Notes under the pieces: model-generated
What the model was told of the DNA's origin: nothing
Databases searched by the model: none
Seen by the model: only the letters and a program-made list of their open reading frames with translations
Translations under genes and position numbers: made by a program
Assembly: GCA_017513095.1 (NCBI GenBank)
Contig: JAFWDJ010000012.1
Span: 62,001-126,000 of the forward strand
Length of the DNA stretch: 64,000 nucleotides
Direction of reading: 5' to 3'
From: Clostridia bacterium
Lineage (GTDB): Bacteria; Bacillota; Clostridia; Oscillospirales; RGIG577
Part shown: one piece after another, positions 1 through 64,000 of the stretch
Numbering within the stretch: the stretch's first letter is position 1
Layout: every line of letters begins with the position of its first letter

Positions 1-90
1 ATACTCGCGGGTCTCGGAAGCCAGAAAAAGCCCAAGGACAGCGGCGTTGACGACAGTTATTTCGGAGACATTGAGAAGTTATTCAAGTAA
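1..90 (+). CDS. ftsA: C-terminal end of a probable FtsA (partial)
   Basis: The first 90 bases are an open frame of 29 codons ending in TAA at 88-90, so a gene enters from the left edge. The visible tail is charged and ends in FGDIEKLFK, compatible with a membrane-binding amphipathic end. The identity is inferred almost wholly from position: in Firmicutes the actin-like membrane tether ftsA usually lies just upstream of ftsZ, and the 33-base gap here suggests one operon. The tail alone carries no diagnostic motif. Confidence 0.5.
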   Translation: MLAGLGSQKKPKDSGVDDSYFGDIEKLFK

Positions 91-123
91 TTAGACTTAG
101 ATTAAAGAAGGAGGCTGCAAAAT

Positions 124-1197
124 ATGCCTTTTGAGCTGCAGAATGAGGTTGAAAACGTAGTAAAAATAAAGGTTATAGGCGTCGGAGGCGGCGGCAATAA
201 CGCTTTGAACAGAATGATAAAGGCAAACGTCCGCGGCATCGAATACGTTGCGATAAACACGGACAAGCAGGCGCTCAAACGCTCTCAGGCTACATATAAG
301 ATTTCGATAGGCGAAAAGCTTACCGGAGGCAAGGGCGCGGGCGGCATCCCCGAAAGAGGACAGAAGGCCGCAGAGGAGAGCCGCGAGGAAATAGAGTCCG
401 TTTTAAACGACGTCGATATGGTGTTCATCACCGCCGGCATGGGCGGAGGCACCGGTACGGGCGCCGCTCCCGTAGTTGCGTCTTTGGCAAAGCAGAGAGG
501 CATTCTCACCGTGGGCATCGTTACGAAGCCCTTTGAATTCGAGGGCAAGCGCAAGATGGAGCAGGCCGAAAAGGGCATCGAGCTTTTAAAGGACAGCGTG
601 GACGCTCTCATCCTTATCCCCAACGAGAGATTAAAGCTCGTTACCGATCAGAAGATCACGCTCATCAACGCGTTCCAGATAGCCGACGACGTGCTTTTGC
701 AGGCGCTTCAGAGCATATCGGATCTCATTCAGACCGAGGCTATGATAAATCTTGACTTCGCTGACGTGACCTCCGTAATGAAGGACGCGGGCTACGCTCA
801 TATGGGCATGGGACGCGCGAAGGGCAAGGAGAAGGCGGAGGAAGCGGCTCAGAACGCTATCTCAAGCCCGCTTCTTGAGACGAGCATCAACGGCGCAAAG
901 CGCGTGCTTATAAACTTCACCGGCTCGGCGGACATCGAGCTTTCGGAGATCGAGCTTGCAGCTACGATGATTCAGAAGTCGGCTCATCCCGACGCGAACA
1001 TCATCTTCGGCGTTGCGCTTGACGATTCGCTCGAGGACGAGATCTGCGTTACCGTTATCGCTACGGGCTTCGAGGATACGGAAGGTGCTTCGGGCTCCGA
1101 TTCGGGCAGCCTTTTCGGGGACGGTCCCGCTCCGGCAAAGCAGGAGAACAAGAGCATCGACGACGACTGGAACGTCTTCGGACTTTTCGACAAATAA
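124..1197 (+). CDS. ftsZ: Cell division protein FtsZ
   Basis: FtsZ is the tubulin-like GTPase that polymerises into the Z ring at midcell and recruits the division machinery. The 357-residue product has the N-terminal nucleotide fold with a GGGGNNA loop near residue 22, the tubulin signature GGGTGTG at about 107-113, and the T7 synergy loop NLDFADV at about 207-213. Length is normal for the family. The start follows an AAGGAGG site eight bases upstream. Odd point: the extreme C-terminus ends DDDWNVFGLFDK rather than the usual DIPxFLR-type peptide that contacts FtsA, SepF and ZapA, so partner binding may differ. It is probably cotranscribed with the gene at the left edge and ends at a hairpin terminator shared with feoB. 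Confidence 0.98.
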   Translation: MPFELQNEVENVVKIKVIGVGGGGNNALNRMIKANVRGIEYVAINTDKQALKRSQATYKISIGEKLTGGKGAGGIPERGQKAAEESREEIESVLNDVDMVFITAGMGGGTGTGAAPVVASLAKQRGILTVGIVTKPFEFEGKRKMEQAEKGIELLKDSVDALILIPNERLKLVTDQKITLINAFQIADDVLLQALQSISDLIQTEAMINLDFADVTSVMKDAGYAHMGMGRAKGKEKAEEAAQNAISSPLLETSINGAKRVLINFTGSADIELSEIELAATMIQKSAHPDANIIFGVALDDSLEDEICVTVIATGFEDTEGASGSDSGSLFGDGPAPAKQENKSIDDDWNVFGLFDK

Positions 1198-1210
1198 GAA
1201 AGCATTATTT

Positions 1211-1236
1211 AAAAGCGGGCAGTTCTGCCCGCTTTT
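1211..1236. terminator. Bidirectional terminator between ftsZ and feoB
   Basis: A perfect 11-base stem (AAAAGCGGGCA with its complement) around a short loop, T-rich on both strands, lies between the convergent ends of ftsZ (1197) and feoB (1241), so it can stop transcription from both sides. Confidence 0.85.
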
Positions 1237-1240
1237 ATGT

Positions 1241-3109
1241 TTATAATCCGAACAGCCGCATTATATTTGCGGCGGCGAAGCATAATACGAAGCCGCACGC
1301 GGCGGGTACGAGCATTGACAAGGCAGTCCATCCCGGGCTGCCGCTTTCTTTTTTTATCGTAAGCAGCGTAGTCGAGCAGGGCCAGTGCACAAGGGTAAAA
1401 AGAAGCGTGCATATGGCCGTCGAGACGCTCCAGCCGTTCGCAAGCAACAGCTCGCGCACGCCCGAAAGGCTTTCGATGGCGCATACCGAGCCCGAGGCCA
1501 TATAGCCCATCACGATGAGCGGGAAGACTATCTCGTTTGCGGGAAAGCCTAAAATAAACGCGATAAGTATAACGCCGTCAAGCCCGCAAAGCCGCGCGAA
1601 AGGATCAAGGAACGCGGCGCAGTGCAAAAACAGGCTTTTATCCCCGACGCAGACGTTCGCAAGCAGCCATATCACAAGCCCCGCGGGCGCGGCGACCGAC
1701 GCGGCGCGTCCCAATACGAATATTATCCTGTCCTTAAGGCTTTCCATGATGACGCGGCCGACGCGCGGCATACGATAGGGCGGAAGCTCGAGGATGAACG
1801 ACGAGGGAACGCCGCGAAGGCACGTCACGGACAGAAGCCTTGAGACTAAAAGCGTAAGAAGCACGCCCAAAAGGATCACGCCCGCGAGGATCAGCGCCGG
1901 CACGAGCGTGCCGCCCGTGACGGCGCTCCCCGCGAAGAACATCGTAATAATCGCGATAAGCGAGGGGAAGCGCCCGTTGCAGGGCACGAACGAATTTGTG
2001 ATCATCGCAATAAGCCTCTCGCGCTCGGAGTCGATTATGCGGCAGCCCGAAACGCCCACCGCGTTGCAGCCGAAGCCCATGCACATCGTAAGCGACTGCT
2101 TGCCGCAGGCGCAGGCGCGCCTGAAAACGGAGTCGAGGCAGAAGGCGATGCGCGGCAGATACCCAAGGTCCTCAAGCAGCGCAAAAAGCGGGAAAAATAT
2201 CGCCATCGGCGGAAGCATTACGGCTACGACCCACGTAAGCACGCGGTATACGCCGTCGATGAGCGCGCCCGAAAGCATTTCGGGCAGCGCGGCCGCGCGT
2301 GAGAGCGCGTGAAGATGCTCTCCCAGTGCCGAAAAGAGCGACGAAAGAAGCTCCGACGGGACGTTCGCGCCCGTAATCGTTATCCAGAGTATCAATATAA
2401 GAAAGAGCGCCATTATGGGATACCCCGGCACGCGGCTCGCAAGCATCCGGTCGGCCCGTCTGTCGCGGGACGTGTCCGCGCCGCGCTTTACGCATTCGCG
2501 CGCGATGCGCTCCGCGGCGTTCACATAAGCCGCCGCCTCCTCCTCAAAGGAGGCCCCGGGGGACACGGGGACTTTGAGCGGCGGGACAAAGCCCCCGCCC
2601 GACGCGCGGCGCGCCGCTTCGTTCATAAGCGCCTCAAGGCCGCGGCCGTATCCGGCGCTGCACGCGACGACGGGAACGCAAAGAAGCTCCGACAGGCGGA
2701 AAACGTCTATGTCCACGCCCTTCTTTTTCGCCTCGTCGATGATGTTTAAGCATAGTATGACGCTGTCGGACGCGTTCATTATCTGAAGCGCGAGTATGAG
2801 ATTTCGCTCAAGACACGCCGCGTCGCATACGACGACGGTGACGTCGGCGGCGCCGCTTTTAATATATTCGGCGGCCATGCGTTCGTCCGCGGATGAGCCG
2901 TAAAGCGAATATGCGCCCGGCGTATCGACAATCGTAAACGTCCGCCCGCCGCGGCGGCAGCGTCCCGAAACGCAGTCCACCGTTTTGCCCGACCAGTTCC
3001 CCGTGTGGCGGTGCTGATGTGTAAGCCTGTTGAATATCGTCGACTTTCCGACGTTGGGATTGCCCGCGAGGGCAATTACCGCGCCGTCCTTTAAATCGTT
3101 TTCGATAAT
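1241..3109 (-). CDS. feoB: Ferrous iron transport protein FeoB (non-AUG start)
   Basis: FeoB is the membrane GTP-binding ferrous iron permease. Reading from the proposed start gives about 622 residues: G1 motif GNPNVGKST at about 15-23, G3 DTPG, G4-like NIID, then a hydrophobic membrane half with the conserved CxGFGCN-type segment (MCMGFGCNAVG). The conserved N-terminus extends well beyond the first in-frame ATG (at 2980), which would delete the G1 loop. No ATG, GTG or TTG exists in frame upstream of it, whereas a full GGAGGTGAT ribosome site lies directly before ATT (3107-3109) and ATC (3104-3106), so one of these is the likely start. The start overlaps the end of feoA, giving a coupled feoAB operon. 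Iron (Fur-type) control is expected but I saw no clear operator. Confidence 0.93.
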   Translation of the reverse strand: MIENDLKDGAVIALAGNPNVGKSTIFNRLTHQHRHTGNWSGKTVDCVSGRCRRGGRTFTIVDTPGAYSLYGSSADERMAAEYIKSGAADVTVVVCDAACLERNLILALQIMNASDSVILCLNIIDEAKKKGVDIDVFRLSELLCVPVVACSAGYGRGLEALMNEAARRASGGGFVPPLKVPVSPGASFEEEAAAYVNAAERIARECVKRGADTSRDRRADRMLASRVPGYPIMALFLILILWITITGANVPSELLSSLFSALGEHLHALSRAAALPEMLSGALIDGVYRVLTWVVAVMLPPMAIFFPLFALLEDLGYLPRIAFCLDSVFRRACACGKQSLTMCMGFGCNAVGVSGCRIIDSERERLIAMITNSFVPCNGRFPSLIAIITMFFAGSAVTGGTLVPALILAGVILLGVLLTLLVSRLLSVTCLRGVPSSFILELPPYRMPRVGRVIMESLKDRIIFVLGRAASVAAPAGLVIWLLANVCVGDKSLFLHCAAFLDPFARLCGLDGVILIAFILGFPANEIVFPLIVMGYMASGSVCAIESLSGVRELLLANGWSVSTAICTLLFTLVHWPCSTTLLTIKKESGSPGWTALSMLVPAACGFVLCFAAANIMRLFGL

Positions 3110-3333
3110 ATCACCTCCCGCGCGTCGCGTGCGCGCACGGCAATTACCGCGCCGTGGATAAGATACGCCCTCGGGTCTCCCGACGGGGCCGCGTATTCGC
3201 AGCGAACGCGAGTGCCGGGCACGAGCCCTATATCGGTAAACCTGCGGAGCATGGCGCCTTCGGATTCTATCCTCAGCACGTACGCGCTTTCTCCCGCCGG
3301 AAGCGAGGCAAGCGTAAGATCATGTGTATTCAT
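3091..3333 (-). CDS. feoA: Ferrous iron transport protein FeoA
   Basis: FeoA is a small SH3-like cytoplasmic protein required for FeoB-mediated iron uptake. The 80-residue product has the family pattern: a short N-terminus followed by LPAGESAYVLRI, the RRFTDIGLVPGTRV segment, and a C-terminal AVIAVRARDAREVIL strand. Length matches the family. It starts at ATG after AAAGAGG and its last bases contain the ribosome site of feoB, so the two are translationally coupled. Confidence 0.93.
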   Translation of the reverse strand: MNTHDLTLASLPAGESAYVLRIESEGAMLRRFTDIGLVPGTRVRCEYAAPSGDPRAYLIHGAVIAVRARDAREVILSKTI

Positions 3334-3488
3334 ATAAAATAAGCCTCTTTTCGCTTAGACGGTCGCTTTAATATATGAAAAAACGCGCGTGCCCGTGACT
3401 TCGTAAGATTTGTCTTGCATTTGCCGCCTATTATATATAAAATTAAATTTATAGGATATTTTACTAAGAAACTTACGGAGGTGACGAC

Positions 3489-5021
3489 ATGCCTTCAAAC
3501 GTCGTAAGTCTCGCCTTGAACGGCATAGACGCGATAAAAATAAACGTGGAGATAGACACGGCGAACGCGATACCGGCGTTCGAGATAGTGGGCCTTCCCG
3601 ACGCGGCCGTAAAGGAGTCGCGCGAGAGGGTAAAGCTTGCGCTACGAAACAGCAGGCTTTATTTCCCCATCGCAAGGCTCACGGCAAATCTTGCTCCCGG
3701 CGGCGTAAAGAAGGAGGGCCCGATATACGACCTTCCGATAGCCGTGGGCATAATGATGCTGGAGGGCCGCATTGACCCGAACGCGGCCGATAAATCCGCC
3801 TTTGTGGGCGAGCTTTCGCTCGACGGCAGGGTGTGCCGCATAGACGGCGTGCTGCCCATGACGATAGGCGCAATGAAAATGGGCATAGAACGCCTTTTCG
3901 TGCCGTACGACAACGCGCGCGAGGCTTCGGCCGTGGCAGGCATCGAGGTGTACGGCGTAAAGGATTTAAACGAGCTTTACGATCATCTTTTGGGACACGA
4001 AAAGATTGAGCCGACGGAGTCCGTGCCGTTCGAGATAAACGACCCGTCCGAGATACTGGGCGATTTTTCGGAGGTCAGAGGCCAGGACAGCGTAAAGCGC
4101 GGCCTTGAGATCGCCTGCTCGGGCTTTCACAACGTGCTTATGATAGGCTCTCCCGGCAGCGGCAAGAGTATGCTCGCGAAGCGCATACCGACGATAATGC
4201 CGCCTATAACCTTCGAGGAGGCCATCGACGTGACGCAGGTATATTCCGTCGCGGGGCTTTTGTCGGAAAACTCGCCCATCGTTGGGATAAGGCCGTTCCG
4301 TTCGCCGCATCACACGATATCGCCGGTAGGTCTTTCGGGCGGCGGCAAGGTGCCGCGTCCGGGCGAGGTGTCGCTTGCGCATCACGGCGTGCTGTTTTTA
4401 GACGAGCTGCCAGAATTTCAGAAAAACGCGTTAGAGATACTGCGCCAGCCGCTCGAGGACGGACAGGTAACGATAACGCGCGTCGGCGGCACGATAACGT
4501 ATCCGTGTGATTTCATGCTTGTCTGCGCGATGAACCCGTGCCGCTGCGGATACTTAGGCCATCCCACGCGCAAATGCACCTGTTCGGAGCTTTCCGTAAC
4601 GAAGTATCTTTCAAAGATATCGGGCCCGCTTCTTGACAGAATAGACCTTCATCTCGAAACGGCGCCCGTGCCGTACGAGGCGCTTTCCTCAAAGGAAGCG
4701 GCCGAAACGTCGAAACGTGTGCTGGAGCGCGTGAACCGCGCCCGCGAGATACAGAAGGAGCGCTTCAAGGGCACGAAGACGCGCTTCAACGGCAGGCTTA
4801 CGTCGTCGCAGATACGCGAGTTCTGCCGCCTTGGCGAAAAGGAGAACGAAGTGATGAAGAACGCCTTCGAGCGCCTGTCGCTTTCGGCGCGCGCCCACGA
4901 CAAGATACTGCGCGTGTCGCGCACCATAGCCGACCTTGACGGAAAATCCGACATAGAAGTAAAGCACATCCTTGAGGCCATCTCGTATAGAAGCCTCGAC
5001 AGAAAGTACTTTTCGGCGTGA
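3489..5021 (+). CDS. YifB/ComM family Mg-chelatase-like AAA+ ATPase
   Basis: The 510-residue protein belongs to the YifB/ComM family: N-terminal ChlI-like domain (about 20-140), central AAA+ domain with Walker A GSPGSGKS at about 218-226 and Walker B FLDELPEF near 303, and the C-terminal Mg-chelatase module (400-500). A cysteine-rich CxxxxCRCGY...CTC segment sits after the Walker B region, as in homologues. In transformable bacteria ComM is a hexameric helicase that extends branch migration during recombination of incoming DNA; that role is inferred here, and comEC at the right edge is consistent with a DNA-uptake system. The start follows CGGAGGTGA. It is monocistronic in appearance. Confidence 0.93.
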   Translation: MPSNVVSLALNGIDAIKINVEIDTANAIPAFEIVGLPDAAVKESRERVKLALRNSRLYFPIARLTANLAPGGVKKEGPIYDLPIAVGIMMLEGRIDPNAADKSAFVGELSLDGRVCRIDGVLPMTIGAMKMGIERLFVPYDNAREASAVAGIEVYGVKDLNELYDHLLGHEKIEPTESVPFEINDPSEILGDFSEVRGQDSVKRGLEIACSGFHNVLMIGSPGSGKSMLAKRIPTIMPPITFEEAIDVTQVYSVAGLLSENSPIVGIRPFRSPHHTISPVGLSGGGKVPRPGEVSLAHHGVLFLDELPEFQKNALEILRQPLEDGQVTITRVGGTITYPCDFMLVCAMNPCRCGYLGHPTRKCTCSELSVTKYLSKISGPLLDRIDLHLETAPVPYEALSSKEAAETSKRVLERVNRAREIQKERFKGTKTRFNGRLTSSQIREFCRLGEKENEVMKNAFERLSLSARAHDKILRVSRTIADLDGKSDIEVKHILEAISYRSLDRKYFSA

Positions 5022-5204
5022 TTTTCTGATAAAAACGGCCCGAAACGCCGCGTTTTTGAGGGCGCTATTGGCAAATTTGCGATAATCGAACCCGACTTAT
5101 GCAAAAAGTGCCCTAAAAGTGCGTGCGAAATCCGTGATTTTTGATGAAAATGAAAGAAAACGGACGAAAACACGCAAAACCGTTATTTTTATCGAAAAAA
5201 AGTA

Positions 5205-5233
5205 TTTACTTATTAAATTAAAAATGATAAAGT
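5205..5233 (+). promoter_or_regulatory. Possible promoter of the pyruvate:ferredoxin oxidoreductase gene
   Basis: TTTACT and TAAAGT separated by 17 bases in an A/T-rich stretch 60 bases before the gene. The match to the sigma-A consensus is partial, and a nearby TATATT could serve instead. The rest of the 274-base gap (5022-5295) shows only an imperfect hairpin near 5034-5060, possibly the yifB terminator. Confidence 0.35.
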
Positions 5234-5295
5234 ATATTCACAATGTTATTTTTACAATGGGATTTTGTATCCAGAATATTTAGGAGGTATTTCAC

Positions 5296-8200
5296 GTGGC
5301 GAGAGCTAAAAAAACCATGGACGGCAATACCGCGGCGGCTTGGGTGTCGTACCCGTTTTCGGAAGTTGCCGCAATTTTCCCCATCACGCCTTCATCTGTA
5401 ATGGCAGAGCTTACCGATGAATGGGCTGCAAACGGAAAGAAGAATTTATTCGGTCAGGAAGTTAAGGTCGTTGAGATGCAGTCGGAGGGCGGCGCTGCAG
5501 GTGCGCTGCACGGTTCGCTTGCATCTGGTGCGCTTACGACGACTTATACCGCTTCGCAGGGTCTGCTTCTCATGATACCGAATCTTTACAAGATAGCAGG
5601 CGAGATGCTCCCCGCCGTACTCAACGTATCGGCAAGAGCCATAGCAACTCACGCGCTTTCCATTTTCGGCGACCATTCGGACGTTATGGCATGCCGTCAG
5701 ACGGGCTTTGCACTTCTTTGCTCCAATGACGCTCAGGAGGTCATGGACCTCGGCGCAGTAGCGCATCTTTCGGCTATAAAGGGACGCGTGCCGTTCATTC
5801 ACTTCTTCGACGGCTTCAGAACGTCTCATGAGATATCCAAGATAGAGGTTTGGGACGACGCCGATTTAAGAGATATGCTCGACTTCGACGCAGTTGACGC
5901 GTTCAGAAAGTCTTCGATGAACCCCGAGCGCCCGATACTCAGAGGCACCGCGCAGAACCCCGATATATTCTTCCAGGCAAGCGAAGCGTCCAACCGCTTC
6001 TACGCTGTTCTTCCCGCGCTCGTTGAGTCCTATATGGATAAGGTGAACGCGAAGATCGGCACGAATTACAAGCTGTTCAACTACTACGGCGCGCCCGACG
6101 CAAAGAACGTTATCGTTGCAATGGGCTCCGTATGCGATACCATAGAGGAAACCGTTGACTACTTAAACGCAAAGGGCGAAAAGGTCGGCCTTCTCAAGGT
6201 TAGACTTTACAGACCGTTCTCCGTTGAGCACTTCTTAAAGGAGCTCCCCGCTACCGTTGAGAAGATTGCAGTGCTCGACAGAACGAAGGAGCCCGGCGCT
6301 ACCGGCGAGCCCTTATTCCTCGACGTATGCGCTGCATACGCAGGCAAGAAGGATGCTCCCATGATCGTTGCCGGCCGCTATGGTCTCGGCTCCAAGGATA
6401 CCATTCCCTCGCACATCTTAAGCGTATACGAGAACTTAAAGGCAGACGAGCCGAAGACGAAGTTCACGATCTCCATCGTTGACGACGTTACGAATCTCTC
6501 GCTCCCCGTTACCGAGGATATCGACACCGCTCCCGAGGGCACCATCTCCTGCAAGTTCTGGGGTCTCGGCTCCGACGGCACCGTAGGCGCCAACAAGAAC
6601 TCGATAAAGATAATCGGCGACAACACCGATATGTACGCTCAGGCATACTTCTCGTATGACTCGAAGAAGTCGGGCGGTATCACCACGTCGCACTTAAGAT
6701 TCGGCAAGAAGCCGATAAAGTCCACCTATCTTATTGATAAGGCAGACTTCGTAGCATGCCACAACCAGAGCTACGTATACAAATATGACATGATCGGCGA
6801 CATTAAGCCCGGCGGCACCTTCCTTCTCAATACCGTATGGAAGGAAAGCGAGCTTGACGAAAAGCTCCCCGGCGAGATGAAGGCTTACATCGCCAACAAC
6901 AACATAAACTTCTACATCGTTGACGGCGTTGAGATAGCAAGAGAGCTCGGCCTTGGCAACCGCATCAACATGGTGCTCCAGGCTGCGTTCTTCAAGCTTG
7001 CGAACATTATCCCGATCGACGACGCAGTTAAATACATGAAGGCTGCAGTTGAAAAGACCTACGGCGCAAAGGGCGAGAAGGTCGTTAAGATGAACTGCGA
7101 CGCTATCGACCGCGGCGTATCCTCGGCCGTTAAGGTAAACGTACCCGCGTCGTGGAAGAACGCAAAGGCAGAGGCTGCCGCAAAGCGTGACGTTCCCGAA
7201 TTTATCGAAAAGATACTCATCCCCGTAAACAGCTTAAAGGGCGACAAGCTCCCCGTATCCACGTTCGTGGGACGCGAGGACGGCCATCTTGAGGTAGGCA
7301 GCTCGGCATACGAGAAGCGCGGCATCGCGGTAGACGTTCCCGAGTGGACCCCCGAGAACTGTGCACAGTGCAACCGCTGCGCTATCGTTTGTCCGCACGC
7401 GGCGATCCGCCCGATAGTTTACACCGAAGCTGAGGCAACATCGGCTCCCGCTGATACGAAGTACGCTCCCAAGTTCGTGGGCAAGGGCGTTGAGAATTTC
7501 AAGTTCTCCATCGCCGTTTCCCCGCTCGACTGCACGGGCTGCGGCAACTGCGCTAACATCTGCCCCGGCAATAAGGGCGGCAAGGCTCTCAACATGAAGT
7601 CCATCGAAAGCCAGATGCCTCAGCAGGCAGCTTACGACTACGCCGTAAAGCTTCCGCCCAAGGAGCTTCCGTTCGCAAGAGATACCGTTAAGGGCTCGCA
7701 GTTCGTACAGCCGCTGCTCGAATACTCCGGCGCATGCGCAGGCTGCGGCGAGACGCCTTACGCAAAGCTCGTAACTCAGCTCTTCGGCGAGAGAGCATAC
7801 ATCGCAAACGCTACCGGCTGCTCGTCCATCTGGGGCGGCTCGGCTCCCTCCACTCCGTACACGAAGAATCACGACGGACGCGGCCCGGCATGGTCCAACT
7901 CCCTCTTCGAGGATAACGCTGAGTACGGCCTCGGCATGTACACCGGCGCAGAGCACATCCGCGCTCGTCTCGTAAATGTTGCCGACGCTCTTTCGGCTAC
8001 CTGCGGCGACGAAGGCTTAAAGGCTCTCGTTTCCGAGTGGAAAGCGGCAGCATCGAACAGCAAGACCTCGATGGACGCAACGGCTAAGCTCGTTTCGGCA
8101 TTAGAGGCTTACGCTCCGAAGAACGACACCGAAAAGGCTCAGAAGGAAGAGCTCTTAAAGGATAAGGAATACATGGCTAAGAAGTCCATGTGGATATTCG

Positions 8201-8829
8201 GCGGCGACGGCTGGGCATACGATATCGGCTTCGGCGGTCTCGACCACGTTATAGCATCCGGCGAGAACGTAAACATTCTCGTATTCGATACCGAGGTTTA
8301 CTCCAACACGGGCGGCCAGTCCTCGAAGTCGACTCCGAGAGGCGCCGTTGCACAGTTCGCGGCTGCCGGAAAGGCTAACCGCAAGAAGGACCTCGCGGGC
8401 ATCGCAATGTCCTACGGCAACGTATACGTGGCTTCCATCGCTATGGGCTCCGACTACAACCAGTGCGTGAAGGCTTTAGTTGAGGCTGAAAGCTACGAAG
8501 GACCCTCGCTCATCATCGCTTACGCTACCTGCATCAACCACGGTATGACGGCAGGCATGGGCTTTGCTCAGCGTGAGACGAAGGCGGCCGTTGATTCCGG
8601 TTACTGGTTCAACTTCCGCTACGACCCGCGCAAGAAGGCAGCCGGCGAAAATCCGTTCATGCTCGACTCCAAGGAGCCCACGAAGCCGTATCGCGACTTT
8701 ATCGGCTCTCAGGTACGCTACACCTCGCTCGTGAGAAACTTCCCCGAGCGCGCAAAGGTGCTCTTCGAGTATGCGGAGCAGGATTCGAAGGAACGTTATC
8801 AGGCATTAAAGAAGCTTGCTGAGCAGTAA
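5296..8829 (+). CDS. nifJ: Pyruvate:ferredoxin (flavodoxin) oxidoreductase
   Basis: This is the one-polypeptide pyruvate:ferredoxin oxidoreductase, which oxidatively decarboxylates pyruvate to acetyl-CoA and CO2 and reduces ferredoxin, the central oxidative step of anaerobic sugar fermentation. The 1177 residues carry all expected modules: N-terminal domain with FPITPSS, a domain II near 260-410, two 4Fe-4S ferredoxin motifs (CAQCNRCAIVCP about 685-696 and CTGCGNCANICPG about 745-757), a further CAGCGETP cluster ligand region near 815, and the TPP domain with GDGWAYDIG near 969 and EVYSNTGGQ. The start is GTG, placed eight bases after TAGGAGGT. Highly expressed codon use and its own terminator suggest a strong single-gene transcript. 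Confidence 0.98.
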   Translation: MARAKKTMDGNTAAAWVSYPFSEVAAIFPITPSSVMAELTDEWAANGKKNLFGQEVKVVEMQSEGGAAGALHGSLASGALTTTYTASQGLLLMIPNLYKIAGEMLPAVLNVSARAIATHALSIFGDHSDVMACRQTGFALLCSNDAQEVMDLGAVAHLSAIKGRVPFIHFFDGFRTSHEISKIEVWDDADLRDMLDFDAVDAFRKSSMNPERPILRGTAQNPDIFFQASEASNRFYAVLPALVESYMDKVNAKIGTNYKLFNYYGAPDAKNVIVAMGSVCDTIEETVDYLNAKGEKVGLLKVRLYRPFSVEHFLKELPATVEKIAVLDRTKEPGATGEPLFLDVCAAYAGKKDAPMIVAGRYGLGSKDTIPSHILSVYENLKADEPKTKFTISIVDDVTNLSLPVTEDIDTAPEGTISCKFWGLGSDGTVGANKNSIKIIGDNTDMYAQAYFSYDSKKSGGITTSHLRFGKKPIKSTYLIDKADFVACHNQSYVYKYDMIGDIKPGGTFLLNTVWKESELDEKLPGEMKAYIANNNINFYIVDGVEIARELGLGNRINMVLQAAFFKLANIIPIDDAVKYMKAAVEKTYGAKGEKVVKMNCDAIDRGVSSAVKVNVPASWKNAKAEAAAKRDVPEFIEKILIPVNSLKGDKLPVSTFVGREDGHLEVGSSAYEKRGIAVDVPEWTPENCAQCNRCAIVCPHAAIRPIVYTEAEATSAPADTKYAPKFVGKGVENFKFSIAVSPLDCTGCGNCANICPGNKGGKALNMKSIESQMPQQAAYDYAVKLPPKELPFARDTVKGSQFVQPLLEYSGACAGCGETPYAKLVTQLFGERAYIANATGCSSIWGGSAPSTPYTKNHDGRGPAWSNSLFEDNAEYGLGMYTGAEHIRARLVNVADALSATCGDEGLKALVSEWKAAASNSKTSMDATAKLVSALEAYAPKNDTEKAQKEELLKDKEYMAKKSMWIFGGDGWAYDIGFGGLDHVIASGENVNILVFDTEVYSNTGGQSSKSTPRGAVAQFAAAGKANRKKDLAGIAMSYGNVYVASIAMGSDYNQCVKALVEAESYEGPSLIIAYATCINHGMTAGMGFAQRETKAAVDSGYWFNFRYDPRKKAAGENPFMLDSKEPTKPYRDFIGSQVRYTSLVRNFPERAKVLFEYAEQDSKERYQALKKLAEQ

Positions 8830-8837
8830 GATCAAAT

Positions 8838-8870
8838 AAAAAGCGTCGGGGGAAACCCCGACGCTTTTTT
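8838..8870 (+). terminator. Terminator of the pyruvate:ferredoxin oxidoreductase gene
   Basis: Strong GC stem (AAAAAGCGTCGGGG with its complement) around a GAAA tetraloop, followed by six T, nine bases after the stop codon. Confidence 0.95.
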
Positions 8871-8885
8871 GTATCAGCGCGATTA

Positions 8886-8914
8886 TTGACACGGCGGCGG
8901 CTGTCTGATATAAT
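8886..8914 (+). promoter_or_regulatory. Consensus sigma-A promoter
   Basis: A perfect TTGACA (8886-8891) and perfect TATAAT (8909-8914) separated by 17 bases. Transcription should begin near 8921, only eight bases before a terminator-like hairpin. Confidence 0.85.
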
Positions 8915-8928
8915 ACTTAATGCAAACA

Positions 8929-8965
8929 AAGGCGTTTCGTGAATGTCGAAGCGCCTTTATTTTTT
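8929..8965 (+). terminator. Hairpin with T-run just after the promoter (attenuator or short-RNA terminator)
   Basis: AAAGGCGTTTCG pairs with CGAAGCGCCTTT (one G-T pair) around a short loop and is followed by TATTTTTT. It lies between the consensus promoter and the hydrolase start at 8985, so transcripts would meet it within about 45 bases. Confidence 0.6.
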
Positions 8966-8984
8966 GAGATACGGATGTGATATT

Positions 8985-9695
8985 ATGAAACCGCTTATCG
9001 GCGTTGTGCCGCTTATTGATTACAAAAGAGAGAGCCTTTGGATGATCCCGGGATACATGGACGGCGTGCGCGCGGCGGGCGGCGTCCCCGTCATGCTGCC
9101 GCTTGGCGCCGACGGCGGCGATATACGATTTCTCGCCGAAACGATGTCGGGCTTTCTTTTCACGGGCGGGCAGGACGTGTCGCCCGAACATTACGATACG
9201 CGCCGCTCGCCGCTTTGCGGCGAGGTATCGCCCGAGCGCGACGCGCTCGAATTTGCGCTGCTTCGCGAGGTGCTGCGGCTCGATAAGCCCGTTTTGGGCA
9301 TCTGCCGCGGGATACAGCTTTTAAACGTATTCTCAGGCGGCACGCTTTATCAGGACCTGCCGTCGGAGCATCCGTCCGAAGTGCGCCATCAGATGAAGCC
9401 GCCCTACGACAGAACGGCGCATGAGGTTTACATAAATGAGGATTCAATGCTCTGCCGCATAACGGGGGAGCGGCGCATCACCGTGAACAGCTATCATCAT
9501 CAGGCTGTAAAGGAGCTTGGCGCGGGCCTCGTGTGCGCGGCGCAAGCGCCTGACGGCGTCGTAGAGGCCGCAGAGCTGCCCGAAAAACGCTTCGTTCTCG
9601 CCGTTCAGTGGCATCCCGAGTTCGACTTTCATAAAAGCGAATCGTCGCAAAGGCTGTTTTCGGCATTTGTCGGCGCGGCCGAAATCTTAAAATAA
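8985..9695 (+). CDS. Gamma-glutamyl-gamma-aminobutyrate hydrolase family protein (peptidase C26)
   Basis: A 236-residue class-I glutamine-amidotransferase-like hydrolase of the PuuD type. Visible are the nucleophile elbow GICRGIQLLNV (Cys near 107), the FTGGQDVSPEHY oxyanion region before it, and the catalytic QWHPEF His/Glu near 208-212. Family members split gamma-glutamyl amides such as gamma-glutamyl-GABA, but the substrate cannot be read here. I chose ATG 8985, where homologues begin (MKPLIGV); an in-frame ATG at 8943 lies inside the upstream hairpin. The ribosome site is weak. No polyamine-degradation genes are nearby. Confidence 0.88.
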   Translation: MKPLIGVVPLIDYKRESLWMIPGYMDGVRAAGGVPVMLPLGADGGDIRFLAETMSGFLFTGGQDVSPEHYDTRRSPLCGEVSPERDALEFALLREVLRLDKPVLGICRGIQLLNVFSGGTLYQDLPSEHPSEVRHQMKPPYDRTAHEVYINEDSMLCRITGERRITVNSYHHQAVKELGAGLVCAAQAPDGVVEAAELPEKRFVLAVQWHPEFDFHKSESSQRLFSAFVGAAEILK

Positions 9696-9706
9696 GTAAA
9701 TTATTA

Positions 9707-9735
9707 TTTACAATTCATTTTCGATGTAGTATGAT
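9707..9735 (+). promoter_or_regulatory. Promoter of the SLH protein gene
   Basis: TTTACA (9707-9712) and TATGAT (9730-9735) separated by 17 bases, 30 bases before the start codon. Confidence 0.65.
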
Positions 9736-9764
9736 ATAGATATCAAGCGAAAGGAGACTTAACG

Positions 9765-10553
9765 ATGAAAAGAAAAATTGCTCTGCTGTTGTGTTTGGTG
9801 CTTGCGATTGCGTGCGCGATCCCCGCGATGGCGGCGTATCAGCAGAATACCGAACTCGACCACTATAAATACATGAACGTCTATAAGGACGGCAAGGACA
9901 CGTACGTAAAGCCCGACCAGCCGATAACGCGCGGCGAGCTTGCAAACGTTATTTTCAACCTTTTAAACAGCAATACGAAGAACGTGGCGCTTCAGAATTA
10001 CACCAATTTTTCCGACCTTTCCGAGGATCACGAGTTCTTCAAGCAGATTAACTTCCTCGTATACCGTGGATTCTTAAACGGCTACCCCGACGGCACATTT
10101 AGGCCCGACGGCTATCTTACGCGCGCCGAGCTTGCCGAGGTCGTAGTCCGCACGCAGAAATTCGTTAAGAACAATACCGTCGTAAAGGCGCCCGACATCG
10201 AGGGGCACTGGGCGATGGGCTCGATAAATACGATGATAATCCGCGGCTTTATGAAGGGATATCCCGACGGAACGTTCAAGCCCGACAACATCCTTACGCG
10301 CGCCGAGGTTGCGGCGACGATGAACCGCGTGTACAACAGAGAGCTTGACAGCTCGTCAATACTTCAGAACACGAAGCTTATAAACTCGATTACGAATCAG
10401 GTCTATACGCCGTACGTGTTCAATCAGATATTCCCCGACCTGCCGAAGGATCACTGGGCATACGACGACATGATGGAGGCTTGCGTTTCCCACCGCATCT
10501 ATTGGGACGATGTAGGCAAGCGCGAAATATGGATACAGGAGCTTTACGACTGA
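9765..10553 (+). CDS. Secreted S-layer homology (SLH) domain protein
   Basis: The 262-residue protein starts with a clear signal peptide (MKRKIALLLCLVLAIACAI, cleavage probably after AMA near residue 23). Most of the rest is SLH modules, each with an ITRGELA- or LTRAELA-type core: about 30-85, 90-145 and 155-205, the latter two with the YPDGTFxPD signature (GYPDGTFRPDGYLTRAELAE and its twin). A C-terminal segment (PDLPKDHWAYDDMMEA) resembles another partial module. SLH domains normally bind pyruvylated cell-wall polymer and anchor proteins to the envelope. No catalytic domain is present, so a structural role is inferred. Start follows AAAGGAGAC; own promoter and terminator flank it. Confidence 0.93.
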   Translation: MKRKIALLLCLVLAIACAIPAMAAYQQNTELDHYKYMNVYKDGKDTYVKPDQPITRGELANVIFNLLNSNTKNVALQNYTNFSDLSEDHEFFKQINFLVYRGFLNGYPDGTFRPDGYLTRAELAEVVVRTQKFVKNNTVVKAPDIEGHWAMGSINTMIIRGFMKGYPDGTFKPDNILTRAEVAATMNRVYNRELDSSSILQNTKLINSITNQVYTPYVFNQIFPDLPKDHWAYDDMMEACVSHRIYWDDVGKREIWIQELYD

Positions 10554-10581
10554 TAAGTAAAGCGACAGGCTTTTTCGACAT

Positions 10582-10613
10582 AAAAACAGCCCCGACGCGT
10601 CGGGGCTGTTTTT
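10582..10613 (+). terminator. Terminator of the SLH gene
   Basis: AAAAACAGCCCCGACG with its complement forms a long near-continuous stem followed by five T. It also faces abrB, which ends at 10647 on the other strand. Confidence 0.92.
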
Positions 10614-10646
10614 CTTATATATTCTCGGATGGGTATATATTTTGTA

Positions 10647-10886
10647 TTATTCGGTCAATTCCTTTACGCAGTCTTCGCATACGATCTTGTTCTTGAAATT
10701 GGTAACGTTCTTCGCATTGCCGCAGAAGATACAGCCGGGCTGATACTTCTTTAAGATTATCGTGTTGCCGTCAACGTAAATTTCCAAAGAATCCTTTTCG
10801 GCGATATCGAGCGTGCGGCGAAGCTCTATGGGGAGCACTATACGGCCAAGCTCATCGACCTTTCTTACAATACCTGTAGATTTCAT
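10647..10886 (-). CDS. abrB: AbrB/SpoVT family transition-state regulator with zinc-ribbon tail
   Basis: The 79-residue product has the swapped-hairpin AbrB DNA-binding domain in residues 1-50 (KSTGIVRKVDELGRIVLPIELRRTL). The tail has two CxxC pairs (CIFCGN and CEDC), likely a small zinc ribbon, as seen in clostridial AbrB-type proteins. The family controls the switch between growth and stationary phase or sporulation. Start is preceded by AGGAGGAAAATGAA. The 200-base upstream gap holds a TATACT element on this strand but no clear -35. Confidence 0.92.
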   Translation of the reverse strand: MKSTGIVRKVDELGRIVLPIELRRTLDIAEKDSLEIYVDGNTIILKKYQPGCIFCGNAKNVTNFKNKIVCEDCVKELTE

Positions 10887-11090
10887 TTCATTTTCCTCCT
10901 ATGTTTAGATATCAAACGTGACAAAAATATAGAAATATGTCTTTGTTTATTTCATTTTAGTATACATTGGAAATTTTGGCAAGTACTAATCATCACCTTA
11001 CCGATAGTAAGATTTATCCAAAAAAGCATACTTTTTTAAAATCGGCGTATATAATAATACTTGAATTTTCGGGTGATACGGTGATGAAAC

Positions 11091-11687
11091 ATGATGAATA
11101 AATTGTTCGCCGCCATGATAATCGCGGGAAGCGTCGTCGGGATCGTCTGCGGACGCGGTGCGGACGTTTCCCGTGCGGTATTCGACGGCGCGTCCGAGGC
11201 CGTGCGCCTTTGCATTACGATAGGCGGCGCCGTCTGCCTCTGGTCGGGCCTTATGCGGATAATCGAAAGCTCGGATATGCTCTCCGGCCTCTGCCGCGCA
11301 ATCGCGCCCGCGATGAGACGCCTTTTTCCCGATATACCGCCCGAAAGTCCCGCCATGGCAAGCATAGTTATGAATATCGCAGCGAACCTTTTGGGACTTG
11401 CTAATGCGGCCACGCCCATTGGAATGCGGGCGATGGAGGAGATGAAGGCCCTAAACGGCGGGCGCGACGAGGCAAGCCGCTCGATGATAATGTTCGTCGT
11501 GATGAATACGGCGTCGTTTCAGCTTTTGTCGTCCTCGCTCATCGCGCTGCGCATAGAGGCGGGCTCGGCGTCCCCGTTCGAGGTCATGGCGCCGATATGG
11601 ATATCCTCCGCCGTATGCCTTTCGGGCGCGATACTCGCGGCGAAGCTTTTGGGCGCCTTAAATATTACGCGGAGGTATGAAAAATAA
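11091..11687 (+). CDS. spmA: Spore maturation protein A (nucleoside-recognition domain membrane protein)
   Basis: SpmA and SpmB are membrane proteins with the nucleoside recognition (Gate) domain, needed for spore core dehydration in Bacillus subtilis. This 198-residue product has an N-terminal membrane helix, the conserved LFPDIPPESPAMASIVMNIAANLLGLANAATPIGMRAM segment spread over about 80-115, and further hydrophobic segments. It ends in a four-base overlap with spmB. Upstream, CGTATATAAT loosely resembles a SigE-type -10 region, which would suit the known mother-cell regulation, but I could not define a confident -35. Confidence 0.93.
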   Translation: MMNKLFAAMIIAGSVVGIVCGRGADVSRAVFDGASEAVRLCITIGGAVCLWSGLMRIIESSDMLSGLCRAIAPAMRRLFPDIPPESPAMASIVMNIAANLLGLANAATPIGMRAMEEMKALNGGRDEASRSMIMFVVMNTASFQLLSSSLIALRIEAGSASPFEVMAPIWISSAVCLSGAILAAKLLGALNITRRYEK

Positions 11688-12208
11688 AGCTGCTGAGCGA
11701 AAATATGATGGCGGCGCTCATCGCCGCAATAATCGCGTACGGAGTATATAAGCGAACGCCCGTTTTCGACGAGTTCCTTGCGGGGGCGGCACAGGGGCTT
11801 CGAACGATAGCGAAAATACTGCCGTCGCTTTTGGGGCTTCTTTTCGCGATAGAGATATTCAAGGCCTCGGGCGCGCTCGACCTTCTGACGTTCGCGATAG
11901 GCCCGCTTTTGTCGCGCCTCGGCGTCCCGAAGGAGGTCGTGCCGCTTGCGCTGCTTCGCCCCGTATCGGGGAGCGGCTCACTTGCTATCGTAGCCGATAT
12001 TTTCAAAGACGCGGGCCCAGACAGCTTCGCGGGACGGTGCGCCTCGGTCATGATGGGCTCGACCGAGACGACGTTCTATACGATAGCCGTATATTTCGGC
12101 GCGGCGCGGATAAAAAAGATCGCCTATACGCCGATCGCCGCGCTGTTTGGCGACCTTTTGGGCTTCGCCGCGAGCATTATCATCGTGACACTTTTTTTCG
12201 GCAAATAA
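11684..12208 (+). CDS. spmB: Spore maturation protein B (probable ATA start)
   Basis: Second half of the spore-maturation pair. The 174-residue reading includes the family N-terminus (KLLSENMMAALIAAIIAYG) and the conserved KILPSLLGLLFAIEIFKASGALDLL and ALLRPVSGSGS segments. The first in-frame ATG (11705) lies 29 bases after the ribosome site GGAGG (11671-11675), too far, and loses the conserved KLLSE start. ATA at 11684 is eight bases after GGAGG and overlaps the spmA stop as ATAA, mirroring the common ATGA coupling. An in-frame TGA lies just upstream, so no earlier start exists. A start at ATG 11705 remains the fallback. Confidence 0.9.
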   Translation: MKLLSENMMAALIAAIIAYGVYKRTPVFDEFLAGAAQGLRTIAKILPSLLGLLFAIEIFKASGALDLLTFAIGPLLSRLGVPKEVVPLALLRPVSGSGSLAIVADIFKDAGPDSFAGRCASVMMGSTETTFYTIAVYFGAARIKKIAYTPIAALFGDLLGFAASIIIVTLFFGK

Positions 12209-12237
12209 AAAAATCGGGGCTTTCGCCCCGATTTTTT
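12208..12237 (+). terminator. Terminator of spmAB, probably bidirectional
   Basis: AAAAAATCGGGGC and its complement around TTTC, with T-runs on both strands, between convergent genes ending at 12208 and 12244. Confidence 0.92.
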
Positions 12238-12243
12238 GCCGAC

Positions 12244-12642
12244 TTATTCTTCAATCAAGCCTTGCTCAACCAATAAATCCTGGCACTTATTCACCGACGC
12301 GCGGATAAGATTGCCGCAGGAATAGCGCTCGTCTACGCGCTTTAATTCAAGAAGCTTGCCGCACGCGGAGGTGCCGAATTCCGCATCGAACCAGTTGTCG
12401 AGCTCCCGCACCATCGCGGACGTCTTCGGGGAGTCCCAAAGACCGAGCAGAAGCGCGCCGCCCGAGAGCGCGCCGCACGTTTTCTTGTTATGCCTGCCGC
12501 TGCAGAATGTGCGCGCCGCGTGCACCATCTGCGGATTTTCCTCGCCGCGTATTTCAAGCCCCGACATAAGGACTATCTGCGCGCAGCACAATCCCTGTTT
12601 TCTCAGTTCGCCTACTTTTGCGTCAAAATCAATGCGTTTCAT
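12244..12642 (-). CDS. C_GCAxxG_C_C family protein
   Basis: A 132-residue cytoplasmic protein with the cysteine pattern that names this family: GLCCAQIVL near 20, CGALSGGALLLG near 63-74, CGKLLE near 97 and YSCGNLI near 110. The family is widespread in anaerobes and is thought to be redox-active or to bind a metal centre, but no function is established. Start follows AAGGGGGATAAATA. It runs in the same direction as the downstream-lying transporter gene (12670) with a 27-base gap, so the two may form an operon. Confidence 0.85.
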   Translation of the reverse strand: MKRIDFDAKVGELRKQGLCCAQIVLMSGLEIRGEENPQMVHAARTFCSGRHNKKTCGALSGGALLLGLWDSPKTSAMVRELDNWFDAEFGTSACGKLLELKRVDERYSCGNLIRASVNKCQDLLVEQGLIEE

Positions 12643-12669
12643 TATTTATCCCCCTTCTTTTCGCCGTTT

Positions 12670-13608
12670 TTATATCAGCATAAGCTGTTTTAATATGAAT
12701 ACGAATATAAATATCGTGATAATCGACAGAAACGCCGAAAACACGACAAGCTCGCCCGCAAGCTCCGCGTCCGCGCCCATCTGCTGCGCCATCGTAAACG
12801 AGGCAATCGCTATGGGCGAGGCGAATATCGACAGGCACACGACGAGGTCCACGCCGCGAAAGCCGAGTGCGGCAGCTATGGGAAGCATTATCGCGGGCAC
12901 GACGATTATCTTTGCCGCAACGCCGAATATGAGCGCGCGTTTGTTCTTTTTCGCCGACGAGAATTTAAAGAGTCCGCCGAGCACCACGAGCGAGAGCGGC
13001 GTCGCCACGTCCGCAAGGTCGCCCGCGACGGAGATGATAACGTCGGGCAGCCTTATGCCCGAAACGAGCATAAGAACGCCGAACAGCGACGCGAGCACGA
13101 GCGGGTTCTTGCACACCTCTAAAAGCGTCTTTTTTAAGCTGAAGCTGCTGTCCGAAAACGCCGAGAGCACGAACACGGAAAGCACGTTGTACATCGGCAC
13201 GACGAGCGCGCTCGTTATCGCGGGCACGCCCGCGCTTGCCTCGCCGCAGAGCGATATCGCGATAGGTACGCCGAATATCACGAAATTGCTTCTGAATACG
13301 GCCTGTATCATGACCGAGCGGCGTCGGCGCTCCTTGACGAAGAAGCCCGTTATGAAGAACGCCGCGGCAAAGAGACACAGCACCGCGATAAAGGCAAACA
13401 TAAGAAGGCGCGGATTGAATACCGTGCCGATATCGGCGTTGTAAATGCTTACGAACAAAAGAAGCGGCAGAAAAACGTGAAAGCAGACACGGTTTATCTT
13501 TATGAGCACGTCGTCCGTGACCATTTTTAAAAGCCTTACGACATATCCTATCGCCAGCATGATAAAAAGGGGAAGTACTACCTCAAAAGATATTGCCAAG
13601 CTTTGCAT
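12670..13608 (-). CDS. Auxin efflux carrier (AEC) family transporter
   Basis: About 312 residues with some ten hydrophobic segments in two halves, characteristic of AEC/BART-superfamily permeases (N-terminal LPLFIMLAIGYVVRLL; LLSVFVLSAF; ITSALVVPMYNVLSVF). Bacterial relatives export or import organic acids such as malate or malonate; the substrate here is unknown. I chose ATG 13608 because AAAGGTGG lies eight bases before it; an in-frame ATG at 13635 has no ribosome site. It is followed by the C_GCAxxG gene. Confidence 0.87.
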   Translation of the reverse strand: MQSLAISFEVVLPLFIMLAIGYVVRLLKMVTDDVLIKINRVCFHVFLPLLLFVSIYNADIGTVFNPRLLMFAFIAVLCLFAAAFFITGFFVKERRRRSVMIQAVFRSNFVIFGVPIAISLCGEASAGVPAITSALVVPMYNVLSVFVLSAFSDSSFSLKKTLLEVCKNPLVLASLFGVLMLVSGIRLPDVIISVAGDLADVATPLSLVVLGGLFKFSSAKKNKRALIFGVAAKIIVVPAIMLPIAAALGFRGVDLVVCLSIFASPIAIASFTMAQQMGADAELAGELVVFSAFLSIITIFIFVFILKQLMLI

Positions 13609-13675
13609 CTGTCTGCCACCTTTGAAAAATTCCAATTTTATTGTAAATCACACGGGAAGCAAAGTCAATAAAATA

Positions 13676-13707
13676 CGTCCCGAAAAGGCAGCGGCCTTTT
13701 CGGGACG
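13676..13707 (-). terminator. Terminator of the GH26-like protein gene
   Basis: CGTCCCGAAAAGGC with its complement, separated by a tiny loop, 19 bases beyond the stop codon of the minus-strand gene at 13727. Confidence 0.8.
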
Positions 13708-13726
13708 TTTGAAGGAATTTAAAGCC

Positions 13727-15523
13727 TTATTCTCTGCTGTCAACGAGCATCGTGGCCGTGTCCGCGTCGTAATCGACGTCGAAGCCGAGCGATTCGCCGA
13801 GCTCTCTGAGCTTAAAGAAGTTGTTGCCGCCGATGTTGTAGGCGGTAAGCGAGGCCCGCCGGCCGTTTATCATTATCGCCTGCGAGCTTGCGACCGCGGA
13901 GGCCGAATTGTCGTGCCCCGTCGAAAGCTCTCCGCCGACGGGCACGTAGGGCGCGCCTGTCATTACGGTCACCGCGTTCTGCGCGGAGTCAAAATCGACG
14001 GAGAACTGGCTCCCCGTGCCGTTTAGAAGCATCGCTATATCGCGGAGCTTAAAGAAGTTGCTGCCGTTTATATTGTATATCTCCGCGTCCTTCGCCTCGC
14101 CGTTCACCCGAAGGTTCTGGCGCGTAAGGATCACCTTTACGTCGCTTTGCGGCTGCGGCGCCTGGCTGCCCGCGACAGTGAACTTCACGTCCTTTTTCAC
14201 GCCGTTCGAGAACGCGACGCCCACGGTATGCTCGCCCGGTGAGAGCGCATCGGCGTTAAGCTTATACTTAAACGGATAATCCGACGTCGCGTGCACCCAC
14301 TTGCCGTCAACGTACCACGACGCACTCAGATGCTCCGACGAATACGTGTACGCCGCAAGCTCAACAGTGCCCGAAAGCTTCGCGGAGATGCTTTCGAGCG
14401 GCGTGTAGTACTTCGCCCGGTCGCGCGCGCCGTGAAGCAGCGCGGCGTTGCCGTTTGCGCCCTTATCAAAGGCGGCCGTCATCGTGGGATTGTTGTATAT
14501 CGTATAGTCGCGCGGGCCGCCGCCGAAGCTCGAATCCGAGTAGATGATTGCCTTGATCTCGGGATAGAGCATCGGAAGGTACGCCATGGCCTTACAAACC
14601 TGCTCGGACGCGAAGGCGGTCGTGTCCTCGCCCTTTATCGTGTGCGCCGAGCCGCCCTCGGTCGCGATGAGCGGCTTTTTGTGAAGGCGCGAAAGGTTCA
14701 CGCCCTGCTGCACATTAAGAAGCGCATTGCCGTAAACGCCCACGCCGTAGAACTCGTCGCGCTGCGTATCGCCGTTTACGCTGTAACGGTCGTAATAGAG
14801 CGAAACGCCCACCCAGTCGACAACGTCGTCGCCGGGGTAGAATACGTCCATATCGAGCTTGTACGCGCTCGAATAATTCGGCGAAAAGACGAGCGCGACG
14901 TTCGGGCAGAGCTCGTGCGCGAGCGCCGCCGCGTGGCGGTAAGCGTCTATGTATTTCGCGGCAAGCGCGGTCGGGTCGGTCTCGGCCTCGCCCCAAACGT
15001 TCATCTCACCGCCGATGCGCAGGAACACGGGCGTGTTGAGCGTCGCGAGGAACTTAAAATCGGCGCGGAGCTGCTCGTCATACGTGCCGTTCGACACGGC
15101 GACGCAGTCGTCGCCCTCGCGCTCGAAGTTCAAGTTGATAAGCAGGGCGCGATTGCCGTCCGACACGTGGCTGCCGTAGAGATACGACCAGTATTCGAGC
15201 GAATACGCGTTGCCGAGGCTGTAATAGAACGAGATTATCGACTCGTCGGCAAATTCGCCGGAGTTGACAACGCCGTAATTTCCGTTAGGCAGGGTGCCCG
15301 AGGCTAAAATCCTTCCGAAGTACACGCCCGAGGGCTCGTGCTTTGCGCCGAATACGGGGTAATTCGGCCCCGGCGTGTCCGTGACGGCGTAAATTTCGGT
15401 ATTCGGGCTTGCGTCCTTATACGTCGTTTTGAAGGTCGTCGTGCCGTCGTTTGCCGACGCGGGGAAATAGAGCGCGCAGAGTATCAGCGCCGCGGCAAGA
15501 AGTCTCGCCAATGTTTTTTTCAT
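13727..15523 (-). CDS. Secreted GH26-like glycosidase with C-terminal copper-amine-oxidase-type stalk domains
   Basis: A 598-residue exported protein. Signal peptide MKKTLARLLAAALILCALYF is cleaved probably after SAN/ASA near residue 25. Residues about 90-340 form a TIM-barrel-like region resembling GH26: LRIGGEMNVW (candidate acid/base Glu near 173), a WVGVSLYYDRY strand, and PLIATEGGSAH (candidate nucleophile Glu near 298). A beta-rich segment follows (360-440). The C-terminus has two 'copper amine oxidase N-terminal' type repeats, INGSNFFKLRDIA and IGGNNFFKLRELG, which in clostridia are wall-associated stalks rather than oxidases. Mannan-type activity is inference only. The start was placed at the second ATG, ten bases after AGGAG. 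Confidence 0.8.
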   Translation of the reverse strand: MKKTLARLLAAALILCALYFPASANDGTTTFKTTYKDASPNTEIYAVTDTPGPNYPVFGAKHEPSGVYFGRILASGTLPNGNYGVVNSGEFADESIISFYYSLGNAYSLEYWSYLYGSHVSDGNRALLINLNFEREGDDCVAVSNGTYDEQLRADFKFLATLNTPVFLRIGGEMNVWGEAETDPTALAAKYIDAYRHAAALAHELCPNVALVFSPNYSSAYKLDMDVFYPGDDVVDWVGVSLYYDRYSVNGDTQRDEFYGVGVYGNALLNVQQGVNLSRLHKKPLIATEGGSAHTIKGEDTTAFASEQVCKAMAYLPMLYPEIKAIIYSDSSFGGGPRDYTIYNNPTMTAAFDKGANGNAALLHGARDRAKYYTPLESISAKLSGTVELAAYTYSSEHLSASWYVDGKWVHATSDYPFKYKLNADALSPGEHTVGVAFSNGVKKDVKFTVAGSQAPQPQSDVKVILTRQNLRVNGEAKDAEIYNINGSNFFKLRDIAMLLNGTGSQFSVDFDSAQNAVTVMTGAPYVPVGGELSTGHDNSASAVASSQAIMINGRRASLTAYNIGGNNFFKLRELGESLGFDVDYDADTATMLVDSRE

Positions 15524-15542
15524 AAGAATCATCTCCTGTGAT

Positions 15543-15575
15543 TAAAGCGCGCCCCGTGAGTCGGGGCGCGCTTTA
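15543..15575. terminator. GC-rich hairpin between two minus-strand genes
   Basis: AAAGCGCGCCCCG and its complement around TGAG; it follows the iron alcohol dehydrogenase (stop at 15595, minus strand) and lies upstream of the GH26-like gene. The T-run is short on the minus strand. Confidence 0.75.
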
Positions 15576-15594
15576 TTTTGAATTATCGCAAATT

Positions 15595-16773
15595 TTAAAG
15601 CTCGATGGGCTTTAATGCGTCTCTGTAAAGCTGTTCGATGTCGGCCTGCGTGGAGGTGCGCGGATTCATGCGCCAGCTGCTTACCTGGCTGCCCTTCATG
15701 GCGTCGACTGCCATTGCGGGGATGTGCGTCTCGTCAACGCCCACCTTGGAGAGCGACTCGGGTATGCCGATGGACTTTCCGAGCTCAACGACCTCCTCAA
15801 CGAGCATAGAGGGCTCGAAGAAGCCTATATCGCCGTCGGAAGCGCGGATATACTCGTAAATCTGGAGGTAGCGGTTCTCCTTGTCGGCGATCGCGTTGAA
15901 CTTTAACGCGTGCGGCAGAAGGATCGCGTTAGCTATGCCGTGAGGCACGTTGTAGTAGCCGCCGAGCGGGTGAGCCATTGCGTGAGCCATGCCGAGATAG
16001 CCCCACGAGAACGCTATGCCCGCGAAGTTGCTTCCGAGCATCATGCCGGATGCGGCCTCTATATCGGAGCGGTCCGCAACGAAGCGCCTGAGATACTTTC
16101 CGATATATTCCATAGCCTTCTGACCCATAGCGTCGGAGAAGGGGGTCGCGCCTCTCGAAATGAAGGACTCTACCGCGTGAGTGAGCGCGTCCATACCGGT
16201 GGAAGCGGCAACGAGCGGCGGAAGCTTCGTGATAAGGTTAGGGTCAAGAAGAATTATCGACGGCGTTAATTTGCCGGAAACTATCGAATACTTGAAGTTC
16301 GTCTTTCTGTTCGTGATAACGGCGAAGATGGTGTTCTCACTGCCGGTGCCCGCGGTCGTGGGTATTGCAACGATGGGCGGGATGGGGTTCTTGAAAAGGT
16401 CGATGCCGCCGGCGTAATCCTCGGGATTGCCGGGGTTGGTAGCCATAACGGCCGCAGCCTTGCCCGTATCCATGGGGCTGCCGCCGCCTAAGCATACGAT
16501 GGTCTCAAGCTTATTAGCCTTGAACACCTCGGCCGCTTTTAATACGGTCTCGGAGGACGGGTTCGGTTCAACGTCTAAAAACTTTTCATACGTTATGCCC
16601 GCGTTCTTTAAAATTTCCTCAACGGTACCGACAACGCCGGCCTTTTCAAGGCCGCGGTCGGAGATGAGTAGAGCGCGGTTCATGTTCTTTGCCTTGAGCC
16701 TGTCGCCGAGCGACGAGATGCAGCCTGCACCGAACGAAACGAGACCGGGGATAGCAAAGTTAAAGTTTTTCAT
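15595..16773 (-). CDS. Iron-containing alcohol dehydrogenase
   Basis: A 392-residue group III alcohol dehydrogenase, which interconverts alcohols and aldehydes or ketones with NAD(P)H and an Fe(II) centre. Seen are the nucleotide motif GGGSPMDTGKAAA near 97, TTAGTGSE near 140, and the metal ligands in DALTHAVE (about 195-202) and the HAMAHPLGG...PHGIANA region (His near 263-280). Such enzymes regenerate NAD during fermentation by reducing acetaldehyde or longer aldehydes; the substrate cannot be deduced. A good sigma-A promoter lies about 65 bases upstream. A second family member sits at 21447. Confidence 0.95.
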   Translation of the reverse strand: MKNFNFAIPGLVSFGAGCISSLGDRLKAKNMNRALLISDRGLEKAGVVGTVEEILKNAGITYEKFLDVEPNPSSETVLKAAEVFKANKLETIVCLGGGSPMDTGKAAAVMATNPGNPEDYAGGIDLFKNPIPPIVAIPTTAGTGSENTIFAVITNRKTNFKYSIVSGKLTPSIILLDPNLITKLPPLVAASTGMDALTHAVESFISRGATPFSDAMGQKAMEYIGKYLRRFVADRSDIEAASGMMLGSNFAGIAFSWGYLGMAHAMAHPLGGYYNVPHGIANAILLPHALKFNAIADKENRYLQIYEYIRASDGDIGFFEPSMLVEEVVELGKSIGIPESLSKVGVDETHIPAMAVDAMKGSQVSSWRMNPRTSTQADIEQLYRDALKPIEL

Positions 16774-16835
16774 TATTTTTATTCCTCCTTTTGGTGTGTT
16801 TGTTGTTTTTGATTTTAAAAATTCTTATATATAAA

Positions 16836-16865
16836 ATTATAACCAATCTTCGATCGTAAAGTCAA
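16836..16865 (-). promoter_or_regulatory. Promoter of the iron alcohol dehydrogenase
   Basis: On the minus strand TTGACT and a perfect TATAAT are separated by 18 bases, about 62 bases before the start codon. Confidence 0.7.
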
Positions 16866-16965
16866 CAAGAAAGCGCGAAAATATAAAAATTTAATGAAAC
16901 ATAAACGCATTTTTTGGTAAAAAAACCGAATGGGTATAAAACAAAAAAACCGCGGCGCGCCGCGT

Positions 16966-17190
16966 TCATTTCGCTGCGTCCGCGGCCTTCTTATCGCTTC
17001 GCCCGAGAATGTAATCCGCCGTAACGCCGTAATAATCAGCAAGGGCGATAAGATGGCGTATCGGCAGCTCGTTCGCGCCGCGCTCGTAGCGGGCGTACAT
17101 CGTCTGCGACGTGCCCAACACCTGTGCGATCTCCGCCTGCGTCTTGTCGTGGTCCTCCCTCAGATCGCGCATCCTCCGCCGATAATCCAT
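16966..17190 (-). CDS. Small XRE-family transcriptional regulator
   Basis: A 74-residue protein that is almost only a Cro/cI-type helix-turn-helix: RMRDLREDHDKTQAEIAQVL, then the recognition helix GTSQTMYARYERGANELPI and the final LADYYGVTADYILGR typical of the fold. It lies divergent from the large secreted protein at 17426. Two similar 16-base palindromes in the shared gap (17221-17236 and 17246-17261) are the obvious candidate operators, implying self-control and perhaps control of the neighbour. Start follows GAGGGGGTGAGA. Confidence 0.9.
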   Translation of the reverse strand: MDYRRRMRDLREDHDKTQAEIAQVLGTSQTMYARYERGANELPIRHLIALADYYGVTADYILGRSDKKAADAAK

Positions 17191-17220
17191 TCTCTCACCC
17201 CCTCGGTATTATTCTAATTG

Positions 17221-17236
17221 AGTAAATTTATTTACT
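17221..17236. promoter_or_regulatory. Palindromic operator candidate 1 (XRE regulator)
   Basis: Perfect 16-base palindrome AGTAAATTTATTTACT, 30 bases upstream of the XRE start codon. Confidence 0.6.
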
Positions 17237-17237
17237 A

Positions 17238-17266
17238 TTGACTTTAGTACATATATTTACTAATTA
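17238..17266 (+). promoter_or_regulatory. Possible promoter toward the 1318-residue protein, overlapping operator candidate 2
   Basis: TTGACT (17238-17243) and TAATTA (17261-17266) with a 17-base spacer. The spacer holds AGTACATATATTTACT (17246-17261), an imperfect copy of the neighbouring palindrome, centred 25 bases away. Binding there would block this promoter. The remaining gap to 17425 is A/T-rich with no other recognisable element. Confidence 0.45.
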
Positions 17267-17425
17267 TCGCATAAATTATGGAAATACTGTATACTTCATA
17301 TTGTGGATTTCATTAATTTAACAGCGAATTGTCAAAATATGAAAAAATGTAGTTTTCAAGCAACGGAGGTGAAAGACAAAACGGCAGGAACAATAGAATA
17401 ATAAAAAAATCAAAGGAGGATTCAA

Positions 17426-20400
17426 ATGAAAAAAACAATGAAAAAAGCAGTTGTATGGCTGCTGATACTCGGCGTGCTGATATTCAGCGTCCCGGCATTC
17501 GCGGCGGGGGAAGCCGCGGGCGGCGATGCGGGATATGATGAGGATTTACTATATCAAGAATCTAATCAAGAAATAAAAGGAGCTATTATTCAAGAGATCG
17601 ATGAAACTCCATATGATGTAGATACAGGAGAAAGCTATGTGGAGTGGGTTGATACCGATAGCTATATGATGATAGAAAGCCGTATCAGCTTTGATTCACT
17701 GCTGGAAATGATGCCCCAAAAGCTAAAAGTACATATGGGAGGTAGCGAAACGGCGACCGAAGTATCGGTTTTGTGGCAGTCAAAACAGAACTATGAAGAC
17801 TCAAATGAAGCATACTATGAGTTTTATCCCGTTTTATCAGAGGAAACATGTATTGACGACCATATTCTGCCGCATATTATAGTTGAAATTAAAGATGAAC
17901 ATGAATATGAACAGGCGGATGAGGTAGCACAATTACAGGAAACTGTCACCTCTGAGATGATTACCTCGAGAATAAATGAGCTTGTTTCAAAGTTAAACGG
18001 AAAATATTTTAGTACGAAAGGCCCTAACACTGGCTGCAAAAGTTGGGTAAGTGGACACGGTTGCAGCTATTGTCTTAATTCTAACGTTATTTCCTGCAGT
18101 TGGTTTAAGGATATGTTTGGTTTTTCAAGCTTGAAAGTGGATCAATTCCCCACCCACTATTACTCAGATGGTGAAGGGACTCGCGCAGGATACTCTTGTT
18201 ATGGATTCGCAAATTTTGCTGAGTGGTATATTTTTAGAACTTCAGCCACTTCAAATGTACGATCCACAAAAATAGGAACTTATGCTTTAACAAAAGCAAA
18301 TTTAAGCGCGTATGCAAAAGAAGGAGATATATTAAGATTTTTAAATGATGGTCATTCGGCTATTTTTATTAGTGCAAACAGCAGTAATTTTACTGTTTTA
18401 GACTGTAATTCCAGCGGAACATATAACTGCAAAGTGCAAAAGCGTACTTTTTCATATAATTCCTCAGACAAATTTACCGTATCAAGGGCGCAGAATTATC
18501 CGACAGACAACACTTCCACGTTAAAGATATCGCCCGGGTCGTTCCCCGAAGGAACGTATAATACGATGGATTCGTATAACCTTACCGGCACGGTAACGTC
18601 GAATTATACGATAAACTATTTTAAAGGCAGAATAATAAACTTTGCCACCGGCAAAGAGGTTATGGAATACCACTACAACCCCAATTCGACAAAGGTATAT
18701 ATTGCGGATTCGGCGGTAAACCAAAACCTTAAATTCGGCAATCTGAGCAACGGAATATATTACTTATGCTATTATGCAGAGGATACGAGCGGCGCAGAAT
18801 ATTCGTGGGACAGCAAATCAACACCGTTCGGAAAAGGAAAAGCAACGATAACGTGGAATGCAAACGGCGGCAACGCATCTTCCGCAAGCACAACAAAGCT
18901 GTATTGTGATAAAATAGGCACATTGCCTACGGCGACAAGATCGGGCTACAGCTTCGACGGTTGGTACACGGCGGCGAGCGGCGGCACGAAGATAACGACA
19001 AGCACTCTTGTTACGGGAGCGGCAACGTATTATGCTCATTGGACATCTGTTTCGTACACGGTAAAATACAATCAAAACGTTGACAACGGCAAAATAATGG
19101 ACATAGCCGATCAGACTAAAACAAAGGATCAGGATCTGAAGCTGAGCACAGTCGTGCCTGCAAGGAACGGTTATACTTTTGCGGGATGGGCGACCTCGGC
19201 AGGCGGCAGCGTGACATACAAGCCGGGCGATACATATAAAAACAATGCAGACGTTACGCTTTACGCAGTATGGACGAAGAATGCAAAATCACCCGAGAAG
19301 GTGACGTATAACGGACATACGTATCAGATATTCGATTTCACTGCGGAAGGCAGTTGGAAGACGTGGGATGAAGCGAAAGCATACTGCGAAGCGCAGGGCG
19401 GACATCTGGCGGCTATAACGACGAGCGAAGAAGACCTGTTTCTGTACGACTATATAAAGAAGAGCGGATACAACAGCGTTTACTTCGGTCTGACCAATAC
19501 GAGCGGAAGTTGGAAATGGGTAACCGGCGAAGCCTTTTCATATTGTGATTGGGCGACAGGGCAGCCTTCCGGAGGAACGGAGCATTACGGCACGTATTGG
19601 TGGTCTCTTGGGGGCAAGTGGAACGACGCCGACGGAAAAACCAACAAGAACGTACTGGCCTACCTCTGTGAATGGGACACGGCTGAATATACCAACAACA
19701 TTCATCTTTGGGCAAGCGGATTTAAGAATCAAGAGGGCAACAGCAACGATAAGAGCGCGCTTGACATCGGCACGACCGCCTTTACGAAATCCTATCAGGA
19801 CAAGTATGTGCTGACGGCTTCGTACAATAAAACGGAAATCCCGAACGGGTATTATCTTGATACCACGAGATGGGGAAGCAGACAATATACGGGCGACTCG
19901 TCGTGGAAATGGTACGAAATGGGCAAGGACGAGGTGACGCAGCCCGCACAGGGCGCGTGGATAGAGTACGACTGCCATCCGTATGAGTACAGCATAACGT
20001 ACAACTTAAACGGCGGAACGAACAACGCCGAGAATCCCGCGAAGTATACGGTGCTCTACGGAGTATCGTTTAAGGACCCGTCAAGAGACGGCTATAGCTT
20101 TACGGGATGGACGGACGGCAGCGGCAAAAAGATAACGGGCATAAACGAGGGTCAGAACGCATCGTTTGCTTCTGCGGAAGACATGATATCCAAACTGAAA
20201 ACGCGGACAACGGGCAACGTGACGGTAACGGCGAACTGGGAAAAGAATTCGACCGTTGAGCCCGTGCCGATCACGATAACGTCCATCAAATGCGAAAACG
20301 GCGCGGTCGTGCTCGCATGGCAGCCGCAAAGCGGCGTCGACGGCTACCGCGTGCATAAGAAGACCGGCTCCGGCAAGTGGACTACGCTCGTTGCGTCGAC

Positions 20401-21382
20401 CACGGCGACGACTTACACCGATACGGCAGTGACCGAGGGCACGACGTACACGTATACCGTGCGCTCGTTCGTCGGCAGCGAATACAGCACGGGTTACAAC
20501 GACACGGCGAAGTCGATAAAGGTAACGTCGGGCACGGCGGCCGAGCCGTCCCCCGTTGCGATAACGTCCATCAAGTGCGTAAACGGCGCGGTCGTACTTG
20601 CATGGCAGCCGCAAAGCGGCGTTGACGGCTACCGCGTGCATAAAAAGACCGGCTCCGGCAAGTGGACTACGCTCGTTGCGTCGACTACCGCAGCGACTTA
20701 CACCGATACGGCAGTGACCGAGGGCACGACGTACACGTATACCGTCCGTTCGTTCGTCGGCAGCGAATACAGCACGGGCTACAACGACACCGCGAAGTCA
20801 ATAAAAGTCACCGGAGCGGCCGTTGAGCCGTCCCCCGTTGCGATAACGTCCATTAAATGCGTAAACGGCGCGGTCGTGCTCGCATGGCAGCCGCAAAGCG
20901 GCGTCGACGGCTATCGCGTACATAAAAAGACGGGCAGCGGCAAGTGGACTACGCTTGTTGCTTCCACTACGGCGACGGCTTATACCGATACGGCAGTGAC
21001 CGAGGGCACGACTTACACTTATACCGTGCGCTCGTTCGTCGGCAGCGAATACAGCACCGGCTACAACGATACCGCGAAGTCGATAAAGGTAACGTCGGGC
21101 ACATCTTCGGAGCCTCCGGCGGTAACGATAAGCTCGATACAGTCGACCGGCGGCATGGTGGTGCTTTCGTGGAACGCCGCTCCCGGCGTTGACGGCTACC
21201 GCGTATACCGCAAGACCGGCTCCGGAAAGTGGACGACGGTCTGCGCGTCGACGACGGACACGATGTTCATCGATACGAATGTAACGGCGGGCACGACGTA
21301 TACGTATACGCTGCGTTCGTTCATAGGCAGCACGTACAGCTCGGGCTACAATGACACGGCGAAATCGATAAAGGCGAAGTGA
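17426..21382 (+). CDS. Large secreted modular protein: cysteine-peptidase-like, InlB-type, C-type-lectin and FnIII-type modules
   Basis: 1318 residues with a signal peptide (KKAVVWLLILGVLIFSV, cleavage near 27). Modules in order: an acidic region (28-190); a papain-fold-like segment (about 195-360) with YSCYGFANF (Cys near 256), GDILRFLNDGHSAIF (His) and FTVLDCN, resembling CHAP/NlpC-P60 peptidoglycan amidases; InlB B-repeat-type domains (about 470-620) with GYSFDGWYT and GYTFAGWAT; a C-type-lectin-like domain (625-750) with WDEAKAYCEAQGGHLAAIT and final LCEWD; another InlB-like part (850-940); and four fibronectin-type repeats of about 95 residues (946-1318). No LPxTG or SLH anchor. DNA up to about 18520 is visibly AT-richer than the rest, suggesting a mosaic origin. 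Adhesion or wall/mucus binding is inferred; peptidase activity is unproven. Start follows AAAGGAGGA. Confidence 0.85.
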   Translation: MKKTMKKAVVWLLILGVLIFSVPAFAAGEAAGGDAGYDEDLLYQESNQEIKGAIIQEIDETPYDVDTGESYVEWVDTDSYMMIESRISFDSLLEMMPQKLKVHMGGSETATEVSVLWQSKQNYEDSNEAYYEFYPVLSEETCIDDHILPHIIVEIKDEHEYEQADEVAQLQETVTSEMITSRINELVSKLNGKYFSTKGPNTGCKSWVSGHGCSYCLNSNVISCSWFKDMFGFSSLKVDQFPTHYYSDGEGTRAGYSCYGFANFAEWYIFRTSATSNVRSTKIGTYALTKANLSAYAKEGDILRFLNDGHSAIFISANSSNFTVLDCNSSGTYNCKVQKRTFSYNSSDKFTVSRAQNYPTDNTSTLKISPGSFPEGTYNTMDSYNLTGTVTSNYTINYFKGRIINFATGKEVMEYHYNPNSTKVYIADSAVNQNLKFGNLSNGIYYLCYYAEDTSGAEYSWDSKSTPFGKGKATITWNANGGNASSASTTKLYCDKIGTLPTATRSGYSFDGWYTAASGGTKITTSTLVTGAATYYAHWTSVSYTVKYNQNVDNGKIMDIADQTKTKDQDLKLSTVVPARNGYTFAGWATSAGGSVTYKPGDTYKNNADVTLYAVWTKNAKSPEKVTYNGHTYQIFDFTAEGSWKTWDEAKAYCEAQGGHLAAITTSEEDLFLYDYIKKSGYNSVYFGLTNTSGSWKWVTGEAFSYCDWATGQPSGGTEHYGTYWWSLGGKWNDADGKTNKNVLAYLCEWDTAEYTNNIHLWASGFKNQEGNSNDKSALDIGTTAFTKSYQDKYVLTASYNKTEIPNGYYLDTTRWGSRQYTGDSSWKWYEMGKDEVTQPAQGAWIEYDCHPYEYSITYNLNGGTNNAENPAKYTVLYGVSFKDPSRDGYSFTGWTDGSGKKITGINEGQNASFASAEDMISKLKTRTTGNVTVTANWEKNSTVEPVPITITSIKCENGAVVLAWQPQSGVDGYRVHKKTGSGKWTTLVASTTATTYTDTAVTEGTTYTYTVRSFVGSEYSTGYNDTAKSIKVTSGTAAEPSPVAITSIKCVNGAVVLAWQPQSGVDGYRVHKKTGSGKWTTLVASTTAATYTDTAVTEGTTYTYTVRSFVGSEYSTGYNDTAKSIKVTGAAVEPSPVAITSIKCVNGAVVLAWQPQSGVDGYRVHKKTGSGKWTTLVASTTATAYTDTAVTEGTTYTYTVRSFVGSEYSTGYNDTAKSIKVTSGTSSEPPAVTISSIQSTGGMVVLSWNAAPGVDGYRVYRKTGSGKWTTVCASTTDTMFIDTNVTAGTTYTYTLRSFIGSTYSSGYNDTAKSIKAK
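20276..21379 (+). repeat. Four tandem fibronectin-type coding repeats (~285 bp)
   Basis: Equivalent points occur at 20276, 20561, 20843 and 21128, a period of 285, 282 and 285 bases (94-95 codons). Units 1-3 are nearly identical in DNA (shared SGVDGYRVHKKTGSGKWTT); unit 4 is clearly diverged. Such near-identity points to recent duplication or gene conversion and makes unit number prone to change or assembly error. Confidence 0.9.
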
Positions 21383-21401
21383 TTCCCCAAAAAAGCAAAA
21401 T

Positions 21402-21435
21402 AAAAAACCGAGGCGGTATTCCGCCTCGGTTTTTG
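21402..21435. terminator. Terminator between the modular protein and the second iron alcohol dehydrogenase
   Basis: AAAAAACCGAGGCGG with its complement around TATT; T/A runs on both sides make it usable from both convergent genes. Confidence 0.92.
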
Positions 21436-21446
21436 CGTATCATATC

Positions 21447-22616
21447 TTACTTATACGAATCCTTAAGAATCTGTATCCTCTGCTCCTTACTTATCTTCGC
21501 AGGGTCGGCGTTCAGGGTATAGATGTTCGTCTTGAACGCGTTGTCAACGTATTCCTCGAAGCGGTCGGGCGTGATGCCGTAGTCGCTCATCTTTAAATCT
21601 GCGACACCGCAGTCCTCGATGAGCTTCGCGAGCGCGTCAACAAAGTCCATAGCCTTCGACGCATCTTTTACGCCCATGGCCTTTGCCATGTTTATCATCT
21701 TTTCGTCGCACGCGCCGAGGTCTGCAAGAAGCTTGTAATAAGCCACGCTCATCATGATAAGGCCCGCGCCGTGCGGCAGATCGGGGTGATATGCGCTTAA
21801 CGCGTGCTCAAGGCCGTGGTTTCCGGCAAGCAGTGTGAGCGCCTCAACTATGCCGGCAAGCGTGGAGCCTAAGGCAACATCCTCGCGCGCCTGCGCGTCG
21901 GAGCCGTCCTTAACGGCTGCGGCAAGGCCCTTTGCGATATGCTCTATTGATTTGAGCGAATAAATCTGGCTGTTGAAGTTCGAGTACGTGCTGATATACC
22001 CTTCGGTCGCGTGGAAAAGCGCGTCGAAGCCCTGATAAGCCGTGAGCTTCGGCGGAACGCTCATCATAAGGTCGGGGTCTACTATCGCGATGGTGGGGTA
22101 GGTGTCCTCGTTGCCCATGCCTATCTTTTCATTCTTCTCGTTCGTGGCAACGCCCCACTGGTCTGCCTCGGTGCCCGTGCCCGCGGTCGTGGGGATGGCG
22201 ATTATCGGAAGCGCCTTGTTCTTCGCCATAGTGCGCTTGCCCGTGCCGCCTATCGCGTAATCCCAGAGGCTGCCCTCATTCGTCGCAAGCAGCGCGATGA
22301 GCTTCGCGGTGTCTATCGAGCTGCCGCCGCCAAGGCCCACAACGACGTCGCAGCCGTTCTCGCGTGCGAAGCGCGCGCCCTCTTCGATATCGACGGAGCG
22401 CGGATTCGTCTTTACCTTGTCGTAGATGACGTGCGCGATGCCCGCGCGGTCGAGCTGCTCCTCAACGCGCGCAAGATAGCCGTTCACGCGCACCGACTTG
22501 CCCGAGGAAATTACGATAAGCGCCTTTTTTCCGGGAAGGCCGCGTTTGTGCATGTCGTTTAGCGCGCCTCTGCCGAAAAATATCTTGGTAGGAACGAAAA
22601 ATTTAAACTTCACCAT
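21447..22616 (-). CDS. Iron-containing alcohol dehydrogenase (second copy, divergent)
   Basis: A 389-residue group III alcohol dehydrogenase with GGGSSIDTAK near 98, TTAGTGTEAD near 143, DALFHATEGY near 198 and NHGLEHALSA...PHGAGL providing the Fe(II) histidines near 267-282. It differs strongly from the copy at 15595, so the two are not a recent duplication and probably act on different substrates; this one resembles butanol-dehydrogenase-type members. Start follows AAAGGAGTGTTCAA. It stands alone between the modular protein and the ImmA gene. Confidence 0.95.
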   Translation of the reverse strand: MVKFKFFVPTKIFFGRGALNDMHKRGLPGKKALIVISSGKSVRVNGYLARVEEQLDRAGIAHVIYDKVKTNPRSVDIEEGARFARENGCDVVVGLGGGSSIDTAKLIALLATNEGSLWDYAIGGTGKRTMAKNKALPIIAIPTTAGTGTEADQWGVATNEKNEKIGMGNEDTYPTIAIVDPDLMMSVPPKLTAYQGFDALFHATEGYISTYSNFNSQIYSLKSIEHIAKGLAAAVKDGSDAQAREDVALGSTLAGIVEALTLLAGNHGLEHALSAYHPDLPHGAGLIMMSVAYYKLLADLGACDEKMINMAKAMGVKDASKAMDFVDALAKLIEDCGVADLKMSDYGITPDRFEEYVDNAFKTNIYTLNADPAKISKEQRIQILKDSYK

Positions 22617-22701
22617 ATTTGAACACTCCTTTTATCTTTACTTTTTTTGTATATTATATAAGAAAAAACGGCGTAAATCAAGCATTATCGAAAAAGACGC
22701 G

Positions 22702-23211
22702 CTATTTTCCCCAAAAGCGGCTGTTTACGTTCTGCGGGAGCGTGAGCGCATACCCGCGCTGAATCATCGAATAGAGCTTGAACGCCACGAGATCGGGCGC
22801 GTAGGAGAGCGTGCGGCACATAGAGAAGTAGTCCATGCCGCCGTCCGCGAGCGAAAGCACGTCGGAATCGGAGATAAGCAGCTCCGCCGCGAAAAGATTT
22901 GCCTGATACTCGGGCTTCGACGACGTATCGTAAAGCGAAAAGTCGCGCATGACCGACGAGGCGGCCAGCTCGCGGTGAAGGCGGTCGTGCCCCAGCTCGT
23001 GCGCGCAGACAGCGCGCTTGTCGCGCTCGTTTAAGTTCGCGTTTATCACGATGAAGCGGCGGCGGTTCATCACGCAGTAAAAGCCCTTTAAATTCTTGAA
23101 GTCCGCGCGCTCGCGCACGTCGACCCCGAGCGCCTCGCATATAAGGAACGGGTCGTCCGTCTTATATTTTTCCCGAAGCCTGTGCGCCTCGCTGACAATA
23201 TATTCTCTCAT
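22702..23211 (-). CDS. ImmA/IrrE family metallo-endopeptidase
   Basis: A 169-residue zinc peptidase of the ImmA/IrrE (DUF955) family. The catalytic HELGH lies near residue 91 within AVCAHELGHDRLHRE, and the third-ligand helix EYQANLFAAELL near 125 is intact. Relatives cleave an XRE-family repressor made by the adjacent gene: ImmA cleaves ImmR in ICEBs1, IrrE/PprI cleaves DdrO in Deinococcus after DNA damage. Here it is the second gene after an XRE regulator (27-base gap), and the pair faces dinB. That context suggests control of translesion synthesis; the target is inferred. No other integrative-element genes are near. Confidence 0.92.
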   Translation of the reverse strand: MREYIVSEAHRLREKYKTDDPFLICEALGVDVRERADFKNLKGFYCVMNRRRFIVINANLNERDKRAVCAHELGHDRLHRELAASSVMRDFSLYDTSSKPEYQANLFAAELLISDSDVLSLADGGMDYFSMCRTLSYAPDLVAFKLYSMIQRGYALTLPQNVNSRFWGK

Positions 23212-23238
23212 AAGGGCAATGCATCTCCTTCGGGCAGA

Positions 23239-23640
23239 TTATTCGGACTTTTGGGGTGCGTCGCTTTTCGCCCGGCGGTTCGCTTCGAAATATATCTGCA
23301 TTATCGCCCGAAGGAACGCCTCGCGGTCCTCCGCGTCGAGGTCGCCGCCCGCAAAAAGCGCGCTCGTCTGCGCGATTATGCTTTTCGCCCGCGCCGCGCC
23401 CCTGCCGCCGTGCGCCTCGGCCGCTTCGACCACGAATTCCTCCTCGACGGAAAAAAGCTCGGACGGCTTACAGCCCAAAACGAAGCAGAGCTTCGTGACC
23501 ACGGCCTGATTTTTCGGATAGGAGCGTCCCATCTCATAATTCTGCAGCGTGCGCGTCGTTACGCCTACGCGCGCGGCAAGCTCGCTCTGCGTGATACTTT
23601 GGGAGTCACGAAGTTCCCTTAATTTGTCCTTGAATGCCAT
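23239..23640 (-). CDS. XRE-family repressor paired with ImmA-type peptidase
   Basis: A 133-residue regulator: N-terminal HTH (KLRELRDSQSITQSELAARVGVTTRTLQNYEMGRSYPK, about 5-45), then a C-terminal region (60-133) that could hold the dimerisation and cleavage site. The start at 23640 follows GAGGAGG; an in-frame ATG at 23730 would lie among the operators and is rejected. The leader and the divergent dinB promoter contain ACGAAA/TTTCGT palindromes, which I infer to be its binding sites, so it should repress both itself and dinB until cleaved by the peptidase encoded next. Confidence 0.9.
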   Translation of the reverse strand: MAFKDKLRELRDSQSITQSELAARVGVTTRTLQNYEMGRSYPKNQAVVTKLCFVLGCKPSELFSVEEEFVVEAAEAHGGRGAARAKSIIAQTSALFAGGDLDAEDREAFLRAIMQIYFEANRRAKSDAPQKSE

Positions 23641-23663
23641 TGCTGCGGCCTCCTCGTTAAAAA

Positions 23664-23681
23664 TACGAAATATTTTTCGTA
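23664..23681. promoter_or_regulatory. Operator candidate 1 (XRE/dinB intergenic region)
   Basis: Perfect palindrome TACGAAATATTTTTCGTA (7-base arms, 4-base centre), just upstream of the plus-strand -35 box and in the leader of the XRE gene. Confidence 0.65.
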
Positions 23682-23690
23682 AAAATGTCA

Positions 23691-23718
23691 TTGACAAACG
23701 AAATATGATACGTATAAC
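23691..23718 (+). promoter_or_regulatory. Promoter of dinB with an internal half-operator
   Basis: Perfect TTGACA (23691-23696), 16-base spacer, TATAAC (23713-23718). The spacer holds ACGAAATATGATACGT (23698-23713), a degenerate copy of the flanking palindromes. Confidence 0.65.
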
Positions 23719-23727
23719 ATAAAAATA

Positions 23728-23745
23728 CACGAAACACTTTTCGTA
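23728..23745. promoter_or_regulatory. Operator candidate 2 (overlapping both transcription starts)
   Basis: CACGAAACACTTTTCGTA, with perfect 6-base arms ACGAAA/TTTCGT and the same spacing as candidate 1. It covers the predicted start points of both divergent promoters. Confidence 0.6.
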
Positions 23746-23748
23746 TAA

Positions 23749-23777
23749 ATTGTATTATTTATTTCGTATTTTGTCAA
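23749..23777 (-). promoter_or_regulatory. Promoter of the XRE-ImmA operon
   Basis: On the minus strand, perfect TTGACA and TACAAT with a 17-base spacer that contains a TACGAAATA half-site. It lies between operator 2 and the dinB ribosome site. Confidence 0.65.
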
Positions 23778-23789
23778 GGGGTGACGACG

Positions 23790-24986
23790 ATGGAACGCAT
23801 TATTCTGCACTGCGATCTCAATAATTTTTACGCCTCGGTAGAATGCCTGAAAAACCCCGCGCTCGCGGCCGTGCCGCTGGCCGTATGCGGCAGCCGCGAG
23901 GAAAGACGGGGCATTGTGCTTGCGAAGAACGAGAAGGCGAAGGCCTTCGGCGTAAAAACGGGCGAGGCCATATGGGAGGCGAAGAAGAAATGCCATGCGC
24001 TCGTCTGCGTGCCGCCCGATATGCGCTCATATATGTTCTGGTCGAAGCGCGTGAGGGGCATATACGACAATTACACCGACGTCGTGGAGCTGTTCGGCAT
24101 CGACGAATGCTGGCTCGATATGTCAGGCAGCGCGCATCTTTTCGGCGGCGGCGAGAGCGCGGCCCATATGATAAAAGAGGAGATAAAGGCGCGCACGGGA
24201 CTTACCGTGTCGTGCGGCGTGAGCTTCAACAAGATATTCGCAAAGCTTGGAAGCGACCTAAAAAAGCCCGACGCCGTAACGGTGCTTTCCGCGGACTCGT
24301 GGCGAGAACGTGTATATCCGCTGCCCGCGTCGGAGCTTATGGGCGTGGGGCGCTCGACGTACAGAAAGCTTTATTCGCGCGGGATATTCACGATAGGCGA
24401 CATAGCCGAAAGCAGCGAGGACTTTATGCACTATCTTCTCGGAAAGAACGGACTTTGGCTCATCCGCGCGGCGAGGGGGCTCGACGATTCGCCCGTCGTG
24501 AGGGGCGAATATATGCCCGAGCCGAAAAGCATAGGCCGCGGCGCGACGTATCCGCACGATATAATACGGCGCGAGGAGATAAGCACGCTTATTTTGAAGC
24601 TTTCGCACGAGGTCGCAAGAAAGCTTCGGGCGCACAGATTTTTCGCCGGCAGCATACAGCTTACGATAAAGCGAAGCGACCTTTCGCACCGCGAATACGG
24701 CGCGCCGCTGTCCTCGTTTACGCAGACGGCCTACGACATATGGCGGTGCGCGCTCGAGCTGTTTCTGTCGCGCCACGACGTGAGCGCGTTCCCCGTGCGC
24801 GCGCTTACGGTACGCGCGTGCGAGCTTCGCGGCGAACGCGAGCCGCGCCAGCTTTCGCTTTTCGAGGACGCGCGTGCCATGGAAAAGCGCGAGCGCGTCG
24901 AGCGCACGATGGATAAGATAAACGAAAAATACGGCAAACGGACGATCCAGGCGGCCTCGTGCCGGTTTGATCCGGTCAGGATATAA
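23790..24986 (+). CDS. dinB: DNA polymerase IV (Y-family translesion polymerase)
   Basis: A 398-residue Y-family polymerase that copies past damaged template bases, at the price of errors. The palm motif HCDLNNFYASVE gives the first metal-binding Asp at residue 9; the second acidic pair is in FGIDECWLDMSG near 107-108. The SCGVSFNKIFAKLGSDLKKP segment (about 135) and the C-terminal little-finger domain (235-350) are complete. I chose ATG 23790 because AAGGGGTGA lies six bases upstream; a GTG at 23781 overlaps that site. The palindrome-rich gap shared with the XRE-ImmA operon implies damage-inducible, LexA-independent control. No clamp-binding motif was assigned. Confidence 0.95.
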   Translation: MERIILHCDLNNFYASVECLKNPALAAVPLAVCGSREERRGIVLAKNEKAKAFGVKTGEAIWEAKKKCHALVCVPPDMRSYMFWSKRVRGIYDNYTDVVELFGIDECWLDMSGSAHLFGGGESAAHMIKEEIKARTGLTVSCGVSFNKIFAKLGSDLKKPDAVTVLSADSWRERVYPLPASELMGVGRSTYRKLYSRGIFTIGDIAESSEDFMHYLLGKNGLWLIRAARGLDDSPVVRGEYMPEPKSIGRGATYPHDIIRREEISTLILKLSHEVARKLRAHRFFAGSIQLTIKRSDLSHREYGAPLSSFTQTAYDIWRCALELFLSRHDVSAFPVRALTVRACELRGEREPRQLSLFEDARAMEKRERVERTMDKINEKYGKRTIQAASCRFDPVRI

Positions 24987-25054
24987 ACATCTTGGGAAAT
25001 TATTGCGACCTGACGCGTTCGGTGATAAAATTAAAAAATACGGAGGAAAACGGT

Positions 25055-25624
25055 ATGGAAAAGAAGACGTGCTGCTTCAGCGGGCACAGGCCGAAGGCCT
25101 TCCCGTGGAGATACAACGAAAAGGACCCGCAATGCGTCTGGCTGAAGGGGCGCATTGCAAAAGAGATAGAGCGGGCCGTATGCGACGGCTTTACCCGCTT
25201 TATCGTCGGCGGCGCCATGGGTGTTGATATGTGGAGCGCCGAGGCGGTGATAGAGTACAAAAAGAAGCATAAAAGAGACGATATAGAGCTTGTTTTAGCC
25301 ATACCCTTTCTTGATTACGCCGTGCATTTTACCGAGGACGATAAAAACCGCCTTATGAAGATAATCGACGCGTCGAGCGAGCGCGTGCTTACGTCTCCCG
25401 AGGACGATACGAGCCGCGTCACGCTCAAATATTATAAGCGAAACGAGTATATGGTCGACAATTCGCAGCGGCTCATAGCCGTTTACGAGCCGCGCGCCGG
25501 TATGAGAGGAGGTACGAAATATACCGTGGAATACGCCGAAAAGAAGGGCGCGGAGGTCGTCGTTATACCGTGGCGCACGGAATATGAGGCCGAAATGCGC
25601 GAAAAACATAATAAAAAAGTATGA
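25055..25624 (+). CDS. SLOG-family protein of the YpsA/DUF1273 type
   Basis: A 189-residue protein with the Rossmann-like SLOG pattern: KTCCFSGHRPKAFPW at the N-terminus, FIVGGAMGVDMWSAE near 48-62 and a C-terminal MRGGTKYTVEYAEKKG near 150. SLOG proteins are thought to sense or process nucleotide-derived ligands; YpsA of B. subtilis affects cell division and oxidative-stress resistance. The start at 25055 follows CGGAGGAAAAC; an in-frame ATG at 24992 is unsupported. It lies 68 bases after dinB in the same direction with no terminator between, so it may be cotranscribed and belong to the same stress regulon. Confidence 0.85.
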   Translation: MEKKTCCFSGHRPKAFPWRYNEKDPQCVWLKGRIAKEIERAVCDGFTRFIVGGAMGVDMWSAEAVIEYKKKHKRDDIELVLAIPFLDYAVHFTEDDKNRLMKIIDASSERVLTSPEDDTSRVTLKYYKRNEYMVDNSQRLIAVYEPRAGMRGGTKYTVEYAEKKGAEVVVIPWRTEYEAEMREKHNKKV

Positions 25625-25698
25625 TGCGCCGTAAGCTTTTTTACGTGCGGCGGGGATTAAAAAAACCGTAACTTTTTCGTATCGGAACGGTACTTTTT

Positions 25699-25739
25699 AT
25701 GCCCATCCGCTTACAATATAATAATAAGCGGATGGGCAT
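25699..25739. repeat. 41-bp inverted repeat with a -10-like loop
   Basis: Perfect 15-base arms (ATGCCCATCCGCTTA and its complement) flank an 11-base loop CAATATAATAA containing TATAAT (25717-25722). No T-run follows directly, so an operator-promoter or a small insertion footprint fits better than a terminator. Confidence 0.7.
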
Positions 25740-25777
25740 TTCCGGATCTCCTATGTTTTTCGCAGAACCCAAATGCG

Positions 25778-25818
25778 AGAGCGTGCGCGCGGCTTTCTGG
25801 CCGCGCGCACGCTTTTTT
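25778..25818 (+). terminator. Strong terminator-like hairpin
   Basis: AGCGTGCGCGCGGC pairs with GCCGCGCGCACGCT and is followed by six T. It would end any transcript coming from the SLOG gene or from the inverted repeat at 25699. Confidence 0.8.
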
Positions 25819-25859
25819 ATACACGCTCACAGGGTGACAAAAAAGAGGTCAGAATTGTC

Positions 25860-25985
25860 GATTGCCGAGCGTCGGCGTATGTTATACGGTAGAGAGGCAA
25901 TCGGCATACAGCCGAAAACGCCGCAACCTCGGGGTTACGGCGCAAAAGGCGGTTTGAAACGGCGTGTATCAAAAGCCTGCCGCCT
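25860..25985. other. Cluster of four stem-loops; candidate structured RNA or dispersed repeat
   Basis: This is the core of a 473-base stretch without a credible gene (25625-26097). Four successive stems can be drawn: GATTGCC/GGCAATC (25860-25902, inner CGTAT/ATACG), TCGGC/GCCGA (25901-25915), CGCCGCAACC/GGTTACGGCG around TCGG (25919-25942, one mismatch), and AGGCGG/CCGCCT (25947-25985). The open frame across this area (25699-26049) has no ribosome site, runs through the hairpins and has unnatural composition. No promoter is clear on either strand. A known RNA family was not recognised. Confidence 0.4.
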
Positions 25986-26056
25986 AAAAAAACAATACAC
26001 GATTTTTAGCTTTTTATTATTCTTTTTCGGCGGTCTGGCCCTTTTTTGACAGACTG

Positions 26057-26088
26057 AAAATATCCGCCTCGTATGAGGCGGATATTTT
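26057..26088 (-). terminator. Terminator of the desulfoferrodoxin gene
   Basis: AAAATATCCGCCTC with its complement around GTAT, ten bases beyond the stop codon of the minus-strand gene at 26098. Confidence 0.85.
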
Positions 26089-26097
26089 AATAACGCA

Positions 26098-26481
26098 TCA
26101 AAGGTCGGCCTTCCAGAGACCGTGCAGGTTGCAGTAAGCGAATACCGCGAGCGGCTTGTCGCCGTTCAGTGCGAACTGCGCGACCGGCTTTGCGCCGGCA
26201 GAGAGCTTTCTTCTCTGGCCGCCGTTCTCGGTCTGAACGTATACCCACTCTATCAAATGCTCTTCGGTCATGGGATGATCAACGCTGCCTACGTTCACCG
26301 TGAGGATGTCGCCCTCGAGCTTTGCCACCGGAACGTGCTTTTCACCGGCTGCCTCGGTGGTGTTGGGCACTACCTCGGTCATCTTTTCGCCGCAGCAGAT
26401 CATGGGCGCGCCGCTCGAAACGATCATTCCGGCAAAGTTGCCGCACTTCTTGCAGATAAAGAATTTTTGTGCATTAGCCAT
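26098..26481 (-). CDS. Desulfoferrodoxin (superoxide reductase)
   Basis: A 127-residue superoxide reductase, which reduces superoxide to hydrogen peroxide without releasing oxygen, a typical defence of anaerobes. The N-terminal desulforedoxin domain has all four cysteines (FICKKCG and MICCGEK, about 9-30) for a rubredoxin-like Fe centre. The catalytic domain keeps the histidines (GEKHVPVA near 48, VDHPMTEEHLIEW near 69-80) and the CNLHGLW Cys/His near 118-121. Start at 26481 follows AAAGGGGAAAATA. A TTGCAA-N18-TACAAT promoter lies upstream. Confidence 0.95.
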   Translation of the reverse strand: MANAQKFFICKKCGNFAGMIVSSGAPMICCGEKMTEVVPNTTEAAGEKHVPVAKLEGDILTVNVGSVDHPMTEEHLIEWVYVQTENGGQRRKLSAGAKPVAQFALNGDKPLAVFAYCNLHGLWKADL

Positions 26482-26537
26482 ACTTATTTTCCCCTTTCGG
26501 CTTTGAGTATTTGTTGATTTATACTTTTTGTGATTCC

Positions 26538-26567
26538 ATTGTACCACGCGGGCGGGCGCGTTTGCAA
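26538..26567 (-). promoter_or_regulatory. Promoter of the desulfoferrodoxin gene
   Basis: Minus strand TTGCAA and TACAAT with an 18-base spacer, about 55 bases before the start codon. Confidence 0.5.
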
Positions 26568-26668
26568 TACTTTACAAAGAACGCGGACGAATTTTTGCGC
26601 CTTTCGGTGCAATTTCGGGCCTTTATGTGATACAATAACGTAACCGAACTTTATTAAAGGAGGGCGTC

Positions 26669-27529
26669 ATGAAAAGAATTGCTTTTATAGGCACGGGCGT
26701 AATGGGCGGGCCCATGGCGATAAATCTTTTAAAGGCCGGCTTTGGCGTCGGCGTCTATACGCGAACGAAAGAGAAGGCCCGCGAGGCCGTATCGAAGGGT
26801 GCCGTGTGGCACGACGATATTCCCTCGTGCGTTGAGGACGCAGAGGCCGTTATAACTATGGTGGGCTACCCGAAGGACGTCGAGGAGGTCTACTTCGGCG
26901 CGGGCGGTATTATAGAGAACGCGCCCGCGGGCGCGTATCTTATCGATATGACGACGACGAGCCCCGCGCTTTCGCGCCGAATATACGACGCGGCGAAAAA
27001 AAGAGGGCTTCACGCGCTCGACGCGCCCGTATCGGGCGGCGACATAGGCGCGAATAACGCAACGCTATCCATAATGGCGGGCGGCGACGAGGAAGATTTC
27101 AAGGCCTGCGGCGAAATATTCTCCGCGCTCGGAAAGACCGCCGTATATCAGGGCGGCGCGGGCAGCGGCCAGCATACGAAGATGGCAAATCAGATAGCCA
27201 TCGCGGGCACGATAGCCGCCGTATGCGAGGCGATAACGTACGCGAAGGCCGCGGGACTTTCGGCGGAGTCGGTGCTTTCGTCGATCGGCGGCGGCGCGGC
27301 GGGCAGCTTTCAGATGACGAATATGGGCCCGAAGATGCTTTCGGGCGATTTTGGGCCGGGGTTTTATCTCAAGCACTTCATAAAGGACATGAGGATAGCC
27401 GCGGAGGAGTCAAAGAAAAACGGCGCCGAGCTGGGCGTTTTAAAATACGTTCTCTCTATGTACGAAAGGCTCTCGGACGAGGGCATGGACGACATGGGCA
27501 CACAGGCGCTTATAAAATATTATGAATAA
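26669..27529 (+). CDS. NAD(P)-dependent beta-hydroxyacid dehydrogenase (3-hydroxyisobutyrate dehydrogenase family)
   Basis: A 286-residue member of the family that includes 3-hydroxyisobutyrate and tartronate semialdehyde reductases. N-terminal Rossmann motif GTGVMGGPMAINLLKAG (8-24), substrate-binding DAPVSGGDIGA near 118-128, catalytic Lys in GSGQHTKMANQ near 170, and an all-alpha C-terminal domain. Substrate is not readable from the sequence. Start follows AAAGGAGGGCGTC. The thioesterase gene starts 12 bases after its stop, so they form an operon and may act on linked acyl or hydroxyacyl compounds. Confidence 0.92.
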   Translation: MKRIAFIGTGVMGGPMAINLLKAGFGVGVYTRTKEKAREAVSKGAVWHDDIPSCVEDAEAVITMVGYPKDVEEVYFGAGGIIENAPAGAYLIDMTTTSPALSRRIYDAAKKRGLHALDAPVSGGDIGANNATLSIMAGGDEEDFKACGEIFSALGKTAVYQGGAGSGQHTKMANQIAIAGTIAAVCEAITYAKAAGLSAESVLSSIGGGAAGSFQMTNMGPKMLSGDFGPGFYLKHFIKDMRIAAEESKKNGAELGVLKYVLSMYERLSDEGMDDMGTQALIKYYE

Positions 27530-27541
27530 AAGGTGGAAAAA

Positions 27542-27979
27542 ATGGATCTCGATTATTTTGTAAAGTATTTCAACGAGCACGACGGATTTTCAAAGCACAA
27601 CGGCCTTAAGCTTCTAAAGATGGAGCCGGGCTACGCCGAGGCGGAATTTACCGTAAAGGACGAGAATCTGAATTTCATGGGCACGATTCACGGCGGAGTG
27701 CTTTTCGGCCTTGTCGATATCGTGGCGGGCAGCTCGCTTGCGGCGTACGGCAGCCACTGCGTCACGCTTTCCTCGAACATAATCTACGTTGCGGCGGCAA
27801 AGAGCGGCCGCGTATTTGCGACGTCAAAAGAGGTGAGCCATACGCGGCGCACCGCGACGTACGACATTGAGGTAAAGGACGAGAGCGGCAGAATGCTCTG
27901 CAAGGCCACTACTACGATGTACATACCGAACAAGCCGATAGAATTTGACAGCGAAGGCAATATGATAGCCATAAACTGA
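27542..27979 (+). CDS. PaaI-family hotdog thioesterase
   Basis: A 145-residue single hotdog-domain acyl-CoA thioesterase. The signature NFMGTIHGGVLFGLVDIVAGSS (about 40-61) carries the HGG/D residues used for catalysis, followed by TLSSNIIYVAAAKSGRVFATS. Start at ATG 27542 follows AAAGGTGG; the GTG within that site is rejected. It is encoded directly after the hydroxyacid dehydrogenase. A distinct paralogue lies at 31940 on the other strand. Confidence 0.9.
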   Translation: MDLDYFVKYFNEHDGFSKHNGLKLLKMEPGYAEAEFTVKDENLNFMGTIHGGVLFGLVDIVAGSSLAAYGSHCVTLSSNIIYVAAAKSGRVFATSKEVSHTRRTATYDIEVKDESGRMLCKATTTMYIPNKPIEFDSEGNMIAIN

Positions 27980-28032
27980 GCGTATAACTTCGCCGTTTTT
28001 TCATAAGATAAGTCCGAAAAGGAGCGTATGAC

Positions 28033-28575
28033 ATGACTTATCTTACAGCCGTTTACGGGGACGACGCGGACGACGCGCTTTTTTCGGCGCTGCTTCGCCT
28101 CGCGGAGGCGTCGGGCTTCTCTTACGCCGCGTCGGACGCGCGAGGAAGACTGTACCGGCGCGCGGGCGCGGCGGACGTGTTCTTTTCGGAGACACGCGGC
28201 CCGTGCGCGCTTTCGTGCGGAGCCGATATACTGATACTCAAAAGAAGCGCGCGCACCATGCCGCGCGGACGCTTCGGCTATATCATACTTTCCGACGAAT
28301 GCGCGCCGTACATCGGAAAGCACGCGGACGCGGGCACGGTGATAACGTGCGGCATAAACCAAAAAAGCAGCGTGAGCGTCTCGTCGAACGCCGAAGCGGG
28401 CGTCTTAATGTTCATTCAAAGGCGCATCGTGTCCCTTTCGGGCGAAACGCTTGAGCCGCAGGAGCTCTGCGTTCCGACACGGGAGGGAACGCACGGCTAC
28501 GACGCGATGGCGGCGGTGATATGCTGCCTTATCTTAGGCGGCGAATATGAAAAAATTAAAAATATAAGAATTTGA
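28033..28575 (+). CDS. Hypothetical protein
   Basis: A 180-residue protein I do not recognise. No signal peptide or membrane segment is visible. It has an N-terminal alpha/beta start (LTAVYGDDADDALFSALLRLAEASG), a central YIILSDECAPYIGKHA and TCGINQKSSVSVSSN, loosely like the C-terminal part of Mur-ligase-type folds, and ends in AAVICCLILGG. It starts after AAAAGGAGCGTATGAC. It lies convergent to sigK and may be transcribed with the thioesterase 53 bases upstream. A sporulation link is only suggested by position. Confidence 0.65.
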   Translation: MTYLTAVYGDDADDALFSALLRLAEASGFSYAASDARGRLYRRAGAADVFFSETRGPCALSCGADILILKRSARTMPRGRFGYIILSDECAPYIGKHADAGTVITCGINQKSSVSVSSNAEAGVLMFIQRRIVSLSGETLEPQELCVPTREGTHGYDAMAAVICCLILGGEYEKIKNIRI

Positions 28576-28578
28576 CTC

Positions 28579-28614
28579 TCTCCCGCGTGCAGCGCACGCG
28601 GGAGAATATTTTTT
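28579..28614. terminator. Terminator between the hypothetical gene and sigK
   Basis: TCTCCCGCGTGC with its complement around a 3-base loop, then ATATTTTTT; it separates two convergent genes. Confidence 0.85.
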
Positions 28615-28622
28615 CGGCGGAC

Positions 28623-29315
28623 TCAGGCGTCCTTCATGGCTTCTCTCAATTTTTCTATCGCTTTTTTCTCAATGCGCGAAACGTAGCTTCGCGATATGCC
28701 GAGGCGTTCGGCCGCCTCGCTCTGCGTGAGCGGACGCGTGCCGTAAAGGCCGTAGCGCGACTTTATTATCCGCCGTTCGCGCGCGCTCAATACGCTTGAG
28801 ACGCATTCGAGCAGGCGCGAGATCCGGATTTTTTTTGAGACCTCGTCGGATACGGTGTCCTCGGTCTTTAAAACGTCCATTATGGCAAGCGAGTTCCCGT
28901 CCGAGTCGCGCTCGATAGGCTCATACAGCGACACCTCGGCCGAAAGGCGCTTCGAGCTTCGAAGGTACATGAGTATTTCGTTTTCGATGCAGCGCGAGGC
29001 GTATGTTGCGAATCTCGCGCCCTTCTCGCAGTCGAACGTCTCCACGGCCTTTATAAGGCCTATCGTGCCTATTGATATAAGGTCCTCGCTTTCCTGCGGG
29101 CGCGCGGTGTATTTTTTCACGATGTGCGCGACGAGCCTTAAATTGTGCTCGATTAGCCTTTCGCGCGCGGCCCTGTCTCCGTCCTTCATGGATTTGAAGC
29201 TTTCGCGCTCTTCGGCGGCGGAAAGCGGGCGCGAGAACGCGCTTGGTCCCGCGATGTATAAAATAAGGCACCATGCGTTGTAGAGGGCGTATAAGAGCAT
29301 ATGAAGAGTAAGCAT
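28623..29315 (-). CDS. sigK: RNA polymerase sporulation sigma factor SigK
   Basis: Late mother-cell sigma factor of sporulation. The 230 residues begin with a hydrophobic pro-sequence (MLLYALYNAWCLILYIAG), as in pro-SigK that is membrane-bound until proteolysis. Region 2 is seen in EHNLRLVAHIVKKY, SIGTIGLIKAV and GARFATYASRCIENEIL; region 4.2 in LTQSEAAERLGISRSYVSRIEKKAIEKL. The gene is continuous, with no skin-type element splitting it as in B. subtilis. The start follows CGGAGGAAGAAT. CATATAAAT about 40 bases upstream resembles a SigE/SigK -10 element, consistent with known control, but is not proof. Confidence 0.95.
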   Translation of the reverse strand: MLTLHMLLYALYNAWCLILYIAGPSAFSRPLSAAEERESFKSMKDGDRAARERLIEHNLRLVAHIVKKYTARPQESEDLISIGTIGLIKAVETFDCEKGARFATYASRCIENEILMYLRSSKRLSAEVSLYEPIERDSDGNSLAIMDVLKTEDTVSDEVSKKIRISRLLECVSSVLSARERRIIKSRYGLYGTRPLTQSEAAERLGISRSYVSRIEKKAIEKLREAMKDA

Positions 29316-29401
29316 ATTCTTCCTCCGATATCTGATATATTGTTACATTTATATGCGCGCGCCGCCGAAAAATCCGCACGTTCGACCGCGTTTTATAATA
29401 A

Positions 29402-29430
29402 TTGTATTTCGGAGCGTTTAAGTTTATAAT
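29402..29430 (+). promoter_or_regulatory. Promoter of the YbaK gene
   Basis: TTGTAT, 17-base spacer and perfect TATAAT, ending 27 bases before the start codon. Confidence 0.7.
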
Positions 29431-29457
29431 TAAAGAAAAAACAAAACGGAGTGCGTT

Positions 29458-29937
29458 ATGGAATATAAAACAAACGTTATGAGGATACTCGACCGCGCGG
29501 GCGCAAAGTATACGCCGCATTCGTACGTCGGTTCGGGGGCGGTGAGCGGAGCCTGCGCGGCCGCCGCCATGAAAAAGGACCCCGCGGGCGTATTCAAGAC
29601 GCTCGTGACCGTGGGCAAATCGAAAAAGCATTACGTCTTCGTGATACCCGTGCGCGAGGAGCTTGATTTAAAGCGCGCGGCGGCGAGCGTGGGCGAAAAG
29701 TCCGTGGAGATGATAAAGCAGAAGGAGCTTTTGCCGCTTACGGGCTATATCCACGGCGGCTGCTCGCCCATCGGCATGAAGAAATTCTTTAAGACCACGC
29801 TTCACGAGAGTGCGAAGGACCTTGAAACCATAACCTTCAGCGCGGGCAAGATAGGCTATATGGTCGAAATGAGCGCCGAAGAGCTTAAAAAGGTGATAGA
29901 ATACGGCTTTGCCGACATAACTGTCTCCGCGGAATAG
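29458..29937 (+). CDS. ybaK: Cys-tRNA(Pro) deacylase, YbaK/EbsC family
   Basis: A 159-residue trans-editing enzyme that hydrolyses cysteine mischarged on tRNA-Pro. Seen: MKKDPAGVFKTLVTVGKSKKHYVFVIPV (about 38-66) with the catalytic Lys region, and GYIHGGCSPIGMKK (97-110), the conserved substrate loop. Length is typical. A sigma-A promoter lies directly upstream. It stands alone between divergent sigK and the rpsB leader. Confidence 0.93.
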   Translation: MEYKTNVMRILDRAGAKYTPHSYVGSGAVSGACAAAAMKKDPAGVFKTLVTVGKSKKHYVFVIPVREELDLKRAAASVGEKSVEMIKQKELLPLTGYIHGGCSPIGMKKFFKTTLHESAKDLETITFSAGKIGYMVEMSAEELKKVIEYGFADITVSAE

Positions 29938-29994
29938 GCGTTTTCGGGCAGGCTTCGGCGTTTTTTACAAAAGCAAATTTTTTAAAATTCCCTC

Positions 29995-30023
29995 TTGTAA
30001 TCTTGATTTTCGTATGATATACT
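29995..30023 (+). promoter_or_regulatory. Promoter of rpsB-tsf
   Basis: TTGTAA and TATACT with a 17-base spacer, about 112 bases before rpsB. Confidence 0.7.
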
Positions 30024-30029
30024 GCTTTG

Positions 30030-30135
30030 GTGGTATTGTTAGGCAAGCCATGCCAAATACACACACCGCGTATGCCTTTGGTGACAGGGTAAATTCTACG
30101 GCGCGGTGGCGGTTTAACCGAAGGAGGAAAAAATT
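30030..30135 (+). promoter_or_regulatory. rpsB 5' leader, possibly an S2 autoregulatory RNA
   Basis: About 105 transcribed bases precede rpsB. They contain the hairpin-capable GGCAAGCCATGCC and a GC-rich part near the ribosome site (GCGCGGTGGCGG). In many Firmicutes S2 represses its own mRNA through such a leader. I could not match a defined consensus, so this is a position-based call. Confidence 0.35.
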
Positions 30136-30903
30136 ATGGCAGTAGTATCTATGAAACAGCTTCTGGAGGCCGGCGTACATTTCGGTCATCAGACGAGAAG
30201 ATGGAACCCCAAAATGGCTGAGTACATCTTCACCGAGAGAAACGGCATCTACATCATCGACCTTCAGAAGACGGTAAAGAAGATCGAGGAAGCATACTTC
30301 TTTATCCGCGAAGTAGCCGCAAACGGCGGCGACGTGCTTTTCGTAGGCACGAAGAAGCAGGCTCAGGAGTCCATCAAGGAAGAGGCCGAGAGAGTAGGCA
30401 TGTATTACGTTAACGCACGCTGGCTCGGCGGCATGCTCACCAACTTCAAGACCATCAAAAAGAGAATCGAGCGTCTTGAGAAGTTAAAGAAGATGGAGCA
30501 GGAGGGCGTGTTCGACCTTCTCCCGAAGAAGGAAGTTATAAAGCTTCGCCTTGAGGCTGAAAAGCTTGAGAAGTTCTTAGGCGGCATTAAGAACATGAAG
30601 AAGCTCCCCGGCGCTATATTCGTAGTTGACCCGAGAAAAGAGCGCATCGCTATCGCCGAAGCAAGAAAGCTCGGTATACCGATCGTAGCTATCGTTGACA
30701 CGAACTGCGACCCCGACGAGGTTGACTACGTTATCCCCGGCAACGACGACGCTATCCGCGCCGTAAAGCTCATGGCTTCCATCGTATCGAACGCGATACT
30801 CGAGGGCAGACAGGGCGAGCAGTTCGACGATTCGTCCGCAGAGGGCGAGGCTCCGGCCGAAGCGGCTCCCGCAGAGGAAGCCGAGGCTAAGGAAGCCGAA
30901 TAA
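30136..30903 (+). CDS. rpsB: 30S ribosomal protein S2
   Basis: Ribosomal protein S2 (255 residues), which joins the small subunit late and helps bind S1. N-terminal signature [22 protein letters not shown] is intact, as are [16 protein letters not shown] (about 95) and the [21 protein letters not shown] stretch over residues near 190-210. The C-terminus has an acidic, alanine-rich tail ([20 protein letters not shown]) of the kind seen in several clostridia. AAGGAGG precedes the start. The tsf gene follows after 43 bases. Confidence 0.98.
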
Positions 30904-30946
30904 TTTAAAAAAGAAGAATTGATATATATTTAAGGAGGCAAATACG

Positions 30947-31867
30947 ATGGCTGCATTTACGGCTAAAGACGTACAGGCTTTAAGAGAGAAGACAGGCGTA
31001 GGCATGATGGACTGCAAGAAGGCGCTTACCGCGTCCGACGGCGATATGGAGAAGGCTATTGAATTTTTAAGAGAGCGCGGACTTGCGGCAGCCGCTAAGA
31101 AGGCTTCCCGCATAGCTGCGGAGGGTATAGTTGACGCATACGTTTCCGACGACGTGGGCGTACTCGTTGAGGTTAACTCCGAGACCGACTTCGTTGCGAA
31201 GAACCAGAGCTTCAGAGATTACGTTGCAGGCGTTGCAAAGGTAATCGCAGAGAAGAACCCCGCTGACGTTGCGGCTCTTCTTACCATGAAGTACGACGAT
31301 AATCTTACCGTTGAAGAGATGCACAGAGAGAAGATATTAACGATCGGCGAGAACTTAAACATCCGCCGTTTCGAGCGTTACACCGGCAAGAACGTGACCT
31401 ATATTCACGGCGGCGGCAAGATAGGCGTTATGGTCAACTTCGACGTTGACGACGCGACCGCGAAGAACGAAGAGTTCATCACCATGGGCAAGGACGTTGC
31501 AATGCAGATAGCGGCTCTCAACCCGACCTACCTCTCGAAGGAGACCGTTCCCGCAGACGTTCTCGCAAAGGAGAAGGAGATAAACCTCGCGGCTCTCAAG
31601 AACGACCCGAAGAATTCGAAGAAGCCCGAGAATATTCTCGTAAAGATCGTTGAAGGCAAGATGGGCAAGTACTTCGAGCAGACCTGCCTTCTTCAGCAGC
31701 CCTTCGTAAAGAACGGCGACCAGACCGTTGCACAGTACATTGCTGAAGTTGAGAAGAAGCTCGGCACGAAGATTTCCATCGTGAAGTTCGCACGTCTCGA
31801 GAAGGGCGAAGGCCTTCAGAAGCGCGAGGACAACTTTGCAGACGAAGTAGCCGGAATGGTGAAGTAA
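30947..31867 (+). CDS. tsf: Elongation factor Ts
   Basis: EF-Ts (306 residues) recycles EF-Tu by GDP exchange. The N-terminal UBA-like domain (VQALREKTGVGMMDCKKAL, 8-26) and the EF-Tu contact motif TDFVAKN (about 78-84) are present, followed by two core subdomains and a C-terminal module. The start follows AAGGAGGC. Transcription ends at a strong hairpin directly downstream. Confidence 0.98.
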   Translation: MAAFTAKDVQALREKTGVGMMDCKKALTASDGDMEKAIEFLRERGLAAAAKKASRIAAEGIVDAYVSDDVGVLVEVNSETDFVAKNQSFRDYVAGVAKVIAEKNPADVAALLTMKYDDNLTVEEMHREKILTIGENLNIRRFERYTGKNVTYIHGGGKIGVMVNFDVDDATAKNEEFITMGKDVAMQIAALNPTYLSKETVPADVLAKEKEINLAALKNDPKNSKKPENILVKIVEGKMGKYFEQTCLLQQPFVKNGDQTVAQYIAEVEKKLGTKISIVKFARLEKGEGLQKREDNFADEVAGMVK

Positions 31868-31881
31868 TTTAAAAACAAGTT

Positions 31882-31914
31882 AAAGCCGCATCGTGTCTTT
31901 CGATGCGGCTTTTT
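31882..31914 (+). terminator. Terminator of rpsB-tsf
   Basis: AAAGCCGCATCG with its complement around TGTCTTT, then five T. Confidence 0.93.
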
Positions 31915-31939
31915 GTATTCTTGAAGGCCGGCGCGGGCG

Positions 31940-32353
31940 TCACCCTGATACTGGTATCATCGTGGCCGTCATTGTTGTGATGAGCGCGCCGCTTTCTTTG
32001 TCCGTCACGTCCGCTTCGGTCACGATAAGGCGCTTTCCCGCCTTTACCACGCGCCCCTCGGCGAGAATCGTTTCCGCGGCGGCGGGGCGAAGCAGATTTA
32101 TCTTGAATTCGACGCTGAAGATATCAACGCCGTCGGGCACGACGGTGTACGCGGCGTATCCGCAGGCCGTGTCGGCAAGCGCGCTCAGAACGCCGGCGTG
32201 CAGCACCCCGCTTTGCTGCGTAAGCTCGGGGCGCTTTTTTAAGGAGATAACGGCGCGCCCCTTTTCGACGCTTTCTATCTGCGCGCCGATGAGCTTTAAA
32301 AAGCCCTGACTGTTAAAGCTCTCGAAGGCCCTTTTGTAAAGCGTTTCGTTCAT
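31940..32353 (-). CDS. PaaI-family hotdog thioesterase (second copy)
   Basis: A 137-residue hotdog thioesterase with QQSGVLHAGVLSALADTACGYAA (about 46-68), where HAG replaces the more usual HGG, and SVEFKINLLRPA. It is only distantly similar to the one at 27542. I placed the start at 32353, after AAAGGAGC; an in-frame ATG 66 bases upstream has no support. It stands alone, convergent with tsf. Confidence 0.88.
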   Translation of the reverse strand: MNETLYKRAFESFNSQGFLKLIGAQIESVEKGRAVISLKKRPELTQQSGVLHAGVLSALADTACGYAAYTVVPDGVDIFSVEFKINLLRPAAAETILAEGRVVKAGKRLIVTEADVTDKESGALITTMTATMIPVSG

Positions 32354-32539
32354 GTTTTTTGCTCCTTTTTTACGTCTTTTTCTTAAATGTATGACATAAA
32401 TACGCCGATTTGTCAACAAATGCGAGAAAAACGGACGGAATATGCGCTTTTATAAAAAACTTAACAAAATCAATGGAAATGTAAGCGCATTGTATGATAT
32501 ACTATTTATTTAGAATAAAGCGATAGGAGAGCTGCAGGC

Positions 32540-35500
32540 TTGGCGTATCTTAAAAATCTCGAAATTTCGGGCTTTAAGTCCTTTCCCGACAAAGTGAATA
32601 TTGCTTTTACGGACGGCATATGCGCCATCGTGGGCCCCAACGGCAGCGGAAAGAGCAATATATGCGACGCCGTGCGCTGGGTCTTCGGAGAGCAGTCCGC
32701 AAAAACGCTCAGAGGCGACAGGATGGAGGACGTCATTTTCGGCGGGACCGAAAAGAGGCGGCCGACCGGATTTGCGGAGGTCACTCTTACGCTCGACAAT
32801 TCCTCGGGCATTTTTAATTCGGATTATTCGGAGGTCGCGGTGACGCGCCGTTATTTCCGCTCGGGCGAAAGCGAATACTTCATAAACCGCGCCCAGGTGC
32901 GCCTTAAAGACGTGCACGAGCTTTTCATGGATACGGGACTCGGGCGCGACGGATATTCGATAATCGGCCAGGGACGCATCGCCGAGATACTTTCACAAAA
33001 GAGCTCCGACCGCCGCCAGATATTCGAGGAGGCGGCCGGCATATCGAAATACCGATACAGAAAGCTTGAAAGCGAAAGAAAGCTCAAATCGACCGAGGAG
33101 AACCTCGCAAGGCTTTCCGATATCATCGCGCTTTTATCCGAGCGCGAAAAAACGCTTGCGGGGCAGGCGAAAAAGGCGCGCGAATACCTTTCGCTTCGCG
33201 ACAGCCTGCGGGAGCTTGAGGTCACGTTGTTTATACGCGCGTCTGAGAGTGCGAAGGAGAATACAGAGAAGCTTGAGGGGCAGATAGCGGACGTTTGCGC
33301 CGAGCTTTCGGAGAAGAAAAAAGAAGAAAACGAAACGGACGCGCGCATCGAAAGCTTAAACGACCGTATGCGCGAGGCCGACATAGCCATAAATACAAGC
33401 CGCACCGAGCTTGGGGAGTTAAAGCTTAAAATACAGAGCGCGCAAAGCGACGCCGCGGCCATGGAGGGCACCTTAAGCCGCAACATCGCGGATATAGAGC
33501 GACTTACAAACAAGGGCGGCGCGGGACGCGAGCGGCTTTTGCAAAACGACGCGCTAATAGGCGAAGCGAAGGCGCGCATAGCGCAGCTTTCCGAAGCGCA
33601 CGAAAAAAGCGCCCAGGCGCTTTCGGCCATTTCCCGCGAAAGCGGGGAATTAAGCGAAAACACAAAAAACAAGCTCGCAGAGCTTGAGGCGCTTCGCGCG
33701 CAGGCGGAGTCTGAGAGCGCGCGCATGGCGAGGCTTCGGGAGGAGGCGTCGTCTCTTTCGTCGGCGGTGAGCCTCAGGCGTTCGCAGCAGAGCGGCAGGG
33801 ACAAGACCCTCAGTGCCTTAGGCGAAAAGCTTTCGGCAATTTCAAAAGACATCGAAAAAAACAGAAGCGAGGCCGAAAAAATCGGCGCGGCGCGCGCCCT
33901 TAAGTCAAAGCTTTTCGAGGACGAGAACGCGCGGCTTTTAAAGATTGAAGAGGAAATACGCGCTTCACAGGCGCGTATCAACGATATGGAAAGGCGCGGC
34001 GCCGCGGCGCGCGCCCGCTTAAATACGCTTACGGAGCTTCAAAGAGAGCTCGAGGGCTTTTCGGGCAGCGTAAAGTTCGTAATGCACAGCGCGCGCGAGG
34101 GAAGACTTTCAGGTATAGAGGGAACGGTCGCAAATCTTATCACCGTTGAGGAAAAATACGCCGCCGCCGTTGAAACGGCGCTCGGCGGCGCCGCCGGAAA
34201 CATCGTGACGGACGGCGAGGACGCGGCAAAAGCGGCGATAATGCTTTTAAAGGAGACGAAAAAGGGACGCGCCACGTTTCTTCCGCTCACCGCGGTAAAG
34301 GGGCAGCGGCACGACTTTTCGGCGCTTTCGCGCCGCCGCGGATTTATATCGTGCGCCTTCGACGTCATAAGCTGCGATAAGAAATACGACGGCATATTCC
34401 TTTATCTCTTAGGGCGCACCGCGCTTTTTTCGGACCTCGACACGGCTGTCGAGGCCGCGAAGGCGACGGGCTACAAAACGCGCATCGTAACGCTCGACGG
34501 ACAGACGATAAACGCGGGCGGCAGCTTAACGGGCGGCAGTCTCAGCAAGAACGCGGGCGTAGTAATGCGCACGGCGCAGATGGCGCGCCTCGGCGCGGAA
34601 TGCGAAGAAAACGAAAAAGCGATAAACGGCGAAAAAGAGAAGCTGGCCGCAAAAACAAAGAGCCTTTCAGGGATAAAATCGCGCGCACAGGCGGCGCAGT
34701 CCGAGGCGCGCGCGTATGATGCGGCGCTCTCAGAGAAGAACAGCGAGCACGAGTTCTTAAAGCGCGCGTATTCTGAGGCGCGCGAGGCGTACCGCACGGC
34801 CGAAAGCGAAACAGAGGACGCGTCAAAGCGGATGAAGACCGACGAAGAGGCGAAGGCGGAGCTTGAAAAGAGCATCGAAGAGGGCGCGGCGCGCCTTACG
34901 GAGTTAAAAGAACGCCTTTTCTCCATGGAAACAGAATATAAGAGCCTGCTTTTGGAGCAAAGAGCGGCCGAGGCCGCGCTTTCCGAGGCGAGGCTCTCGT
35001 TCGAGCTCGGGGGCAGGGACCTCGACGCGGCGCGCGCGCGCCTTTTATCGTACGAGCAGAAAAGCGGCGAGATAAACGAGGAAAACACGGCCCTAAAGGA
35101 CGAGGCGCAGAGCTTAAAGGCGGAAAACGAGGAGCTTAAAGTAAAAATAGAAAAGGCGAAGGACGACGCCGAGCGCATGAAAACAAAGCTTTCGAAAGAT
35201 GAGGCCGCGCTAAGTAAAATGACGGCCGAAAAGCTTGTCATGGAGGGCGAGTCCGTATCGCTTTTAAAGGCGCAGAGAGAGCTTTCCAAAAAGACGGGGG
35301 AGCTTGAACGCGAGCAATTCAGGCTTGAAACGAAGCTTGAAACGGCGCGCACGCGCATAGAGGAGATGGCGGCGAAGCTTTGGGACGCATATGAGCTTAC
35401 GCCCGAGACCGCCCGAAAGTATCTTCTGGGCGACGAGGTATCGAGTACGCGGGCGCAGTCCGCGGCGGCGGAGCTCAAACGAAAGATAGGCGCGCTCGGC

Positions 35501-36118
35501 AGCATAAACACCGACGCGATAGAGGAATACGCCGAGGTAAAAGAGAAGCTCGACTTTTTAAAGCTTCAGACGGACGACCTTGTAAAGGCGAAAAACAGCC
35601 TTGAAAACATCGTTTCGAGCCTCACGCGGCGCATGAGGGAAATATTCACCGAGCAGTTCGGGGAAATAAACAAACACTTTTCGCAGACATTCTCGGAGCT
35701 TTTCGGCGGCGGACGCGCCTGGCTGGAACTTGAGGACGAAAACGACGTCTTAAACTGCGGGATAGAAATACACGTTCAGCCGCCGGGCAAGAATTTAAAG
35801 AGCATAACGCTTCTTTCGGGCGGCGAGCAGGCGTTTACGGCGATAGCCGTGCTGTTTGCGATGATGAAGATACGCCCCGCGCCGTTCTGCGTGCTCGACG
35901 AGGTCGAGGCGGCGCTCGACGAGGTCAACGTGCTTCGCTTCGGACGGTACATAGAATCGTTCAAGGATAAAACGCAGTTCGTGGTTATAACGCACAGGCG
36001 CGGCACGATGGAATTTGCCGATATGCTCTACGGCGTCACAATGCAGGAAAAGGGCGTGTCGAAGCTCATTTCGATAAACGTGCGCGACGCCGCGAAGCAA
36101 ATGAATATATTACGTTAA
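32540..36118 (+). CDS. smc: Chromosome segregation protein SMC
   Basis: The 1192-residue SMC ATPase forms the ScpA/ScpB condensin ring that organises and segregates the chromosome. N-terminal Walker A GPNGSGKSNI is near residues 32-41; coiled coils occupy about 165-510 and 640-1010; the hinge is near 515-635 (GIEGTVANLI and GGAAGNIV). The C-terminal head has signature LLSGGEQAFTA near 1092 and Walker B FCVLDEVEAALDE near 1117. The start codon is TTG, nine bases after TAGGAGA, and matches the family N-terminus (YLKNLEISGFKSF). A TATACT box near 32502 is a candidate -10. It opens an operon with ftsY. Confidence 0.97.
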   Translation: MAYLKNLEISGFKSFPDKVNIAFTDGICAIVGPNGSGKSNICDAVRWVFGEQSAKTLRGDRMEDVIFGGTEKRRPTGFAEVTLTLDNSSGIFNSDYSEVAVTRRYFRSGESEYFINRAQVRLKDVHELFMDTGLGRDGYSIIGQGRIAEILSQKSSDRRQIFEEAAGISKYRYRKLESERKLKSTEENLARLSDIIALLSEREKTLAGQAKKAREYLSLRDSLRELEVTLFIRASESAKENTEKLEGQIADVCAELSEKKKEENETDARIESLNDRMREADIAINTSRTELGELKLKIQSAQSDAAAMEGTLSRNIADIERLTNKGGAGRERLLQNDALIGEAKARIAQLSEAHEKSAQALSAISRESGELSENTKNKLAELEALRAQAESESARMARLREEASSLSSAVSLRRSQQSGRDKTLSALGEKLSAISKDIEKNRSEAEKIGAARALKSKLFEDENARLLKIEEEIRASQARINDMERRGAAARARLNTLTELQRELEGFSGSVKFVMHSAREGRLSGIEGTVANLITVEEKYAAAVETALGGAAGNIVTDGEDAAKAAIMLLKETKKGRATFLPLTAVKGQRHDFSALSRRRGFISCAFDVISCDKKYDGIFLYLLGRTALFSDLDTAVEAAKATGYKTRIVTLDGQTINAGGSLTGGSLSKNAGVVMRTAQMARLGAECEENEKAINGEKEKLAAKTKSLSGIKSRAQAAQSEARAYDAALSEKNSEHEFLKRAYSEAREAYRTAESETEDASKRMKTDEEAKAELEKSIEEGAARLTELKERLFSMETEYKSLLLEQRAAEAALSEARLSFELGGRDLDAARARLLSYEQKSGEINEENTALKDEAQSLKAENEELKVKIEKAKDDAERMKTKLSKDEAALSKMTAEKLVMEGESVSLLKAQRELSKKTGELEREQFRLETKLETARTRIEEMAAKLWDAYELTPETARKYLLGDEVSSTRAQSAAAELKRKIGALGSINTDAIEEYAEVKEKLDFLKLQTDDLVKAKNSLENIVSSLTRRMREIFTEQFGEINKHFSQTFSELFGGGRAWLELEDENDVLNCGIEIHVQPPGKNLKSITLLSGGEQAFTAIAVLFAMMKIRPAPFCVLDEVEAALDEVNVLRFGRYIESFKDKTQFVVITHRRGTMEFADMLYGVTMQEKGVSKLISINVRDAAKQMNILR

Positions 36119-36131
36119 GGAGTTTTAGGTT

Positions 36132-37073
36132 ATGTCATTTTTCAAAAAGCTTGCCGAAGGCTTAAAAAAGACGAAGAAGTCCCTTTTCGGTTCGCTCGGC
36201 TCGGTGGCGCGCGGATTTTCCAAGGTGGACGACGATCTCTTCGACGAATTTGAGGAGACTTTAATCATGGCCGACGTCGGCGTCAACACCTCGCTTGAGA
36301 TAATAGACGCGCTTCGTGCGAAGGTAAAAGAGGAAAAGATAAAGGAGCCTATGGAGGCCGTGGAGGCCTTAAAGGGCATAATGGCGGGCATGATAGACGA
36401 CGAGGACAGCGCGCTTAAAACGAATACGAAGCCGTCGGTGATACTCGTTATCGGCGTAAACGGAGTTGGAAAGACCACTTCCATCGCAAAGATAGCCCAT
36501 TACTTAAAGGGGCAGGGCAAAAAAGTAATCCTTGGCGCGGCCGACACCTTCCGCGCGGCGGCGATAGACCAGCTTATGATCTGGGCCGAGCGCGTAGGGG
36601 TTGACATAATAAAGCAGAGCGAGGGCGCGGACCCCGCCTCCGTGGTATTCGATACGATAGCGGCGGCGAAATCGCGCGGTGCGGACGTTATAATCTGCGA
36701 TACGGCGGGCAGGCTCCACAATAAGAAGAACCTTATGAACGAGCTTGAAAAGATATCGCGCGTCATCGCGCGCGAGCTGCCCGACGCGGACAAAGAGGTG
36801 CTTTTGGTGCTCGACGCGACGACGGGACAGAACGCCTTAAATCAGGCGAAGGAGTTCAAAACGGCGGCCGACATTACGGGCATCGTACTTACGAAGCTTG
36901 ACGGCACGGCAAAGGGCGGAATAATCTTCGCCGTAAAGAACGAGCTTTCGGTACCCGTCAAGTTCATAGGCGTGGGCGAGGGCATGGACGATATGCAGCC
37001 GTTCGACGGAAAGCAATTCGTAGACGCGATATTCTCAAAGGACGAGGACGAAGCGGCGGAGGTGGAAGAATGA
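36132..37073 (+). CDS. ftsY: Signal recognition particle receptor FtsY
   Basis: FtsY (313 residues) docks SRP-ribosome complexes at the membrane for cotranslational insertion. A short N-terminal helical N domain is followed by the SRP GTPase domain: GVNGVGKTTSIAKIA near 105, DTAGR near 190 and TKLDGTAKGG near 254. The acidic A domain of enteric FtsY is absent, as usual in Firmicutes. It starts 13 bases after smc and overlaps the next gene by four bases (ATGA), so these are one transcript. Confidence 0.97.
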   Translation: MSFFKKLAEGLKKTKKSLFGSLGSVARGFSKVDDDLFDEFEETLIMADVGVNTSLEIIDALRAKVKEEKIKEPMEAVEALKGIMAGMIDDEDSALKTNTKPSVILVIGVNGVGKTTSIAKIAHYLKGQGKKVILGAADTFRAAAIDQLMIWAERVGVDIIKQSEGADPASVVFDTIAAAKSRGADVIICDTAGRLHNKKNLMNELEKISRVIARELPDADKEVLLVLDATTGQNALNQAKEFKTAADITGIVLTKLDGTAKGGIIFAVKNELSVPVKFIGVGEGMDDMQPFDGKQFVDAIFSKDEDEAAEVEE

Positions 37074-37657
37074 AAATAATCGCAGCAACGAACAACCGCG
37101 GCAAGCTCATGGAAATAGAAGAGATAACGAGCGGACTCGGCGTCAGGGTGTCCTCACTTTCCGACGAGGGCATAAAAATCGACGTTGAGGAGACGGGCAA
37201 AACGTTTGAGGAAAACGCGCTTATAAAGGCGCGCGCCGTGTACGAGATTACTCGTACGCCGGTACTTGCCGACGACTCGGGTCTTTGCGTTGACGCGCTT
37301 TCGGGCGCGCCGGGCGTATATACGGCCCGCTACGCGGGCGAGGGCGCGTCGGACGACGCGAACATATCAAAGCTTCTGTCCGCAATGCGCGACGCAGACG
37401 AGGAAAATCGCACCGCGCGCTTCGTATGCGCGCTTGCGTATATAGACGAGTCGGGCAGAGAGCACGTATACCGCGGCGAGTGCGAGGGCGTGATAACGTT
37501 TGAAAAGAAGGGCACGGGCGGCATGGGCTACGATCCGGTGTTTTACTATCCGCCGTATAAAATGACGTTCGCCGAGTGCAGCCATGAGATGAAGAACGCG
37601 GTAAGCCACCGCAGCGCGGCGCTGAAAAAGTTTTTCGACGACATGAAAATAAAATAA
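37070..37657 (+). CDS. rdgB: XTP/dITP diphosphatase (RdgB/HAM1 family)
   Basis: A 195-residue house-cleaning pyrophosphatase that removes ITP, dITP and XTP before they enter nucleic acids. Family motifs: ATNNRGKLMEI at the start (3-13), FEENALIKARAV (43-54), LADDSGLCVDAL (63-74) and the C-terminal SHRSAAL near 180. The start codon overlaps the ftsY stop. The neighbouring YhbY gene follows after 16 bases. Confidence 0.95.
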   Translation: MKIIAATNNRGKLMEIEEITSGLGVRVSSLSDEGIKIDVEETGKTFEENALIKARAVYEITRTPVLADDSGLCVDALSGAPGVYTARYAGEGASDDANISKLLSAMRDADEENRTARFVCALAYIDESGREHVYRGECEGVITFEKKGTGGMGYDPVFYYPPYKMTFAECSHEMKNAVSHRSAALKKFFDDMKIK

Positions 37658-37673
37658 AAGAGAGGTAAGAGCT

Positions 37674-37961
37674 TTGCTTACGAGTAAACAAAGGGCATAT
37701 CTTCGCGGACTTGCGAACAATATAGACACTATATTTCAGGTGGGGAAATCCGATATTAAAGACACGCTTATAAAGCAGACCGACGACGCACTCGAGGCGC
37801 GTGAGCTTATAAAGATACGCGTGCTTGAAACATCGGGCATGACGGCGCGCGAGGCGGCCGAGGAGCTGGCCGCGGCCACGGGCGCCGAGGTCGTGGCCGT
37901 TATAGGCAGCCGCATGATACTCTACCGCGAATCCGTAAAGCACAAAAAAATCGTGCTTTGA
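37674..37961 (+). CDS. yhbY: YhbY-type CRM-domain RNA-binding protein
   Basis: A 95-residue CRM-domain protein associated with 50S subunit maturation. The sequence LTSKQRAYLRGLANN, then VGKSDI and the alpha-beta pattern ending in AEVVAVIGSRMILYR, matches the family over its whole length. The start is TTG, placed after GAGAGGT. It sits in the conserved order before nadD. Confidence 0.92.
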   Translation: MLTSKQRAYLRGLANNIDTIFQVGKSDIKDTLIKQTDDALEARELIKIRVLETSGMTAREAAEELAAATGAEVVAVIGSRMILYRESVKHKKIVL

Positions 37962-37970
37962 GGCGAAAAA

Positions 37971-38597
37971 ATGACGACGCGTATAGAAAAGGGCCAAAAC
38001 GCCGTGATTTTAGGCGGCACATTCAACCCGATACATAACGGCCACATCCACGCGGCGCGCGAGGTAATGGCGCGCCTGTCGCCGGACATCATAGTTTTCA
38101 TGCCTTCGGGCATACCGCCTCACAAGAGAGTGGAAAACGACAGGGAACTAAGGCTCCACCGCTTTGAGATGACGAAGCTTGCCGTCATGGACGAGCCGCG
38201 CTTTTTCGTAAGCGACATCGAGCTTAAGAACGAGGGCGTAAGCTATACCATAGATACGCTCGGCACGTTCGTAAATCTCTACGAGCCGAAAAGTCTTTCG
38301 CTTATTTTGGGCACGGATATGTTTTTAAGCTTTGAAAAGTGGAAAAGTTATGATAAAATATTTGATATATGCAATTTAATAGTGCTTCCGCGCTTCAAGG
38401 GCGGCACGGCTGAGCTTTTTGATAAGCTTCGCGCCGATTTTTACGACAGGCGCGACCGCATTACGATAATAGACGCGGATGTCATAGAGATATCCTCGAC
38501 GCAGATACGAAATACCGTGCGCGATGGCGGAAGCATCGACGCGTTCGTGCCGAAGCGCGTAGCCGAGTATATCTGCGAAAACGGCCTGTACCGTTAA
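37971..38597 (+). CDS. nadD: Nicotinate-nucleotide adenylyltransferase
   Basis: NadD (208 residues) joins ATP and nicotinate mononucleotide to give deamido-NAD in NAD synthesis. The nucleotidyl-transfer motif GGTFNPIHNGHIHAA (about 15-29) and the ISSTQIRNTVRDG motif near 179 are complete. It begins ten bases after yhbY and is followed by yqeK at 28 bases, the usual Firmicute arrangement. Confidence 0.97.
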   Translation: MTTRIEKGQNAVILGGTFNPIHNGHIHAAREVMARLSPDIIVFMPSGIPPHKRVENDRELRLHRFEMTKLAVMDEPRFFVSDIELKNEGVSYTIDTLGTFVNLYEPKSLSLILGTDMFLSFEKWKSYDKIFDICNLIVLPRFKGGTAELFDKLRADFYDRRDRITIIDADVIEISSTQIRNTVRDGGSIDAFVPKRVAEYICENGLYR

Positions 38598-38625
38598 TGA
38601 CCGGCGGTATCCGGAGGGGTGTTAT

Positions 38626-39198
38626 ATGGATTATGAAAGCATAAAGGCTGAGGTTGAAAAAGTTTTAAGTGCGCGGCGCTTTAAGCATTCGGCGGGCGTT
38701 GCCGATACGGCTGCGGCACTTGCGGAAAAATACGGCGGGGACGCGGACGAGGCAAGACTTGCCGGCATACTTCACGACATAACGAAGGAGCTTTCGCCCG
38801 AGGAGCATATGAAGCTCGTGCGCAAATACAACATAACGCTCGACGAGGACGAAAAGGCCGCGCCCAAGCTCTGGCACGCAATAACGGCGCCGCCGCTTTT
38901 AAAGGAACGTTTCGGCGTGTCGGACGCCATAGCCTCGGCTGTTCGGTATCACACGACGGGGCGCGCCGATATGAGCCTTCTTGAAAAGATAATTTATCTT
39001 GCCGATTATATGGAGCCCTCGCGCGATTTCGACGGCGTTGAAAAGCTTCGCAGGCTTACGTTTGAAAATTTGGACGACGCCTTGAGGCTTGCGCTTAGAA
39101 TGTCCGTTGAGGAAGTTAAGCGCAGCGGCAAAAAGGTACACAAAAATACCCTCGAGGCGCTTATGTATATGGAAGGCCTCAAAAAACCGGAGGATTAA
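38626..39198 (+). CDS. yqeK: YqeK-type HD-domain hydrolase
   Basis: A 190-residue HD-domain metalloenzyme. The motifs H-(SAGVAD), HDITKE near 47, HAITAPPLL near 84 and RYHTTGRADMSLLEKIIYLADYMEPS spread over about 105-130 match YqeK. Characterised members split diadenosine tetraphosphate symmetrically into ADP. It follows nadD and precedes an LCP gene. Confidence 0.93.
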   Translation: MDYESIKAEVEKVLSARRFKHSAGVADTAAALAEKYGGDADEARLAGILHDITKELSPEEHMKLVRKYNITLDEDEKAAPKLWHAITAPPLLKERFGVSDAIASAVRYHTTGRADMSLLEKIIYLADYMEPSRDFDGVEKLRRLTFENLDDALRLALRMSVEEVKRSGKKVHKNTLEALMYMEGLKKPED

Positions 39199-39241
39199 AA
39201 TCATATACGGCATATTACAATAAAAAACGGGAGGAAAAAAG

Positions 39242-40396
39242 ATGCCCTCTAACAACAATATGACCCCAAAGGAAAGGCGGCGCCATGCGCGAAAGCGCGT
39301 GACGGCGGTTTTCAACGTCATCATAGTGCTCGCGATAATAATTTCCGCCGTTGCGGCGATTTCCGCGGGCAGAGGACTCAATATAACTAAGCCCGGCGAC
39401 AATATCGATATAGAGGCGGGCGACGGCGCGAAAATTGCGCTCGACGACGCGAGCGCGGACAGAAAGCCCGGCGTTTACAATATACTCGTATACGGACGCG
39501 ACAAGGTGGCCATGAACTCCGATACGATAATGGTCGCGAACTTTGACGCGACGGCGGGCAAGATAAATATACTTCACATCCCGCGCGACACCGTTTATAT
39601 AGACGACAACGGCCATCAGCATAAAATCAACTACGTTTACGCGACGGAGGGGCGAGAGGGCCTTATAAAAGAGCTTCAGCAGCTCTTGGGCATACACATA
39701 GACAAGTATATAAGCATCACCACGGACGCGTTCAGGGAGATAGTCGACGCGATAGGCGGCGTTGAGGTGGACGTGCCCCAGGATATGCAGTACGAGGACC
39801 CGTATCAGGACCTCGTTATAGACATAAAGGCCGGAAAGCAGGTGCTTGACGGCGAAAAGGCGGAGGGCTTCGTCCGCTTCCGTTCGGGATACTATGACGC
39901 CGACCTGGGAAGGATAAAGGCCCAGAAGCAGTTCATCGCGGCGTTCATTCGAACGATGCTCAAGCCCGCGAATATAGTCAAAGTATCGGATATAGCGCAG
40001 ATCGCGTTCGATAAGATAGACACCGACCTTGAACGCGGCGAATTTCTTTACATCGCGCTGCAGTGCGCGACGATAGGCATGTCCGACGCGACGTTCTACA
40101 CGATACCCGGCGAGAACTACGGCGCGAATTTCGCAATGTACCGCGACGAGGCCGCGCAGCTTATGAACGACTGCTTCAACGTATACACGACGCCGATTGT
40201 GCCCGACGATCTCGAGACGTTCGACTTCAAGCATCAGCTTACCGAGTCGGTAACGGATTATCAGGGCACCACGGCGCAGGAGTACGAGGCCGGCAATCAG
40301 ACGGCGGGCGTAAGCTATGACGATTACAACGCGGGATACGAGGAATCGTATATCGAGGGCTATAATTACAGCGACGAATACGGCTACGAAGGCTGA
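39242..40396 (+). CDS. LytR-CpsA-Psr (LCP) family wall-polymer transferase
   Basis: A 384-residue protein with a short cytoplasmic N-terminus, one membrane segment (VIIVLAIIISAVAAISA, about 22-40) and an extracellular LCP domain. Seen: YGRDKVAMNSDTIMVANFD near 82, IPRDTYVY-like HIPRDTVYID near 118, and the DAIGGVEVDVP and GFVRFRSGYYDADLGRIKAQKQF region near 165-240 with the catalytic arginines. LCP enzymes attach teichoic-acid-like or capsule polymers to peptidoglycan. The C-terminal 60 residues are Tyr/Asp/Glu-rich and low in complexity. AGGAGG... precedes the start within GGGAGGAAAAAAG. Confidence 0.92.
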   Translation: MPSNNNMTPKERRRHARKRVTAVFNVIIVLAIIISAVAAISAGRGLNITKPGDNIDIEAGDGAKIALDDASADRKPGVYNILVYGRDKVAMNSDTIMVANFDATAGKINILHIPRDTVYIDDNGHQHKINYVYATEGREGLIKELQQLLGIHIDKYISITTDAFREIVDAIGGVEVDVPQDMQYEDPYQDLVIDIKAGKQVLDGEKAEGFVRFRSGYYDADLGRIKAQKQFIAAFIRTMLKPANIVKVSDIAQIAFDKIDTDLERGEFLYIALQCATIGMSDATFYTIPGENYGANFAMYRDEAAQLMNDCFNVYTTPIVPDDLETFDFKHQLTESVTDYQGTTAQEYEAGNQTAGVSYDDYNAGYEESYIEGYNYSDEYGYEG

Positions 40397-40434
40397 TTTT
40401 TGGTATATTTTCATTATTATGAGGAGGTTATTTT

Positions 40435-40806
40435 ATGAACACGGCTCCGCTTGACATTTTAAAGTGCGCGCTTACGGTGCTCGACGCGAAGAAGGCAGAT
40501 GAGATAGTTGCGCTGGAGGTCACCAACGTAACGATAATCGCGGATTATTTCCTTATCTGCTCCGCAAACAGCTCAACGCAGCTTAAGGCGCTCTACGAGG
40601 AGCTTGAATTTAAGTTAAAGGAGCAGGGCATAACCCCGATACACATCGAGGGCTCGCGCGAGGGCGGCTGGATAGTGCTCGATTACGGCTCGGTCATAGT
40701 GCATATATTTGAACGCGAGCAGCGCGACTTTTACGATCTGGAGCGCCTGTGGGCGGACGGAGAAAAGATGGACATATCGGGTCTTATAAAAAAAGACGGC
40801 GACTGA
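40435..40806 (+). CDS. rsfS: Ribosomal silencing factor RsfS
   Basis: RsfS (123 residues) binds L14 and blocks subunit joining when nutrients are short. The family core [26 protein letters not shown] (here [19 protein letters not shown] near 25-43) and [21 protein letters not shown] near 70-92 are intact. AGGAGG lies in the correct position. It is followed by leuS 41 bases later. Confidence 0.95.
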
Positions 40807-40847
40807 TATTCGGAATAAAAACATATGACGGAAGGTGCGAAAGACTT

Positions 40848-43253
40848 ATGAATTACGATTTTAAGACGATTGAGAAGAAGTGGCAGGACAAGTGGGTAAG
40901 CGAGGGCACTTTTTTTGCCGAGAACGACTCCAAGAAGCCGAAATACTACGTTCTTATAGAATTCCCGTATCCGTCGGGAATGGGACTTCACGTGGGACAT
41001 CCGCGCTCGTACACGGCGCTTGACATCGTTGCGAGAAAGCGCCGTCTCGAGGGCTACAACGTGCTTTATCCGATAGGCTGGGACGCGTTCGGACTGCCCA
41101 CCGAGAATTTTGCGATAAAGAACAAGATACATCCGAAGAAGGTCACGCACGACAATATCGCGCGCTTCAGAAAGCAGCTTCAGTCGCTGGGCCTTTCGTT
41201 CGACTGGTCGAGAGAGGTCGATACCACCGATCCCGAATACTACAAGTGGACGCAGTGGATATTCCTTAAAATGTTCGAGAAGGGACTTGCGTACAAAAAA
41301 GAGATGAGCGTAAACTTCTGTACCTCCTGCAAGGTAGTGCTTGCGAACGAGGAGGTCGTAAACGGCGTGTGCGAACGCTGCCACAGCGAGGTCATACGCG
41401 CGCAGAAGAGCCAGTGGATGCTCAAAATTACCGAATACGCTCAGCGCCTTTTAGACGATCTCGACGATGTAGATTACATCGAGCGCGTAAAGATACAGCA
41501 GCGCAACTGGATAGGCCGCTCCACCGGCGCGGAGGTAAAATTCGCGACCTCGGCGGGCGACAATCTCGTCGTATACACAACGCGCCCCGACACGCTTTTC
41601 GGCGCGACGTACATGGTAATCTCGCCCGAGCATCCGCTCATCGACAAGTGGAGCGACAGACTTACTAATATGGACGCGATACGCGCGTATCAGAAGGAAG
41701 CGTCGAAGAAGTCGGACTTTGAAAGAAGCGAGGTAGCAAAGGACAAGACCGGCGTAAAGCTCGAGGGCGTTACGGCGATAAATCCCGTCAACGGCAGGGA
41801 AATACCGATATTCGTGTCCGACTACGTGCTCATGTCCTACGGCACGGGCGCTATAATGGCCGTTCCCGCGCACGACGAGCGCGACTACGACTTCGCGAAG
41901 GCGTTCGATCTGCCGATAATCGAGGTCGTGGCCGGCGGCGACGTGACGAAGGAGGCGTACGTCGATATAGCGAACGGCGTAATGATAAATTCGGGCTTTC
42001 TTGACGGATTAAAGGTACAGGATGCGATAAAGACGATAATCGAGTGGCTCCATGAAAAGGGACTCGGAGAGCCGAAGGTAAACTTCAAGCTTCGTGACTG
42101 GGTATTCTCGCGCCAGCGCTACTGGGGCGAGCCCATACCGATAGTAAAGTGCGAAAAGTGCGGCTACGTTGCCATCCCCGAAAGCGAGCTTCCGTTAAGG
42201 CTGCCCGAGGTGGAATCGTACGAGCCCACCGATACGGGCGAATCGCCGCTCGCGCTCATGACCGATTGGGTCAACACCACGTGTCCGCACTGCGGCGGCC
42301 CCGCAAAGCGCGAAACGGACACCATGCCCCAGTGGGCGGGCTCCTCGTGGTACTTCCTCCGCTATATGGACCCGCACAACCACGACGCACTGGCAAGCCC
42401 CGAGGCGCTTAAATACTGGAACTCTGTCGACTGGTACAACGGCGGCATGGAGCATACGACGCTTCATCTTCTCTATTCGCGCTTCTGGCACAAGTTCCTT
42501 TATGATATCGGCGTAGTGCCCACGAAGGAGCCCTACAAGAAGCGCACCTCGCACGGCATGATATTGGGCGAGGGCGGCGAGAAGATGTCAAAGTCGCGCG
42601 GCAACGTTGTAAATCCCGATGAGATAATCGACGAATACGGCGCCGACACGATGCGCCTTTATGAGATGTTCATAGGCGACTTCGAGAAGGCGGCTCCGTG
42701 GTCGAGCGAGTCGATACGCGGCTGCAAGCGCTTTCTTGACCGCGTATTCGGCCTATATGACATGATAACCGACGGCGACGGCTATTCGCCGAAGCTCGAA
42801 GCGGCTATGCATAAGACGATAAAGAAGGTCACGAACGACATCGAGATACTGAAGTTCAATACGGCCATCGCGGCGCTCATGTCGCTCTTAAACGAGATTT
42901 ATGCAAAGAAGAGCATAACGCGCGGCGAGCTTAAGACGTTCCTTATCCTTTTAAATCCCTTTGCGCCTCATATTACCGAGGAGCTTTGGAGCATGGCGGG
43001 CTTTGAGGGCATGATAGCCGGACAGTCGTGGCCCGGATACGACGAGCAGAAGACCGTGGACGAGAGCATCGAGATAGCCGTTCAGGTAAACGGCAAGCTT
43101 CGCGGCACGATAAAGATAGCCGTTGATTCGTCCCAGGAGGACGCGCTCAAGCTTGCGTACGAGAACGAGGCCGTAAAAGCGGCCGTGGACGGCAAGAAAA
43201 TCGTTAAGGAAATATACGTTAAGAATAAAATAGTAAATATCGTCGCAAAATAG
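40848..43253 (+). CDS. leuS: Leucyl-tRNA synthetase
   Basis: Class-I LeuRS of 801 residues. HIGH-type motif [19 protein letters not shown] near 40-58, CP1 editing domain (about 220-400) with the [13 protein letters not shown] segment, zinc-like CxxC pairs ([26 protein letters not shown]), and KMSKSRGN near 578. The C-terminal end [15 protein letters not shown] is typical. I placed the start at ATG 40848 ([12 protein letters not shown]), where homologues start; an upstream frame extension through rsfS is rejected. No T-box leader is seen; it appears to be read from the upstream operon. Confidence 0.97.
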
Positions 43254-43277
43254 CCTTCGATGTTTTGATATTTTATC

Positions 43278-43306
43278 TTGACATGGGATAACGGTTTCGG
43301 TATAAT
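43278..43306 (+). promoter_or_regulatory. Consensus promoter of rpsU
   Basis: Perfect TTGACA, 17-base spacer, perfect TATAAT. The 60-base leader that follows holds a GCGATG/CATCGC hairpin at about 43323-43342. Confidence 0.85.
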
Positions 43307-43375
43307 ACAATGTATAGTGTAATGCGATGTGTATAGCATCGCGTTGCAGGCGTAAATGCGAGGGGGTGTAATATC

Positions 43376-43552
43376 ATGTCGGAAATAAGAGTAAAAGAGA
43401 ATGAGTCTCTGGACAGTGCGCTTCGCAGATTCAAACGCCAGTGTGCGAAATCGGGAGTTCTTTCCGAGCTTCGTAAGAGAGAACATTATGAAAAGCCCAG
43501 CGTAAAACGCAAGAAAAAGTCCGAAGCGGCAAGAAAGAGAAAGTATAAGTAA
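43376..43552 (+). CDS. rpsU: 30S ribosomal protein S21
   Basis: A 58-residue ORF encoding S21, which sits near the anti-Shine-Dalgarno region of 16S rRNA and assists initiation. It begins [19 protein letters not shown], the family N-terminus, and ends in a basic tail ([15 protein letters not shown]). GAGGGGGTG precedes the start, and it has its own consensus promoter and terminator. It is commonly missed because of its length. Confidence 0.95.
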
Positions 43553-43569
43553 ACCTTTTACTTACGACG

Positions 43570-43600
43570 AAAAAGCCCGTGCAGTCAGCACGGGCTTTTA
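43570..43600 (+). terminator. Terminator of rpsU
   Basis: AAAAGCCCGTGC with its complement around AGTCA, then four T. Confidence 0.9.
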
Positions 43601-43810
43601 AACTTTTCAGAGCGAAGCTCTGAAAGACTCGCATTGGCTCCCTTGTTCAATCCACCCCAAAAAACACAGGGTTTTTCGGGGGCCCCGGCGGGAGCTGTCT
43701 GCGAAGCAGACTGAGGGATTGTCACTGCGTTGTTCTATTGTATATGTTAAGCTCAAAATAAGCTTAACGGTCAAGTTTTTAACCAATCTTCGTGCTTGCT
43801 TTCGCCTTCA

Positions 43811-43966
43811 TGTCCTGCTTAAACATCATTCTTTTCAGAACTTCGTTCTAAAGACTCTTGCCGCCTGCCGGCGTGGCCTACTTTTGTTTCCAAAAGTACC
43901 CCCGCGGGAGGCGATTTGAGTCTTTAGAGCAAAGCTCTGAAAAGAATAATTTGTTAAAGCAGAACA
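43811..43966. repeat. MITE-like element with long imperfect terminal inverted repeats
   Basis: The left end (43811-43858, containing CATTCTTTTCAGAAC and GTTCTAAAGACTC) and the right end (about 43917-43966, containing GAGTCTTTAGAGC and GCTCTGAAAAGAAT) are inverted copies over about 45 bases with several mismatches. The 60-base centre includes GGAAACAAAAGTAG-like palindromic sequence (ACTTTTG...CAAAAGT). No coding capacity. Confidence 0.55.
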
Positions 43967-44047
43967 CTATGCTTTAAGGAAGGGTAAGGTAGGTTAAAAT
44001 CTTGAGAGAAATGCATTTTTTGTGCATTGAGTTATCAATAGTGCTCC

Positions 44048-44124
44048 CGTAGGGAGGCATGCCTTCATGCCTCCGTGAAAACACGGCAAAGACACGCGGA
44101 GGCGTCAGGGGACGCCTCCCTACG
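44048..44124. repeat. Nested hairpin repeat
   Basis: Outer 11-base arms CGTAGGGAGGC/GCCTCCCTACG enclose GGAGGCAT/ATGCCTCC, CGTG-AAAA-CACG and GGAGGCGTC/GACGCCTCC. The block can fold into a cruciform or alternative long hairpins. It looks like a dispersed palindromic unit. Confidence 0.6.
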
Positions 44125-44292
44125 AAGGACGAGGGACAGACTCCCTCCGTCAGCGCCGTCGGCACTGCCACCTCCCTCGGGGAGAGAGCTTTGTAACGCC
44201 CCGTGCCGCCGGACGGCGGCGAATTATTCCATGTATCAAATCCTCTCCGGTGGGAAGAATAAGCGCATATACGATATGTCGGAGGTATGGAT

Positions 44293-45633
44293 ATGGATCG
44301 AAAAAGCTTAAGGATCATCTCTGTTGCCGCGGCGGTGTTCGCCGTACTTCTGGGGGCGTTCATATATCAGCTTTCGCTTGCCCGGACGTACAGAAGCTAC
44401 ATTATAAATCAGAACGCGCGCTCTTTTTACGATCTTGTCGATTCGGTGCGGACGATAGATTCGAGCCTTGAAAAGGGCATACACAGCGCGTCGGACGCGC
44501 AGCTCATAACGTATTCGGCCGAGATATGGCGCTCCTCGGGCGGCGCGCAGGCGGACCTGTCGTCTCTGCCGCTTTCTGACGAGCAGACGCTCAAGGTGGC
44601 GAAGTTCTTGTCGCAGACGGGCGACTACGCCTATATGCTCGCAAGAAAGGCGGCCGCGGGGGAGCCGATAACTAAGGAGGAGCAGGCCACGCTCGAAGAG
44701 CTTTCCATGTACTGCAAGACTCTCTTCTCCTCTCTTTCCGAGGTGGAGCAAAAGATAAACCGAGGCGAGCTTACGCTTATGAAAACGTCGCTTTTAGGCG
44801 GCTTTCGCGGCGGCGACGACGCGATATCGGCCGCGGCCGCGCCTGTCGTTGAGCAGTTCGCCGATTATCCGACGCTCATATACGACGGCCCGTTTTCCGA
44901 CCATCTTTCGGACAGCGTGTCCGTGATGCTTGAAGCGGCGGCGGAGGTAACACAGGAGACGGCTAAAAAAACGGCTGCGCGGGCCATGGGTGCCGACGAA
45001 TCAGAGGTCGTTTGCCTGGGCACGAGCGAGGGCAAAATCCCCGCGTACTGCTTTAAATCGGAGCGAGACGGCGCCGCCGTGACCGCCGACGTAACGAAGC
45101 AGGGCGGCTTTGCACTCTATATGCTGAGCGACCGTATGCCCGGCGAGGCCGTGCTTTCACCGGAGGAGGCGCTCGGATGCGCGAAGGCGTATCTTGACGA
45201 TATGGGCCTTCGCGATATGAAGACGAGCTTCTATATGACGGACGCGGGCGCGCTTACGGCAAACTTTGCGTGGGAGCGCGGAGACGTCACGTATTACCGC
45301 GACCTTGTGAAGGTGACCGTAGCCCTTGATACGGGCGAGATAATCGGCGCGGACTTTACGGGCTATATAAAAAATCACGACGAAAAAAGACCTCTGCAAA
45401 GCGCCCGGATGAGCGCGGACGAAGCACGGCTTTCTGTAAGCGAAAGGCTTACGCCGAAAGAGCATTCCCTCGCCGTCATACCGACCGACTACGGCACGGA
45501 GGTATTCTGCCACGAATTTTTATGCACCAATTCCGACGGGCGAAGCTACCTCGTTTATATAAACGACGAAACGGGCTCAGAGGAGCAGATATTCATGCTC
45601 ATAGAGTCCGAAAACGGCACGCTTACGATATAA
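44293..45633 (+). CDS. ypeB: Spore germination protein YpeB
   Basis: A 446-residue protein with one N-terminal membrane segment (LRIISVAAAVFAVLLGAFIYQL) and PepSY-type repeats in the C-terminal half (for example VTYYRDLVKVTVALDTGEIIGADFTGY split near 340-365). YpeB is made in the forespore and is needed for stability and localisation of the cortex hydrolase SleB during germination. Start at 44293 is seven bases after GGAGG; ATG 44287 is too close. Unlike many spore formers, no sleB is adjacent; upstream is only repeat DNA and downstream a terminator, so its partner must be elsewhere. Confidence 0.9.
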   Translation: MDRKSLRIISVAAAVFAVLLGAFIYQLSLARTYRSYIINQNARSFYDLVDSVRTIDSSLEKGIHSASDAQLITYSAEIWRSSGGAQADLSSLPLSDEQTLKVAKFLSQTGDYAYMLARKAAAGEPITKEEQATLEELSMYCKTLFSSLSEVEQKINRGELTLMKTSLLGGFRGGDDAISAAAAPVVEQFADYPTLIYDGPFSDHLSDSVSVMLEAAAEVTQETAKKTAARAMGADESEVVCLGTSEGKIPAYCFKSERDGAAVTADVTKQGGFALYMLSDRMPGEAVLSPEEALGCAKAYLDDMGLRDMKTSFYMTDAGALTANFAWERGDVTYYRDLVKVTVALDTGEIIGADFTGYIKNHDEKRPLQSARMSADEARLSVSERLTPKEHSLAVIPTDYGTEVFCHEFLCTNSDGRSYLVYINDETGSEEQIFMLIESENGTLTI

Positions 45634-45639
45634 ATCAAT

Positions 45640-45670
45640 CCGAAAAAGGCCGCGCTGCGGCCTTTTTCGG
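45640..45670 (+). terminator. Terminator of ypeB
   Basis: CCGAAAAAGGCCGC with its complement around GCT; the T-run is within the 3' arm. Confidence 0.8.
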
Positions 45671-45700
45671 CCCGGCGCGCCCAAAATACGGGTAATAATC

Positions 45701-45729
45701 TTGACATAAGCAAAAAAAAAATATAAAAT
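45701..45729 (+). promoter_or_regulatory. Promoter of rny
   Basis: Perfect TTGACA, 17 bases (mostly A), TAAAAT. A second TATAAT at 45737-45742 lacks a -35. Confidence 0.6.
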
Positions 45730-45849
45730 CATATAGTATAATGCTATTGATGTACCGATATACTCTTTAGATATTATAAATCATGCCGATTTTGTCATTT
45801 TTACTGTTTTTTTTATGAAAAATGTTAAGAGAAAGGAAGGTGTTTTGCA

Positions 45850-47403
45850 ATTACGACACTGCATTTGGTAATAGCCATTGTCATTACGGCGGCGGTATTC
45901 GCGCTGATTTTTTTCCACGTCGGTTCTACATACAGGAAAAAGACGGCGGAGGCCGAGATAGGCAGCGCCGAGGCAGAGGCAAAAAGGCTTATTAACGACG
46001 CCATAAAAACGTCGGAAAATAAAAAGCGCGAGATGCTGGTGGAAGCCAAGGAAGAGACCCATCAGATAAAGCTCGAGCTTGAAAAAGAATTGAAAGAGCG
46101 AAGAAGCGAACTGCAGAAGCAGGAGCGAAGGATCATGCAAAAGGAGGAGTCCATAGATAAAAAGATGGACAGCCTCGACAGAAAGAACGAGATTCTTTCC
46201 AAGAAGATTCACGAAGCGGAGACAGAAAAAGAAGAAATCGACAATATAAAAAAGCAGCAGATGTCGGAGCTTGAACGTATCTCCGGCATAACTGCCGATG
46301 AAGCAAAGGAATATCTTTTGAACAATATCGAGTCCGAGGTGCGCCACGAGGCGGCCATGAAGATAAAGGACATCGAAACGAGGCTGAAGGAAGAGGCCGA
46401 CAGCCGCGCGAGAGATATTCTGTCCACCGCGATACAAAGATGCGCGGCGGATCACGTTTCGGAGGTTACTGTATCGGTAGTACCCTTGCCCAACGATGAA
46501 ATGAAGGGCAGAATAATAGGCAGAGAAGGCAGAAACATAAGAGCGCTTGAAACGCTGACGGGAGTAGACCTCATAATCGACGATACGCCCGAGACGATAA
46601 CCGTTTCAAGCTTTGACCCGATACGCAGGGAGATAGCAAGGCTTTCGCTTGAAAAGCTCATTTTCGACGGAAGAATTCATCCCGCGCGCATCGAGGAAAT
46701 GGTGGAAAAGGCGCGCAAGGAAGTCGACACCGTTATAAAGCAGGAGGGCGAACGCGCGATATTCGAGACGGGCATTCACGGAATACATCCGGCGCTCGTT
46801 AAGACCCTGGGCAGACTCAGATACCGCACGAGCTACGGTCAGAACGTGCTTAACCACTCAATCGAGGTTTCGCATCTTTCGGGGCTTATTGCCGCGGAGA
46901 TAGGCGCCGACGTGACGGTGGCAAAGCGCGCGGGACTGCTCCACGATATCGGCAAGGCAGTCGACCACGAGATGGAAGGCTCGCACGTAACGCTTGGCGT
47001 TGACCTTGCGAAGAAGTACAAGGAGCACGCCGATATCATCCATGCGATACATTCGCACCACGGCGATATCGAGCCGCAGACGGTAGTTGCCTGCATAGTT
47101 CAGGCGGCCGACGCCATATCGGCGGCAAGACCCGGCGCAAGACGCGAAAATCTTGAAAATTACATCAAGCGTCTCGAACGCCTCGAGGAGCTTACGAACA
47201 GCTTTGACGGCGTTGAGAAATCGTTTGCGATACAGGCCGGACGCGAAGTGCGCGTTGTAGTAAAGCCCGAGTCGATAAACGACGACGACATGATAATCCT
47301 CGCCCGCGACATCGCAAAGAAGATAGAAAGCGAGCTTGAGTATCTCGGTCAGATAAAGATAAACATAATACGCGAGACGCGCGTTGTGGATTACGCAAAA
47401 TAA
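45850..47403 (+). CDS. rny: Ribonuclease Y (probable ATT start)
   Basis: RNase Y is the membrane-anchored endonuclease that starts mRNA decay in many Firmicutes. The product of about 517 residues has an N-terminal membrane helix ([20 protein letters not shown]), a long coiled coil (about 30-190), a KH domain ([19 protein letters not shown] near 220) and an HD domain ([30 protein letters not shown]). The first standard start in frame is TTG 45865, but it is 22 bases from the ribosome site. ATT 45850 sits nine bases after AAGGAAGG and gives the usual length, so it is preferred. It is followed by ymdB, a common pairing. Confidence 0.95.
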
Positions 47404-47406
47404 GAA

Positions 47407-47450
47407 AAAAGAGCGTGAAAAGAAGTAAATTTTCACGCTCTTTTAATTTT
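47407..47450 (+). terminator. Terminator of rny
   Basis: AAAAAGAGCGTGAAAA with its complement around an 8-base loop, then TTTTAATTTTTT. Confidence 0.9.
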
Positions 47451-47500
47451 TTGGTGTTTTTCGGGGAGGATTTAAGATATAATAAAGGCGGGTGATATTT

Positions 47501-48274
47501 ATGTTTTATATACTTGCGGTGGGCGACGTCGTGGGAAGCCGCGGCTGCGAATTCCTTGACGCGCACCTGCGCGCCGTGAAGCGCTTTTACAAGGCCGACC
47601 TTACGATAGTAAACGGCGAGAACTCCGCCCCCGGAAACGGCATAACGAAAAAGTCGGCCGAGGCCGTATTCGACGCCGGCGCCGATATTATAACGACGGG
47701 CAATCATGTCTTCGCGCGAGCGGAGAGCTACGAATATCTCGACGAGGCGCCGTACGTCGTGCGCCCCGCCAATTATCATAAGGACTGCCCCGGAAAGGGC
47801 GCCGCCGTATGGGACGCGGGCAGATTTACGGTAATGGTCGCAAATCTTGCGGGCACGGTATTTATGGAAAGCCTCGACAATCCGTTCCTTACGGCGGACA
47901 GGCTTTTAAGGGAATACGCCGACTGCCGCATAAAGGTCATAGACTTCCACGCCGAGACGACGAGCGAAAAATGCGCGATGGCGTATTATCTCGACGGCAG
48001 GGCAAGCGTGCTTTTCGGCACCCATACGCACGTGCAGACGAACGACGAATGCATATACCCCGGCGGGCTCGGCTATATAACGGACGTCGGAATGACGGGC
48101 GCGCAATTCTCGGCGCTGGGCGTCGATCCCGCGCCGGTGGTGGATAAATTCATATATAAGATGCCCAAACGCTTCACGCCGTCGGAGAATCCCATAATCA
48201 TGGACATAGCCGTATTCGGCGTGGACGAGACGACGGGAAAGACGGTTGAGGTATTAAAGGAGCGCATAAGGTGA
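47501..48274 (+). CDS. ymdB: YmdB-type metallophosphoesterase
   Basis: A 257-residue calcineurin-like phosphoesterase of the YmdB family. Metal-site motifs GDVVGSRG (8-15), NGENSAPGNG near 43, TTGNHVFARAE near 68, DFHAETTSEK near 148 and GTHTHVQTND near 175 are all kept. YmdB of B. subtilis hydrolyses 2',3'-cAMP and influences biofilm and RNase Y-related regulation, and it lies next to rny there as here. I chose ATG 47501 (FYILAVGDVVG); a GTG nine bases earlier overlaps the ribosome site. Confidence 0.93.
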   Translation: MFYILAVGDVVGSRGCEFLDAHLRAVKRFYKADLTIVNGENSAPGNGITKKSAEAVFDAGADIITTGNHVFARAESYEYLDEAPYVVRPANYHKDCPGKGAAVWDAGRFTVMVANLAGTVFMESLDNPFLTADRLLREYADCRIKVIDFHAETTSEKCAMAYYLDGRASVLFGTHTHVQTNDECIYPGGLGYITDVGMTGAQFSALGVDPAPVVDKFIYKMPKRFTPSENPIIMDIAVFGVDETTGKTVEVLKERIR

Positions 48275-48295
48275 CGCGGAGTTTTGGAGGTCAAA

Positions 48296-48706
48296 ATGAG
48301 ATTAGACGGATTTGGATTATTAGTCAGCGATATGGCGAAGATGATACGCTTTTACAGGGATGTTCTCGGCTTTGAGATAAAAGAGAGCGAGGATGCGTCG
48401 AACGTATATCTCGTAAAGGACGGGACTTTGTTTCTTTTGTTCGGCAGAAAAGATTTTGAAAAGATGACGAATAAAAGGTACGAATACGTAAAAGGATTAA
48501 ACGGTCATTTTGAGATAGCGCTGTACGTCGATACGTTTGACGAGGTGGACGCTGCGTTCAAAAAGGCTGTGGAAAACGGAGCTTCACCCGTTCTTGAACC
48601 GGAGCTTGAGCCGTGGGGACAGAGAACGTGCTATATCGCCGACCCTGAAGGCAACCTGATAGAGATAGGCTCGTGGAATAAGCCGTATGAGAAAAAGGAT
48701 CTATAA
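48296..48706 (+). CDS. VOC-family (glyoxalase/bleomycin-resistance fold) protein
   Basis: A 136-residue two-module vicinal-oxygen-chelate protein. It has the LLVSDMAKMIRFYRDVLGFE start and a C-terminal CYIADPEGNLIEIGSW, with metal-type Glu in the last strand. The substrate is unknown; such genes often act on small electrophiles or antibiotics. ATG 48296 follows TTGGAGG. It opens an accessory group of short genes running to about 51.6 kb. Confidence 0.88.
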   Translation: MRLDGFGLLVSDMAKMIRFYRDVLGFEIKESEDASNVYLVKDGTLFLLFGRKDFEKMTNKRYEYVKGLNGHFEIALYVDTFDEVDAAFKKAVENGASPVLEPELEPWGQRTCYIADPEGNLIEIGSWNKPYEKKDL

Positions 48707-48750
48707 GCCGATATATGATCGGCGCGGACTGTGATTGTGAGGAGAAAAGC

Positions 48751-48969
48751 ATGAAAAAGGCGCTGCTTGTCGTCGGTATAATAATTATTATCGCCGGCGT
48801 TTTATCCCTGCTTTTTGCGGGGCTTAATCTTTTCGGATTTTATAACGTGCTTGACGGCTCGTCGGAGCTTTATGCCCGCCTTCATCAGCGGTCGATCATT
48901 TTTGCGGTCATCGGCATAGTTCTTGCGGTCATAGGCGCGGTGTGCATAAGGCTTAGAAAAAGAAAATAG
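48751..48969 (+). CDS. Small two-helix membrane protein
   Basis: A 72-residue hypothetical protein with two membrane segments (ALLVVGIIIIIAGVLSLLFAG and IIFAVIGIVLAVIGAVCI) and a basic end (RLRKRK), so both ends probably face the cytoplasm. The start follows GTGAGGAGAAAAGC. No family was recognised. It lies between the VOC gene and the zinc-ribbon pair. Confidence 0.7.
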   Translation: MKKALLVVGIIIIIAGVLSLLFAGLNLFGFYNVLDGSSELYARLHQRSIIFAVIGIVLAVIGAVCIRLRKRK

Positions 48970-49021
48970 AAGCGGATCATTAAACTTAAATATATATAAG
49001 TGCAGGAAAGGAGAAAAGCAT

Positions 49022-49657
49022 ATGGAACAGAACTGTTGTTGCTGCGGCAGACCCATCCCGGATAATGAGTACGGCACCGTCCGTCTGAAGGACGGCCAGC
49101 TCGTCTGCAGGGACTGCGCGGACAAGACGCGCATTTTGTATCCTTTCAGGTATACATATGTGCTGACAAAAGGCACGATCGCGTCGGGGTGGACCCGCAA
49201 GGGAGAGGCGATTTACGACAACACCATACAGGGACAGCGGATCGACCCGCTTAAGGAAATGACGGCGGAAAAGTTCCGCGCGGCCATGGAAGAATCCCTG
49301 AAAGCGGCCGAGGCGCAGGCGGCCCTGTATGCCGGCGCGAAAGCGGTGATCGAGGTGGACTATGTACGCAGATACTTCGCAAATATCGGAACGAAGGAAA
49401 AGCCTAAGTATTCCAAACGCAAGCGCTTCGGCGTTTTCGGCAAGGTGGTGCACGGGGAACTGATTACAGGCGCGGAGGTCGTCGTTTCCCATAAGGATAA
49501 AGAGTATTCCGCGAAAATCGAAGAGCTTCAGGACCGTGTCGGCACGTACGCCGCGGGCGCGCCCGTAGGAATGGCAAGCGCGGGAAAAGAGGTCATCATA
49601 ATGTTCGGTCAGGGGATGGATTTTGTATATCCCGGCGATACGATGATAGTACGCTGA
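49022..49657 (+). CDS. Zinc-ribbon protein with translation-factor-like beta-barrel (paralogue 1)
   Basis: A 211-residue cytoplasmic protein not recognised as a named family. The N-terminus has CCCCGRPI...LKDGQLVCRDC (residues 5-32), a DUF4428-like zinc ribbon, then a helical linker rich in Ala/Glu (75-110). The C-terminal 75 residues (KRFGVFGKVVHGELITGAEV, then VGTYAAGAPVGMASAG and FVYPGDTMIV) follow the pattern of the beta-barrel domain 2 of EF-Tu-type GTPases: G-V-xx-G at the start, AGxxVG in the middle, PGD at the end. No GTPase domain is present. A tandem paralogue follows after 22 bases. The start follows AAAGGAGAAAAGC. Function unknown. Confidence 0.75.
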   Translation: MEQNCCCCGRPIPDNEYGTVRLKDGQLVCRDCADKTRILYPFRYTYVLTKGTIASGWTRKGEAIYDNTIQGQRIDPLKEMTAEKFRAAMEESLKAAEAQAALYAGAKAVIEVDYVRRYFANIGTKEKPKYSKRKRFGVFGKVVHGELITGAEVVVSHKDKEYSAKIEELQDRVGTYAAGAPVGMASAGKEVIIMFGQGMDFVYPGDTMIVR

Positions 49658-49679
49658 GAAAGGAACGGGAGGTTTTAAA

Positions 49680-50330
49680 ATGGCAGTCAGGGAAAAAGAA
49701 GTAGGCCTGGGCAGCTGTGTGATCTGCGGACGCGCAGCATTGAGAGCGCGGGAAGAAGGCGAGCTAACCATGTTAGAGGGACCGAACGCGCTTCGTTTAA
49801 AGGACGGCGGCAGCCTGTGCGGTTCCTGCGTGCGAAAGCTGAGAGTCATGTATCCCGTACAGTTTACGTTTGACGAGGCGAAGCGGCTCGTCGTAAAGAA
49901 GGACCCGCTTGTGGAGCTAAGTACGGAGGAAGCTGTTCGCGCCAATGCGGAAGCGGTCTCGTTCCGCGAAGACATGAGGGAGCATTACGGATTTCATAAC
50001 GCCGTATTTTCGGTGGACGCGATGGCGGAATCAAAGGGCGGTTTTCTTCAGCCCCCAATCGTCACCATTTTCGGACAGGTCCTTTACGGTTCGTTCTATA
50101 TGCAGGACGAAGTGACGATTAAAAGCGGCGGAAACGAGATAAAGGCAGCGATTGAGGCGATAGACGCCTACGAACACAGGATACCGATGGACGCCGCGTC
50201 GCTGAAAGAGTGGATACGCAGGACGTGGGACCCGGGCAGAGCGGTCGCAGAGAACGGTTATCCCTGCAAGCTGGTCGTTTTGGGAAAGGGAATCTCCTTA
50301 AAGCCCGGCGACCTCGTTGTAAAGGACTGA
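49680..50330 (+). CDS. Zinc-ribbon protein with translation-factor-like beta-barrel (paralogue 2)
   Basis: A 216-residue paralogue of the preceding gene with the same layout. CVICGRAAL...LKDGGSLCGSCVRKLRVMYPVQFTFDEAKRL parallels CxxC...LKDGQLVCRDC...RILYPFRYTYV of its neighbour, and both follow with a DPL motif. The central part is diverged and the barrel (VTIFGQVLYGSFYMQDEVTIK to ISLKPGDLVVKD) has a longer insert (AASLKEWIRRTWDPG). The start follows GGGAGG. The divergence suggests an old duplication with separate roles, perhaps a heteromeric complex. Function unknown. Confidence 0.75.
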   Translation: MAVREKEVGLGSCVICGRAALRAREEGELTMLEGPNALRLKDGGSLCGSCVRKLRVMYPVQFTFDEAKRLVVKKDPLVELSTEEAVRANAEAVSFREDMREHYGFHNAVFSVDAMAESKGGFLQPPIVTIFGQVLYGSFYMQDEVTIKSGGNEIKAAIEAIDAYEHRIPMDAASLKEWIRRTWDPGRAVAENGYPCKLVVLGKGISLKPGDLVVKD

Positions 50331-50361
50331 AAGCGAAACAACGCTTGACAGAGGAGCGAAA

Positions 50362-50655
50362 ATGAAACCCGATAAAGCTGGGGAATACGTCTTTCGCGTT
50401 ATCTCAAATCAGGTGAGGTTCGGATACGGATACAGAACGGTCGAAGGGAAGCGGCAGTATTTTGCGTGGCACGGCTACCCCAACCGAAACGACGACTTTT
50501 TCACCACGAGCGAGATAAGCGAAAGCGAGTTTGACGAAATAGCCGAAAAATACCCGAAGGAGATTTCGGCCGACAGGGAAACGGCTGAGGTGTTCAGAGG
50601 CAGATACGTGGACGGACATAAGGTGATACTGGAGGGCTGGAACAGGCTTTTATAG
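50362..50655 (+). CDS. Hypothetical protein
   Basis: A 97-residue soluble protein, rich in aromatic and charged residues (GYGYRTVEGKRQYFAWHGYPNRNDDFFTT), with no membrane segment or signal. It starts after GAGGAGCGAAA. No family was recognised. It is in a tightly packed run with the zinc-ribbon pair (31-base gap) and the next hypothetical gene (28-base gap), so it is probably cotranscribed. Confidence 0.65.
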   Translation: MKPDKAGEYVFRVISNQVRFGYGYRTVEGKRQYFAWHGYPNRNDDFFTTSEISESEFDEIAEKYPKEISADRETAEVFRGRYVDGHKVILEGWNRLL

Positions 50656-50683
50656 CGCTCCTGTCGGTCTGGAGGTGGGCGGA

Positions 50684-51100
50684 TTGAATAAGAGCATAGA
50701 TGAATTGCTGCGGGCGCCTTATTGGATAATAGATATACTGCCCATGCAGGTTCCGAAGGACAGCCCGGGGCAGTACTTCGCCGTGGAGAAGTATTATCTG
50801 AGCCGGCCGCGGCTTTCCGAAATAAAGAAAAAGCACGTTGATACGGTGCTTAAGCTGAATTGTTTCGTGAGTCTTTCTTTGGATGAGGAAACGGACTTAA
50901 ATCCGCCGCCGGAGCGCATTGAGGAAGCCGTGACAGGGCGGCATGTGAATATTATGCTGGGCGATTCGATGCTTGTTTCAAAGCCCGACGAAACGTATAT
51001 GACACTTTATAATCCCGATGAAGAGCTGCTTCGGCTTATCCGGGTCATATCCTCGGGCGAGGGCCTTTACGTTTGGCGGCCCGGGCAGCAAAACGAATAG
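50684..51100 (+). CDS. Hypothetical protein
   Basis: A 138-residue protein starting at TTG, seven bases after TGGAGGT. It begins NKSIDELLRAPYWIIDILPMQVP and has a mid-section SLSLDEETDLNPPPERIEEAV and an end LLRLIRVISSGEGLYVWRPG. No catalytic motif, signal or membrane segment is visible. Not recognised. It ends 17 bases before the acetyltransferase gene. Confidence 0.7.
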   Translation: MNKSIDELLRAPYWIIDILPMQVPKDSPGQYFAVEKYYLSRPRLSEIKKKHVDTVLKLNCFVSLSLDEETDLNPPPERIEEAVTGRHVNIMLGDSMLVSKPDETYMTLYNPDEELLRLIRVISSGEGLYVWRPGQQNE

Positions 51101-51117
51101 TATAAGGATGGTTTTAT

Positions 51118-51579
51118 ATGAATATACGGGTGCTCAGGGCGACACAGACGTGGCAGCGGGCGGGGGCGTATTACGTACGCATTCAGGGCATGGCAAGGCA
51201 GCACGATATCACGCTTAGGCGGGAGTTCGACGAACACGACACGCCGGACACGAAATACATCGTACTTACGGACGACGGGTTCCCCGTCGCGACGTGCCGC
51301 CTGTATGGGATCGACGCGTCAACGGCAATGATAGGCCGCGTCGTAGTGCTTCCCGAGTACCGCGGGCATAATCTCGGCGTGCGCGTTATGAGCGAGGCGG
51401 AAGACTGGCTTTCCGAGCTCGGCTATACGCGGGCGGCAGTCGAGAGCCGCGACGTCGCGATAGGTTTTTATCGCCGCCTCGGATACGGCGTTACCGATCC
51501 CGATATAATCCACGGCGACACGTTCGACTGCATCCGCATGGAGAAGGAGCTTTCGGCGGGGAAGGCCGGGGACGTGTGA
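51118..51579 (+). CDS. GNAT-family N-acetyltransferase
   Basis: A 153-residue acetyl-CoA-dependent transferase. The acetyl-CoA loop is in VVVLPEYRGHNLGVRVM (about 79-95), with motif B in FYRRLGYGV near 122. The acceptor, which could be a small amine or a protein N-terminus, cannot be told. Start follows AAGGATGG. It closes the accessory group before pgeF. Confidence 0.9.
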   Translation: MNIRVLRATQTWQRAGAYYVRIQGMARQHDITLRREFDEHDTPDTKYIVLTDDGFPVATCRLYGIDASTAMIGRVVVLPEYRGHNLGVRVMSEAEDWLSELGYTRAAVESRDVAIGFYRRLGYGVTDPDIIHGDTFDCIRMEKELSAGKAGDV

Positions 51580-51627
51580 AAGGACTTAAAATCCGATAAA
51601 ACGCTTTACGCAGACGGGAGGCATTAT

Positions 51628-52455
51628 ATGAAGAAAAGCGGCATGATACTAAAAAAACACGGCGCGCTTGAATATTTCACGGCCGAAAGCTTCGATAAAA
51701 CGGGCCTTGTGCGCCACTGCTTTACGACAAGGCGGGGCGGCGTGTCCGGGGGCTGTTATTCGTCGCTCAATCTGGGCGTGAACCGCGGCGACGACGAAAA
51801 GAACGTGCTTGAAAACTACGATATCATATGCGGCGCGCTTGGGATTTCAAAAGAAGACGTGATTTTGAGCCGCCAGACGCATTCCGACGTCGTAGAGGTC
51901 GTGGGGAAGGGCGAATGCGGCAACGGACTTTTTTATGCGAACAAATTCGAGAACGCCGACGCATTTGTAACGAGCGAACGCGGCGCGGCGCTTACGATAT
52001 TTATGGCCGACTGCGTGCCGATACTTTTGCTCGACCCCAAAAAGCGCGTCATAGCGGCGTGTCACTCGGGCTGGCGCGGCACGGTGCAGCGCATCGGCGA
52101 AAAGACGGTAAACGTAATGCTGAAGCGTTACGGCTGCGATGCGGGCGACATGCTCGGCGCGATAGGTCCGTCCATAGGCCCGTGCTGCTTTGAGGTGGAC
52201 GCGCCCGTAGTGCGCGAATTTGAGGCCGCCTTTGATTTTCTTCCCCGCAAGGAGTATATAAAGGAATGCGGCGGAGGAAAATATCATATAGACTTATGGC
52301 GCGCGAACTTCGAGCTTTTAAGGCACGCGGGCATACCCGAAGAAAACATAAGCCTTTTGGGGGAATGTACCGTCTGCGGCGGGGGAAAATACTTCTCGCA
52401 CAGACGCGACGGCGACATGCGCGGCTCGCTTGCGGCGATAATCGAGCTTATTTGA
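51628..52455 (+). CDS. pgeF: Peptidoglycan editing factor PgeF / YfiH-type multicopper oxidoreductase fold
   Basis: A 275-residue YfiH (Cu-oxidase_4) protein. The conserved metal/catalytic residues are in RQTHSDVV near 81-88, ADCVPILLLD near 130 and ACHSGWRGTVQ near 146, with GPSIGPCCFEVD near 185. Homologues edit wrongly built muropeptides (L-Ser in place of L-Ala) in E. coli; others have been reported as laccases or purine nucleosidases. The start follows GGGAGGCATTAT. Confidence 0.92.
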   Translation: MKKSGMILKKHGALEYFTAESFDKTGLVRHCFTTRRGGVSGGCYSSLNLGVNRGDDEKNVLENYDIICGALGISKEDVILSRQTHSDVVEVVGKGECGNGLFYANKFENADAFVTSERGAALTIFMADCVPILLLDPKKRVIAACHSGWRGTVQRIGEKTVNVMLKRYGCDAGDMLGAIGPSIGPCCFEVDAPVVREFEAAFDFLPRKEYIKECGGGKYHIDLWRANFELLRHAGIPEENISLLGECTVCGGGKYFSHRRDGDMRGSLAAIIELI

Positions 52456-52476
52456 GCTTTTATTACAGATTGCTTA

Positions 52477-52505
52477 TTGAAAAATAATTATTTACCGTCT
52501 ATAAT
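52477..52505 (+). promoter_or_regulatory. Promoter of the asp23-fakA group
   Basis: TTGAAA, 17-base spacer, perfect TATAAT. Confidence 0.75.
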
Positions 52506-52562
52506 AGAATAGATAAGTATATAAAGGCAGGATTTTTGCTTTAATTTTCGGAGGTGACTTAT

Positions 52563-52919
52563 ATGCAGGCACTGATAGAGAACAATCTCGGGGATATAAC
52601 GATAGCCGACAGAGTTTTTCAGTATCTCGTGGGCGTTGAAACGACTAACTGTTTCGGCGTCGTGGGCATGGCCTTTCGCAACAAGGCGGGCGATATTGTA
52701 AAGCTTATAGTCAAGGATTCCGTGGATAAGGGCGTTTTGGTAAAGCTCAACCCCGAAAACAAGCTTGAAATAGAACTCCATATTATAGTGGAATACGGCG
52801 TAAATATACCTGCGATAACAAAGAGCATAATTAACAGAGTAAGATATTTCATAGAAACGACTACCGGCTTCAAGGTCGAGAACGTTCTCGTGGTAGTCGA
52901 TTCCGTGCGCACAAATTAA
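52563..52919 (+). CDS. Asp23/Gls24 family protein
   Basis: A 118-residue Asp23/Gls24 (DUF322) protein. It has GDITIADRVFQYLVGVET near 8-25, then VEYGVNIPAITKSIINRVRYFIE and VENVLVVVDSVRT. Members stabilise the envelope under stress or take part in fatty-acid kinase clusters; this one precedes fakA, the standard order. ATG 52563 follows CGGAGGTGACTT. Confidence 0.92.
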   Translation: MQALIENNLGDITIADRVFQYLVGVETTNCFGVVGMAFRNKAGDIVKLIVKDSVDKGVLVKLNPENKLEIELHIIVEYGVNIPAITKSIINRVRYFIETTTGFKVENVLVVVDSVRTN

Positions 52920-52982
52920 GGGGCGGGGGATTTTGCCCGTTGTTTATGCGTAATATTTTTTAGCTTGTAGGGGGAATTTCGG

Positions 52983-54623
52983 TTGCTTTCATTAGACGGT
53001 AATTATTTTAAGAATATGTTTGTCTGCGGAGCAAACAATTTAAACATCAACAAGACCATGATAAACCGCTTGAACGTCTTTCCCGTACCCGACGGCGATA
53101 CGGGCTCCAATATGTGGCTTACCATGTCCGTTGCGGTGACCGCTGTAAAAAACAGCACGGAGGACGATATATCCGTCGTTTCGGAGAAGATCGCGGGAGC
53201 GCTGCTTCGCGGCGCAAGAGGTAATTCCGGCGTTATACTTTCGCTTATGTTCAGAGGCATAGCGCAGGGCTTAAAGGGCGTAAAGGCGGCCGACGCGGTA
53301 ACGCTCGCGGCGGCGTTCGGACTTGGCGTTGAGATGGCGTACAAGGCCGTTATGAAGCCCACGGAGGGCACGATGCTCACCGTTGCCCGCCTTTCTTCTG
53401 AGCATTTAAAGAAGACCGCGCCCGAATGCGAAGGGATGGAGAGCTTTTTCGAGCAGCTTACCGCAAAGGCAGACGAGGCTTTAAAGGCCACGCCTGATAT
53501 GCTGCCGGTATTAAAGCAGGCCAACGTGGTTGACGCGGGCGGCATGGGACTTTTAGTCATATACCGCGGAATGCTCCACTATCTTATAAACGGTACGATG
53601 ATAGAGGCCGCCGAGGCAAACGATACATACGAGGAGATAAACGAGGCCGATTTCTCGTTTGTCGAGACCGAGGACATAAAGTTCGGCTACTGCACCGAGT
53701 TCTTTATTAACAAGGACAAAAATAAGGATGAGCGTCTGCCGGAGTTCAAGACGTTCTTAAACGATATCGGCGACAGCATCGTTGTGGTGGCGGACGACGA
53801 CATCGTAAAGGTGCACGTACATACGAACAACCCCGGCCGCGTTATTGAGGAGGCGCTCACGCGCGGCACGCTCTCGAAGATAAAGATAGAGAATATGCGC
53901 GAGCAGCATACGCAGCAGCTTGTGATAAGCGCCGCAGAAACGAAGCTGCCCACGCCGAGAAAGCCCTACGGCATCGTAGCCATTTGCGCGGGCGAGGGAC
54001 TTCGGGGCATATTCGAGGATATGGGCGCCGACACTATCGTTGACGGCGGCCAGACGATGAACCCTTCGACGGACGATATTTTAAACGCGGTAAACGCCAC
54101 GAACAGCGAGGTCGTATTCATACTGCCGAACAACAAGAACATAATAATGTCGGCAAAGCAGACGGCGGAGCTGGCGCGGGACAAGCGCATCGAGGTAATT
54201 GAGACGAAGACCGTGCCGCAGGGCATCGGCGCAATGCTCGGCTTCGACGCGGACCTTACGCCCGAGGACAACGTGGCAAGCATGAACGAGTCGGTATCCA
54301 TGGTTTCAAGCGGCTCGGTAACTTATGCAGACCGTGACAGCGTTTATTTTGAAAAGGAAATAAAGAAGGGCGAGTTTCTGGCGCTTTCGGAGGGCAATCT
54401 CGTAGACGTAAGCCCCAACCGCGTAGAAACGACCGTAAAGCTCATCATGAGCATGTGCGAAAACGGCGCGGGACTCGTGACTATATATTACGGCAAGGAC
54501 GCTCCGAGAGAGGAGACCGAGTCGCTTCTTGAGATATGCCGGGAGCGTCTCGGAGAGGATATCGAGGTAAACATAGTATACGGCGGACAGCCCGTTTATT
54601 ACTATATTATTTCTGCCGAATAG
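52983..54623 (+). CDS. fakA: Fatty-acid kinase subunit A (DhaL/DAK2 domain protein)
   Basis: FakA (546 residues) is the ATP-binding subunit that phosphorylates fatty acids presented by FakB. The DhaL domain has NVFPVPDGDTGSNMWLTM near 32-49 with the metal-binding Asp residues and GARGNSGVILSLMFRG near 77-92; the C-terminal DAK2-associated region (about 310-546) is complete. The start is TTG after GGGGGAA. No fakB is in the window. The gene ends at a strong hairpin before recG. Confidence 0.93.
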   Translation: MLSLDGNYFKNMFVCGANNLNINKTMINRLNVFPVPDGDTGSNMWLTMSVAVTAVKNSTEDDISVVSEKIAGALLRGARGNSGVILSLMFRGIAQGLKGVKAADAVTLAAAFGLGVEMAYKAVMKPTEGTMLTVARLSSEHLKKTAPECEGMESFFEQLTAKADEALKATPDMLPVLKQANVVDAGGMGLLVIYRGMLHYLINGTMIEAAEANDTYEEINEADFSFVETEDIKFGYCTEFFINKDKNKDERLPEFKTFLNDIGDSIVVVADDDIVKVHVHTNNPGRVIEEALTRGTLSKIKIENMREQHTQQLVISAAETKLPTPRKPYGIVAICAGEGLRGIFEDMGADTIVDGGQTMNPSTDDILNAVNATNSEVVFILPNNKNIIMSAKQTAELARDKRIEVIETKTVPQGIGAMLGFDADLTPEDNVASMNESVSMVSSGSVTYADRDSVYFEKEIKKGEFLALSEGNLVDVSPNRVETTVKLIMSMCENGAGLVTIYYGKDAPREETESLLEICRERLGEDIEVNIVYGGQPVYYYIISAE

Positions 54624-54639
54624 CATTAAAAACAGATCG

Positions 54640-54670
54640 GCGGCGCGGGCACGGCCCGCGCCGCATTTTT
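54640..54670 (+). terminator. Terminator between fakA and recG
   Basis: GCGGCGCGGGC/GCCCGCGCCGC around ACG, then ATTTTT. The recG start is 24 bases downstream, so some read-through is likely. Confidence 0.8.
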
Positions 54671-54693
54671 ATATATAAAGAGGTGATGCGCCG

Positions 54694-56736
54694 ATGAGCT
54701 ATACGCTCAGGGATATGGCGGGCGTGGGCCCGAAAAGAGAAAAGCTGCTTAATAAACTCGGCATATTCGCCCCCCGCGACCTTATATATTATTTCCCGCG
54801 CGCGTACGAGGACAGAAGTGCCTTTGCGCGCATACGCGACGTTGAAGCGGGGCAGAGCGTATCTGTAAGCGCGACGCTGGCGCGCGATTTTACGCACGCG
54901 CGTCTGCCGGGACGGCGCATAATGTCGCGCGCGGAGGCGTTCGACGATACGGGCCGCATGACGATAGTTTACTTCAACCAAAAGTACGCGGCCGAAAAAT
55001 TAAAGCAGGGCGGGCAGTATATATTTTACGGCAAAGTTACCGGCGAGGCGCACAAAAAGTCGATGATAAATCCGACGGCGGAGCCGCTTACGTCCTTCGA
55101 CCCCGAAAAGCGGATACTCCCCGTGTACCCGCTGTGCGAGGGGCTTACCGAGAATTATATGCGCACTCTCGTGCGCGAGGCACTTGAGACGCTTCTTAAT
55201 ACCATCGAAGACCCGCTTTCGGCCGAGGCCGAAAAAGAGGGGCTTATGGCGCTTTCGGACGCGCTTTACGCCATCCATTTCCCGAAGGACGCGGCCGTTC
55301 AGGAGACGGCGCGAAAGCGCCTGATATTTGACGAGCTTTTTTATCTCATGCTCGGCATGTCGCTTTTAAAGAACAGGCGGCGCGAGCATAACGCTGTGAA
55401 GCTTCGCGGCGATATCGATATGAAGCCGTTTTATGATTCGCTTTCGTTTTCGCCCACGAACGCGCAGATGAGGGCGATAGCCGAATGCGAGGCCGATTTA
55501 ACGGGCGACGTTCCGATGAACCGCTTAATTCAGGGCGACGTGGGCTGCGGAAAGACGACTGTCGCCGAGGCGCTCATCTACCGCTGCGCGCGCTCGGGCG
55601 CGCAGACGGCCTTCATGGCGCCGACCGAGGTGCTGGCAAGGCAGCATTACGAGAATATGAGCGCGCTTTTCGCGCAGCACGGCATAAATACCGTGCTGCT
55701 TACCGGCTCGCTTACCGCAAGGGAGCGGCGAATGGCATATGAACGTATAGAGACGGGCTTTGCGCAGGTCGTCGTGGGCACTCACGCGCTCATCACCGAG
55801 GGCGTGAGATTCTCGCACCTTGCGCTTACGATAACCGACGAGCAGCACCGCTTCGGAGTGCGCCAGCGCGCAAGCCTCATAGGAAAGGGCGACGGCGTGC
55901 ACACGCTCGTCATGTCGGCAACGCCGATACCGCGCACGCTGGGACTTATCATGTACGGCGATCTCGACATATCGATAATAGACGAGCTGCCCGCGGGAAG
56001 GATGAAAATTGATACGTTCCTCGTTGACGGCACATATAAGGCGCGCATATACGCCTTTGTAAAAAAGCAGGTCGCAATGGGGCATCGGGTTTACATAATA
56101 TGCCCTGCCGTCGAATACGACGAGGAGAGCACGATGACCTCGGTTACCGAGCTTTACGAGGAATTAAAGGGCGGCGCCCTTTCGGATATAAGCTTAGGCG
56201 TGCTCTACGGCAAAATGAAGGCCGAACAGAAACAAAAGGTCATGGAGGACTTTTCGTCCGGCGAAATAGAGGCGCTCATCGCCACCACCGTGGTGGAGGT
56301 CGGCGTTGACGTAAAGAACGCCTCGCTTATAGTTATCGAGGACGCCGACCGATTCGGGCTTTCGCAGCTTCATCAGCTTCGCGGCCGCGTGGGGCGGTCG
56401 GATATAAAGTCCTACTGTGTGCTGATTTCCGACTCGAAAAACGAGCTTACGCTCGAACGATTAAAGACGCTTACGAAGACGAACGACGGCTTTGAGATTG
56501 CCGAGGCGGATTTAAAGCTTCGCGGCCCCGGAGATTTTTTAGGCAGCCGCCAGCACGGCCTGCCGTATCTGAGGCTTGCGGAGCTTACGGATATGGATAT
56601 GATAACGCTTGCCAAAAGCCGGGCGCAGACCCTTTTGGACGGCGACCCCGACATTACAAGGAAGGAAAACGCGCCGATACTCAAAAAAATCGAAGCGATG
56701 TTCTTTGACGACGCGAAGAAAAACATATTTAATTAA
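54694..56736 (+). CDS. recG: ATP-dependent DNA helicase RecG
   Basis: RecG (680 residues) remodels stalled replication forks and branches. N-terminal wedge/OB domain (about 55-150), helicase Walker A GDVGCGKTT near 281, DEQH box TDEQHRFGVRQR near 380, motif III SATPIPRTL near 409, and the TRG-type C-terminal motifs QLRGRVGRS and LKLRGPGDFLGSRQ near 560-620. The start follows AGAGGTGATGCGCC. Full length and intact. Confidence 0.97.
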   Translation: MSYTLRDMAGVGPKREKLLNKLGIFAPRDLIYYFPRAYEDRSAFARIRDVEAGQSVSVSATLARDFTHARLPGRRIMSRAEAFDDTGRMTIVYFNQKYAAEKLKQGGQYIFYGKVTGEAHKKSMINPTAEPLTSFDPEKRILPVYPLCEGLTENYMRTLVREALETLLNTIEDPLSAEAEKEGLMALSDALYAIHFPKDAAVQETARKRLIFDELFYLMLGMSLLKNRRREHNAVKLRGDIDMKPFYDSLSFSPTNAQMRAIAECEADLTGDVPMNRLIQGDVGCGKTTVAEALIYRCARSGAQTAFMAPTEVLARQHYENMSALFAQHGINTVLLTGSLTARERRMAYERIETGFAQVVVGTHALITEGVRFSHLALTITDEQHRFGVRQRASLIGKGDGVHTLVMSATPIPRTLGLIMYGDLDISIIDELPAGRMKIDTFLVDGTYKARIYAFVKKQVAMGHRVYIICPAVEYDEESTMTSVTELYEELKGGALSDISLGVLYGKMKAEQKQKVMEDFSSGEIEALIATTVVEVGVDVKNASLIVIEDADRFGLSQLHQLRGRVGRSDIKSYCVLISDSKNELTLERLKTLTKTNDGFEIAEADLKLRGPGDFLGSRQHGLPYLRLAELTDMDMITLAKSRAQTLLDGDPDITRKENAPILKKIEAMFFDDAKKNIFN

Positions 56737-56746
56737 AATAAATACG

Positions 56747-56785
56747 GCCTCCGTGCAGATAATAAACTCACGGAGGCGATTTTTT
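56747..56785 (+). terminator. Terminator-like hairpin that contains a ribosome site
   Basis: GCCTCCGTG pairs with CACGGAGGC around a 13-base loop, followed by GATTTTTT. It can end recG transcripts; its 3' arm is also the GGAGG ribosome site of the next small ORF. Confidence 0.65.
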
Positions 56786-56968
56786 ATGAAGAACGATAAA
56801 TCCGACGCGCGCGTCTCAAGGGAGGCGTTCTTAAAATTCCGGCAGGAGCTCTCACGGGAGCTGGGCGTATTTTCGGAGCCCGAAAAAGACGTTCCCGACG
56901 CTCATGCGCGCGAAATTTTAAGGCGCATGGCGAAATCGGAGAAAAAACATAGACGAAAAAGGCGATAG
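56786..56968 (+). CDS. Small highly charged hypothetical protein
   Basis: A 60-residue ORF with ATG nine bases after GGAGG (56772-56776). The product is dominated by Lys/Arg/Glu/Asp (REAFLKFRQELSRELGV, ending KSEKKHRRKRR), with no membrane segment, probably a nucleic-acid or ribosome-associated peptide. No family recognised. Its ribosome site lies within the hairpin after recG, so expression may be conditional. Confidence 0.5.
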   Translation: MKNDKSDARVSREAFLKFRQELSRELGVFSEPEKDVPDAHAREILRRMAKSEKKHRRKRR

Positions 56969-56972
56969 GGGC

Positions 56973-57001
56973 TTGAAATGTATGGCGTCTTGACATATTA
57001 T
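56973..57001 (+). promoter_or_regulatory. Promoter of asnA
   Basis: TTGAAA, 17-base spacer, TATTAT. A second TTGACA at 56990 is less well spaced. Confidence 0.55.
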
Positions 57002-57037
57002 ATAAGTTGACTGTATTTTATGAAACGGAGATATGTT

Positions 57038-58048
57038 ATGAGCCATAAGCTTACAATACCGGAGGGATATAAATCATATCTTTCCGTAAGAGATACGCAG
57101 AGAGCCATAAAAATAATAAGAGATACGTTTGAAGACGAGCTTGCGGCCGCGCTCAATTTGGAGCGCATATCGGCTCCGCTGTTCGTAAGGTCCAATTCGG
57201 GCTTAAACGACGATTTAAACGGTGTGGAGCGCGCGATAAAGTTTGACGTGAAGAACTTGGGCTTCGACGTTGAGATAGTCCATTCGCTTGCAAAGTGGAA
57301 AAGAAACGCCCTGAAGGTCTACGGCTTTTCGGCGGGCGAGGGACTTTATACGGATATGAACGCCATAAGGCGCGACGAGGATTTTGACAATCTTCATTCG
57401 ATATATGTTGACCAGTGGGACTGGGAGCTTTGCATAAACGCATCCGACCGCAACGAGGAGTTTTTAAAGCAGGTCGTTTTAAAGCTGTTTTCGGCCATAA
57501 AGAATACTGAAGCGGCCGTATATAAGGACTTCCCGGCGATTGTGCCCTCGCTTCCCGACGACGTTTTCTTTATCACGTCGGAGGAGCTTTTAAAGCTTTA
57601 TCCCGACATCCCTCCCAAGGAGCGCGAAAACGAGATCGCGCGAGAGAAGAAGTGCGTATTCATCATGAAGATAGGCGACAAGCTCTCCGACGGCGCGCCG
57701 CACGACGGCCGTGCGCCCGATTACGACGACTGGGAGTTAAACGGCGACCTTATATTCTATTACGAGCCGCTTTCGGCGGCGCTCGAGGTGTCGAGCATGG
57801 GCATACGCGTAGACGAGAAGAGCTTAAGAGAGCAGCTTAAAAAGGCGGGCTGCCCCGAAAGAGAAAAGCTGAGATTCCACACGGAGCTTTTAAACGGCGA
57901 ACTGCCGCTCACGGTAGGCGGAGGCATAGGCCAGTCGAGAATGTGCATGATGCTTTTGAAGAAGGCGCATATCGGCGAGGTTCAGACGAGCGAATGGCCC
58001 GACGGACTGCGCGCCGAGGCCGAAGAGAACGGTATTTTTCTTTTATAA
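57038..58048 (+). CDS. asnA: Aspartate-ammonia ligase
   Basis: AsnA (336 residues) makes asparagine from aspartate, ammonia and ATP, using a class-II aminoacyl-tRNA-synthetase-like fold. Family segments: [18 protein letters not shown] (5-22), [23 protein letters not shown] split near 45-67, VHSLAKWKR near 85, [10 protein letters not shown] near 122, and [14 protein letters not shown] near 290. ATG 57038 is eight bases after CGGAGA; ATG 57020 has no site. Confidence 0.96.
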
Positions 58049-58084
58049 CGCTTGAATTTTAAGAATTGTTTGGAATTTATCCGC

Positions 58085-58113
58085 TTGAAATCGTTATCGA
58101 AGTGTGATAATAT
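58085..58113 (+). promoter_or_regulatory. Promoter of yqeG
   Basis: TTGAAA, 17-base spacer, TAATAT, about 47 bases before the start codon. Confidence 0.55.
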
Positions 58114-58159
58114 AAAAAAACAGTTTGCTATTTAAAGTTTTTGTGTTCGGGGTTATGAT

Positions 58160-58693
58160 ATGGCGATAAAGCTTGTGCCTGATCTCATAGTAGCCGACAT
58201 CCACGATATCACGCCTTCGCTGCTTATCGACAACAACATAGGCGGCGTAATGGTCGACCTTGACAATACTCTGGCCTGCTACAACGAGCGGGAGCCCGGC
58301 GAGGATATAGTGGAATGGGTCAAAAGCATATGTGACAGCGGCATCAAATTGAGCATAATATCGAATAATAAACAGGAGCGGGTGGACAGATTCAATGCAA
58401 AGCTCGGCCTCCAGTTTAATGTTGCGCGCGCAAATAAGCCGTTCAAGCGCGTATACGTTGAGGTCGCGCGAAAGATGGGCCTTGCCCATGACCGCATCGC
58501 CGTCGTGGGAGATCAGATATTCACCGACGTTTTGGGCGGCAACAACGTCGGCATGTATACGATAATGATAATCTCGAAAAGCAGAACGTGGAATTCGCTG
58601 CTTGCGATGAGAAGGGCGCTTGAAATGCCATTCATAAAGCAGTACGAGCGGCGACTGAACAAACAGAACCAAAAGTCAAAGACCGGCGTTTGA
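58160..58693 (+). CDS. yqeG: YqeG-type HAD-IIIA phosphatase
   Basis: A 177-residue HAD-superfamily phosphatase of the YqeG (TIGR01668) type. The first motif VDLDNTLACYN lies near 34-44, motif II in LSIISNNKQER near 60, and motif III/IV in VVGDQIFTDVLGGNN near 115. The substrate is not established in bacteria. Homologues generally sit with aro or yqeH-type genes. The ribosome site is weak (GGGGTTATGAT). Confidence 0.93.
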   Translation: MAIKLVPDLIVADIHDITPSLLIDNNIGGVMVDLDNTLACYNEREPGEDIVEWVKSICDSGIKLSIISNNKQERVDRFNAKLGLQFNVARANKPFKRVYVEVARKMGLAHDRIAVVGDQIFTDVLGGNNVGMYTIMIISKSRTWNSLLAMRRALEMPFIKQYERRLNKQNQKSKTGV

Positions 58694-58756
58694 AATGCGC
58701 TCGGTCTTTTGCGGTTTATATAACGCGAAAAATTTATATCGGCAGGGAGAAAAGCC

Positions 58757-59200
58757 ATGAAGAAAAAAGTACTTATTTTGCTGGGCGCGAACATGGACCT
58801 CATGGGCAGAGCCCAGACGAACATATACGGCGAGGCGACCGTTGAGGAGCTTACAAAGAGAATCGAGGAGTATTCCGAAAAATGCGGCCTTGAGACCGAG
58901 GTATTCTGCTCCAATTCCGAGGGCGAGCTTATAGACAGGATACACGCAGCCCACGCCCAGTGCGAGGGCATAATAATAAACGCGGGCGCTTATTCGCATT
59001 ATTCCTACGCGATACGCGACGCGCTTTCGGCGTCGCTTCTGCCGTGCGTTGAGGTGCATCAGATAAATATATTCGCGCGCGAGGAGTTCCGCCGCCGCTC
59101 CGTACTTTCGGAGGTGTGCGTAGGCGTTATATCGGGCTTCGGACACGCGGCGTATTTCATGGCGCTCGACGGCATGGCTCATCTTCTGAAGGGAGTATAA
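58757..59200 (+). CDS. Type II 3-dehydroquinase-like protein with altered active site
   Basis: A 147-residue AroQ-fold protein in the usual place before pepP-efp. Type II 3-dehydroquinases dehydrate 3-dehydroquinate in aromatic amino-acid synthesis. Here the N-terminal loop reads GANMDLMGRAQTNIYG (10-25) instead of GPNLNLLGxREPxxYG, so the catalytic Arg position holds Ala19 (an Arg is one place earlier), the Pro is lost, and the EVHxSN motif reads EVHQIN (His101 kept). Tyr24, the NAGAYSHYSYAIRDA loop and the length are kept. It may be an active variant or a protein with a new role. No other aromatic-pathway gene is in the window. Confidence 0.8.
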   Translation: MKKKVLILLGANMDLMGRAQTNIYGEATVEELTKRIEEYSEKCGLETEVFCSNSEGELIDRIHAAHAQCEGIIINAGAYSHYSYAIRDALSASLLPCVEVHQINIFAREEFRRRSVLSEVCVGVISGFGHAAYFMALDGMAHLLKGV

Positions 59201-59203
59201 CGT

Positions 59204-60271
59204 ATGGATACGCTTAAAAGGCTTCAGGACAAGATGAAGCGCTACGGCATGCCCGCGGCGCTCATTCTTTCGGACGAGCAGCGCTTTTATCTTTCGGGCT
59301 TCAAAAGCAGCGCGGGCTTTATGGTAATATTTCAGGACGACGCGTATCTTTTCGTCGATTCGCGCTACTTTGAGGCGGCAAAGCTCTGCGCCGCGTCCCT
59401 TTCATACGAAGTGAGTCTTTTCAGAGGGAAGATAATCCCGTACATAACGAAGCTTTTAAACGATAAAAATATATCGACGCTCTATTTCGAGGACGACCTT
59501 ATATCGTTTGCCGATTTCCGCGCGCTTCATATGTCGCTTGAAAAGATAGAGCTTAAGCAGATGGGCTCTTTTATATCCGACCTTCGCATGATAAAGACCG
59601 CGCGGGAGCTTGAATATATCCGCCGCGCGCAGAAGGAGAGCGAGGACGCGCTCATGCGCGTTATGGGGCGCATCGGCGCGGGCATGACGGAGCGCGAAGC
59701 GGCGCTCATGCTCGAATGGGAGATAAGAACGCGAGGCATGGACGCTTCGTTCGACTTTATCGCGGCGGGCGGCGAGAACTCGTCAAAGCCTCACGCCGTA
59801 CCCACGGACAGAAAATTAAAAAAGGGTGACTTTCTTACGATAGACTTCGGCGCAAAGTATATGGGATACTGCGCCGATATGACGCGCACCTTCGCCATAG
59901 GCACGCCCACGGACGAGATGCGCCATGTGTATGAGGTGGTGCGCTCGGCAAAAATCGCCGCCGAGCGCGTGATACGCGCGGGCCTTAAAGGAAGCGAGAT
60001 AGACCGCGCCGCGCGCGCCGTCATCGAGGAGGCGGGCTACGGCGCGAACTTCGGCCACAGCTTAGGCCACGGCGTGGGCGTAGTCGTTCATGAGCAGCCG
60101 AATTTCGCGCCGATGTACGAGCGCGAGATACCCGAGGGCGCCGTTGTGTCAGTGGAGCCGGGCATTTACCTTGAGGGACGATTCGGCGTGCGCATCGAGG
60201 ACCTTGTTTTCGTTGACGAGGATGAGGCCGTAAGCCTCAATTCAATGACGACGGAGCTTATAGTGCTTTAA
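59204..60271 (+). CDS. pepP: Xaa-Pro aminopeptidase (M24B)
   Basis: A 355-residue metallopeptidase that removes N-terminal residues preceding proline. An N-terminal creatinase-like domain (1-125) is followed by the pita-bread catalytic domain with metal ligands in DFGAKYMGYCADMTRT (about 209-224), HSLGHGVGVVVHEQP near 286-300, VSVEPGIYLEG near 317 and RIEDLV near 333. It begins three bases after the aroQ-like stop, so translation is coupled, and precedes efp. Confidence 0.95.
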   Translation: MDTLKRLQDKMKRYGMPAALILSDEQRFYLSGFKSSAGFMVIFQDDAYLFVDSRYFEAAKLCAASLSYEVSLFRGKIIPYITKLLNDKNISTLYFEDDLISFADFRALHMSLEKIELKQMGSFISDLRMIKTARELEYIRRAQKESEDALMRVMGRIGAGMTEREAALMLEWEIRTRGMDASFDFIAAGGENSSKPHAVPTDRKLKKGDFLTIDFGAKYMGYCADMTRTFAIGTPTDEMRHVYEVVRSAKIAAERVIRAGLKGSEIDRAARAVIEEAGYGANFGHSLGHGVGVVVHEQPNFAPMYEREIPEGAVVSVEPGIYLEGRFGVRIEDLVFVDEDEAVSLNSMTTELIVL

Positions 60272-60306
60272 ATCGCTCAAAATATGCGCGAACGTGTAAA
60301 AAAGTC

Positions 60307-60335
60307 TTGAAATACGGCGGATAATCTTTTAAAAT
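60307..60335 (+). promoter_or_regulatory. Promoter of efp
   Basis: TTGAAA, 17-base spacer, TAAAAT. About 100 bases of leader follow, with hairpins CTTCATG/CATGAAG (60362-60388) and CCGCA/TGCGG just before the ribosome site. Confidence 0.65.
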
Positions 60336-60438
60336 AAATATGTATAACGACAGATAACAGCCTTCATGAAATCTACCGCACCATGAAGGGCAGGATTTAA
60401 TTTTCACCGCAGTGCGGCGGATATGGGAGAGAGAACAT

Positions 60439-60996
60439 ATGATATCAGCAGGCGATTTCAGAAACGGTATGACCTTTGAGCAGGACGGAAACGTGTTTCA
60501 GGTAATTGAATTCCAGCATGTTAAGCCGGGCAAGGGCGCGGCATTCGTAAGAACGAAGATAAGGAACGTTATAACCGGCGGCGTTGTTGAAAAGAGCTTC
60601 AGCCCCACCGAAAAGTTTGAGCAGGCTTTCGTTGAAAGACGCGACGTTGAATACCTTTACAGCGACGGCGAGCTTTATCACTTCATGGACTGCGAGTCGT
60701 ACGAGCAGATGCCTCTGGGCCCCGATATCGTGGGCGAGAATCTTAAGTTCGTAAAGGAAAACGTAGTGGTCAAGCTTTTAAGCTTCAAGGGCAAGGTATT
60801 CGCGCTTGAGCCGCCGAACTTCGTAGAGCTTGAGGTAACGTTTACCGAGCCGGGCGTAAAGGGCGACACGGCCACCAACGTACAGAAGCCCGCGACCGTT
60901 GAAACGGGCGCCGAGGTAAAGGTGCCGCTGTTCATAAACGAAGGCGACAGGATACAGATAGACACGAGAACGGGCGAATACATGGGACGCGCGTGA
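60439..60996 (+). CDS. efp: Elongation factor P
   Basis: EF-P (185 residues) rescues ribosomes stalled at consecutive prolines. Three beta-barrel domains are complete; the loop [10 protein letters not shown] places the functional Lys at residue 32. The C-terminal signature ([14 protein letters not shown]) is typical. I chose ATG 60439 (ISAGDFRNG), as in homologues; an in-frame ATG 27 bases earlier lacks a site. No epmA/epmB-type modification gene is nearby. Confidence 0.97.
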
Positions 60997-61009
60997 ATAT
61001 ACGCTCCCG

Positions 61010-61025
61010 TATGCGTATACGCATA
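61010..61025. promoter_or_regulatory. Perfect 16-base palindrome overlapping a -10-like box
   Basis: TATGCGTATACGCATA is fully self-complementary; TATAAT at 61024-61029 overlaps its right end, 18 bases before the next gene. No -35 is evident. Confidence 0.45.
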
Positions 61026-61046
61026 TAATAGAAAGGGATTTTTGAT

Positions 61047-61469
61047 ATGGAAGAAAAGTTAGATAAGCTTGTAAAGCTCATATCCGAAGTGCAGGATGAA
61101 AAGGCACGAAAAGCTCTTTCGGTAATACTTGATATTCTGTCCGACGTGACGAATGAGATTGAAGACATAAACGACGACCTTGATTCCATCGACGAGGCGT
61201 TCCAGCTTTTCGACGAGGACCTTGCCCATGTGGAGGACGCCGTATTCGGCGAGGACGAGGGCTACGATCACGAGCATGTGCATGACCACCACCATCATCA
61301 CCATCACGACCACGGCGAAGATTGCGGCTGCGGTGACGAGCTTGAGGTGGCCTGCCCCAACTGCGGCGCTTTAATTGAGCTTGAATCGCCCGACGTTGAG
61401 CGCATAATATGCCCCAACTGCAAGGTAATGATAGCGGTCGAATACGACGTTGAAGACATAGAAGAATAA
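61047..61469 (+). CDS. CD1247-type clostridial protein with His-rich linker and zinc ribbon
   Basis: A 140-residue protein. Residues 1-70 are a charged helical domain (KLVKLISEVQDEKARKALSVILDILSDV) resembling the clostridial CD1247 N-terminal domain. A linker at about 75-95 has a natural run HDHHHHHHHDH followed by CGCG, and the C-terminus is a zinc ribbon (CPNCGALIEL...CPNCKVMIAVEYD). Metal binding is likely; the role is not known. It follows efp with a short gap and ends at a strong terminator. Confidence 0.8.
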   Translation: MEEKLDKLVKLISEVQDEKARKALSVILDILSDVTNEIEDINDDLDSIDEAFQLFDEDLAHVEDAVFGEDEGYDHEHVHDHHHHHHHDHGEDCGCGDELEVACPNCGALIELESPDVERIICPNCKVMIAVEYDVEDIEE

Positions 61470-61474
61470 TTTTT

Positions 61475-61514
61475 AAAAAATCCGCAAAGAGCGCGCTCTT
61501 TGCGGATTTTTTTG
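61475..61514 (+). terminator. Terminator after the His-rich protein gene
   Basis: AAAAAATCCGCAAAGAGC with its complement, tiny loop, then seven T. Confidence 0.95.
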
Positions 61515-61531
61515 TTTGACAGGAGAAAAGT

Positions 61532-62077
61532 ATGCGCCTTTTTGTTGCCGTTAATTTTCCCGAGGATATAAAAGACGGGCTTTACGAAGCCTCGGAGCTT
61601 CTTAAAAGAGAGTGCGTCAAAGGAAGCTTTTCGCGCCGCGAAAACTATCATCTTACGCTTTGCTTTATCGGAGAGACCGAAAGAGTCTCCGACGTAAAGC
61701 GCATTATGGACGGCGTTTCCTTCGATGCGTTTAATATAACGATTTACGGCCTCGGCAGCTTTCGCTCGGGCGATGGCGATATATACTGGGCGGGCGTAAA
61801 GGAGAACGCCGCGCTTTCGTGCCTTGCGGCAAAGCTTTCGTCGTCGCTTTCGGGCGCAGGCTTTAAGATTGACAAAAAGCCCTTCAGGCCGCATATCACG
61901 CTCGGACGGCGCGTAAAGCCGAAAGCCGGATTTGACCGCGGGGAGTTTATAAAATCGTTTGCCCCCGCGCGCGTGCGCGTTTCGAAAATAAGCCTTATGA
62001 AGTCCGAACGCATAGACGGGATTTTAACGTATACCGAGATTTACAGCGTGTCAGGACGAGGCAAAAAGGCTCTTTAA
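61532..62077 (+). CDS. thpR: RNA 2',3'-cyclic phosphodiesterase (2H family)
   Basis: A 181-residue LigT/ThpR protein. Both catalytic H-x-T-x motifs are present, HLTL near 41-44 and HITL near 124-127. Members open 2',3'-cyclic phosphates on RNA ends. The start follows CAGGAGAAAAGT. Its last 27 bases overlap the end of the convergent carboxypeptidase gene, so mRNAs from the two are antisense there. Confidence 0.92.
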   Translation: MRLFVAVNFPEDIKDGLYEASELLKRECVKGSFSRRENYHLTLCFIGETERVSDVKRIMDGVSFDAFNITIYGLGSFRSGDGDIYWAGVKENAALSCLAAKLSSSLSGAGFKIDKKPFRPHITLGRRVKPKAGFDRGEFIKSFAPARVRVSKISLMKSERIDGILTYTEIYSVSGRGKKAL

Positions 62078-63211
62078 AAGCAGCGTAAGGCAGTAGCCCA
62101 CGTCGAGCCGTTCAACCGATTCCGCGGCGATTATCGGGATGTCCGCGATGACCTCGCCGTCAAGCGTATATAATAGATTTCCCACTCTGGCGCCCGCGTT
62201 TACGGGCGCTTTTATCGTTTCCGGAAGTATTGCGCGCCCCGATATACGCTCAAGGTCCTCTTTTTTCACCAAAACGCCCTGGTCTCTTTCGAGGGTTAAA
62301 ATAACGTCGTCCTTCTTTCCGCCGATAACGCTCATCGGCTCGAACGTTTTTTCCTCCTTCGATACGCCGAACCTCGCGTAATGCTCGAAGCCGTAATCGA
62401 GAAGCCTTGCCGCGTCCTTGAATCTGTCGTCGCCCGTGGGGGACGTCATGACGACGGCGATAAGGCTCACGCCGTCACGCCGGGCCGTCGCGCTCATGGA
62501 ATAGAGCGCCTTGCTCGTGGAGCCGGTCTTTAAGCCCGTTATGCCATTGTATGATTTTAAGAGCTTGTTCGTGCTCGTCAGGGTAAACGCGCCGTCACGA
62601 AGGGAGTCAATGCGCACGGTCGTATAGTCGAATATCATTTTATGCTTCATCAGCTCCCGCGACATTAAGGCGATGTCGCGCGCCGACGTGTAGTGGCCGT
62701 CCTCGTCGAGTCCGTGGACGTTTACAAAGTTAGTATTCGTCATACCGAGCTCACGCGCGCGCTCGTTCATGCGGCGCACGAACGCGTCGCCCGAGCCCGC
62801 GACAAATTCGCTCATCGCGTACGCTGCATCGTTGGCCGACGCTATGGCGATGGCCTTTATCATATCGCGCACGGTGAACGTTTCGCCTTCTTTTAAGTAT
62901 ATCTGAGAGCCGCCGAGCGAGGCCGCCTCTGCGGAGGCCGTGACCGTGTCGTCGAGCGTAAATTCTCCGCGGTCGAGCGCTTCGACAATCAAAAGCAGCG
63001 TCATTATCTTCGTAACGCTTGCGGGAGCGTGGTGATCGTCCGCGTTGTATTCGTAGAGCACCTTTCCCGTTTCGGCGTCCGTGAGTATCGCGCTCTCGGC
63101 GAGCAGCCCGAGGCTGTTTTCGCCGTCGGCCGCAAGCGCCGAAGGGACGGCGGCAAATACAAGAACAAGGCATAATATTGCCGCGATAATTCTTGAATAT
63201 CGTTTTCTCAA
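62051..63211 (-). CDS. D-alanyl-D-alanine carboxypeptidase (low-molecular-weight PBP, S11)
   Basis: A 386-residue exported penicillin-binding protein that trims the terminal D-Ala of peptidoglycan stem peptides. The signal peptide (IIAAILCLVLVFAAVPSALA) is followed by active-site SVTK (Ser65-Lys68), SAN in IASANDAAYAM near 121 and KTG in GITGLKTGSTSKA near 228. The PBP5-type C-terminal domain is present and ends in a short amphipathic helix (SVERLDVGYCLTLLLKSLF) that probably binds the membrane. It resembles DacF/DacB-type sporulating-Firmicute enzymes; which one is unclear. Start follows AGGTAATACCCCTTGA-type leader with a weak site (GGAGGTAATACCC). Confidence 0.94.
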   Translation of the reverse strand: MRKRYSRIIAAILCLVLVFAAVPSALAADGENSLGLLAESAILTDAETGKVLYEYNADDHHAPASVTKIMTLLLIVEALDRGEFTLDDTVTASAEAASLGGSQIYLKEGETFTVRDMIKAIAIASANDAAYAMSEFVAGSGDAFVRRMNERARELGMTNTNFVNVHGLDEDGHYTSARDIALMSRELMKHKMIFDYTTVRIDSLRDGAFTLTSTNKLLKSYNGITGLKTGSTSKALYSMSATARRDGVSLIAVVMTSPTGDDRFKDAARLLDYGFEHYARFGVSKEEKTFEPMSVIGGKKDDVILTLERDQGVLVKKEDLERISGRAILPETIKAPVNAGARVGNLLYTLDGEVIADIPIIAAESVERLDVGYCLTLLLKSLFASS

Positions 63212-63262
63212 GGGGTATTACCTCCGTGGATATGTGTGTGTTGTAATATCTTTACGCAGATA

Positions 63263-63303
63263 TTGCCTGCGATATTCTTTTGGAGCTATAATTTAATTAT
63301 AGC
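63263..63303. promoter_or_regulatory. Divergent promoter palindrome between carboxypeptidase and comEC
   Basis: GCTATAATTTAATTATAGC (63285-63303) is a perfect inverted repeat placing a TATAAT on each strand. On the plus strand TTGCCT lies 18 bases upstream of it; on the minus strand a TTGCAA lies 15 bases upstream. Confidence 0.5.
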
Positions 63304-63366
63304 AGATTTTGAAGCATTGCAAAATATTTAAAAGAATTGAAATTTAAAAGAAAGGCAGGTGCATAT

Positions 63367-64000
63367 ATGAGACGGCCTCTTTGCCTCTTTGCCGCGGCGC
63401 TTTCGCTGTCGCTTGCGGTGATGCAGTTCGCATCGTCGCGTGTCGCGCTTGCCGTTTGCGCCGTATGCGCCGCCGCCGTACTTTTTATCGTCTTGTTTTT
63501 GAGAAGAGACGCCGTGACAAGGCCGGCTTTTATCGTCGTATTCGCTCTTTTCTTCGCCGCGGGCCTAATATTCATATGGACTCACTCATATATCGAGCCC
63601 GTATACCGATTCGACGAAAGGCCGTCGCACATAACGGGATATATAACCGACCTGGAGTCGAAAACGGCGCACGGATATAAATATACGCTGCGCTGCGAAC
63701 GCATCGAAAGCGGGGGCGAGGCGCTTGCGCGCCCCTTTGATATTGAGCTTTACACAAATGAGCCAATATCCGCAAAGCCGTATGAGCGCATAAGGCTTGC
63801 CGCGATTCCCACGGTGCCCGATACGGCCGACAGCGACAGGGATATGGACACGCGCGCCTATCTTCGCTCGAAGGGGATATATCTTACAGCCTCGCTTAAA
63901 TCGCAGCTTCTTATGACGAAAACGGGCGAGACATGCGGAAGCGCGTTCCTTCGCGGCGCGCTCGCGCTCAAAAGCCATATTATCGACACTCTGTTTTCAA
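63367..64000 (+). CDS. comEC: ComEC/Rec2 competence protein, N-terminal part (runs off the edge)
   Basis: An open frame of 211 codons from ATG 63367 to the window end. It begins with three hydrophobic segments (LCLFAAALSLSLAV, VALAVCAVCAAAVLFIVLFL, PAFIVVFALFFAAGLIFIW), followed by the DUF4131-type OB domain and the DMDTRAYLRSKGIYLTA motif near 155-171 typical of ComEC (xxFDYRxYLxxxGI). ComEC forms the membrane channel for single-stranded DNA in natural transformation. The start follows AAAGGCAGGTGC. The competence domain and any beta-lactamase-like domain lie outside the window. Confidence 0.88.
   Translation, partial: MRRPLCLFAAALSLSLAVMQFASSRVALAVCAVCAAAVLFIVLFLRRDAVTRPAFIVVFALFFAAGLIFIWTHSYIEPVYRFDERPSHITGYITDLESKTAHGYKYTLRCERIESGGEALARPFDIELYTNEPISAKPYERIRLAAIPTVPDTADSDRDMDTRAYLRSKGIYLTASLKSQLLMTKTGETCGSAFLRGALALKSHIIDTLFS

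Follow-up and report, generated by a model that had tools for sequence, protein, structure and literature searches.

A candidate XRE-ImmA proteolytic switch facing the translesion polymerase gene dinB in a genome of the Oscillospirales

Genes at the xre-immA-dinB locus

The window (the whole stretch of 64,000 nucleotides that was analysed) carries a gene for an M78 peptidase of the ImmA/IrrE type, hereafter called ImmA (22702-23211, minus strand; 169 aa, Pfam match 1.7e-16), downstream of a gene for an XRE repressor (23239-23640, minus strand; 133 aa, HTH_3 match 1.7e-10). Facing this pair is dinB, which encodes a Y-family translesion polymerase (23790-24986, plus strand; 398 aa, IMS match 1.4e-41, start ATG 23790). 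A YpsA/SLOG-family gene (25055-25624, plus strand; 5e-24) begins 68 bp after dinB and is probably co-transcribed with it. The start of xre is best placed at ATG 23640, since the longer GTG open reading frame (to 23730) would cross the operators described below. A sequence-only reading of this DNA had proposed that an intact HELGH peptidase is encoded after an XRE repressor, and that both genes are divergent from dinB with shared palindromes. The family matches and the HExxH...E signature agree with the first statement, and the 149-bp intergenic region, with two exact copies of one palindrome, with the second. The host had been called a clostridium, which is correct at the level of the class Clostridia (Oscillospirales) and not for Clostridium itself. 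The SLOG gene was seen beside dinB within the genus and not found there beyond it, and a role for SLOG as a core partner was rejected on these grounds.

The M78 gene is the single match to its family in the whole genome. One DinB-type match was obtained and no second Y-family polymerase hit, making dinB the only error-prone polymerase gene detected. Inspection of the DinB sequence by eye revealed the DE active-site pair in GIDECW and a tail, QLSLF, resembling a clamp motif. Also present in the window are a desulfoferrodoxin gene near the locus and a gene (17426-21382) whose 1318-aa product looks secreted and combines C-type lectin with Listeria-Bacteroides repeat domains, its C-terminal tandem repeats being near-identical.

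Residues H71, E72, H75, H79, E101, A104 and N105 of ImmA are invariant in 44 relatives and include the HExxH motif and E101 as third ligand. The best folds matched by the ImmA structural model (pLDDT 88.7) were PprI/IrrE and CapP, in agreement with sequence profiles; Foldseek gave weak E-values (0.001 and above), which served solely as support for the sequence results. ImmA stops after the peptidase helices and has no GAF-like sensor domain, the domain that PprI requires for activation by ssDNA (PMC10904395). The AlphaFold model of XRE (pLDDT 87.8) consists of an HTH domain (residues 1-62), a helix (65-96), a six-residue linker (97-102) and a second helix (103-127); the interhelix linker begins at F96-A97. 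These residues belong to an FAGG motif in which F96, A97 and G98 are conserved in at least 90% of 46 relatives and G99 in all of them. The ICEBs1 repressor ImmR has its ImmA cleavage site, F95-M96, in the equivalent linker (PMC8960796). Based upon the conservation of FAGG, the linker model and this equivalence, ImmA is predicted to cleave XRE in the linker after F96.

Operators and promoters in the intergenic region

Two sigma-A-type promoters were predicted in the 149-bp region, face to face and overlapping: a near-consensus dinB promoter (TTGACA-16-TATAAC, 23691-23718, plus strand, start about 23725) and an xre-immA promoter (TTGACA-17-TACAAT, 23749-23777, minus strand, start about 23742). 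The predicted start sites overlap by about 18 nt, and two polymerases could hardly occupy both opposed promoters together. Three putative operators are distributed over this arrangement. Operator A (ACGAAA-TATT-TTTCGT, 23665-23680), an exact palindrome, lies in the xre leader; operator B (ACGAAA-TATG-ATACGT, 23698-23713), an imperfect one, lies inside the spacer between the -35 and -10 elements of the dinB promoter; and operator C (ACGAAA-CACT-TTTCGT, 23729-23744), again exact, spans both predicted start sites. An extra half-site, TTTCGT (23762-23767), falls inside the spacer of the xre promoter. Occupancy of operators B and C by a repressor should close both promoters.

The exact form ACGAAA-N4-TTTCGT is present in two copies where 0.01 would be expected in the window, and the palindrome score of the intergenic region is 18.8, compared with a mean of 6.0 and a maximum of 10.8 for shuffled sequences. 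Throughout the 2-Mb genome the exact palindrome occurs nowhere but at these two positions, and the four one-mismatch sites elsewhere are all within coding sequence. In a genus mate the site at the position of operator B is perfect, so that both exact copies are those at the dinB-spacer and start-site positions. Exact sites number two per genome in three genus members and one per genome in three genomes of family f4, all of them in the xre-dinB intergenic region. A search for the motif upstream of other repair genes had been suggested, and it was not found there in any of these six genomes. A regulon that includes other repair genes was accordingly rejected, and the restriction of the operator to this one region indicates a one-locus switch.

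Half-sites differ among lineages (ACGAAA or ACGCAA, AGGAAA or GGGAAA, and GTGAAA), and the second position tracks residue 33 in the recognition helix of XRE, with glutamine paired to C, arginine to G and isoleucine to T. This match holds in 28 of 37 deduplicated cases compared with 12 expected, a value reached in 0 of 100,000 shuffles, a covariation inflated by related sequences and partly confounded by shared ancestry. Insofar as residue 33 fits the half-sites, it links this XRE, rather than an unrelated factor, to these predicted operators. The motif is found upstream of homologues in a diverged, helix-matched form; its absence there had been named in the sequence-only reading as evidence against the switch. 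Taken from sequence comparison, the evidence that XRE controls both the dinB and the xre-immA promoters is strong.

Recurrence of the cassette and the absence of LexA

Synteny of xre, immA and dinB extends well beyond one strain and recurs across many Clostridia. Among the 80 GTDB ImmA sequences closest to this one, 46 have a Y-family polymerase gene adjoining the pair, with one more at a looser cut-off, and several others lie at loci cut by contig ends. In a sample of the order the pair is divergent from a DinB-type gene in 19 of 197 genomes, one of these cassettes being split across two contigs and one having a fragmentary ImmA. Overlapping face-to-face promoters were predicted in 62 of 63 related XRE/Y-polymerase intergenic regions, with 0 expected in shuffles. 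The operators of relatives are usually three in number and about 30-40 bp apart, and a 4-bp spacer fits best.

XRE-ImmA pairs of the same kind adjoin two unlike Y-family polymerases, namely DinB and a UvrX-like polymerase with a YolD-type gene. In Lachnospiraceae the cassettes mostly have the latter (UvrX-like/YolD), a different polymerase at 26% identity; in Blautia luti the polymerase is followed by a YolD-like open reading frame. On a conjugative megaplasmid of R. albus the order is XRE-ImmA-polymerase-YolD, all in one direction, and on a Monoglobus plasmid XRE-ImmA is followed by a gap and then by DNA polymerase IV. At three loci (L102, L129 and L209) the polymerase gene lies after immA on the same strand and does not face xre. 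In two cassettes immA contains one in-frame stop (L187, 2974-3480, minus strand; L121, 5980-6510, plus strand), explicable either by an error in sequencing or by a switch fixed in the off state.

Distances among XRE, ImmA and DinB proteins are correlated (Mantel r 0.50-0.77). Cassette DinBs cluster: the tree needs roughly five or six changes, compared with 20 when shuffled, and most fall in one clade. Clustering and correlated distances together suggest that the cassette was inherited or transferred whole, with a few later pairings. The possibility that LexA was exchanged for XRE at one orthologous dinB is weakened, as most cassette DinBs form a clade of their own.

Control of mutagenic polymerases in the SOS response is generally ascribed to LexA. 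Canonical LexA was not found with two models in this genome, nor was it found in its genus, and the window contains no GAACN4GTTC LexA box. A LexA box controlling dinB, named in the sequence-only reading as evidence against the switch, is therefore lacking, and the genome is without LexA as well. A hidden LexA elsewhere in the genome was rejected with the two models, the sole S24 match being a prophage repressor. RecA is present, and recA lies on the same contig as the prophage edge (G000:C5:27000-40000).

In the sample of the order, 66 of 197 genomes have no canonical LexA match at an E-value of 1e-35, an unexpectedly large share of about a third. Counted by genome in this sample, 15 of 19 genomes with the cassette lack LexA versus 51 of 178 others, a strong association (p 2.6e-5); counted by genus, p ranges from 0.016 to 0.083 according to the treatment of one mixed genus, and the association is partly confounded by shared ancestry. 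Given the by-genus values, an association of the cassette with LexA loss is suggestive only. The cassette is not strictly a LexA substitute, since 4 of the 19 cassette genomes do have LexA. Several other dinB genes of the order, mainly from another DinB clade, have GAACN4GTTC boxes near their starts, unlike the dinB of this locus; the output gene type placed under a repressor is the same in both.

The proposed switch and alternative readings

We consider it likely that a mutagenic polymerase is controlled here by a self-contained switch of the ImmR/ImmA kind, confined to one locus and derepressed by proteolysis. Bound to the three operators, spaced about 31-33 bp apart, an XRE dimer would shut off dinB and the opposed xre-immA promoter. 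Upon a trigger, for which DNA damage or replication stress is the likeliest candidate, ImmA would cut the XRE linker between the two C-terminal helices at the LF96-AGG motif, by analogy with ImmR/ImmA and DdrO/IrrE. The cut XRE would fail to dimerize, and DinB, probably together with the SLOG protein, would be made. The switch should then reset itself, because xre would also be derepressed. In this gut-type genome, which has no LexA, such a switch would take the place of the SOS response in controlling translesion synthesis. The LexA-independent switch of the sequence-only reading is supported, with synteny, motif and LexA box, all the tests that could be computed, favourable to it. Counted against it are the missing PprI-type GAF-like domain, the presence of LexA in some carriers and the two immA genes with stops.

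The architecture resembles several known repressor-protease pairs. ICEBs1 of Bacillus subtilis likewise combines a small XRE repressor with a stand-alone ImmA-type peptidase, and ImmR has an HTH domain, two C-terminal helices and a cut site in the linker (PMC8960796), as predicted here. Features of an ImmR/ImmA pair found at this locus include predicted operators between divergent genes, the modelled linker helices and the peptidase active site. The ICEBs1 pair has conjugation genes as its output, whereas the present one has a translesion polymerase, opposed overlapping promoters and a chromosomal location. DdrO/IrrE (PprI) of Deinococcus is similar in that an M78 peptidase and an XRE protein govern DNA-repair genes independently of LexA; IrrE is longer, has a GAF-like domain and serves a regulon, in contrast to the single locus here, with no GAF-like domain and the peptidase gene in the repressor operon. 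The CapH/CapP system of CBASS operons likewise pairs an XRE repressor with an ImmA-like peptidase (CapP profile match 2.7e-12), and ssDNA activates CapP according to work cited in PMC10904395. CapP is about 290 aa, compared with 169 aa here, and its target is a defence operon; DinB and the SLOG protein gave no PADLOC match.

The most serious alternative, which we nevertheless regard as unlikely, is that the switch is real and responds to a signal other than DNA damage: a zinc or redox shift, a cell-cell peptide or the entry of mobile DNA. IrrE responds to zinc/redox (PMC7907104), ICEBs1 ImmA responds also to nearby recipient cells (PMC8960796), and the present ImmA, with a desulfoferrodoxin gene nearby, has no sensor domain. 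Every cassette counted, however, has a translesion polymerase of one of two types as its output, which is best fitted by DNA damage, and inspection of the window showed no gene for a peptide or other signal.

A chance juxtaposition of dinB with the remnant of an ICE or phage immunity module is very unlikely and already disfavoured. The pair is closely related to ImmR/ImmA, to phage repressors and to plasmid copies; the neighbours in the window nonetheless look chromosomal (ftsZ-, smc-, rpsB/tsf-, leuS- and recG-like), the shared-promoter layout with Y-family polymerases is repeated in 62 of 63 loci, and most cassette DinBs are of one clade. No integrase or conjugation genes were found nearby in the window gene list or in family scans of nine near genes. 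The earlier remark that mobile-element context is absent thus holds for the window and fails for cassette relatives, which occur on plasmids. Makarova et al. 2009 placed Xre/COG2856 among candidate toxin-antitoxin-like systems (PMC2701414), a role that is highly improbable here, where the operators and promoters couple the pair with dinB; cleavage of the Xre repressor by its partner protease is also favoured in that 2009 study. Least probable is a hidden S24-type regulator of dinB, as the one XRE-S24 protein of the genome (G000:C5) adjoins terminase-like and portal-like genes (L177, G000:C5:27000-40000), identifying it as a prophage repressor, and the window has no GAACN4GTTC.

Already known, then, are the pairs ImmR/ImmA, DdrO/IrrE and CapH/CapP and a link of the DUF955 peptidase family to DinB in SOS-like contexts, made as a passing remark in 2013 (PMC3765255); the passages concerned mention no XRE partner, operators, promoter architecture or relation to LexA. 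No description of an XRE-ImmA-dinB cassette by name was found in the literature searched, in which coverage of key papers was incomplete. Relative to that literature, the recurring cassette, opposed promoters, helix-matched operators, single-locus reach and LexA-less hosts appear to be new. For some LexA-less bacteria of the order, the proposed switch would offer a concrete answer to how mutagenesis is controlled, and would link a control device of mobile elements to the mutation rate of gut Clostridia under stress. More tentatively, and with somewhat less than even confidence, XRE-ImmA-Y-polymerase may be a transferable mutagenesis switch that repeatedly took over translesion synthesis in clostridia losing LexA, and that senses damage with no sensor domain.

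Related XRE-ImmA pairs at loci L080, L082, L084, L085, L094, L095, L099, L112 and L143 have upstream of XRE a divergent gene for a conserved protein (about 175-205 aa) whose resemblance to DUF1492 is weak at best; the hosts are other Clostridia, for example Pseudobacteroides, Petrocella and Fusibacter. This protein is possibly a second output of the same kind of switch.
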